In this document: in pieces, positions 1 through 35,960 of the stretch
Position numbering within the stretch: the stretch's first letter is position 1
Layout of the letters: every line of letters begins with the position of its first letter
Virus record (IMG/VR): IMGVR_UViG_3300044630_001302
Span: 1 to 35,960 of that record
Source: a virus
DNA length: 35,960 nt
Direction: 5' to 3' (one strand)
Notes under the pieces: model-generated
Databases searched by the model: none
The model's input: the letters and a program-made list of their open reading frames with translations, nothing else
Told to the model about the DNA's origin: nothing
Program-made: the position numbers and the translations under genes

Positions 1-3000
1 TTATACGCCCATTCAAAGGGTGCCAAGGGAAGTTTGAGGGTAGCGACTAGGTTATCAATACTAAAGATATCCTTCATGACACTAAAATCAGTCTCTTTGA
101 CTTTATTATACGCCCATGTAAAAGGTGATAAAGGAATAGAAGCAACACCAATCAAATTATCGATAGTAAAAATACTACTGATTTTGCTAGATACAGTTTC
201 CCAAGCTGACGTCAATGTGCCTTTAATACCGCCTGCCGATGGCTCCCAACCTTCAAAAATACCTCCGATATCAGTGCCTATTGATGTTACAAATTTAGTG
301 AGAGTTCCTTTGATACCGCCAGCTTTAGCATCCCATCCATCAAAAATTCCAGTTATACTATCAAACCAACCGGTTAAAGTGCCTTTTATACCACCAGCTT
401 TAGCATCCCATCCATCAAATATTCCATTAAAAGATTTTGTAAAACTATCTGTTAATCCTGATAACGGACTTGAACTTCCGCCACTACCCCATGTCGTTGC
501 TAATTTATCCCAAAGACTTGACCCTTTATCTGCTGAATCAGATAAATCAGTTGCTGACTTATTTAATTTAAATGCAGAAGTATCTAGAATTTCGGTATCA
601 ATAGTTACATTGGTTTGAGTAGGTTTTTCTAAGACAGGGATATTAGAGAATAAAGCACTTCTTGTTTCTGCATTAGCAATCTTATTTACCATACCACCTA
701 ATGCAAACTTAGGAAGTTTATCATTATTAATAGCATTAATCAAATTGCCATATTTAGCAGTTGATTTAGCATTTATAACAAATTCACCATTGGATAATCT
801 AGCCATTATCGAATCAGATGTACCAGTTCCCGGGCCTACTATTGGACCGCCCTCTGCTTTGCCTGCAAAGAAGTCTCCAATCTTAGTAAAGAAACCACCT
901 GTGGTTGCAGATGCTGAGGACACCCCAGGGATCATGTTAACACCTTTATCAAACATTTTAAAGATGCCTTCGCCAAGACCTGATGCCATATTTTCAATAG
1001 CACCGCCTTTACCCATACCTAATGAATTAGTAATACCTGCCGAGAAAGAACTAATCGTAGAATCAATTAAATTTTGTTTCAATTTATCTGCAAATGTTTG
1101 AAATGCAGATTTTCCATCAGCTTTCTCATTATGCATTAAGCCTTTCAAGGCATCATTAAAACCACCACCAATACTAGAAGCAAACGCAGATCCAGCTTCT
1201 CTTGCTAATTTAGCACTCGTGTTTTTAACGCCTTCAGCAACACGATTCAATTGGAATTCTAAGCTATCTATTTGAGCTGCAATTTCATCAGTCGGCATCC
1301 CCTTCGCTTTGGCTGCAAGTAATTCATTATCTTTTGCTGCCAATTCCATTCTTATATCGTAAGCTTTTGCTAATTGAGCTTGGCTAGCTGATTCGATATC
1401 AGAAGGGTCAAATACTTTATGGATATTATCTGATAAAACACCTTTGTACATATCGATAGTAGATTTACCAGCTACATTAGCTTGAAGTCTTGTAGTTTCA
1501 CTAAGAGGGCTTAAGGCTTTATCTAACGCGTTTATAGCTTGTGGCTTTATATCTATTGTAGATATAGGCGCTGTTGGTATAGCTATTGTTGGCTGTGTTA
1601 CCGGCGGTAATATGACTGGTGAAACCTGCGGCATTACATTAACAGGTGTTGTAACAGGAGTAGCTTTACCTTTTAACTTTTCGTACTTAGCCATTACCTT
1701 AGGCACATATGCACGTGTTTCAGGATAATCAGTTAAAGCATGATGTACTTTTTGACCTGAAATACCTGCATTATAAGCAGCAATGATTTGTCGAATATCA
1801 CCATTAAACTCAATAAATAGATCTTTAAGATACTTTGCTGCGCCTTCAATACTTTGTGCAGGATCGTTTTTATCCGTTACTCCATATTTCTTAGCTGTTG
1901 TATCCATTAATTGGGTAAGACCTACAGCGCCTTTATTACTCACTGCATTTGGATTATTTGAACTTTCAGCACCAACTATAGCTGCAATTAATGCTGGGTC
2001 AATATCGTTTCTAGCGCCTGAAGCTACATACATATCATTGTATTTACCCAAGCCTGTGGTTGTTGGTGCTACTTTACCTGTTACTGCATCAGCAATAATT
2101 TTAGCACTATCAACATAGCTTGCACTAGTACTTTTCAATGTCTCTGTATTAGTGTTTAAAGCTGTTATTTGCGGATCTAAAGGTACAGCTAATAGATCTT
2201 TAAATTGTGCTTTTTGCACATCGGTAAATGCTTCAATAGAGCTATCTACAACTCTTCTGAAATCTTCTGGGCCTTGAGCAGTATTAATTATACTCTTAAT
2301 AGCATCAGGTAGATTATTCATCTCCAACAGCGTTGAGTACTCAGTTTTAGCTCTTGCAGATTCTTTTACATCCATACGTGCTTTAGGCGATAAAGCTTGT
2401 AACCCACCAGCAGTAATATTGAAATCAGGATATGCTGCTTTAATTTTATCTAAACCGGCTTTAATACCATCTGTTAATGCTTCTTCAGTGGACTTTGCAA
2501 CGTTACTAATAAATGTTAGCATTGGCGCCGAACGAGATAATTCTTCTAAAGTCTTCATTAACTTTTTAGATTTATCAGAGAAGATATTTTCGTCTTTAGA
2601 TTTTTCTAATTCTAATTTTAAACGTTGAGATGCACCTATTAACGTGTTACCAAGAGAATCGCCCAATCTAGTAAAATCAAGATTAGATAACGATGCACCA
2701 AAGATATCTTTTACATAACCTACTTTATCTGTTGCTGTAGCTAATGTAACTTTTAACTTGGTAGCTTCTCTTTCTATAGCTGTTAGATCTTCTAAAGCCT
2801 TCTTAAAGTCTAAGGGGTTCTTAGCAAATGTTAAATTTGATTTAGCAATTTTTGCATTCTTACTTAATTCAAATAGTGTACCACCAAATTGTTCAACAAA
2901 GCCAGCCATTCTCTCTACACTTGAAACACCAACTTCAGAAAATGCTTGTTGCATTTCAGAGCCAGTCAAATTTAGTTGTAATTTAAGAACTTCAAGTACT

Positions 3001-6000
3001 TGAGTTGCTTGTGCTATCTGTATAGTATAAGCTTCCATTGATGCTTTGGAAGTCCCTTTTACCATTCTCTCTTTTTCAAGATTCTGAACAACTTGTGCCT
3101 GTCTGAATAGAGCATCTGTGAGATTAGACGTCGAGCGTAAAATTTCAGCACTATCTAAACCTGCTTTGGCAAATGTTGCAGAAGTTCTTTCAGGGCTTCT
3201 TGTAGCCAATGCAGCATTGGTAATAGAAAGACCCGTAGCAACTATACCAGCTTTTCTTGTTTCAGCAGCTAATGTATCTGCACGCGTAAGATTTTTACTG
3301 GCTAAAAGATCGTCGACTATTTTGAGTTGATCACTATAACCTTTTAATAAAGCCAAATCAGTAGGAGTAAAGAATTGCAAATCAGTGTTCTTGACTTCAG
3401 TATCGATTCTATTAATCACTGCTAATAATGTCTCAGCACCAGCAGTATCAATAGAAAGCTTTGCAGCTTCCATTGTATTTTGACTGGCTTGTAAAGCCGT
3501 CTGAGGTATATTAGGAATTTGACTTTGTATAGATGCTGCTTGATACTGTAATGCTGCTTCTTTAATTTTGTCAGGACTATAACGTCTTTTTAGTTCCTCA
3601 GGATCTAACCCCATAGCTTTGATAGCGTCTTGCACAAAGAGCTCTGAACTTACTGGATCAGCTTTGAGAGCATCTATTAAAACCTTACTAGCTTTTTCTT
3701 GTGCCTGTATTAACCCGTCAACACCCAATCTTTTAGCATCTTGCGATTGATTATAAGTATCTTGTAATGCTTTAAAAGCGGCTTCATTATCTGCTTGAGC
3801 TTTACCATATGCAGCTTTAAACTCTTCCGTCTCGATTCCAGGGATAGTAGTACGCTTAGGGCCAATACCCATATAATTTTCTACTTTAACTTTCTTATCG
3901 AAAGTAGCAGGATTAGGTAAAGGGTTGCTTGCATCAAACGCAGCTCTAGTAGTTTCTCGAATATTAGAAGTTCTAAGTGCATTAAGCTTAATAACTGAAT
4001 CAGCAGCATCTTTCACTATTTTTGCATTTGCATCGGCTAGCTCTGAAACGCCTGCTACAGTCGGAAGACCAGCTTCCTGAAGAACTTTTGGTAAATCTAC
4101 GGATGGTCTTTTAGTAGATATTTTAGCATCTTCAATTGCTTTTGTTGCAAATTCTTTTAAGACCAATGCATTAGTTAATTTAGTAAAGTTCTCATTATCA
4201 GTAGTTACTTTTTCATTAGTAACAACTGTAAGCATTTGAATACTACTGTTGAGTTCTTTAATTAAGTCTTGAGTTGTATTAGTTGTTAAAAGATCTAGTG
4301 TTACGCCAAATTTATTTAAACCTGTTTGAACAGCTTGTGCAGGCGCCGAATATGCCATTGCCTTTTTATTTAGCTCAATAAGGTCTTCAGCTTGTTTCTT
4401 CAGAGCTTGAGCAATTTTGATTTGGCCCTCTAGATTTAACTTAGCTGCAAGTAAAGTCTTATCTCTCATTTTATTAAGAGATTCATCAGATTGCATAATA
4501 GCATCATTATTGTCTAGCTGTCTTCTTCTAAATTGATTTAAAGCTTGTTCAACTTCATATAGTTGAGCATTCAGCGAGTCTACAATCAATGGCGCAGCTG
4601 AAGTGCCTTGTAGTTTAGCACTTCCTTTAAACAAGTCTACAAGATCGGCTCTTCCTTGGAACTCTGGCAAACCTCTTCCACTATTTTTGGTCAAAGCTGC
4701 TTGATAATCTTGTGCAGCAGTGTCACCTATTGCAAAGTTCTTTCTAAACTGAGTTGCTAATGTTTCTGCAGGTGCTCTATATAATGCTGTAAAGTATGCA
4801 GAATTAGTTAACTCCTCTGCGGCTTTAACTTTATATTCAATACGAGGTACTGCAAGTTTGACATCGAATTTACTTGATGCAATAGATTTGCTAACAGCAC
4901 GTTCAACAATTCCAGCTTTCCCAACTGCTTCAGCTTTCATGTTGGCATCAATTACTGTGCCTTCCTCATCATACTTTGTTTTGAGTTCTTCTAATGATTT
5001 AGATAGGTTTTCAATTGCCTTCTCTTGTCTTGCCAATTTAGCAGGATCTACAAGATCTTTATTTACAGTAGATACATCATAGTTTAAAGCAATACCTTGT
5101 TCTTGTGCAAATTTGGCTAACTCTGGCGACAAACCTGTTTTAGCTTCAGCAGGTTTAGTTCCAAAACCCATTATTTCTTTTATGCTTTTTCCAAGTGCTT
5201 TAAGCTGATCCCAGATTGTCCCGTCCCCAAAAAGCCACATAGACAGCAGCCCTGCAGCCGTAAACGCCAAGCCTACCCAACCGAGTAGCGCACCAAAAGC
5301 CGTGCCGACTAGCCGCCCCAGTGCTGAAAAGAAGTATGTCCCCACTTTGAAACCCAGAAACGCCCCGAATGCCGTAGCTTCAGTCGCGTATTCAGGTGCA
5401 TCAAATAGTTTATTTGCCGCAAAACCACCTGCAAATGCGCCAAGTAAAATTGGAGCTATAAACCCTAAAGCGGGTACTAATGACGATAGGAGAGTCGCAC
5501 CCAGCGTACTACCAAAAGCTCTAAAGGCTATTGTGCTTGCTCCAATGAATGCCTGAACTCTTGTGGCACCACTTGTCATAAGTAAGCTCATGGCTCGTTG
5601 GAATGTTGTGACAGTCCCCGCAGCCGTTCTCATGAATGTGCCGAGTGTTGCCATTACGGTCAATGTTAATGAAATCGTAAACAATTCCATTGAGCTAAGA
5701 GTGCCTTCAATGCCTTGTAAAAATGATCTACCTACATCAAAACCGTTATCATCAACCGTATTGCCCATACTAATAAATATAGCCGATATAGCTGTACCTA
5801 ATATTGCACCCAAAGGACTAAACATAAGCCTGATCGAAGATGCAAGTCCAGGAAGCGCCATTGCTCTAAATTTAAAAATCAAACCGGCAGCAAGTGTAGT
5901 ACCCAATACTAAACCTAAAGCATAGATAGTGGAGTTTGCTAAATCATGTGATTTGCCTAAGAAACCAGCGACGCCTGAGAATGCATTTGTTAAACTTCCA

Positions 6001-9000
6001 GCAATACTTCCAAAAGCTTTTGAAATACCGTTTGCTGTATCTTCACTTACAGGCAACATATCACCTATACGTTTTCCAAGATCTGCAGAAGACTCTTCCA
6101 ATAGTTTAGAATCCTTTTTGAAGCTTCTAGCAACCATTGTAAATACGCCGGCAGCTACAACTACTGCACCTAGTAAGCCAGCACTGGGTAACATCCACAC
6201 GCCTCTGAATACTTTCAATGCAACAACCAAACCATATGTGGCTGCAACAGCTACACCAGCGTAAAATGCCCATGTTTTAAACATGTCAAATATTTCTTTA
6301 AACGCGGGGGCTGTTACACTTCTAACATTATCTGACCATTTCATAAGGTCGGTCAAAGGGCCTGTTTCTACTTTTGGAGCTTCGATGGTAGGTTTATTAG
6401 ATATTAATACACCTTTATCGTTGAATTTAGGTTCCGAGAATGGGACTTCAGATGCCGAGGCTGATCTGGCAAAAGCAAGAGCACCCACTGTAAGAGCCAA
6501 TAAGCCTGTCATTTTTAATATCGGAGCCATTGATCTCCACAAGGTATTTGACGCTGCAGCACTACCTGTCATCGTTATTCCTAGTGCTTTTATCTTTTCA
6601 ATCATCCCAGTCAAACCAGGTGATGCTGTAATAAGACCTGAAACCATTTGACCCATAGAGTCACGTACAGCCATTTCTGCAACGACTAAACTACGTCTCC
6701 AACCAGCTGCATTAGAGGTTATGAAATCCATTCTAGAGGATGAACCGCCCAATAGAAGAGCTTCCATAAATGTCCCACCTCGAGCAGTGAGTGCGGCTGC
6801 TCTGCTCAAAGTACCTGTATAGATTTCATTTGTTATCGTTGTGATTCTTGAGGCAAGTGTTGCGCCCACAGCACCAGTTGAAAAGATGCTAGCCAAACCT
6901 ACAGCGCCCATATCAATAAAAGCTTGATGTATTAATAAGCGTAATGGGGTGAACACCATCTCCATGAATAGTGTTGGTAACGATTTACCAAACAACATCA
7001 TACCCGCGAGAAGACCTTCAAATAAAGCATGTCCCAATGGATTCCCTTGGAATACAGTATTAAATGCGCCCAACATATCTGCAGCTAATAATAATGCACT
7101 ACCGTAAAATATCTTACGACCGGGACCAAACATACCTTGAGATAATGCAGATACAGCAGCATTTGTTCCCGCATTGTTTACACGAATACCGCCACTAAAG
7201 AATTTAGCAACTACACCTAGTTTCTTTTGGAAGCTTTCAATTCTCTTTTCAAATATTCCAAAGTAAGCCAAAACACTTAATACACTATTTCCAAAGAAAT
7301 ATGTCCCAAGAAGACCTAGCGCTGTGCCTAAACCAAACGTATCTGCAAATGAGAAAATACCTGTTATAGCTGCACCTAAGAAGCCAAGGTTTTCTAAGAA
7401 CCCTCTCATTGCTTCACCGATAAAGCCAAAGCCTAATGATAATAATTTTGGCAATCTATCTATAAAACTCCCAAAGAGTGAGCCTACGAATGCACCTGCT
7501 GCTTGACCTGCTTCTAATGTAAATACACGTACTACATCAAACTGCTCGAATATTGCAATAAAGGATACCCAAGCCTGAGTTGCAATCTTTTGCAAACCTG
7601 ATTGAAATAGAGATTGTATATTCCCTTCCGAGAATAACTTAGGTAACATTTCATAACTTAATTGCGCTGAAACAGCTTGAGCAAATGCAATGCCTGCTGC
7701 AATCGCTGGATCATTATATGCAGCCGTCTTTATTGAAGCTACAGGTTGAGATACTTTATTAGCTAATGAGTTTAATGCACCACGTGTTGTAGAACTAATA
7801 TCGGTTACAAGCTCTTTGGTGCTATTTTTGAGTCTATCAAATGTAGTACTATCAATTGTAACTGAAAGACCAAATACATCTTGAACATTACCAAGAATAG
7901 AAGCAGCGCCAGCTGTTGCAACATCTTTAAAATGCCCCACTAAATCCATTAATTTATCATTAAGACTTCTTATTTTCTTTTCTGCATTCGTAGTATTGAT
8001 TGACAGCATCTGCGGCTTTAGTGGTCTAAACAGATTACTTGTAATATCATATATCTTATTGAACAATACAACAATTTTATTTGCAAAGTCTTTAATATTA
8101 TCTAATGTTTTTGTCGTGAATACTTTAGCAGTACTTTCAATTTCAGACATTAAATCTGTCCACCATGAGTGCGCAATAACTTCATCATATATTTTGAAGA
8201 AGAAATGAACAGTCTTTTCGTAGAAGTTCTTTATTACTGCTAATACACGATCAAAAGTAGCTGTACTGTTAAGTATATTACTAAGCATTTTACCGAAGTA
8301 ATCACCTGTAAGACGACCTTTAAATATATTTTTAATATTAGCTAAGGTATTTGCAAGTAATGAAATAGCTTTGTTTAACCCTGCTTTAAATAACGAAGCA
8401 AAATCTACATCTATTTTGAAAATACTTTTTAAATGAGTTCTTATACTTGAAGTGACAACTTTTAATTTAGCTACAAAACTATTGGCTATTGCTGTTATGC
8501 TAGAAAGAATTCCATCAAGATTAAAAGCTTCAGCATAACTTTTAGTGGCATCTTTTAAATATACAAAGAAACCTCTGACACTCATTACAACTTGATGTAA
8601 GCCCTCTTCTATGTAATAAATCATTAAATCAAATAAAGAAGGGTTTAATGATAATATTAAAATCTTAGATAAACCATTGGCCCACAGACTTATAGCATCT
8701 GTTAACGTAAATAAAGGCTCAAGTATTTTTCTAGAGATGGTCCCTAGAAACCCTAGACCAAGACTATCTAGCACTTGTCCAAGTACGTGGAACATGCCAC
8801 CAAGTCGACTTCCAAGTACATCTAATAAACCGAAATCAGGGCCTATATTAAAAGCTTCACTTAATGCATTTAATAACCTAATACCGTTTTTTAAAATACT
8901 TTCAGGAATTACTGATTTAAGTACTTCACCGAATTTGCCAAAGATTTCTAGAATAAAACCAAATTCAGTATGATTAAGTGCATATGCAAATTGACCAATA

Positions 9001-10352
9001 GCTTTTGTCATTGCTTCAAATGTCTCAATAACAATACCTTTTAAAGAATCGCCAAATGTTATCAAGTTTCCTAGCGACATCATTACTTTTAAGACTTTCT
9101 TTGCTAATATTTCGGGCACCAATGAAATAGCCTGTGTAACCATATCCATGATAGATACGATTTTTATTCCAAAAGATGATACAACAAAAGTAATAAATCT
9201 TTCGCCCATAGCGATACCGAGATCCATAGCTCTGCTCATAATCCCTGGCATTGCTACAAATACACCTAAGAATCTATTCTTTTCAAATTCTTTTAGAGCA
9301 ATACCCATACTGGCTAATTGCCCAATTACCAAATGAATTGCATTTGTCCAACCGAATTTAAGAATCAATACTGTTCTTTGTAATAGAGATGTAAAACCAA
9401 AAGCATCTGCAATCAATCTTACTTCTCTTAATATAATTCTTAATCCAAATATAAATGGATAGGTTGCATTAGACATTGTTACAGCCGCAGCTGCTAAGTT
9501 TGTTCTGAGATTGACACCAAATTCATAAGCGTTGTCTGTCATCTCTTCAATCATTGCAGCAATTTTAGCGATACCCCCGCCTGCCAACGTACTGAGGCCT
9601 AGGCCATTTATCAATTCACCAAACATAGCTCGCATACTACCGCCAAGTCTTTCAACTTGTGAAGTAAGGCTAGGTGTGAATGTCTTAAATTTCTTTTCAA
9701 TTTCACCAGCCTGTGATAGTATTCCTCCAAAAACAATTTCGGAAGTGAGCCTACCAGCGTTGGCCATATTACGTAATTCACCAGTTGAGACATTTAAAGA
9801 GCTAGCAATAGCTTGTGCTACAGGCAATGCTTGTTCCATAATAGAGTTAAATTCTTCACCACGAAGAACACCCGCGCCTAGACCTTGACTAAGTTGGAAC
9901 ATTGCTGCTCTGAAACCTTCCGTGGTTCCACCAGCCATAACACTTGTCTGCTGTAATGTTCTCGTAACAGCAATTAAAGAGTCGGTAGTAGGTTTTAAAT
10001 CACGCGTACTGTTCCCTATTGTGGCAAACAAATTAGCTGTTTCTGCCAATGTTGAGTTGGTTTGAGATGCAGTTAATTTTAATGCCCCATATGCCGCTGA
10101 AAGTTGAGACGTGCGCCCTGTAACATTTGCTATCTTATTTTCAATCTGTGTGAATTCAGAAGATATGTTTTTAACTTCATTAGCCAAGTATGCCAATGAG
10201 CCAACAGAGATTACAGTTGTAGCTAACTTTTTAAAGCCACCAATTGTGCTAGCTATATTATTTGATATATTACCAGCTACTTTATTTAATCTTTCAAGGT
10301 CTTGTTGAGCCTTGTCAGCCCTGGCTTCGACCTCAATTACAATACCTGTCAT
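1..10352 (-). CDS. Tape measure protein, giant, 3' end outside window
   Basis: Sets tail length, is packed inside the tail tube and is ejected during infection. One frame stays open from the ATG at 10352 (GGAG 7 bases upstream) to the left edge, at least 3450 codons. The start (MTGIVIEVEARADKAQQDLE) is typical of siphophage tape measures. Residues about 1270-1760 carry several hydrophobic, membrane-like segments. A lytic transglycosylase (SLT) domain lies at about 2775-2890, with IVGAESSNNP containing the probable catalytic Glu2796, GLTQLM and AAYNAG. A proline-rich linker follows. At about 3168-3192 is the tape-measure signature GPGTGTSDSIMARLSNGEF. Three GWDAKAGGIKGTLT-like repeats occupy about 3310-3385. 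It follows the tail chaperone genes, the usual order. No frameshift was found. Identification is firm; the true length is unknown. Confidence 0.95.
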   Translation of the reverse strand, partial: MTGIVIEVEARADKAQQDLERLNKVAGNISNNIASTIGGFKKLATTVISVGSLAYLANEVKNISSEFTQIENKIANVTGRTSQLSAAYGALKLTASQTNSTLAETANLFATIGNSTRDLKPTTDSLIAVTRTLQQTSVMAGGTTEGFRAAMFQLSQGLGAGVLRGEEFNSIMEQALPVAQAIASSLNVSTGELRNMANAGRLTSEIVFGGILSQAGEIEKKFKTFTPSLTSQVERLGGSMRAMFGELINGLGLSTLAGGGIAKIAAMIEEMTDNAYEFGVNLRTNLAAAAVTMSNATYPFIFGLRIILREVRLIADAFGFTSLLQRTVLILKFGWTNAIHLVIGQLASMGIALKEFEKNRFLGVFVAMPGIMSRAMDLGIAMGERFITFVVSSFGIKIVSIMDMVTQAISLVPEILAKKVLKVMMSLGNLITFGDSLKGIVIETFEAMTKAIGQFAYALNHTEFGFILEIFGKFGEVLKSVIPESILKNGIRLLNALSEAFNIGPDFGLLDVLGSRLGGMFHVLGQVLDSLGLGFLGTISRKILEPLFTLTDAISLWANGLSKILILSLNPSLFDLMIYYIEEGLHQVVMSVRGFFVYLKDATKSYAEAFNLDGILSSITAIANSFVAKLKVVTSSIRTHLKSIFKIDVDFASLFKAGLNKAISLLANTLANIKNIFKGRLTGDYFGKMLSNILNSTATFDRVLAVIKNFYEKTVHFFFKIYDEVIAHSWWTDLMSEIESTAKVFTTKTLDNIKDFANKIVVLFNKIYDITSNLFRPLKPQMLSINTTNAEKKIRSLNDKLMDLVGHFKDVATAGAASILGNVQDVFGLSVTIDSTTFDRLKNSTKELVTDISSTTRGALNSLANKVSQPVASIKTAAYNDPAIAAGIAFAQAVSAQLSYEMLPKLFSEGNIQSLFQSGLQKIATQAWVSFIAIFEQFDVVRVFTLEAGQAAGAFVGSLFGSFIDRLPKLLSLGFGFIGEAMRGFLENLGFLGAAITGIFSFADTFGLGTALGLLGTYFFGNSVLSVLAYFGIFEKRIESFQKKLGVVAKFFSGGIRVNNAGTNAAVSALSQGMFGPGRKIFYGSALLLAADMLGAFNTVFQGNPLGHALFEGLLAGMMLFGKSLPTLFMEMVFTPLRLLIHQAFIDMGAVGLASIFSTGAVGATLASRITTITNEIYTGTLSRAAALTARGGTFMEALLLGGSSSRMDFITSNAAGWRRSLVVAEMAVRDSMGQMVSGLITASPGLTGMIEKIKALGITMTGSAAASNTLWRSMAPILKMTGLLALTVGALAFARSASASEVPFSEPKFNDKGVLISNKPTIEAPKVETGPLTDLMKWSDNVRSVTAPAFKEIFDMFKTWAFYAGVAVAATYGLVVALKVFRGVWMLPSAGLLGAVVVAAGVFTMVARSFKKDSKLLEESSADLGKRIGDMLPVSEDTANGISKAFGSIAGSLTNAFSGVAGFLGKSHDLANSTIYALGLVLGTTLAAGLIFKFRAMALPGLASSIRLMFSPLGAILGTAISAIFISMGNTVDDNGFDVGRSFLQGIEGTLSSMELFTISLTLTVMATLGTFMRTAAGTVTTFQRAMSLLMTSGATRVQAFIGASTIAFRAFGSTLGATLLSSLVPALGFIAPILLGAFAGGFAANKLFDAPEYATEATAFGAFLGFKVGTYFFSALGRLVGTAFGALLGWVGLAFTAAGLLSMWLFGDGTIWDQLKALGKSIKEIMGFGTKPAEAKTGLSPELAKFAQEQGIALNYDVSTVNKDLVDPAKLARQEKAIENLSKSLEELKTKYDEEGTVIDANMKAEAVGKAGIVERAVSKSIASSKFDVKLAVPRIEYKVKAAEELTNSAYFTALYRAPAETLATQFRKNFAIGDTAAQDYQAALTKNSGRGLPEFQGRADLVDLFKGSAKLQGTSAAPLIVDSLNAQLYEVEQALNQFRRRQLDNNDAIMQSDESLNKMRDKTLLAAKLNLEGQIKIAQALKKQAEDLIELNKKAMAYSAPAQAVQTGLNKFGVTLDLLTTNTTQDLIKELNSSIQMLTVVTNEKVTTDNENFTKLTNALVLKEFATKAIEDAKISTKRPSVDLPKVLQEAGLPTVAGVSELADANAKIVKDAADSVIKLNALRTSNIRETTRAAFDASNPLPNPATFDKKVKVENYMGIGPKRTTIPGIETEEFKAAYGKAQADNEAAFKALQDTYNQSQDAKRLGVDGLIQAQEKASKVLIDALKADPVSSELFVQDAIKAMGLDPEELKRRYSPDKIKEAALQYQAASIQSQIPNIPQTALQASQNTMEAAKLSIDTAGAETLLAVINRIDTEVKNTDLQFFTPTDLALLKGYSDQLKIVDDLLASKNLTRADTLAAETRKAGIVATGLSITNAALATRSPERTSATFAKAGLDSAEILRSTSNLTDALFRQAQVVQNLEKERMVKGTSKASMEAYTIQIAQATQVLEVLKLQLNLTGSEMQQAFSEVGVSSVERMAGFVEQFGGTLFELSKNAKIAKSNLTFAKNPLDFKKALEDLTAIEREATKLKVTLATATDKVGYVKDIFGASLSNLDFTRLGDSLGNTLIGASQRLKLELEKSKDENIFSDKSKKLMKTLEELSRSAPMLTFISNVAKSTEEALTDGIKAGLDKIKAAYPDFNITAGGLQALSPKARMDVKESARAKTEYSTLLEMNNLPDAIKSIINTAQGPEDFRRVVDSSIEAFTDVQKAQFKDLLAVPLDPQITALNTNTETLKSTSASYVDSAKIIADAVTGKVAPTTTGLGKYNDMYVASGARNDIDPALIAAIVGAESSNNPNAVSNKGAVGLTQLMDTTAKKYGVTDKNDPAQSIEGAAKYLKDLFIEFNGDIRQIIAAYNAGISGQKVHHALTDYPETRAYVPKVMAKYEKLKGKATPVTTPVNVMPQVSPVILPPVTQPTIAIPTAPISTIDIKPQAINALDKALSPLSETTRLQANVAGKSTIDMYKGVLSDNIHKVFDPSDIESASQAQLAKAYDIRMELAAKDNELLAAKAKGMPTDEIAAQIDSLEFQLNRVAEGVKNTSAKLAREAGSAFASSIGGGFNDALKGLMHNEKADGKSAFQTFADKLKQNLIDSTISSFSAGITNSLGMGKGGAIENMASGLGEGIFKMFDKGVNMIPGVSSASATTGGFFTKIGDFFAGKAEGGPIVGPGTGTSDSIMARLSNGEFVINAKSTAKYGNLINAINNDKLPKFALGGMVNKIANAETRSALFSNIPVLEKPTQTNVTIDTEILDTSAFKLNKSATDLSDSADKGSSLWDKLATTWGSGGSSSPLSGLTDSFTKSFNGIFDGWDAKAGGIKGTLTGWFDSITGIFDGWDAKAGGIKGTLTKFVTSIGTDIGGIFEGWEPSAGGIKGTLTSAWETVSSKISSIFTIDNLIGVASIPLSPFTWAYNKVKETDFSVMKDIFSIDNLVATLKLPLAPFEWAY
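205..420 (-). repeat. Three tandem repeats in the tape measure C-terminal part
   Basis: Within the tape measure frame a unit reading GW(D/E)(A/P)(K/S)AGGIKGTLT occurs three times, at about 381-420, 305-342 and 211-250, spaced 26-31 codons apart. The two right-hand copies are nearly identical in DNA. They are followed by a different paired unit, IDNL...PL(S/A)PF(T/E)WAY, at about 101-165 and 3-60, which continues beyond the window. Confidence 0.8.
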
Positions 10353-10365
10353 TTGTTTTCTCCAT

Positions 10366-10409
10366 AAAAAACCCCTCCACTAATACCATAAAGGTAGTAA
10401 TAAAGGGGT
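10366..10409 (-). terminator. Rho-independent terminator upstream of the tape measure gene
   Basis: On the minus strand ACCCC (10409-10405) pairs with GGGGT (10375-10371), with a longer imperfect inner stem (TTACTACC against GGTATTAG) and a run of six T at 10371-10366. It sits just after the stop codon at 10414 and just before the ribosome-binding site of the tape measure gene, so it probably reduces transcription into that very long gene. Confidence 0.75.
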
Positions 10410-10413
10410 ATTG

Positions 10414-10707
10414 TTAAGTTGGTGTTACAATAACACCGTTTGCGCTAACGTTTTGATTCGCTAACAAAGTTCTCTCAATGAAATGAGAAGGTGCTTGTTT
10501 ACTAGAGCCAGTATTCAAGTCATCTATGTATTCTACTTCATTAACTATCTTATTGTCTCGAAGCTTCCATCCGTCACGTGCTCTACCCGTATCAACTGGT
10601 GTTGCTTCTTTTAACGCATCTATTAATTTTAAAGACTCTCGCTCTAAGATTGTTTGTGATCTTTTTGCTAGCTCGGCTTTAAAATCAAGATTGATTTTTA
10701 CTGTCAT
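10414..10707 (-). CDS. HK97 gp10-like minor tail protein
   Basis: This 97-residue protein contains PVDTGRARDGW (about residues 36-46) and a later LNTGSSKQAPSHFIERT segment, the pattern of the HK97 gp10 / tail-completion family, which helps terminate or join tail and head. Its ATG overlaps the stop codon of the upstream chaperone frame (ATGA at 10707-10704), so translation is probably coupled. The position between the tail chaperones and the tape measure is slightly unusual, as gp10-like genes usually sit among the head-tail connectors. The codons for the last residues also form a perfect hairpin at 10421-10437. Family assignment rests on the motif and length. Confidence 0.65.
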   Translation of the reverse strand: MTVKINLDFKAELAKRSQTILERESLKLIDALKEATPVDTGRARDGWKLRDNKIVNEVEYIDDLNTGSSKQAPSHFIERTLLANQNVSANGVIVTPT

Positions 10708-11051
10708 AATTTAAGAGCCTCACCACCGACAGCCATAGCTATCTTCTGGAAGAACCCAGAGCGTTTAAAGTTCTCAGCATTGAACCTTCCTTCCTCTGGT
10801 TGATCTTTACTTTTTCGATTATAGATTGCATCCAATGAAGAAAACAAATTCCAAGGTTTTTCTTTGACACCTTGTGCTTGTATCAGCTTAGCCGCTCTAT
10901 CGTCAGCTCTCCACTCAAAGGGCCTTTGTTCAAAGTAGTTGAGCCATCCGAGAAACTCATCATAGGGCATCTCATCGACCAACTTATAGACAGGCATTCT
11001 TAAATGGAAAGCTATTTCGTAAATCGGTAAATCGTTATCGCTTAAGCAGAC
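10704..11051 (-). CDS. Tail assembly chaperone T extension (gpGT), made by -1 frameshift
   Basis: This frame is the C-terminal half of a lambda gpGT-type fusion, which binds the tape measure and recruits tail tube subunits. There is an ATG at 10997, but open codons continue upstream of it (DNDLPIYEIAFHLRMPVYKL), and those residues look like the conserved start of the T domain. The frame therefore is entered by a -1 shift at the heptamer at 11057-11051 in the upstream gene. A ribosome shifting there adds 115 residues to the first 105 of gpG, giving a product of about 220 residues. The motif LGWLNYFEQRPFEWRADDR is typical of the family. The stop overlaps the next start as ATGA. Confidence 0.85.
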   Translation of the reverse strand, partial: VCLSDNDLPIYEIAFHLRMPVYKLVDEMPYDEFLGWLNYFEQRPFEWRADDRAAKLIQAQGVKEKPWNLFSSLDAIYNRKSKDQPEEGRFNAENFKRSGFFQKIAMAVGGEALKL

Positions 11052-11365
11052 TTTCCCGCATCAGACGCTTGGCCTAATCCAGAATATTTCATAATTTCGT
11101 TCGATAATTTAGATAATTCATCCATAGGGAAGTTATCAAATTCTGAATCATCAAGATCTGCTCCGCCTTCAACGGCAGAACGAATAACAGTCTTTAAGAG
11201 TTCTAAACCAGCTGTATCATCTTTTTCGATGTTAGCAGCTTTAGATTGGATTTCAAGAACTTCAGCTACAGTGAGCTTAGAAATCTTAACATCACTGTTT
11301 AAGAATTTAACTGTTTTGGTCATTTTTTGGCCAACTAAATTTTTGATACCTTTTAATTCAGACAT
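11042..11365 (-). CDS. Tail assembly chaperone G
   Basis: The 107-residue protein (MSELKGIKNLVGQKMTKT...) is an alpha-helical, acidic protein in the position of lambda gpG, between the tail tube and the tape measure. It should coat the tape measure protein during tail assembly. The ATG at 11365 is chosen over an earlier in-frame ATG at 11404 because the latter would lie well inside the preceding gene, while 11365 has AAGGAAATTAAA directly upstream. The last codons before the stop contain the GGGAAAG frameshift site that creates the longer gpGT product. The function comes from context and from the frameshift arrangement rather than from a strong sequence motif. Confidence 0.8.
   Translation of the reverse strand: MSELKGIKNLVGQKMTKTVKFLNSDVKISKLTVAEVLEIQSKAANIEKDDTAGLELLKTVIRSAVEGGADLDDSEFDNFPMDELSKLSNEIMKYSGLGQASDAGKSA
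11051..11057 (-). promoter_or_regulatory. -1 ribosomal frameshift slippery site
   Basis: The minus strand reads GGGAAAG in the register G GGA AAG of the upstream frame, two sense codons before its TAA. This is the same heptamer that lambda uses between G and T. After slipping, the ribosome reads GTC and continues in the T frame without a stop to 10704. Confidence 0.85.
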
Positions 11366-11366
11366 T

Positions 11367-11591
11367 TTAATTTCCTTCTTTATATTGATTAATTTTGCGT
11401 TCATCTAATTGCGCTCGCATTTGGTGTAGAACTGACAAGGTTTTAAAAGCTTCTGTATGTTTTTCAACAGATAAAGCTCCATCTTGTGTACGTTCGAATG
11501 TTTTATTGATACTGACGTCAATGCTTTTCAGCATATGTTTAACGGTTACTCCGATAACATAGTCAATACTGAATGGTGTATTTTGAGGCAT
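11367..11591 (-). CDS. Small protein between tail tube and tail chaperones
   Basis: A 74-residue protein (MPQNTPFSIDYVIGVTVKHM...) with no motif I recognise. It is mostly helical with a charged C-terminus. The start at 11591 has AAGGAATTG upstream. Its place in the tail operon suggests a tail assembly or structural role, perhaps an additional chaperone, but nothing in the sequence decides this. Confidence 0.65.
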   Translation of the reverse strand: MPQNTPFSIDYVIGVTVKHMLKSIDVSINKTFERTQDGALSVEKHTEAFKTLSVLHQMRAQLDERKINQYKEGN

Positions 11592-11616
11592 TTCAATTCC
11601 TTGATATGAGAAAGTA

Positions 11617-11637
11617 ACGGGATTTAAAGCCTCCCGT
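11617..11637 (-). terminator. Hairpin after the tail tube gene, possible attenuator
   Basis: On the minus strand ACGGGA and TCCCGT form a perfect 6-bp stem with a 9-base loop, right after the tail tube stop codon. The following TACTTTCTC is only weakly T-rich, so it is at best a weak terminator. It may lower transcription after the highly expressed tube gene or protect the 3' end of its mRNA. Confidence 0.4.
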
Positions 11638-11653
11638 CAAGGCTAATTTACAC

Positions 11654-12280
11654 TTAGTGTGTATACGCGCCTTTAACTTCAGATTGAACTGAAATAGTTA
11701 ATTTAGCTGTTAATGCATCTGTTAAACTTGGTGTTACTTCCAAAGCTTCAAATTTACCAACAAAGTAGAATACTGAATTTTTGGTTGTAGAAAGATCAGC
11801 AGTTGTATAAGTGCCGCCTGTAGGTGAAGCACCTAATAATGCAAAACGGAACAAGTATAAAGTTTGATCATTAATAGCTGGACCTGCAGCCAAACCGCCT
11901 GTTTTACGTAATTTATTATCTTCCCAAGCAGAAGGAATATAGTTCAATGTCAATTCCATGTTTGGAGAATCAGCTTGACCTTGTACTTGTTTAGATGTTT
12001 TAGAACCGTATTCAGGAACTTTAACGATGTTAGCAGGTGTACCGAACGCAGGGAATTCTTTTACGTTTTCAATACGTGCGTATTCACCAGCAATAGCAGG
12101 CGTATCCAATGTATAGTCAACAGTAGTACCGAATGCATCAAAATATTTACCGAGTTTTGTTGCAATAACAGCAGCATCAGCACCAGCAGTAGCTGTGTTG
12201 AATTCAGCAAGAGTAACACCATGAGCAGTTACAGCCATGTCAGAAAACATTACAGTGGTTAAAGAGTTAATATGTGCCAT
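11654..12280 (-). CDS. Major tail (tube) protein
   Basis: A 208-residue protein (MAHINSLTTVMFSDMAVTAHG...) with an alternating polar/hydrophobic, beta-rich composition, the size and position of siphophage tail tube proteins. It would polymerise as hexameric rings around the tape measure. It lies after the tail terminator and before the chaperones, the usual order. CAAGGAATAAAA precedes the ATG. The motif QGQADSPNMELTLNY at mid-length resembles the strand found in many tube proteins that bind lengthwise to the next ring. No added Ig-like domain is seen at the C-terminus. Confidence 0.8.
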   Translation of the reverse strand: MAHINSLTTVMFSDMAVTAHGVTLAEFNTATAGADAAVIATKLGKYFDAFGTTVDYTLDTPAIAGEYARIENVKEFPAFGTPANIVKVPEYGSKTSKQVQGQADSPNMELTLNYIPSAWEDNKLRKTGGLAAGPAINDQTLYLFRFALLGASPTGGTYTTADLSTTKNSVFYFVGKFEALEVTPSLTDALTAKLTISVQSEVKGAYTH

Positions 12281-12295
12281 TTTTATTCCTTGAAA

Positions 12296-12706
12296 TTAAG
12301 TTTGACTTCCGAAGAAGTTGAAAGTGATTGAATAACTGCTTTTAAATAATGCCTTATTGTCTTTATCTTCAGCACCAATGCCCATAGTACTAAACCCAAA
12401 TTGAGTTTGAGTATTTGACTGTGATGTTATAGATTTATTAACTAAGTAATTATCTAATTTATCTGCTATTTCTAAGATACGTCTTGTACCTTTTCCTGCA
12501 GCTATAAATATATCGATAATGAGTATTCCTTTAATGGACGCACGATTAATACCGGTTCCACTAGGAATTACAGAAACACGAATAAATTCGTTACTGCTAT
12601 TCACTGCTATATAATTTGTCGGGAATGTTTTTATATTTTCATTTATCCAAGCTGGGGAAGCGAAAACGCTAAACACATCTTGTTCCAAGTTAACATACTT
12701 ACCCAT
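12296..12706 (-). CDS. Tail terminator-like protein
   Basis: This 136-residue protein (MGKYVNLEQDVFSVF..., ending YSITFNFFGSQT) has the length and layout of the DUF4128 / lambda gpU-like tail terminators: an N-terminal helix, then strands with a hydrophobic strand (IKGILIIDIFIAAGKGTRR) at about residues 59-77 followed by a helix (ILEIADKLDNYL). Such proteins cap the tail tube and join it to the head. Its ATG overlaps the upstream stop as TAATG (12708-12704). Function is inferred from context and the secondary-structure pattern. Confidence 0.6.
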   Translation of the reverse strand: MGKYVNLEQDVFSVFASPAWINENIKTFPTNYIAVNSSNEFIRVSVIPSGTGINRASIKGILIIDIFIAAGKGTRRILEIADKLDNYLVNKSITSQSNTQTQFGFSTMGIGAEDKDNKALFKSSYSITFNFFGSQT

Positions 12707-13050
12707 TATAGAGTCCTGCTAAGTTGTAATAATGTAGTATAATTGTTTGAATTAATCGCTGAGACAACCTTCCACACCACAAGATTAATACTGACTTCAG
12801 TATAAATATTAAGCGGTCCGGCATCTTGATTCTTTACTAACAATTGCATAGTTTCCGAGGATTGTGTCTTTACAATTTTCGAGGGTATTGCTTTCAGAGT
12901 AATATTTGATATAGTACCAGTGGTTACCACACCAGAACTAAAATCAAATTCTTGAGTATTTGGTTTACTGAATATTACATCAATAGCCAAATCTTTACTC
13001 ATATTAAATGCCAAAGTTAATTGTTTTCCTATTAAGGCTTTATAAGACAT
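12706..13050 (-). CDS. Head closure-type connector protein
   Basis: A 114-residue protein (MSYKALIGKQLTLAFNMSKDL...) predicted to be beta-rich. By position between the adaptor and the tail terminator it should be the head-completion (stopper) protein. I choose the ATG at 13050, which overlaps the upstream TAA as TAATG and has GGTGGAGAG at a good distance, rather than the in-frame ATG at 13068. No specific family motif is seen, so the role is positional inference. Confidence 0.55.
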   Translation of the reverse strand: MSYKALIGKQLTLAFNMSKDLAIDVIFSKPNTQEFDFSSGVVTTGTISNITLKAIPSKIVKTQSSETMQLLVKNQDAGPLNIYTEVSINLVVWKVVSAINSNNYTTLLQLSRTL

Positions 13051-13529
13051 TAGTTTGCTCTCCACCATGAATTCTTACCATTATTACGTAGTAATGGGGC
13101 CAGTGAAACACGAACACGTTTAGGGAATTTACTTGGTGGAATAATTGCATTTAAACTTATGTCACCAATACCTAAATTCTTAACACGTCCTGCATCGTCT
13201 AACAATCCATCATTATTTAATAAATGATAAGCTAGTTCAAAAGTCGCAACAATAATTCTAAGTGGTACTGTACTACTTAATACTACAGGCATCCCTATTT
13301 TGGGGTCAAAATATTCTGCATCCTTCCGTGGAAACGCAAGAGATTGTGTAGCATTTGCGGCAATACCGATCCACTCAAATTCGTCTAATAGACTCGTGGC
13401 TGTGCAAAGAGCTTGATTCTTCTGAATCTCAGGAGCATCAGTCCATGCCGCCACATCCAATTTATTTTCGAAATAAGTATTGGCCTCTGTCATATCAGCA
13501 TAAGAATTCACACCTTTAACGAGTGCCAT
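13050..13529 (-). CDS. DnaT-like / head-tail adaptor protein
   Basis: The 159-residue protein starts MALVKGVNSYADMTEANTYF, the signature of a phage family annotated as DnaT-like ssDNA-binding (DnaT_2) and always found directly after the capsid gene. In this context it most likely acts as the portal-side adaptor of the neck. Residues about 26-55 (DAPEIQKNQALCTATSLLDE) form helices, followed by FPRKDAEYFDP and a second helical block. AAGGAGTAGGTT precedes the ATG. The name DnaT-like should not be read as a replication function. Confidence 0.7.
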   Translation of the reverse strand: MALVKGVNSYADMTEANTYFENKLDVAAWTDAPEIQKNQALCTATSLLDEFEWIGIAANATQSLAFPRKDAEYFDPKIGMPVVLSSTVPLRIIVATFELAYHLLNNDGLLDDAGRVKNLGIGDISLNAIIPPSKFPKRVRVSLAPLLRNNGKNSWWRAN

Positions 13530-13539
13530 AACCTACTCC

Positions 13540-14745
13540 TTAAGCGTGGAATACTGGTAAGATACCTAAAGACAATGCAGATGAAGCTTTACGTTGCCAT
13601 GTACCACGTGCGCTAGCAATAGTAGTTGTAGCTGTAAGAGCTTTAGAAACACCGCCTTCAACAACGCCCATGTAATTTGCATTAGATGGGAATTCAGTTA
13701 CAGCACCATTCCAGTTATAGCCTGCAGGAGCCAATACATAGCCCCAACGTGACCAGATAGAAGTAGTACCGCCACCTTTGTATTTGTTAGCATCACGGAA
13801 GACTTCAGTTGAGTCAGGAACCATCAACGATTCCATAGCGATTGCACCAGGCAATACGATGAAAGAAGTTTTAGTTGAAGCAGCATTCAAATCAACACCA
13901 GCACCAGAATTAAGCATAGTTAATTCAGCAGATGATAATGATTGGGCAGCACGTGTAGTGATTAAACGGAATTTACCATTAAAGATAGTGTTAAAAGTAA
14001 CATTACCATCAACGATAGTTGTTTCATCAACAAAGTTAGCTGAACGGAAAGAAGCCATAGTTTCAGGAGATACAACTAAGTATGCCCAATCTGGTTCATA
14101 GTCTTTGAATGCCATACCGAAAGCATTCAAGAAACCTTCTGCTCTGGCAGCACCTTGTACAGCTGCAGTTGCAGCAATAACTGGTTTAGAACCACCTAAA
14201 TCAACATAGAAACCATAACGTGAGCTAGTTGGGTCATTGTCAAATGTTTGGCCACCTAAACCTGTCGAGCCTGAGCCTGTTGCGGTACCGTTAAGTACTT
14301 CAGAGATAGCTACACCTTTCAATACAGAAAGAATAGCATCATGTTCGTCTTGCGCACGAGTTTCACCGAAATCACGACCGATCTTAGCAAGACCGTCCAT
14401 TTGGGTTACTACTTGTGTCATATTAACTTTTTCAGCACCATGAGTACGAACAGTTTTAATGTAGGTACTGAAGTCTGATTGGAAGTTAGTTTTAGCACCA
14501 TCAGTAGCATCTGTTAAAGACGCAACGTTAACCGTAGGGTTCAAAGGTTTCAACCAACGCATTTGACCAATAAAGGTTTCGGTTGTAGTGTCAATTTGCG
14601 GATTACTTGAAGTAATGCCTGTGCTTGATAATTTCTTTGCGTTAGTATAAGCTTCGTCGCTATATGCGCCTAATGCTTCTTGTAATACATAATTGTTAGT
14701 ACCACCGGCTTGGCCGGAAGTATAACTTGTGCTTGTTGCAGCCAT
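13540..14745 (-). CDS. Major capsid protein, HK97 fold expected
   Basis: A 401-residue protein with an alanine/serine-rich N-terminus (MAATSTSYTSGQAGGTNNYV), a spine-like stretch around residues 100-150 (KVNMTQVVTQMDGLAKIGRD), a central domain with DWAYLVVSPETMASFR, and a C-terminal segment WSRWGYVLAPAGYNWNG, the pattern of the 'major capsid protein 13-like' family. It directly follows the scaffold-like gene and precedes the adaptor. The ribosome-binding site is AAGGAATAAC. No separate protease gene is seen nearby and no obvious N-terminal delta domain is present, so scaffold removal may not involve a dedicated protease in this window. Confidence 0.85.
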   Translation of the reverse strand: MAATSTSYTSGQAGGTNNYVLQEALGAYSDEAYTNAKKLSSTGITSSNPQIDTTTETFIGQMRWLKPLNPTVNVASLTDATDGAKTNFQSDFSTYIKTVRTHGAEKVNMTQVVTQMDGLAKIGRDFGETRAQDEHDAILSVLKGVAISEVLNGTATGSGSTGLGGQTFDNDPTSSRYGFYVDLGGSKPVIAATAAVQGAARAEGFLNAFGMAFKDYEPDWAYLVVSPETMASFRSANFVDETTIVDGNVTFNTIFNGKFRLITTRAAQSLSSAELTMLNSGAGVDLNAASTKTSFIVLPGAIAMESLMVPDSTEVFRDANKYKGGGTTSIWSRWGYVLAPAGYNWNGAVTEFPSNANYMGVVEGGVSKALTATTTIASARGTWQRKASSALSLGILPVFHA

Positions 14746-14764
14746 TGTTATTCCTTAGAGTTGT

Positions 14765-15409
14765 TTAGCGCCGAAGAGTTCCTTCAGCGGCACGTTTTAA
14801 TACTTCTTCTTGTGATAATTTAAACAAAGATTTGTTGGTATTATCAGAAGTAGCTGTACTATGGGCGCCTGACGTTCCACCACCTGATGAAGTTTTAGGT
14901 TTAAAAAGAAATGAATTATCTTCTAATTCAGAGAATTGTTTAATAAAGGTTCTTAAATCGGTTCCACTCTTGTGTGTCCAGACTCCTAATTCATTTTGAA
15001 CTAATTGGCTGGCTACATCCATATAAGCCATATCTAAGGCTTTATCACTTCTAAACACATAACTTGAGAGAGCGGATTTAATCTCGGCATCTCTGGCAAG
15101 TTCTAAGTTGCGTTTTACTAGCACTTCCACTTTTGCATTGGCTTCTGCTAACTGAAGTTCATAAGCTTCTTTATATTTACCATCATCTTGTAGTCTTTTT
15201 AATTCAGCTTCTTTTTCTTTTTGTTCATACTCAGCTGCTTTCTTAATCGCGGCATCTCTTTCAGCGTAAGCTTTATCTAGATTTGATTTGATTGGTTGTA
15301 AAGCATCTTGGATTTTCTTTTCGATCGCATCCACAGGAGGAGTGGGAATAATAGTATCCGGAGTAGGAGCAGGGGTTTCGATATTTTCATCTGTGGTTTC
15401 TGTAGACAT
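14765..15409 (-). CDS. Scaffold-like protein
   Basis: A 214-residue charged protein with a proline-rich N-terminus (about residues 10-27), a long coiled coil (about 28-105, rich in K, E and A), a shorter helical part, then a Gly/Ser/Thr linker (about 170-190) and a basic helical tail ending KRAAEGTLRR. This layout and the position immediately before the capsid gene fit a capsid scaffolding protein, which guides procapsid assembly through its C-terminal helix. AAAGGAAATAAC lies upstream of the ATG. It is the first gene after the 313-bp gene-free region, so its transcript may start there. Confidence 0.8.
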   Translation of the reverse strand: MSTETTDENIETPAPTPDTIIPTPPVDAIEKKIQDALQPIKSNLDKAYAERDAAIKKAAEYEQKEKEAELKRLQDDGKYKEAYELQLAEANAKVEVLVKRNLELARDAEIKSALSSYVFRSDKALDMAYMDVASQLVQNELGVWTHKSGTDLRTFIKQFSELEDNSFLFKPKTSSGGGTSGAHSTATSDNTNKSLFKLSQEEVLKRAAEGTLRR

Positions 15410-15487
15410 TTGTTATTTCCTTTGAGTACAACTCGTTATTAAGTACAGATACAATCTATACCTTGGAATATTTAAAAATTAAATTTA

Positions 15488-15506
15488 GGGTTAATTTAAC
15501 GGGGTT
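15488..15506 (-). repeat. 19-bp repeat with palindromic core, copy near the scaffold gene
   Basis: The minus strand reads AACCCCGTTAAATTAACCC. The core GTTAAATTAAC is a palindrome around its central A. The identical sequence occurs in the same orientation at 15633-15651. It is a candidate promoter or operator for the capsid genes; the function is inference. Confidence 0.6.
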
Positions 15507-15632
15507 TATTAATGTTATAAATAGAGTACCCTTTATACTTTACCCTTAGATACCTCTTAGGGTTAATGATTAGGGAGGGGATAAAGAGAGGGACTAACTA
15601 CTAATAACTATATATTAGGGGGGCGGGCGAAG

Positions 15633-15651
15633 GGGTTAATTTAACGGGGTT
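15633..15651 (-). repeat. 19-bp repeat with palindromic core, distal copy
   Basis: Identical in all 19 bases and in orientation to 15488-15506, 145 bp away, with different flanks on both sides. That argues for a conserved protein-binding or promoter element rather than a duplicated larger block. Confidence 0.6.
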
Positions 15652-15664
15652 AAGATAACGCCAA

Positions 15665-15700
15665 AGACCAGAGCTTCCAGTTTGGAGTCCAGAAGGGTCT
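15665..15700 (-). terminator. Hairpin downstream of the Tad2 homologue
   Basis: On the minus strand AGACCCTTC pairs with GAAG and GGTCT (stem of 9 bp with a 4-base bulge). Only a short T run follows, so this is a weak candidate terminator or a structured leader for the region downstream. Confidence 0.35.
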
Positions 15701-15722
15701 GATCCTTGACATTAAAATTTAC

Positions 15723-15977
15723 CTAATTAACCAATACCCAGTCATCTGATAGTAAATCGGTTTGTGAAGCTAACCACGGAACTCTTGCATCGAGGTGATT
15801 CGTTGGTGCTGTACCACTTGCAGGCGTTGTTGGGTAAGCCATAAAAATATATGGAAGCGTCATTTTACTATTTGCATCAGGTCTTTGGAGTTCAAGCCAC
15901 AAGCCTTTTCCATTCCAACCTGAACGTGCCACTTTATGGTCTGATTTAAGCATATCTAATGCATGACTAAAATTCAT
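15723..15977 (-). CDS. tad2: DUF2829 protein, Tad2-type anti-Thoeris homologue
   Basis: The 84-residue protein MNFSHALDMLKSDHKVARSG...WNGKGLWLEL...MTLPYIFM...PWLASQTDLLSDDWVLV matches the DUF2829 family from end to end. Characterised members (Tad2) bind the cyclic ADP-ribose-type signal of the Thoeris defence and so stop abortive infection; some members bind other defence nucleotides. I use the ATG at 15977, coupled to the previous stop as ATGA, because the nine codons from an earlier ATG (16004) are not family-like and overlap the upstream gene. Its place in the virion operon directly after the polymerase gene suggests late expression, or expression by that polymerase. Which signal it binds cannot be told from sequence. 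Confidence 0.8.
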   Translation of the reverse strand: MNFSHALDMLKSDHKVARSGWNGKGLWLELQRPDANSKMTLPYIFMAYPTTPASGTAPTNHLDARVPWLASQTDLLSDDWVLVN

Positions 15978-16108
15978 TTGTGTTTCGCTCCGCATACTGT
16001 GCATGTAAAACCTTTCTTTAGGTCTGAATTCATTACACGCATTTGCTTACCGTGTAGTTTATCTTGCGCTTCATGTTTACATGTACAAGTCTTAATTTCT
16101 GCGTTCAT
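15974..16108 (-). CDS. 44-residue putative zinc-binding protein
   Basis: The protein starts MNAEIKTCTCKHEAQDKLHG and ends FTCTVCGAKHK. The CxCxxH and CxxCG pairs, about 25 residues apart, look like a small zinc ribbon. AAGGAGCAACAAT upstream of the ATG is a good ribosome-binding site, only 12 bases after the polymerase stop codon. Its own stop overlaps the Tad2 homologue start as ATGA, so the two are probably translated together. I do not recognise a family; similar tiny Cys/His-rich proteins occur near capsid genes in other phages. Confidence 0.7.
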   Translation of the reverse strand: MNAEIKTCTCKHEAQDKLHGKQMRVMNSDLKKGFTCTVCGAKHK

Positions 16109-16120
16109 ATTGTTGCTCCT

Positions 16121-16516
16121 TCAGCCTATGCCGTAAAAACCCCAATCATCTTCAAATTTAGTTGGATCAGGGATGGGTGATAATATATCCTTCTTAGTAA
16201 GGATGTCTGATTTCTTTAATACCTTGCCACCGACAACTGATACACCTTCAACAGGTATTAAACCTTTGTCTATAGCTTCTTCTAAATATTTGTCATATAA
16301 TTCTTGAGGTAACCCTCTGTTTAACATCTCATCTAATGTTGTTTTAACAGGTGTAGCATCTAATGTTCTTGCATACAAGCTCCTAATACCATCCCGTGCT
16401 TCGAGCATATCTGCGGCATTAGCGAAGAACGCGTCGTGAATGGTTGAGGTAGCGACATTATTTTCTCTACCCCATAAATGGAAGTTCTTGACAAGCGTAG
16501 CATCGTTTGAGTGGTT
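16121..16516 (-). CDS. MuF-RNA polymerase fusion, exon 2 (motif C, C-terminus)
   Basis: This is the last 131 codons of the RNA polymerase. It begins NHSNDATLVK, matching T7 RNA polymerase HSQDGSHLRK, and continues to IHDAF, the counterpart of T7 IHDSF with the second catalytic aspartate (residue 1442 of the spliced protein, codon 16435-16433). The end DDWGFYGIG resembles the aromatic C-terminus of T7 polymerase (DFAFA). Read alone, the frame opens at a TTG at 16528 with no ribosome-binding site, so it is not a separate gene. The exon starts after the intron's final G at 16517. Splicing to 17249 gives ...AFAVNG-NHSNDA... in frame. Without this exon the polymerase lacks a catalytic residue. Confidence 0.9.
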   Translation of the reverse strand, partial: NHSNDATLVKNFHLWGRENNVATSTIHDAFFANAADMLEARDGIRSLYARTLDATPVKTTLDEMLNRGLPQELYDKYLEEAIDKGLIPVEGVSVVGGKVLKKSDILTKKDILSPIPDPTKFEDDWGFYGIG

Positions 16517-17248
16517 CGTGGTGTTCAAATTACTCGCTAGGTAATTCCGTCAATATATTTAGCTTGGCAAATTCACCTTGTATCTCTATAGCTAATTTAT
16601 CATAAGCAATTGCAGCTTCTAGTTCCGAATCAAATTGGCCAATATAATGGCGCACATTTTCATATCGTATTGAAGCTTTCCAAATACTTTTAACAGAGTC
16701 GTACCATACTCCTTTATATTTACTGGTACCGTTTATTTGTCGACCCTTATTATACTGATTTTCTAAAGCTGTAGCTAATCTTAAGTTTTCGATATGATTA
16801 TTAAGACGGTTTCCGTCACAGTGATCTATAAATAAATCATCAGGGACTTCCTTATTAGTGAGTAGATACCATATTACTCTGTGTATATAGTAATATTTCC
16901 CATCAACTCTCATTCGTCTATAACCATCCTCAGAAATATAACCGGATTCCATATCTTTTCTAACAGAACCTCTAGAAATACGATTATATAATTTACCATC
17001 TTTGTAGTAGAAAAGGGCCTTTAAGCGTTCTATCTTCATTTTTAATCTCTCTAAATATTTAACTACTGCATATTGCTATGCAGGCCAGACTATATCTTAC
17101 TTTCCATGTCTCTGCGCTTCGAGCACGCTTGTGCCCTACATAATAGTCGTTGCACTACCCTAATACTTGGCATTCCATGCCGGATAGCTCAGGATTGTCC
17201 CATAGGGAGATCCCCTGAATTCACAGAGTTTTATAACGGCCAATTCCA
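16517..17248 (-). ncRNA. Group I intron, td-like (IA2)
   Basis: The 732-bp insert has the elements of the phage T4 td intron in order. P1: the exon end UAACGGU pairs with GCCGUUA starting 8 bases into the intron, with the required U-G pair at the splice site. Next come GACAATCCTGAGCTA (17199-17185, P4/P5 region), CAACGACTAT (P7 5' strand, 17152-17143), a GGGCAC/GTGCTC stem (P8), and AAGATATAGTCT (17098-17087, P7 3' strand), where GACTAT pairs with ATAGTC. A CTGCATA/TATGCAG hairpin (17083-17066) follows, as in td. The last base is G. Predicted splicing keeps the frame. The endonuclease gene lies 3' of the core. Confidence 0.9.
16530..17039 (-). CDS. Intron-encoded HNH-AP2 homing endonuclease
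   Basis: The 169-residue protein has an N-terminal domain, an HNH core at about residues 50-90 (YYYIHRVIWYLL, then FIDHCDGNRLNNHIENLR with His73, Asn81 and Asn85), and a C-terminal AP2 DNA-binding domain at about 107-161 (SKYKGVWYD, W120, IGQFDSELEAAIAYD). This is a common free-standing or intron-borne homing endonuclease layout. It would cut intron-less polymerase genes near the insertion site so the intron spreads by repair. GAGAGATTAAAA precedes the ATG at 17039. The stop codon lies 13 bases before the 3' splice site, so translation through the gene could disturb intron folding and compete with splicing. Confidence 0.92.
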   Translation of the reverse strand: MKIERLKALFYYKDGKLYNRISRGSVRKDMESGYISEDGYRRMRVDGKYYYIHRVIWYLLTNKEVPDDLFIDHCDGNRLNNHIENLRLATALENQYNKGRQINGTSKYKGVWYDSVKSIWKASIRYENVRHYIGQFDSELEAAIAYDKLAIEIQGEFAKLNILTELPSE

Positions 17249-20200
17249 ACCGTTAACAGCGAATGCCGTTCTTGCTTTGGTTGCGTCTGCAATATCATTG
17301 ATCTTACCTTCTGCATTTACTGTTTGTTCCCACCAGGTGGCTTCTGTTTTCTGAGCTATTTGTAATACGTTATTAACCCAGTTACCATCTTTATCTTTGT
17401 ACGTTAAACGTTCCTCAAAAGATTGGGTAAAGTTTTGTTCAATAATCTTACCATCGAAATTAACCCAAGGGACATTAGTCCAAGACTTAGGTAATTTGTT
17501 TGCTGTAAATATTTCAAAGCCTTTGGATATTACTAATTTTTCGATCGGCTCAATTTTGTATACCTTAAATCCAGTTCTTCTATCATCGGGTGCTTTAACA
17601 CCATAAATCAAATCTGCTAAATTACCATCAGGCTTCCATCCATCAAATCTACGTAAAAATTTTTCGGAAACAGGCTCTCCAGCTTTAATACCAAGTATTT
17701 CACTAACTCTATCTGGTAATGTATAACCTTTACCTTTAACGCCTAATACGCCAGTTTTAATAATGCTCGTCCAATCCAGTTTAGATTGTGAGGGTTTAGC
17801 ATTCTTAAGAAAATCTTCAGCTAGTCTTCCAAAGAACTTTGTGAAGTCTTTCAGAATAGGAACTTGCTCACCAAGATGTTCAGACATTAATTTAGCTATG
17901 GCTTGGAAATCTGCTGGAGTAACAACTCGATCATATTGATGTGACATCTTTTCAACCAGATCTTTTGTCTTAGGATCTAAGAAGTATAATGCTTCCATTA
18001 TGTCATCACCTGGCTCTTGACCTTTATTAAAGATATCACGAACATTTGCTCTTAACTGTTTCAATTCTTCAGCTGTTTCAGGGTCGAACTTTTCGTACCT
18101 AGCAGCTCTAGCTGAGATTTCACTTAATACTGTATCACGGTCACTCGCCTTGACAACTAATGTATTACCTTGTTTTTCTAAAACCTTAGCGAGCTTTCCT
18201 TCTACGTTAAGAATCCCAGTTCTCTCACCAGCGCCATAGAACGTTACCATATTCTGAGCTTTAGCGGCTTTACGTAAGTCCTTCTCGTTTAAGCCTAACT
18301 TTTGATTAAGCACTTTAAACCGAGGGTCATTATATGTAGCGGCAGCGATCTCATCGTATAGCCTACGTTTTTGACTTGTTGGCACTACATTAGATAACTC
18401 TGCTAATTGTTTATTCTTAGTTGTCAATGCAATAATCTGAGCACCTGATGATGAAGCATCTTGTTCCAAAGCCAAGGCTGTCTTGTAATCTGCCATTGTG
18501 CCACCGGCTTTAAGATGATTATCTATCTTAGCTGCTTCCATAGCAAATCTCATAAATTTGCCAAGCTCTTCGCCTTCAACTAGTTGTACCATTTCAGACT
18601 CTAATATAGCACGAATGTCATTAGGTTTCCCACGTAACATTTTATTACCGAGATCAACTAAATCAGGCCATAATTTATCAGCAATCTTTTGTCTACCTGT
18701 AAACGATAACGAATTATATCTCCCTTCGAATGTATCATTTAAGCCACCCATAAAGGCACCTATTTGGTCTCGAAAGTTTCTATATCCTGATTCTCCAAGT
18801 ATTTTGGACTGTTCGGTATTGAGGAAGGGTCTAAAAGACTCGCCGCTCTGAGGGCTGATAAGACCACGATCGTAAATACGGGCACGATGGTCAACAAAAG
18901 CGTGATTACTAAAACTAGTGCCTTTTGATCTGAGCCAGGCCATCGATTTGAAGCGTTCATAAGCGTCTCCTCTAGAAGAGATATAATGTTTATACTCATT
19001 GAGTTCATTATACTTTTTAGCATCACCTCTGTCATCTTCGAAATATAAAAGCTTCTGAGTGAAGTCATAGAAATCATCATCTATTTTATATTTAGATTTA
19101 GAGGCCCAGTTTAACGCATCAGCTAAGTTCTTATCAACCAAGGCTTCAGGAAAGTCTCCAAAACTATTAGTAGAGGTGATAGGTATTCGAGTATCTTCTA
19201 AACCGAAGACACCGTTATCAATAAAATACGTTTTGTAACCCTCGCGGAATACTAGCTTATTCTTCTCCGTTGTAACACCGACACGTAGGCCGACATCCAC
19301 TTTCCTTGTGAGCTGCGCATACTCTTGTACACGAGGGTCAGTAACACGTATATTATATGATAAGGTGTCATAATAAGGGCCGAATAACTGATTGCTTAAA
19401 CGGCTTTTCATACGTCTTTTTTGAACACCAAATGTCTCAACTTCAAAAAACTTACTTACATTTTTTGCTTCAAGTAACTTCATCCCTGTATTATACCACT
19501 CTTTACGACTCCCGTTGAGATTCGCTAAGTTGTGTAAATCTCTTCCCAATGCAACAGCAAACTGATCTCTATCTGGCATATCTGCCATACTAAGTCTATT
19601 AGCGAATTTCAAATAAAATTGTTGTAAGCTGGATTCGCTGATACGCGGTTTACCATTAGGTAATCTTTTTAATTTAAGAGGAATCTTATAATCAAAAGTA
19701 TTACGAAGTTCTCTTGCAATCTTAGGCGCTGTTTGATCTTCCCATCTGTTCTTAGCTCTTATATTATCTAGAAAGTTATCATGGAGATCTTGTAGTTGTG
19801 TGGAGCCTAAAACAGGGTCAATATAGTTATCTTGTTTAAGTTTCTTTAATACATCAGTATCTCTTCTAATCTGTGTTTCAATAGAGTCAGATACGTTCAT
19901 TACATCAAATTTTATTTGACCTTGAACAACACCTTTAAAATTACCCCATTGTTCACCGTTCTTTCTGAAACGAGTAAAAATGATTCTTAAGTTATCCGAT
20001 ACAACAGCACGTTCGTTAGCACCCATCTTTTCATCTAAGCTACCGATGAACGTCTCAATATAATGTTTATCCTCCGGTTTCAAATCCGTACTTTCTCTCA
20101 CGAGTTTGAGGTTATTATTGAGCACTGATATATTAGGCTGGTAAAGACGGGTATCTTCATAACGCCCTGTTACAGGATTGAAAACTGTTTGTTCTTCTGT

Positions 20201-21490
20201 TGGCAATTTTGTCAAGACTCTATTCTTAGTAGCTTTCTTATTGTGTAATAAAGTCCCACGATAATTGGTTAAACTTAGAGTACCATCTAATTCACCAGCT
20301 TGTAATAAGTAGTAATCACGAAGTGTATTCGTGAGTTTATTGTCATTAAGGAAGTCTTCAGGCTTTGTAGCCGTTAATTGCATTGCATCAAGCTTAGCTT
20401 TAGCGTTAGCAAACTTCTGAGTGTCATTTGGAAGTGTATATGTCGAATCAGTCATCTTACGAAGCTCATTAATACCTATGGTATTACCTTCTGCATTAGT
20501 AAATCTATCTAATGTGACTTGTTGGCTATCGAACATCTGTACTTTTTTATAATCGCCTAAATGTCTTAATTTAACATCTTGTGGCTGACGTAATAACCAA
20601 TCATTATAAGACTCACGCATTGGAGTATTACCATCATAAAAGGCTTTCTGCTCTTTAGTTAAGTTTTCTAAGTTTCGTTTACGTATTTGGGCAACACCTT
20701 CCATCTTAGACATATCATCCCAAGATTTAAACACAGGGACTGTAGTAGATCTACAATGCCAATGTGCAGGCGGTAAGTGTTCTGTATCTGACATATCGTA
20801 TATATGTCCGTCTCTATGAGCGCACAATGACGATGTACGAGCATCCAATACAGCTACATATTGCCAACCTTGTAAAGCTTTTTCGTTGGCTTTATAAACA
20901 GCATGATCAGCTTGTGCTGATACCGATGTAATAGATGTGATGACTAATGCTTTTGATTGCATTCTAGTGATATCATGTATATGACCCTTGCGAACCATCA
21001 AAGCTATTTCATCAGGTGATTTACCATCTGCCATACCTTTTCTTATAAGTGCTTCTAACCGAATACGTTCATTCTTAGCTATACCACCCCACCCTTGCTC
21101 CATTGTTTGGTTAGCATGTAATGGATTTTGTAAAGCAATCTCTTCCGAGATGATGTTCTTTGGGCGCTCCGTACGCCAGATTTTACCCATAGCTGTTTCG
21201 ACATTTTGATAAGCATAAGAGATTTGATCAGCTGTTAACGCAAGTAAATCTTTCTTTACAGAATTATTAATACTTTTATACGTTGTTCTAAGTTCTTTAT
21301 CTACTGCTTCTCTTAATCTATCAAACCCTTGTGAAGATAATTCAGCATCCTTCACAAGCTTGTCTATTTTAACTACATGACCGTCAATAATTAAATCAAC
21401 CTTGCCTGAAACTCTTCTTTCATATAATCGAATCATTGCTGCGCGGTCAAGTACCTTATCATATATTTGTGTATTACTATTGACGGCCAT
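17249..21490 (-). CDS. MuF-RNA polymerase fusion, exon 1 (MuF domain, polymerase motifs A and B)
   Basis: These 1414 codons, joined to 16516-16124, give a 1545-residue protein. Residues about 150-250 are a MuF head-morphogenesis domain: LDARTSSLC (215-223), DG (227-228) and PPAHWHCRS ending near Cys246. The C-terminal two thirds is a single-subunit T7-family RNA polymerase: DHRARIY at 867-873 (T7 DWRGRVY), motif A with Asp1011 in LEQDASSSGAQ (T7 FDGSCSGIQ), and motif B with Arg1073, Lys1077, Tyr1085 and Gly1086 (T7 R627, K631, Y639, G640, same K-to-Y spacing). The frame ends five codons into the intron (TAA at 17233-17231). The portal and a glycine-zipper gene lie upstream. Residues 260-850 are not assigned. 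A virion-packaged, ejected polymerase is the likely role. Confidence 0.9.
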
Positions 21491-21493
21491 TTG

Positions 21494-21997
21494 TTATCCT
21501 TTATTTTTATATTTACTTTTACCACTACCAATTGCTCTTGCGCCCAAGCGTGATGCACCGTAATGCAACGCGCCACCTACTGCGGCACCTGCAAGTGCGC
21601 CACCTATGCCACCCACAGCAGCCCCACGTGCGCCACCCATGGCAGTCCCCACCAAAGCACCTTGGAAGCCCGTGACGATGCCTAGCGTGCCACCTCCAAC
21701 GATTGCACTGGATTTTCTGGCTCTAGCAATCACTTTCTCACCACCAGCTTGATTGGCTGTACCGAATGATAGATTGGCTTTGTTACCTGCAATAGCACCG
21801 GCTGCAAAAGAACCTACTGGTCCAAATAAAGCACCAATAGCACCGACTTTAGCACCGCCTGTACTGAATGGACCAGTTACCTTAGCTGGGGTCGCTTTAT
21901 GAGCATGTGCTAATGCGCCACCGCCACCGATGGCATGATGTGAGCCTTTAGCATTCTGATTACCTTTTAAAGCTGTACTTAATCTAAAATTTTTCAT
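21494..21997 (-). CDS. Glycine-zipper membrane-active protein, probable virion component
   Basis: A 167-residue protein rich in Gly and Ala. The N-terminus has LKGNQNAKGSHH, a motif seen in small phage proteins near the portal. Residues about 45-75 (GAIGALFGPVGSFAAGAIAG) and 95-150 hold GxxxG glycine-zipper segments (GGARGAAVGGIGGALAGAAV), able to insert into membranes. The tail is basic (SGKSKYKNKG). The start overlaps the portal stop as ATGA, and its stop lies within the ribosome-binding region of the polymerase fusion, so the three genes are tightly coupled. I infer that it is packaged in the head and may help the polymerase or DNA cross the inner membrane. The local DNA is more GC-rich than its surroundings, as expected from Gly/Ala codons. 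Confidence 0.65.
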   Translation of the reverse strand: MKNFRLSTALKGNQNAKGSHHAIGGGGALAHAHKATPAKVTGPFSTGGAKVGAIGALFGPVGSFAAGAIAGNKANLSFGTANQAGGEKVIARARKSSAIVGGGTLGIVTGFQGALVGTAMGGARGAAVGGIGGALAGAAVGGALHYGASRLGARAIGSGKSKYKNKG

Positions 21998-23607
21998 TTT
22001 GGGTTACCTGTATTGGGAGGTGTGTTAGATGCAGCACCTGCTGCAGCCGCTTTATCTACTTCCATTGCGTAATTGTCATTGTATTGTGTCGCTGCAGGGA
22101 CTACTAAAGCATCTTGATTAATTTCTTTCTGAGCTTCTTCATCATCATATTCAGGATCTAGAATATCATTACCTTTCAGCATTTGTAACCAGACTGAGCG
22201 TGGTATTAAACCGCCTTGATACCAAGTCGTAATTAAGCTTAACCAGTCAGCGCCTAGTGGAACTGGGTCAAAGTCTGCCGATAATTCGAAATGAATATCA
22301 CAAGCTTTAACATCAGTATCATATCTCCAATTAACCATTAAACAAAGTATTTGTTTCATTGTATTAGAGATCTTAGTACTCAATACAGCCAACTGAGCTG
22401 TCTGAGAAGCATTACGAATTTCTAACGCAATACCTGATTGCTCATTTTCTGTTGTGAGCATCCTAATACCGAGTTTAGCCATTTCATCAATAGTAGATTC
22501 AATAGCTCTTTGCATATCTTGTAATGCTGCAGTAGGTGTTTCTAATACAGTAGCTGTATCACCTTGTCTTAAACGTAACCAAGAACCTAACCCTGAAGAT
22601 ACAATATCATCAAAGTCTTCGTCTCCCATATCCGACATAATAACAGGTGTATAAGTAGATGCACCATATAATAAATGATTACGTCTACTGATTTTATTAT
22701 AGAGACTAACTTCTTTATCTACAATAGGCATTAATACAGGCGTTAGCGGAATAATATTACCATTAAGTGGCCAAGCAGGGATATGTGTAAGTTTCTCACC
22801 ATTAGCAAGAATCCTATCTAAAGTATCTACAAGAATAAATGCACCTGAAGGTAATAGCTGATTATTCTTATTACCTGCTTCGCCTACTCTTAATGTTTGA
22901 TCGCCATCGTCTTGAATAGAGCCTTGATAAATACGAATTTGGTATTCACCGTTGTCATCTAGTTCATGTACCCAAACTGTGGGTACTCTTCTCGCATGAA
23001 ACTCATTGATTGTGTAATCATCAGCAAAACCTTTTACGATTACTCGTTTTAAAATAGTTTTACCAAACATATCAGTGGCTGTTGACCAGTTAATAATTGT
23101 TTCTGCTTTCTGTAAAATTGGGTAAGGTTTAATCTTGTCTTTAGTTTCTTTATCTAGACTTTCGGCATTAGGGACATTAGGGTAATCCACAAACACCCAT
23201 GCACGTGATGTTTGAATTTCTTCCCAAATGATTTCATCTAAAAATGAAACTAAAGTACAGTCGTCACGTCCGATATTGTTGACTAGCCAATCTTTAGCAT
23301 CTTCTGGTACACCATCAGGTAATGTTAGAGTAGGTGGCTTTCTTAATAAACCGCCAACAATCATTTTAGCGAATTGAGAGGTAATACCCGGTAACTCAGC
23401 TTCTGCCCTATAAAAGTCGTATTGACTTGAAGACATTGAAGGTGAAAATGGGATTAATAGATTAGATAATCTGGCTAAATCAATATGGGCGTCTAATTCT
23501 TTTACTGCGCGTTCCCCATTACAAACAGCTCGGCTTTTGGCCCATGAGGATGCTAAATACATATACGCTTGACAAGGGTCTGCGACTGTTTTAATGGTTC
23601 CTGTCAT
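21994..23607 (-). CDS. Portal protein (DUF4055 type)
   Basis: The 537-residue protein resembles the DUF4055 portal family: an N-terminal helical part with SSSQYDFYRAEAELPG and VGGLLRKPPTLTLP (about residues 83-96), a wing region, and a C-terminal crown ending in an Ala/Pro/Asn-rich tail. Portals form the dodecameric ring through which DNA enters and leaves the head. DUF4055 portals are usually followed by a MuF protein, as here after one small gene. AGAGATTAAA precedes the ATG. The length is slightly above the family norm because of the tail (residues about 490-537). Confidence 0.85.
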   Translation of the reverse strand: MTGTIKTVADPCQAYMYLASSWAKSRAVCNGERAVKELDAHIDLARLSNLLIPFSPSMSSSQYDFYRAEAELPGITSQFAKMIVGGLLRKPPTLTLPDGVPEDAKDWLVNNIGRDDCTLVSFLDEIIWEEIQTSRAWVFVDYPNVPNAESLDKETKDKIKPYPILQKAETIINWSTATDMFGKTILKRVIVKGFADDYTINEFHARRVPTVWVHELDDNGEYQIRIYQGSIQDDGDQTLRVGEAGNKNNQLLPSGAFILVDTLDRILANGEKLTHIPAWPLNGNIIPLTPVLMPIVDKEVSLYNKISRRNHLLYGASTYTPVIMSDMGDEDFDDIVSSGLGSWLRLRQGDTATVLETPTAALQDMQRAIESTIDEMAKLGIRMLTTENEQSGIALEIRNASQTAQLAVLSTKISNTMKQILCLMVNWRYDTDVKACDIHFELSADFDPVPLGADWLSLITTWYQGGLIPRSVWLQMLKGNDILDPEYDDEEAQKEINQDALVVPAATQYNDNYAMEVDKAAAAGAASNTPPNTGNPK

Positions 23608-23608
23608 T

Positions 23609-23794
23609 TTAATCTCTCAAAGCAATATTAAACTCTTCGATAGCGCCTTCAAATACTTGACCGTCAATTCTGTTAACTGCAATAATAGTATCGTCTTCGT
23701 TAGCGATAATATTCCAATTAGATTGAATTTTATCATCAAGTACTACAGCCTTAGCTGCAACTGGAACTTTGGGTATTTCTTTTAACTCGGCCAT
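23609..23794 (-). CDS. 61-residue protein of unknown function
   Basis: A small acidic protein (MAELKEIPKVPVAAKAVVLDD...) with a beta-rich second half (TIIAVNRIDGQVFEGAIEEF). TAGGAAATTAAA precedes the ATG, the same ribosome-binding pattern as at 11365. It sits between endolysin and portal genes, one base from the portal ATG. Small proteins of this kind often occur before phage portal genes, but I cannot assign a function. Confidence 0.7.
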   Translation of the reverse strand: MAELKEIPKVPVAAKAVVLDDKIQSNWNIIANEDDTIIAVNRIDGQVFEGAIEEFNIALRD

Positions 23795-23795
23795 T

Positions 23796-24248
23796 TTAAT
23801 TTCCTAAAAACATGTTCATTTCAGCGGTACGGCGATTGGTTAAACCTTTAACCACCTTACCATTATCTTTATTCCATCTGAGGAATTGTGCAGCTACTTC
23901 TTTCTTATCTTTCTTACCATTTAATAATTTTAGTAATGTGGAGGTTTTAAAGCCACCTACACCAACATTATATACAAAAGAAACAAGGGCGTCATACTCA
24001 TATTGAGTTAGTGGTACTTTAACGTTAGCATTAACTGCCAATTCAAATTTAGGCAATGTACCTTTTATAAATAATTCTAATGCGCGATCTTTACTAATCT
24101 CGCAATCTTTCATGGTAACTCTTTTACCATCTTCATATTGAATACAACCAATACCGATTGTTGCTACACCGCCACCATCTAAATAAGGCTTTAACTTTAA
24201 GCCTTCACTAGTTTCAATAAACAATACACCCTTAGGGCTGATATCCAT
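23796..24248 (-). CDS. Endolysin, T4-type lysozyme (GH24)
   Basis: This 150-residue muramidase cleaves the MurNAc-GlcNAc bond of peptidoglycan at the end of infection. The catalytic triad has T4 spacing: Glu15 (IETSEGLKLKPYLD), Asp24 and Thr30 (VATIGIG). The later SFVYNVGVGGFKTSTLL (about residues 90-106) and GLTNRRTAEMNMF are also family hallmarks. There is no signal peptide or anchor, so it needs a holin to reach the cell wall. The position next to the portal rather than a lysis cassette is unusual; an alternative is use inside the virion, but the full-length free enzyme favours lysis. GGAG precedes the ATG. Confidence 0.93.
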   Translation of the reverse strand: MDISPKGVLFIETSEGLKLKPYLDGGGVATIGIGCIQYEDGKRVTMKDCEISKDRALELFIKGTLPKFELAVNANVKVPLTQYEYDALVSFVYNVGVGGFKTSTLLKLLNGKKDKKEVAAQFLRWNKDNGKVVKGLTNRRTAEMNMFLGN

Positions 24249-24261
24249 AAAGTCTCCAAGT

Positions 24262-24285
24262 TAGGCCCCCGATTAAGAGGGCCTA
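24262..24285 (-). other. Hairpin upstream of the endolysin gene
   Basis: TAGGCCC and GGGCCTA form a perfect 7-bp stem around a 10-base loop, between the stop of the 55-residue gene and the endolysin ribosome-binding site. There is no T run, so an mRNA-processing or weak attenuator role is more likely than termination. Confidence 0.45.
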
Positions 24286-24289
24286 TAAA

Positions 24290-24457
24290 TTAGACTGCTG
24301 TGATAGCTGCAACAGCAACACCAACAGCAATTTCTTTTGCTACATCTTGTACATCTGGGTTGCTCACAACTTCTTCCACAACATGTGCGGCATCGTGAAC
24401 ACCATGATCAATAGCTTTACCTGCGTCTTTAAACGCTTTTTCTAAAGCATTCTTCAT
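24290..24457 (-). CDS. 55-residue protein with hydrophobic C-terminus
   Basis: MKNALEKAFKDAGKAIDHGV starts an amphipathic helical protein; residues about 41-55 (AKEIAVGVAVAAITAV) are hydrophobic and could enter a membrane. Its ATG overlaps the stop of the next upstream gene as ATGA (24457-24454). Size, membrane-like end and position before the endolysin make a holin-related role possible, but a single short hydrophobic stretch at the extreme C-terminus is weak evidence. Confidence 0.6.
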   Translation of the reverse strand: MKNALEKAFKDAGKAIDHGVHDAAHVVEEVVSNPDVQDVAKEIAVGVAVAAITAV

Positions 24458-24585
24458 GATACAGCATCCGCGATAGTGTCGATTGTTACATCAACAACTG
24501 TTTCTACGATATCGTGAGGCGCTAAAGGTACAGCTACCTCTACTACTGTTTCTACTGCATCTTTTAAATCGTCTAAAAATGACAT
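24454..24585 (-). CDS. 43-residue acidic protein
   Basis: MSFLDDLKDAVETVVEVAVP... is a very acidic, valine-rich peptide ending TIADAVS. GGGAGAAGAT lies upstream of the ATG, and the stop overlaps the next start (ATGA). Its heptad-like V/D/E pattern resembles its two small neighbours, so the three may have arisen from one another. No function can be assigned. Confidence 0.55.
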   Translation of the reverse strand: MSFLDDLKDAVETVVEVAVPLAPHDIVETVVDVTIDTIADAVS

Positions 24586-24596
24586 ATCTTCTCCCA

Positions 24597-24728
24597 TCAT
24601 ATTGCAGGGCCAATAGGCACTGTATTAAAATTAGTTATAACAACTACAACGGTATCTTCAGGAACAACGGGGTTTACAATGTCTACCACTGTACCTGCAT
24701 TATCAAGAATTTCTTCGATTATATCCAT
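24597..24728 (-). CDS. 43-residue acidic protein
   Basis: MDIIEEILDNAGTVVDIVNP... continues with PEDTVVVVITNF and ends GPAI. Its start overlaps the upstream stop as TAATG (24730-24726), which supports it being translated. It has the same length as the next gene and a similar acidic start. No function is recognised. Confidence 0.55.
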   Translation of the reverse strand: MDIIEEILDNAGTVVDIVNPVVPEDTVVVVITNFNTVPIGPAI

Positions 24729-24982
24729 TATGCACTCGGTTTATACATTTCTGTATCTTTAACATTGGCCATATTTTCACCTTCATTATACCCATATGTA
24801 AACGCATCATGAATATAATCACATAATAATGAATGAAACCAATCTGTATGATCTTTAATTAACTTAATTTTCTCTTCTGGAGTGTAAGCTGCACTTTCTT
24901 GAACTGTGCCAATTTTAACTGCCAGTTTAAGTAATGCTTCTTTTTCTTCAGCAGATAATTTTACTGTATGTACTACTTGCAT
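24728..24982 (-). CDS. 84-residue protein of unknown function
   Basis: A mainly helical, acidic protein (MQVVHTVKLSAEEKEALLKL...) with DWFHSLLCDYIHDAFTYGYN at mid-length. It overlaps the upstream gene by 10 bases; the ribosome-binding site AAGGAG lies inside that gene's final codons. It belongs to a run of small accessory genes before the endolysin and I cannot assign a role. Confidence 0.65.
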   Translation of the reverse strand: MQVVHTVKLSAEEKEALLKLAVKIGTVQESAAYTPEEKIKLIKDHTDWFHSLLCDYIHDAFTYGYNEGENMANVKDTEMYKPSA

Positions 24983-25317
24983 TTGTACTCCTTATATGCC
25001 GCAAAGAATCTACGTGTAATAGCCTGTCCTTCCGTTGTCGAAAAGAATTCAGGAACACACGTTTGATTTTCTGGCACCGATAGCCATTGTTGTTGCTCTT
25101 CAGTCAAGGCAGAGCCTATAGCAGAAAGCATATTAACGCCTTCATTTGCTACAGGTTCTGCTTGTAAACTAGGTGGTTGTAACTTCGCCATCTCTGCCTG
25201 AAGAACTCGCTTCACTGTCTCTTCCACTGACTCTACCCTTTTTAAAGCTTGTGCTTTTACGGGTATCATCTGAGATTGGAGAAGTTCGATCTGTCTCTGG
25301 ATTGCTGACGAGTCCAT
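24973..25317 (-). CDS. 114-residue coiled-coil protein
   Basis: The N-terminal 50 residues (MDSSAIQRQIELLQSQMIPV...) look like a coiled coil, followed by a Pro-rich link and a compact C-terminal part with LTEEQQQWLSVPENQTCVPE and ITRRFFAAYKEY. It follows the 301-residue pilot-like gene by nine bases and may be its partner in the virion. The role is unknown. Confidence 0.65.
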   Translation of the reverse strand: MDSSAIQRQIELLQSQMIPVKAQALKRVESVEETVKRVLQAEMAKLQPPSLQAEPVANEGVNMLSAIGSALTEEQQQWLSVPENQTCVPEFFSTTEGQAITRRFFAAYKEYKCK

Positions 25318-25326
25318 ACTTTGACT

Positions 25327-26232
25327 TTAACCGTTCACTCGGTTGTTCGTCGCATTTTGGGCGTTTCCCGTTAAGGTACTTCCAATGGCAATCGTTTGTT
25401 GTGTATTACGTTGTAATTCACCGTATAATCCGTTTACTAAACCCGATAAGTTTTGCAACTGGGCTTGTTGTGCTGTTTGTGTAGCTGTTTGATTAACGTT
25501 AGTTACAACATCTACATTACCAGAACGAACATTTTCAGCCGCTAACTGACGTGACAACTGTACTTCTAGTACACCTACTTCACGTTGTAATTGTAATTCG
25601 CGAGCATTTGGGAGTTGATCTTTAAGATCTGCGATTGCGGCACGTGTAATATTACCATCAGCAACAACTGTAGCTGTGATAATTTGTGTATTACGTAAAC
25701 CATCAATAGCAGCGTCTTTAGCGGCTAATGCAGATGCTGCTGCAGATGCGGCAATAGAAGCATTAGTTGCAGCAAATTGTGTATTAACATTTGCACTCAA
25801 TACTGCGATATTTGATTCAATATCATTAGAGTGACTATCAATACTATTAATAATATTTGCCTGACCTTGCATTTGAGCAATCTGAGCTTGTAATACTTGG
25901 TTTTGAGTAGCTGCATTACCTTGGTAGACAGCTGCTTGTAAATCACCTTCAGCTTGCCATACTTCCTTACCAACTTGCGCTACATCACGTCTTACTGCTC
26001 CAATATCCTGCATGGTATTAACCCCATTCACAATCCCTTGTACTTCACTTACTGTTGCTCCGCGTTCGGCTGCTACAGCTGCCGCTGCACCATCACCGTT
26101 GTTGCCGAACAATCCACCTCTCCCACCGAAAAGAGCCGCACCTAAGATTAAAGGTGTGATTGCGCCCATTCCCATGTCATTTCCACCAGCCTGTGGCATT
26201 GTAAAGATATTTGGTGTTGTCATGTCAGCCAT
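25327..26232 (-). CDS. Pilot-like virion protein, Gly-rich N-terminus and long helices
   Basis: A 301-residue protein with a hydrophobic, glycine-rich segment at about residues 20-50 (MGAITPLILGAALFGGRGG) followed by Ala/Gln/Asn-rich helices: QAEGDLQAAVYQGNAATQNQ, an Ala-rich stretch near 160, and QLQREVGVLEVQLSRQLAAE. The combination of one membrane-active end with long amphipathic helices is like DNA pilot and ejection proteins of other phages, so I infer a virion or ejection role. AAGGAGTACTAA precedes the ATG. It could also be a tail-fibre accessory protein. Confidence 0.6.
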   Translation of the reverse strand: MADMTTPNIFTMPQAGGNDMGMGAITPLILGAALFGGRGGLFGNNGDGAAAAVAAERGATVSEVQGIVNGVNTMQDIGAVRRDVAQVGKEVWQAEGDLQAAVYQGNAATQNQVLQAQIAQMQGQANIINSIDSHSNDIESNIAVLSANVNTQFAATNASIAASAAASALAAKDAAIDGLRNTQIITATVVADGNITRAAIADLKDQLPNARELQLQREVGVLEVQLSRQLAAENVRSGNVDVVTNVNQTATQTAQQAQLQNLSGLVNGLYGELQRNTQQTIAIGSTLTGNAQNATNNRVNG

Positions 26233-26242
26233 TTAGTACTCC

Positions 26243-26446
26243 TTAAGAATTTAAAAGTGTTGTTGTATTTTCCTCTACAACTTGAGGTATTTTGAAGAAG
26301 AATTGTGCTTCTTCTATTGTATCAAACCAATACCATCCTTCAATGGGTAATCCATAAGTATCTTTTTCTGATTCAAAAAGACTATATAATCCACTTTCTA
26401 CTTGTGAACCATAATATAATTCATTGTTATCATATTTGTAAAACAT
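26243..26446 (-). CDS. 67-residue phage protein next to fibre gene
   Basis: MFYKYDNNELYYGSQVESGL... with GWYWFDTIEEAQFFF matches a small family often found beside phage tail fibre genes, usually annotated as hypothetical or as a fibre-assembly helper. It directly follows the 766-residue BspA-repeat protein, with a 4-base gap. A chaperone role for that protein is possible. Confidence 0.6.
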   Translation of the reverse strand: MFYKYDNNELYYGSQVESGLYSLFESEKDTYGLPIEGWYWFDTIEEAQFFFKIPQVVEENTTTLLNS

Positions 26447-26450
26447 ATTT

Positions 26451-28751
26451 TTATCCTACTATTGTATAATTTCTTGCTAATGCCTCAAATGTATTTAAAA
26501 ATCTGAAGCTTACAGACGTAGCAGACATTGGTATTGTTGAAATAGGACGATCTAATGTAATAGATGTATTTGCTACAAACGATACCACTTTAGTAGCCCA
26601 TCTAACTACCCCAGTCCCTGATGAATTTACTGTCACTAATGGTCCTCCACTTGTCAAAGATACTTGAAAATTAGTTGATGTAGAGTTGATAACATAATAT
26701 AGAGTAAATGTAATAATAGAAGTAGTTGTATTTACTGATGTAAAGAATATCTTATCACCATCACTAAATCCATGAGCAGTTGTAGTAGTAACTGTATTTG
26801 TTCCAGTTGTAAAAGTAACTGTTCTAGTTGTAGGAGTTGAAATATACATACCAACTTGAAGTGTTGATGTAGCTGAAGTTGTTAAAACAGTAGTACTTGC
26901 TGCACCTGTACAACTTAATGTTGGACCAGCAGTTGCACCTGTTGCAACAGTAATAGTCATAAGTTGAGTAGGTGAAATTTTTGCTACATTTGCAAATATA
27001 GATTCAAGTTGTGTTTTATTTAATCTTGTATTTAAAAATGAAGTACCACCTCTAATAATCATATTACATTTTTGTAAATTATACGCGCTAGCAGCAACTG
27101 TAGTAAAACCTCCAATCGGACAAGCAGTAGTAACTAATGCCGGTACAGTAACTATACCAGAACCTTGAAACATACTTGACATATTAGTACATGCTACTGT
27201 ATTAAATGTAGGAATTGCAGCTAAACTAAAACAACTATTAAACATACTTGTCATATTTAACACATTACCGGTATTAAAAGATGGAACTGACGTCAATGCA
27301 GTACAACCATTAAACATATATGACATATCTAACACATTACCAGTATTAAAAGATGGAGCAGATGTCAATGCAGCACAATTATTAAACATATTTGACATAT
27401 TACTAACATTTGTTGTAGTAAAAGATGGAACAGATGTCAAACTAAGACAATTATAAAACATATATGACGTATTAGTATTTGCTGGTGTATTGAAAGATGG
27501 GACTGACGTCAATGCAGGACAATTATAAAACATATATGACGTATTATTACATACTGATGAAGTAAAAGATGGAACTGACGTCAATGCAACACAATTATAA
27601 AACATACTTGCCATAGTAGTAACCGCATTTGTTTTAAACGATGGAATTGATGTCAGTGAACTACAACCGGAAAACATATTTGACATATCAGTAACATTTG
27701 TTGTAGTAAATAGATTTACTTTTTTTAATTTAGAACAACCGGAAAACATTCCAGACGTTAAACCTATACTCGGAGTTGCTAATATTGGACTTTCTTCTAA
27801 ATTACTGCAACCACTAAACATTGAATTGGCATTATAAGTTCCAGTTGTATCTAATATAACTCTTTTTAATGATTTACAACCTTGAAACATAGCTTGTCCA
27901 TTCGAGCCTACTTTCATCGGTGGTGGTGAATCTAATGAATAACAGTTATTAAACATTAAAGAAGAATTATTATTTGATGATGTATTAAATGTAGACGGCA
28001 ACGATACTAATGAATAACAGTTATAAAACATATATGACATACTGGTACACCATGCTGTATTAAAACTTGGAATTGTTTGTAATGCAGAACAACCATAAAA
28101 CATACTTGAACAATTTATAAATGCAGCTGATGTATCAATTATTACATTTTTTAATGCAGAACAACCATAAAACATATAACCATTTGATTGATTATTAGCT
28201 ATAACACCGATGGTTGCTTGTTCAAGTAACCATGGTTTAATTGCAGTATCGCCGCCTGTAACATTAAACGCATTCATTGTTGGCATATTTACAGAAATAT
28301 CCAACCAATTGGTAGCATAAGTTGTTTGGGGATTACTTGGATGTGGATTATGTAAATACATACTTGTAACATTATTCACAGTAACAGGAGTTACTGTAAT
28401 AATTGCTTGTTTATATGTTAAATTATTACGTGTAATTAAAGTAGTATTACTAACATCATATGTTGAATAATCATATTCATGTGAAGCAGTTACACCTGTA
28501 GCATACGTATTATTAGTTCCGTCACCCCAATCTACATAATAACTACCAGAGCTATTATTTACTCGGAATGCAACATAATTTGCATTTTCAAAAATAGCAT
28601 ATAATCCAACAAACTTATAATCAGTTGTAAGTAATGTCGGTAATGTCAACCACCCTGTAGGCCGAGTATATGGAGTAACTGTAGTCTCTTGATCTGGTGC
28701 AGATAATTTTTTATAATCAATTGATTTTGATTGAATATTGCCAATTGACAT
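26451..28751 (-). CDS. Tail fibre/receptor protein with PKD and BspA-type repeats
   Basis: A 766-residue protein in three parts. Residues about 1-130 hold a PKD-like domain (YYVDWGDGTNN...HEYDYS). Residues about 190-530 are about 15 repeats of roughly 24 residues with the core MFxxCxxLTSxPSF, the BspA / DUF285 leucine-rich type, which folds as a solenoid with a ladder of cysteines. The C-terminal 230 residues are Thr/Ser-rich and beta-like. Such repeats bind host surfaces or proteins in bacteria. Here the gene lies among tail-fibre genes, so a receptor-binding or decoration role is likely. The start overlaps the upstream stop as TAATG. The last repeat lacks its cysteine. Confidence 0.75.
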   Translation of the reverse strand: MSIGNIQSKSIDYKKLSAPDQETTVTPYTRPTGWLTLPTLLTTDYKFVGLYAIFENANYVAFRVNNSSGSYYVDWGDGTNNTYATGVTASHEYDYSTYDVSNTTLITRNNLTYKQAIITVTPVTVNNVTSMYLHNPHPSNPQTTYATNWLDISVNMPTMNAFNVTGGDTAIKPWLLEQATIGVIANNQSNGYMFYGCSALKNVIIDTSAAFINCSSMFYGCSALQTIPSFNTAWCTSMSYMFYNCYSLVSLPSTFNTSSNNNSSLMFNNCYSLDSPPPMKVGSNGQAMFQGCKSLKRVILDTTGTYNANSMFSGCSNLEESPILATPSIGLTSGMFSGCSKLKKVNLFTTTNVTDMSNMFSGCSSLTSIPSFKTNAVTTMASMFYNCVALTSVPSFTSSVCNNTSYMFYNCPALTSVPSFNTPANTNTSYMFYNCLSLTSVPSFTTTNVSNMSNMFNNCAALTSAPSFNTGNVLDMSYMFNGCTALTSVPSFNTGNVLNMTSMFNSCFSLAAIPTFNTVACTNMSSMFQGSGIVTVPALVTTACPIGGFTTVAASAYNLQKCNMIIRGGTSFLNTRLNKTQLESIFANVAKISPTQLMTITVATGATAGPTLSCTGAASTTVLTTSATSTLQVGMYISTPTTRTVTFTTGTNTVTTTTAHGFSDGDKIFFTSVNTTTSIITFTLYYVINSTSTNFQVSLTSGGPLVTVNSSGTGVVRWATKVVSFVANTSITLDRPISTIPMSATSVSFRFLNTFEALARNYTIVG
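27160..28200 (-). repeat. Tandem ~72-bp repeats in the BspA-type gene
   Basis: About 15 units encode variants of SxMFxxCxALTSVPSFxT. The units closest to 27240-27600 are most alike in DNA; those towards 28200 are more diverged. This fits growth of the array by unequal recombination at its C-terminal end. Confidence 0.8.
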
Positions 28752-29077
28752 TATGCAATCTCCGATCCAAATAATGAGAATGAAACACTGGCATTTGCTA
28801 CGTAGACTGTAATAACATCAGTCGTTGCTAATGTAATACCTAATGTTAAAAAAACAGAATCACCTTGGTTTATAGGGGAATCATATACAATATAATGTTG
28901 TGGTGCTAATGTAGCACCAGCTGGACGAATTGCAACTCTATAGGTAGTTGCTTGTCCAGTGTTTGCAATTACTAATGTACTGCATACTGCTGAAGTTGCA
29001 GCTGGTACTGTATATAAGTTTGTATTTGTTGTTATAGCTGGGGCTGATTGTCCCAGTACTTTGTATGTTGTTGCCAT
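28751..29077 (-). CDS. 108-residue beta-rich virion protein
   Basis: MATTYKVLGQSAPAITTNTN... is a beta-sandwich-like protein (AVCSTLVIANTGQATTYRVA, then DSPINQGDSVFLTLG) of a type common among phage tail-tip and fibre genes, where it is annotated only as a structural or hypothetical protein. Its stop is coupled to the next gene as TAATG. A decoration or fibre-attachment role is likely from context alone. Confidence 0.65.
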   Translation of the reverse strand: MATTYKVLGQSAPAITTNTNLYTVPAATSAVCSTLVIANTGQATTYRVAIRPAGATLAPQHYIVYDSPINQGDSVFLTLGITLATTDVITVYVANASVSFSLFGSEIA

Positions 29078-29081
29078 TTTT

Positions 29082-29285
29082 TTATGCCCCCATTAGTAGA
29101 AAATTAGTTTCGAGACCACTAACAGTGCTACTGCCACCAATTGCACTAATAATACCATTATTAATAGTTATTGTTGTACCGTCTACTTTTACAATACCAA
29201 GAACTGTAGTACTTGCCGTTTGGATAATAACTTTACCGCCAGTTGCGCTAATAGTGTCGGTAGTATGATCAAAATTAATTGACAT
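29082..29285 (-). CDS. 67-residue protein, fibre-region
   Basis: MSINFDHTTDTISATGGKVI... is a short, beta-rich protein with repeated T/I/V strands (TTVLGIVKVDGTTITINNGI). It resembles the short N-terminal repeat unit found at the start of many phage fibre proteins (a 'GxVxVDGxTI' pattern). It may be a detached fibre module or a cofactor of one. One base separates it from the upstream stop at 29287. Confidence 0.6.
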   Translation of the reverse strand: MSINFDHTTDTISATGGKVIIQTASTTVLGIVKVDGTTITINNGIISAIGGSSTVSGLETNFLLMGA

Positions 29286-29286
29286 A

Positions 29287-29580
29287 TTATACTCCTACGG
29301 CACCCGCCATATCAGGTTGTTGAACTACCCAGTTATAAGATTTTTCAAGAAATGCTGTACCATTTTGTGCTTCAATTTCTAATAATGGTACATGATAACG
29401 TCTAAAATCAACATCACGAGTATCTTCATTAAGCGGACGTGAAGCATAGCCCACAACATCAATCATAACTGAGAATGTCGCACCACGTTGACGGCCAATG
29501 GATGATGTAACAATACGGAAGTAAGCGCCTGAAAAAGGAACTCCGTAATTGCTTGTTTGTAAATCTATTTGAATTGCCAT
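29287..29580 (-). CDS. 97-residue virion protein
   Basis: MAIQIDLQTSNYGVPFSGAY... has the form of a small beta-rich tail-tip protein, with RQRGATFSVMIDVVGYASRP at the centre and FLEKSYNWVVQQPDM at the end. Homologues occur in fibre regions of other phages without known function. AAGGAAACAA precedes the ATG. Confidence 0.6.
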   Translation of the reverse strand: MAIQIDLQTSNYGVPFSGAYFRIVTSSIGRQRGATFSVMIDVVGYASRPLNEDTRDVDFRRYHVPLLEIEAQNGTAFLEKSYNWVVQQPDMAGAVGV

Positions 29581-29589
29581 TTTGTTTCC

Positions 29590-31470
29590 TTATGCGTTAA
29601 TTACTTCAACTGAATCAATATTACAAACCCAGCGAATATTTGTAGCTGATTTATACCCACTAGTGACCGCTAATCCTTTATTTGTATTATCAGCTGTAAA
29701 AGTTGGAACTGCTCCTAATCCTATTGTATCGACAATAGTATCTACAGAAATACTTGAAATTGATACTGTTCCGCCATTGTTAACAATAGCACCTTTAAAC
29801 ATATAAGATGCCATATTAGCAGATGCAGATTGCTTGGCTATTAGAGTGCCAAAGAATGTCATAGCTTGGTTGGTTGCCACGATAAGCTGGTTGTCTGTAG
29901 AGGCTGCCGCTTGGTTTGAAGTTAAGACGACTGCTGTCGTGGTTGTAGTAGCTGCGCGAAGAACTATCTTACCAAATTGAGCATCGCCATTAGCTCCAAA
30001 AAACCTTGATGCAAAAGTATATTTTCCAAACTGCGACGATTTTGCTGAACTGCCTATCGCAACCGATGCTTCTCCCGCTGCAAGAGACGTGTATCCACTG
30101 CCACTATCCGTGCTTATTGCTACACCTCCAGTCCCTGTCACTGAGGAGTTAGTTCCAAGAGCAATCCCAGTATAAGAAGAAGGACTGCAGTTAGCATTAT
30201 ATCCAATAGCAATTGATTGTTGACCTGCTGAAACAGAATTATATCCAATAGCAATACCTTGCCAACCTGATTTAGCATGATACCCAATAGCAATACCATT
30301 TGCACCATTCGCTCCATATGTACTTGTATGGTCTGCAATAATTGCAGAGAAAGTATTCGTACTAGAAGCATAAGAATCGCCAATTGCTATAGAGCCTGTT
30401 CCTACAGAAACCGCACCGTATCCTGACGAGCCTTGTCCAATCGCCATACTACAAGTACCACTGGCAGCTGCATTAAAACCCATTGCTATAGATTGTTGAC
30501 CAGTGGCAGTTGCGCCCATAACAGCTACTGCATATAAATTGTTTGCGTTTGCTGAACACCCAATTGCAACTGAATAGGTACTTTGAGATTTAGCTGCGTA
30601 GCCGATAGTCATACTACTTGCTCCAGTAGCCCCATAGATACTAGAATTGCTTGCAGTATTAGCAGCAAAACTGTCTGTACCAGATGCGTAAGAGCCGCCT
30701 AGGGCCATTGCCCCTGAGCCTGTTACAGCTCTTGACCCAGCTCCACCAGAATTATCCCCAATAGCTGCCGAATAGTTTGAGCTTGCTGAAGTATCTAAAC
30801 CGATAGCCGTAGAACCTGTACCACTGGATATTGCAGGGTTTCCAGATAAATTTGAGCCTATAGCGATTGAGAAATTTCCAGACGCTGTAGAGCCGCTATT
30901 TGATGCTGTCCCTATAGCAATAGCACTTCGCCCAGACGCTACAGGGCGTAAATCGGTACTTACAATATTCTCAGCATACCCGCGCATTGTCTTTTTATAA
31001 GACGTTTGCCAGTTTGTACCATCACAAACAATATCAAGACCTTCGCCACGTCTTAAAATAAGCGTAGCAACACCATCAATCGTTTCAGCGGCATTTGGGT
31101 CAATCGTAATAGCATCTGCAACAGTTGCAGACGTATTCCAAATAGTACAAGTAAATCCAGAACCAAGTGTTGCAGCGGCTGTTAAACTGACAGTGAACGT
31201 ACCAGAAGTACAATTAATAATTTTACCTAAATCTGCAGCCGTTACGGTATATGCTACTGCTGTATTGACAATAGTTAAAGCTGCACTACCTACAGTAATA
31301 TCCCCAGAGCCTAATATGCTGTTTCCGCCAACAGTTTTAATATTTGTACCAGACACTAATGTCGCTTGCTTGCTATCTACAGCGTTAACCAGGTTCTGCA
31401 GATTGGTATCCATTTCAGTAATAGTTAAAGCAGAACCTTTATCAGCCCGCTTAGTAATAGCAGTAGCCAT
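29590..31470 (-). CDS. Tail fibre with YadA-head-like repeats
   Basis: A 626-residue protein. The start (GSALTITEMDTNLQNL, about residues 12-27) is typical of phage fibre N-termini. A beta-rich domain follows to about residue 165 (with DGTNWQ near 150). From about 185 to 470 it has many repeats of the form SxAIGxxSxA (YadA head / Hep_Hag type), which form a trimeric left-handed beta roll. The C-terminal 130 residues are a globular domain without an evident self-cleaving chaperone motif. This is a host-adhesion fibre or tip protein. GGAGTAGGAC precedes the ATG. Confidence 0.82.
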   Translation of the reverse strand: MATAITKRADKGSALTITEMDTNLQNLVNAVDSKQATLVSGTNIKTVGGNSILGSGDITVGSAALTIVNTAVAYTVTAADLGKIINCTSGTFTVSLTAAATLGSGFTCTIWNTSATVADAITIDPNAAETIDGVATLILRRGEGLDIVCDGTNWQTSYKKTMRGYAENIVSTDLRPVASGRSAIAIGTASNSGSTASGNFSIAIGSNLSGNPAISSGTGSTAIGLDTSASSNYSAAIGDNSGGAGSRAVTGSGAMALGGSYASGTDSFAANTASNSSIYGATGASSMTIGYAAKSQSTYSVAIGCSANANNLYAVAVMGATATGQQSIAMGFNAAASGTCSMAIGQGSSGYGAVSVGTGSIAIGDSYASSTNTFSAIIADHTSTYGANGANGIAIGYHAKSGWQGIAIGYNSVSAGQQSIAIGYNANCSPSSYTGIALGTNSSVTGTGGVAISTDSGSGYTSLAAGEASVAIGSSAKSSQFGKYTFASRFFGANGDAQFGKIVLRAATTTTTAVVLTSNQAAASTDNQLIVATNQAMTFFGTLIAKQSASANMASYMFKGAIVNNGGTVSISSISVDTIVDTIGLGAVPTFTADNTNKGLAVTSGYKSATNIRWVCNIDSVEVINA

Positions 31471-31480
31471 GTCCTACTCC

Positions 31481-31942
31481 TTAAGTAATTTGGAGTTTCC
31501 AATTTAGTGTTAAGGTATCTGCGGCTGCTTTATCAATTACGTTAGTAAACACCGTACGAGCAACCAAAGTGCCTGCTGAAGATGCATTAAATAATCCAGC
31601 TTCTTTAATAGCAGCGCTAGTGGCCGCGCCTGCAGCCCATGTGGTACTGAATTGAATAGTATCGTTAAGTGCAGTTGTTGTTAATACACTAGAAGTTGCA
31701 GCAGCACGTGAGCTGCCTAACGCAAGAGCTAATGCTGTGTCACCAGGGGCAACAGCTGTGGCACCCGTACCTAATTCGATGTGACTAGGTGAGTTAACTG
31801 TGGGTGTAGCTTGAATGCGATTAACAATCATAGCCTTGCCTGATGTTACAATAGTGTTACTAACTTGTTGGTCAATAATATTGCCATTCGTATCTGTTAG
31901 AATTGCTTCTACAGTACCTTTTAGTTGAAAGTTTTCGTTCAT
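31481..31942 (-). CDS. Tail fibre-associated structural protein
   Basis: A 153-residue protein (MNENFQLKGTVEAILTDTNG...) with IELGTGATAVAPGDTALA, SAAIKEAGLFN and LVARTVFTNV, the hallmark segments of a phage family found next to tail fibre genes. It probably forms a fibre base or collar. The start overlaps the upstream stop as ATGA (31942-31939). Confidence 0.7.
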   Translation of the reverse strand: MNENFQLKGTVEAILTDTNGNIIDQQVSNTIVTSGKAMIVNRIQATPTVNSPSHIELGTGATAVAPGDTALALALGSSRAAATSSVLTTTALNDTIQFSTTWAAGAATSAAIKEAGLFNASSAGTLVARTVFTNVIDKAAADTLTLNWKLQIT

Positions 31943-33339
31943 GTTGGGTATACTCCGAAGTAAAGAGGGTCTATATAAGTAGAATCCAAGTAGTCTTGGA
32001 ATTGGTATTGAGTTGTAGAATCTGAAATTGATAAAGAATCAGATAATGATTTTGTGTAATCAGCAGAAATTGTATCAGATATTATTACAGATTCCGATAA
32101 AGGTTTATTTAATATAAAGTCTATAGGGTCACTAAATGATAGATTATCTAGAATAATAGTATTTCTAATTAAGCTAACTGAATCCAATAATGCAATTGGT
32201 GATATAAAATCTTTTGCCAGTATTAATGAGATAGTATCCATTAAGGATAACACTTCATTATCTACGGGAGCACCTTTGAATTTAAGATAATCGGCTGCAT
32301 CAATAGCACTAAATGTGTCAATAAGTTCTTTAGTAAAATCTATACCAATAATATCAGAGATGCTAATAGCCTCTAATGTTAAATCAGATTCAGCATCGCT
32401 AGTTGCATCAATAAATTGGAAAATATCGAAGACTTCTTTGATAAATAATATTTCTGAATAGTCTTGACTGCCGAAAGTTTCAATGAGTGGGTTATCTCTA
32501 ACTATTTCAATCGAATCTAAAGGCGTTAAATACTCTTGAAGTGGAATATCTCTCTCTATTACGATTGTCTCATTTATATTAAAATTTTCTTGGAGTTCTA
32601 CGGAACGCTCTTTAACTAATATATCAGTCACGCTAAGTATGTCGAATATTTCTTTACCTACAGAGACGTTTATAATGTCCTGTAAATTTAAAGCATCTAA
32701 TATTGGTCTTGATAGATTTAATTCTATTAAATCACTTGAAGTGAGAAAATCATTTAAAATTTTAACGCGTTCTATAGCAACAACATCTGATGCTACAAAT
32801 AGCTCACTATCCACTTCAGTCTCTTCATCAGAGAAGAAGTCTATTAGCGTAAATGTTTCCAAGATATTTTTGGTTAAATTTAATGATATATTGTCGCCAC
32901 AAGAAATATAACTAAGTAGTTCTTTAGTTTGTAATAATGAGACAATATCTATAGCAGAATAAACATCGGCTAAAGCTCTATCCATTACTTTAATAATTGT
33001 TATAATTTCTGATATAGTAATATTTTCCAATAAATCTTTAGCTCTAATTAAACTAATATTATCGCCAAAAATAGAAATATCTATAAATGGTTTTGTTATA
33101 GCCAATGCAATCTTATCATCAATCGTTACAGTTTCTAGCAATTCTCGCGAACGAGCAAGCGTAATATTATCTGAAAATAGATATAAATCACGTATTTTAT
33201 TTAAATACCCTCCAAACCTAACAGGCTCATTCGTGTCATAAGCTATATTAATAGGGTTTTGTTTTGGCGCTACAAACTTATTAACTGTTGTAGTTGCAAC
33301 AATAGGAGCTTTTGTATCTAAACTGACAACTATTTTCAT
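31939..33339 (-). CDS. 466-residue protein of ~20-residue acidic repeats
   Basis: After an N-terminal anchor of about 45 residues (MKIVVSLDTKAPIVATTTVN...), the protein consists of about 20 loosely repeated units of the form (I/L)xDxIxLxxxKxLxExxxx, ending in a short Ser/Asp-rich part (SLSISDSTTQ) and an aromatic tail (YIDPLYFGVYP). The alternating pattern suggests a beta solenoid or fibrous shaft. It is flanked by fibre and virion genes and is coupled to both by ATGA overlaps, so a virion structural role is probable. I do not recognise a named family. Confidence 0.7.
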   Translation of the reverse strand: MKIVVSLDTKAPIVATTTVNKFVAPKQNPINIAYDTNEPVRFGGYLNKIRDLYLFSDNITLARSRELLETVTIDDKIALAITKPFIDISIFGDNISLIRAKDLLENITISEIITIIKVMDRALADVYSAIDIVSLLQTKELLSYISCGDNISLNLTKNILETFTLIDFFSDEETEVDSELFVASDVVAIERVKILNDFLTSSDLIELNLSRPILDALNLQDIINVSVGKEIFDILSVTDILVKERSVELQENFNINETIVIERDIPLQEYLTPLDSIEIVRDNPLIETFGSQDYSEILFIKEVFDIFQFIDATSDAESDLTLEAISISDIIGIDFTKELIDTFSAIDAADYLKFKGAPVDNEVLSLMDTISLILAKDFISPIALLDSVSLIRNTIILDNLSFSDPIDFILNKPLSESVIISDTISADYTKSLSDSLSISDSTTQYQFQDYLDSTYIDPLYFGVYPT

Positions 33340-33914
33340 GGAACAACATCAGTAGGACTGAATAATATCTCTACCATGCCTCTAATAGGTTTCCAAGTTC
33401 GTCTATAGCCAGAAGGGTTTGTTGGTTCTGTAACACTAAGTTCAAAGAAACCATATACAGAATATCCTACTTTAGGCTGTACGGCCCATGTTGAGCCTAA
33501 GTCACTAGGGAATCTAATATAAATATCATTAATACTAATTTCCACAAAATCATTTGAAGTTAGGACATCTGTAGTTGTGATAACTACACATTTATAATAT
33601 TTAGAGTTATATAAAACTACATCGCCATATGAATATGTATTACTTGGAATATATACAGTTGGTGTATTTGGCTTAACGACAGAGAGAGGTGTCTGTATAC
33701 CACTAGTTTTTATATCGAGAGGTTTAGTTTCCTGTTCAACTTCATTTTTTGCTTCTATAACTACTGCTTCAAAAGTATAGGCAAGAGAAGCATTTGTTAT
33801 AAAACTTAATGTAATAGGGAATTCTAATTGCTCTCCCTTTACAAATGACCATAATACATTACCACCGTCATTGATAAGGTCATCTTCAATAACTGTTAGC
33901 TTAGACCTTGCCAT
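33336..33914 (-). CDS. 192-residue virion protein
   Basis: A beta-rich protein (MARSKLTVIEDDLINDGGNV...) with a central segment (YSYGDVVLYNSKYYKCVV, about residues 94-111) that looks like a small carbohydrate-binding module of the CBM5/12 type. The C-terminal part has GYRRTWKPIRGMVEILF. This could help bind cell-surface sugars. It overlaps the upstream gene by 14 bases and the downstream gene as ATGA. Assignment of the module is tentative. Confidence 0.6.
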   Translation of the reverse strand: MARSKLTVIEDDLINDGGNVLWSFVKGEQLEFPITLSFITNASLAYTFEAVVIEAKNEVEQETKPLDIKTSGIQTPLSVVKPNTPTVYIPSNTYSYGDVVLYNSKYYKCVVITTTDVLTSNDFVEISINDIYIRFPSDLGSTWAVQPKVGYSVYGFFELSVTEPTNPSGYRRTWKPIRGMVEILFSPTDVVP

Positions 33915-34260
33915 TTCTTAACTCCGATCTATCTGCCTTGTTATCCAACTTACTAAGCACTTGATCCAGTTTCCTTCCTAGAGACTCGCCTAGATCTTTC
34001 AAGTCCTGTTTCTTTGCATAATGGTCTGCCATTTGCAATTCTAGGTCTTCTAATTTGTCTAGCTTTTTGGATATTTCAGTAAGTTGTAGTTGCATATCAC
34101 TACGTTTAACGTAGTCATTTGCGATTAATAATTTTAAAGCGTTCACTTCTTTCTCAGAGTCTGCTAGGCTCGTTTGTATTCCATTTAATTTTGCTACACC
34201 TAATGTAGCAATGAAACTAACAATACCTAAGACTATGTTTACCCAGTCTTGTGTATCCAT
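33901..34260 (-). CDS. Membrane-anchored coiled-coil protein, holin-like
   Basis: With the ATG at 34260 (AAAGGATTAAAG upstream, inside and after the terminase stop) the protein has 119 residues: one transmembrane helix at about residues 7-26 (VNIVLGIVSFIATLGVAKL), then a long charged coiled coil. An in-frame ATG at 34287 would lie inside the terminase gene and lacks a better site. One-helix proteins with a cytoplasmic coiled coil include XhlA-type and other class III holin partners. A lysis role is possible, as is a virion or membrane anchor. Confidence 0.5.
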   Translation of the reverse strand: MDTQDWVNIVLGIVSFIATLGVAKLNGIQTSLADSEKEVNALKLLIANDYVKRSDMQLQLTEISKKLDKLEDLELQMADHYAKKQDLKDLGESLGRKLDQVLSKLDNKADRSELRNGKV

Positions 34261-34270
34261 CTTTAATCCT

Positions 34271-35599
34271 TTAGAAGTTAAACCCACGAGAAGTACGTTT
34301 ACCGCCCGTTTGAATCGGATATAGGTACTCTACCGCATAGCGTATGCCATCGGAGAAATGTTCTAATCCTTCCGACTTATCAATGGTCGCTATATCTAAG
34401 TTCCTTTCGGTCCATTTAGTTCTTTCTAAAGAAACAATGGTGCCTGAACATCTGGGATGTATATATAAATCTATTTTACCTGAAGCTGTCATTAGCTTAC
34501 GATTAACTGCTGCAACACTATCAATGATAGGCGGAGCCGCTCTGTGTGCCATGCATATAATGCCATATGATTCTAAGATGCTAAAATCCGTTCTTCCCAC
34601 TGCCGCAGAAGTCTTTCTAGCTCTTCCTGATGGATCTGGGTAGGCATAAATCTTATGTCCTGCGTATTTTGTCTTGAGCGCGATGGCGAGTGTTTCTGTA
34701 TCCGGATGGCCCTGCATTTCATCGAGGAACTGCATTTGGTGACCCCTGAGGGCAAAGATACTGGAACATTGGCGCATAACATTGAAATCGATACAGACAT
34801 GTACATCTTCCTCTTCATCAAATGGTTTTAAAGTCGCATCTAAATGTTGTTTTCTATCAAAACAATAAAAGACTGAATTACCTGATTCTGCAAATGAAGC
34901 TAAATATTCTGATGCCCATGTGACTGGGTCTAATTTGTCTTTTAATTTCTCAATCTCATCTATATCAAGGAAAGGCGATTGTCTATAATCATAATGATAA
35001 AAACCCCAATCATTATCTGTTTCATGATATGTACATAGTTTATGAAAGAAGTTATAACCTTTAGGTGTTGATATGATAAGCGATCTACCTGGAGATCTCG
35101 CACCTATCGCTAAGGCTCTTTTATTACTCCATCTAGTTGCAATCGTAGGTTGTATAACAGACTGCCATGCATCTTCAGCACCAATACCTTTAGTACATGA
35201 TGATGTTTCATCCCATACAACAAAGTAGGCACCTTTACCACGCATACGTTCCACTGATTCATATGATAATAAGATTAGTTCTACACCACCTCTAAACCAA
35301 AAGCGTCCGAGGTCTCTTGAAGATTTAGTGGCGTAGTTTTCTATTCCTAATTCAAAATTAATTAGTGGATAATAAATGTCCTTAACCTGATCGTAAGTAG
35401 GTGCAATAATATAAACCTTCTTATTAGGCACTTTCTCTGGTAATTCGAGTAACTCAAATATAGCCGTAATAGCACACACGGCAGCCATATATGACTTGCC
35501 CCAACCCCTAGCACAACATACGGTACTATATCTAATTGATCTTTCAACGAATAAAGCTTTATAAATATCTGATTGAGCTGGATGTAAGTTAATAGCCAT
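34271..35599 (-). CDS. Terminase large subunit
   Basis: The 442-residue DNA-packaging motor has Walker A ARGWGKS at residues 30-36, Walker B FVVWDE at 126-131, and a C-terminal RNase H-like nuclease with acidic residues at Asp271 (CIDFNV), in YPDPSG, and at Asp417 (HFSDGIRYA). The ATPase translocates DNA through the portal and the nuclease cuts the concatemer. The length is typical. Its start overlaps the upstream 45-residue gene by 11 bases, and its stop precedes the next ATG by 10 bases. The small subunit is not clearly seen and probably lies just outside the window. Confidence 0.93.
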   Translation of the reverse strand: MAINLHPAQSDIYKALFVERSIRYSTVCCARGWGKSYMAAVCAITAIFELLELPEKVPNKKVYIIAPTYDQVKDIYYPLINFELGIENYATKSSRDLGRFWFRGGVELILLSYESVERMRGKGAYFVVWDETSSCTKGIGAEDAWQSVIQPTIATRWSNKRALAIGARSPGRSLIISTPKGYNFFHKLCTYHETDNDWGFYHYDYRQSPFLDIDEIEKLKDKLDPVTWASEYLASFAESGNSVFYCFDRKQHLDATLKPFDEEEDVHVCIDFNVMRQCSSIFALRGHQMQFLDEMQGHPDTETLAIALKTKYAGHKIYAYPDPSGRARKTSAAVGRTDFSILESYGIICMAHRAAPPIIDSVAAVNRKLMTASGKIDLYIHPRCSGTIVSLERTKWTERNLDIATIDKSEGLEHFSDGIRYAVEYLYPIQTGGKRTSRGFNF

Positions 35600-35726
35600 G
35601 CTTTTCTCTTATGATGTCTAATACATCATACAGTATTATGAAACATAATTGGATAACCATCATAAAAGCCCATTTATCTGTTTCCATCCAATAGAATGAA
35701 CCTAACAATAACATATTAATTAACAT
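35589..35726 (-). CDS. 45-residue membrane protein upstream of terminase
   Basis: MLINMLLLGSFYWMETDKWA, then FMMVIQLCFIILYDVLDIIR: two short hydrophobic stretches separated by a polar METDK turn, with a basic end (REKHGY). The start overlaps the stop region of the previous small gene by 11 bases. With its neighbour it could form a holin/antiholin pair, but this is a guess from size and hydrophobicity. Confidence 0.5.
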   Translation of the reverse strand: MLINMLLLGSFYWMETDKWAFMMVIQLCFIILYDVLDIIREKHGY

Positions 35727-35853
35727 AACGCACCAATTCTAAAATATCTGTAATTAGTACCATAAACCATAAAGGCTTAAGTGGGACTTCTAACATTAAC
35801 AAACCAACACTAAGACTAATGCTCAACATTAACAAGACTATCATCAAACTCAT
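35716..35853 (-). CDS. 45-residue membrane protein
   Basis: MSLMIVLLMLSISLSVGLLM and LWFMVLITDILEL give two hydrophobic segments around a VPLKP turn. TAGGAGATACAGAAG precedes the ATG, which lies inside the preceding reading frame. It overlaps the next small membrane gene at its end. Holin-like size and topology; function not proven. Confidence 0.5.
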   Translation of the reverse strand: MSLMIVLLMLSISLSVGLLMLEVPLKPLWFMVLITDILELVRYVN

Positions 35854-35960
35854 CTTCTGTATCTCCTATAGTGTATGTATCACCACTATTGCTTAAATTA
35901 ATTACTAATGCCGCTCTTTCAACAGCATTACCCGTATCTGTTTCAGGCACCCTACCATAA
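35816..35960 (-). CDS. C-terminal end of an unknown gene, 5' part outside window
   Basis: A frame open from the right edge to TAG at 35818-35816 gives 47 residues (YGRVPETDTGNAVERAALVI..., ending in an acidic tail DTEDEFDDSLVNVEH). The position just before the terminase genes suggests a small terminase subunit, and acidic C-terminal tails occur there, but too little is visible to decide. Confidence 0.45.
   Translation of the reverse strand, partial: YGRVPETDTGNAVERAALVINLSNSGDTYTIGDTEDEFDDSLVNVEH

Follow-up and report, generated by a model that had tools for sequence, protein, structure and literature searches.

Tandem 19-bp repeats before the scaffold and capsid genes of a long-tailed phage as probable duplex promoters of a phage-encoded RNA polymerase

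The repeats and their gene-free gap

In the head-gene region of a long-tailed phage one short sequence occurs twice within a stretch devoid of genes, which raises the question of what these repeats do and, should they be promoters, which polymerase reads them and in which form. The window, i.e., the whole stretch of DNA analysed, is a 35,960-bp IMG/VR virus record, a fragment representing the structural half of the phage genome, and its gene content comprises terminase, portal, a MuF head protein fused to an RNA polymerase (MuF-RNAP), scaffold, capsid and tail genes as well as a tape-measure-like open reading frame (ORF) of 3450 aa, which alone takes up the left 10 kb on the minus strand and runs off the left end. 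Similarity to a named phage on the DNA level was found for one short match of 68 bp. The recognisable genes of the window were all identified on the minus strand, hence the repeats reside on the coding strand. An earlier reading of the letters alone (the sequence-only reading) had described two perfect 19-bp repeats of the same orientation, and AACCCCGTTAAATTAACCC indeed occurs in two exact copies, 145 bp apart from start to start, whereby the sequence as first written is that of the minus strand and the plus strand reads GGGTTAATTTAACGGGGTT at both positions. No third copy was found in the window with up to three mismatches allowed, and dinucleotide shuffles gave a mean of 0.00 matches. Both copies locate to a gap of 313 bp (15410-15722) bounded by a small conserved ORF on one side and by the scaffold gene, which the capsid gene follows, on the other; this gap is the largest gene-free stretch of the window, in line with the location that had been ascribed to the repeats. 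Neither a host sigma-70 promoter nor a terminator that could serve the operon instead was found in the gap. The features concerned are:

15488-15506, minus strand: gene-proximal copy of AACCCCGTTAAATTAACCC, exact match and member of the motif family
15633-15651, minus strand: gene-distal copy of AACCCCGTTAAATTAACCC, exact match, of the class with a C-run after the motif (tandem pairs are common in relatives)
15611-15633, minus strand: C-rich run CCTTCGCCCGCCCCCC just downstream of the distal copy, seen in the sequence
14765-15409, minus strand: head scaffolding protein gene, first gene of the unit presumably served by the repeats (phrog_206, E 2.5e-7)
13540-14745, minus strand: major capsid protein gene (phrog_247, E 1.2e-19)

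The motif family in related phages

The sequence-only reading had named the lack of copies elsewhere in the genome as evidence against promoters and, as the window is a fragment, this check was carried out with relatives that were collected via the capsid protein and the polymerase. The motif family was identified to be AnCCCGTTAnnTTAACCC, and the pattern searched, CCCGTTAnnTTAACC, was found in 24/24 related IMG/VR records with 4-8 copies per near-complete genome, while the backwards-pattern control gave 0 matches in the 24 records. Within a given record all copies share one strand, the exception being a one-mismatch match inside a gene of one record. The consensus over 46 sites is A-n-CCCGTTA-n-n-TTAACCC, with the variation confined almost wholly to the two central bases. 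When the whole IMG/VR viral collection was scanned with the pattern only, 112 of the 115 new loci analysed among the matches listed encode proteins of this phage family, and 137/137 sites in these loci lie on the coding strand; likewise, 79 loci around the gene of a second, free T7-type polymerase (RNAP2) hold 97 motif sites on the coding strand and none opposed to it. The motif was absent from the literature searched.

Placing the proteins of DSS3_VP1 onto eight relatives revealed that the motif recurs at the same five syntenic module borders, with some genomes lacking one or other of them:

P1: before scaffold-capsid-tail
P2: after phoH, upstream of the RNAP2 operon
P3: before the gp72-polA-exonuclease-helicase unit (DNA replication)
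P4: mid-region
P5: before terminase

One or two copies precede the scaffold gene in most relatives that cover the gap. The sites are nearly all intergenic and mostly 20-330 nt ahead of the next gene, and many relatives possess tandem pairs, mostly 83-156 bp apart with 110-115 as the commonest distance. From copy number, module borders and coding-strand orientation the repeats are strongly supported as promoters of a phage-encoded RNA polymerase, and this part of what the sequence-only reading had claimed stood. Pelagibacter phage Kolga encodes a homologue of RNAP2 together with a short MuF protein, and no repeated motif was found in it.

Two polymerases and two motifs

That the phage encodes a polymerase of its own, as stated earlier, was borne out by a 1419-aa ORF holding both Pfam domains Phage_Mu_F (PF04233, E 2.1e-12) and RNA_pol (PF00940, E 6.5e-5), each above the curated cut-off, and the T7 catalytic motifs EQDASSSG, KAQNMVTFYG and, in exon 2, HDAFF are visible by eye. 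The gene is composed as follows:

17249-21490, minus strand: exon 1 of MuF-RNAP, in which a single-subunit RNA polymerase (the presumed virion polymerase) is joined to the MuF head protein (PF04233, PF00940; phrog_241, phrog_414)
16517-17248, minus strand: group I intron with an HNH endonuclease gene (16530-17039; phrog_99 HNH) inside the polymerase gene, with inferred exact ends
16121-16516, minus strand: exon 2 of the MuF-polymerase with T7 motif C (STIHDAFFAN), a tblastn match of the DSS3_VP1 MuF-RNAP

Within exon 1 the match of the relatives ends at residue 1414. The intron gave a match to Rfam RF00028 at 17066-17272 with 56.3 bits as compared to a gathering score of 50, and beyond it no other known RNA element was found in the window. 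As the intron with its endonuclease gene interrupts the polymerase gene immediately before catalytic motif C, the enzyme should be active only once spliced. Among the relatives, interruptions occur at several places in the MuF-RNAP gene, and inserts in the RNAP2 gene are found in two of them. A role of MuF-RNAP as virion enzyme is presumed from its MuF domain; the AlphaFold model of a MuF-RNAP fragment reached a pLDDT of 42.9, and sequence and profile searches identified a match to N4 RNAP2 that was only borderline.

Every complete relative encodes two single-subunit polymerases, MuF-RNAP and RNAP2, the gene of the latter lying outside this 36-kb window. RNAP2 comprises about 740 aa with 33-35% identity to DSS3_VP1 gp080 and is T7-type by sequence, Pfam (PF00940, E 2.9e-67, complete relatives) and fold, whereby the best structural match of its model is 1cez, the T7 RNAP-promoter complex. 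In the motif clade its specificity loop carries about 13 extra residues at the tip as compared to VP1 and T7; in the model the strands 604-614 and 631-644 are linked by this longer tip, and an alignment of VP1 with T7 puts the extension into T7's promoter-reading region. In T7 RNAP, that loop region reads the promoter. The longer loop appears in step with the changed motif, which is a correlation and not a proof. With a directional, conserved sequence of about 20 bp present in several copies on one strand, and a T7-type polymerase with specificity loop encoded in the same genome (seen in the complete relatives, the window being a fragment without RNAP2), these phages show two features of a T7-type promoter system.

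Next to this motif, a separate motif E with the consensus GCGGAAAn6TATCTTATATGA was identified in 1-5 copies in 19/24 records, its backwards control giving 0. It mostly resides between P2 and RNAP2, and around RNAP2 genes 106 sites were counted on the coding strand and none opposed. No copy is present in the window, as expected of the structural half. An example is:

G016:C1:52997, 53886 and 54600 (L147): motif E sites upstream of RNAP2

Motif E is a candidate promoter of the MuF-fused polymerase, whereby it was from synteny that genes were counted as early. As the motif found in the window marks late and replication units and motif E marks the region in which RNAP2 is made, RNAP2 is favoured as the reader of the former. 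The two repeats are thus probably tandem promoters which RNAP2 would read as ordinary duplex sequence and which would drive the scaffold-capsid-tail operon. The sequence-only reading had argued from the phage having a polymerase of its own; the enzyme encoded in the window is the MuF fusion, and RNAP2 appears to be the better fit. Several points count against RNAP2: its gene lies outside the window; one motif copy is located upstream of RNAP2 itself and would be usable by MuF-RNAP too; TTAA within the motif is followed by CCC with no conserved G at the plausible start site, unlike in most T7-type promoters; and in DSS3_VP1 both polymerases and the motif have diverged, so that co-variation alone cannot separate the polymerases.

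In the strongest alternative, the MuF-fused virion polymerase would use the repeats as its promoters, equally reading them as linear duplex. This reading would accord with the presence of the MuF-RNAP gene in every relative, with the copy preceding the RNAP2 operon at P2, and with EBPR siphovirus 1, in which the motif occurs twice along with MuF-RNAP and RNAP2 was not found in the searched part of its partial record. It is nevertheless considered unlikely, as the early region, in which a virion polymerase would be expected to act, is marked by motif E, a separate motif of equal conservation, while the repeats' motif is mostly found at replication and late modules.

With RNAP2 as reader, the following cascade is proposed. 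Initially, the MuF-fused polymerase (or that of the host) would transcribe the early region from motif E, by which RNAP2 would be made; transcription by RNAP2 from the AnCCCGTTAnnTTAACCC promoters would follow, both upstream of the RNAP2 operon and at the replication, mid, terminase and head-tail modules. In its broadest form, which we put forward tentatively and at somewhat less than even chances, this scheme would hold for long-tailed phages of a widespread group: a T7-type polymerase, delivered into the host by the MuF head protein, would start early genes from motif E, and RNAP2 with its enlarged specificity loop would subsequently fire CCCGTTAnnTTAACCC promoters. The first of the two enzymes would then be a virion polymerase of the single-subunit type that is fused to a capsid protein and stands outside the N4 lineage. 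As far as the available passages of Iyer et al. 2017 (PMC5512222) go, N4-like virion RNAPs are confined to N4-like phages and almost always fused to a metallopeptidase, and these passages make no mention of a MuF-polymerase fusion. The MuF-fused polymerase would be a possible new route for carrying transcription into the host.

Closest to this arrangement are the Naomviridae DSS3_VP1 and DSS3_PM1 (L179, L180, L473, L474), which hold about 11-13 copies of the T7/SP6-looking promoter motif ATAGGKTRCGTTAAAGARGGGG in the replication and structural modules, not directly upstream of RNAP2 genes, and a separate motif GAGAAAACTAAGGCATCTATAATGA before the RNAP2 region, i.e., the same split into two motifs with sequences of their own. 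Shared with these phages are a short, nearly invariant, directional coding-strand repeat at replication and structural modules, an encoded T7-type polymerase, the bases CGTTA(AA) and a 5' RNA hairpin beginning at the presumed start; at the DSS3_VP1 sites the presumed first transcribed bases GAGGGGG fold into a 5' terminal hairpin, as in the sites of the relatives. They differ in the 3' half of the motif (TTAACCC here, AGARGGGG there), in the initiating G-run, which VP1 has and which is missing here, and in the specificity loop, which is about 13 residues longer at the tip here than in DSS3_VP1. Thermus phage P23-45 has virion and non-virion polymerases with two distinct promoter motifs (PMC10770324) and resembles the present phages as a long-tailed phage with a structural-protein-fused polymerase, a second non-virion polymerase and two motif classes, but its enzymes are of the two-barrel type with one fused to the tape measure protein, whereas here both are T7-type and one is fused to the MuF head protein. 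The motifs described would provide a concrete promoter code for a large and little-studied group of two-polymerase phages, of which the dU-DNA Naomviridae are distant relatives, and the natural series of motif and specificity loop is material on how T7-type polymerases shift promoter specificity. The motif read backwards as a VP1-like promoter (AGGGTTAAnnTTAACGGGG) was also considered and rejected; despite the resemblance, such a promoter would be directed against every gene, and its spacing differs by 2.

The RNA start and other readings of the core

A GGG able to pair with the terminal CCC of the motif follows shortly downstream at 52/157 representative sites as compared to 10/157 in a far interval, and this enrichment suggests that the RNA begins at the 3' end of the motif. 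The mean folding z-score downstream was only modestly lower than in the control (-0.67 vs -0.31), since some site classes are without the hairpin. The RNA start is probably near the AA of TTAACCC, with the motif then covering about -15 to +4, and for the proximal copy, motif geometry and the 5' hairpins at other sites predict that the RNA starts around 15491-15492, which is about 82 nt upstream of the ATG of the scaffold gene. C-runs of the CCTCCCCC type were identified after 30/157 representative sites and after 0/157 in a control interval further downstream, for the most part at single P2/P5 sites or, in tandem pairs, at the copy lying upstream. In EBPR siphovirus 1 the corresponding runs are G-rich instead.

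Many sites thus lie at the start of a short RNA hairpin, and the downstream sequence is AT-rich at some of them, which would also suit an RNA processing or leader signal or a replication origin, the more so as T7-type promoters can double as origins. Such a non-promoter element is very unlikely, given that transcription units account better for 4-8 copies which sit at five operon borders and mostly 20-330 nt ahead of a gene block, and that the gap offers no recognised sigma-70 promoter or terminator to serve the operon in its place. Highly improbable, too, is an operator bound by a dimeric phage regulator at the GTTAn3TAAC dyad: the core does have dyad symmetry, imperfect and with a centre that varies, but the CCC...CCC flanks are asymmetric and near-invariant, every site has one orientation, which a dimer site does not need, and the dyad is lost in a sister clade.

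The mechanism that had been proposed from the sequence alone, extrusion of the core GTTA-AAT-TAAC as a template-strand hairpin recognised by a virion polymerase as in N4, is most improbable and was rejected by folding, covariation and sister-clade comparison. A stem GTTA/TAAC with loop AAT can be drawn, and most sites have inverted arms around a 3-nt loop, the arms being near-invariant and two loop positions variable. Yet the stem has 4 bp, three of them A-T, whereas N4 promoters form, in single-stranded DNA, a stem of 5-7 bp closed by a 3-nt loop, and the DNA folding energy of the motif is about zero (-0.1 kcal/mol, other strand -0.5) and no better than that of shuffles. Among 61 distinct 18-mers, 22 one-sided stem changes were counted, of which none is compensatory and 12 are non-pairing. 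The loop centre is A, C, T or G in this set, whereas N4 vRNAP promoters depend on defined bases in loop and stem (a purine at -11 and G at both -10 and -8; PMC4496689). In the sister clade each genome keeps 2-4 copies of CCCG(T/C)TAAATTAATGA, in which the stem is broken; a 92-kb record has 4 of them and a further record 2, and they share a single strand, that coding for RNAP2. The weak fold, the lack of compensatory change, the variable loop and the broken stem of the sister clade lead to the view that the inverted repeat is a by-product of the sequence and not a recognised feature, and no such hairpin is found in the DSS3_VP1 promoters. Likeness to N4 extends to a structural protein carrying a single-subunit polymerase, a second phage polymerase and the drawable short inverted repeat; unlike in N4, the stem is weak and not conserved as a structure, the loop varies, and the sites precede mostly replication, terminase and head-tail modules, with one before the RNAP2 operon, rather than early genes.

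Inverted repeats of other kinds were observed beside the motif. A 16-nt inverted repeat (15657-15672 / 15877-15892, 88% complementary, arms 204 nt apart) joins the gap beside the distal motif copy to the interior of a small phrog_872-like gene. At P4 (G001:59367 and G002:35183, coordinates in coding orientation) the upstream bases TTAACGGGTT repeat the 5' half of the motif as its inverted complement, placing this copy within a larger inverted repeat that may represent a terminator or a regulatory fold.
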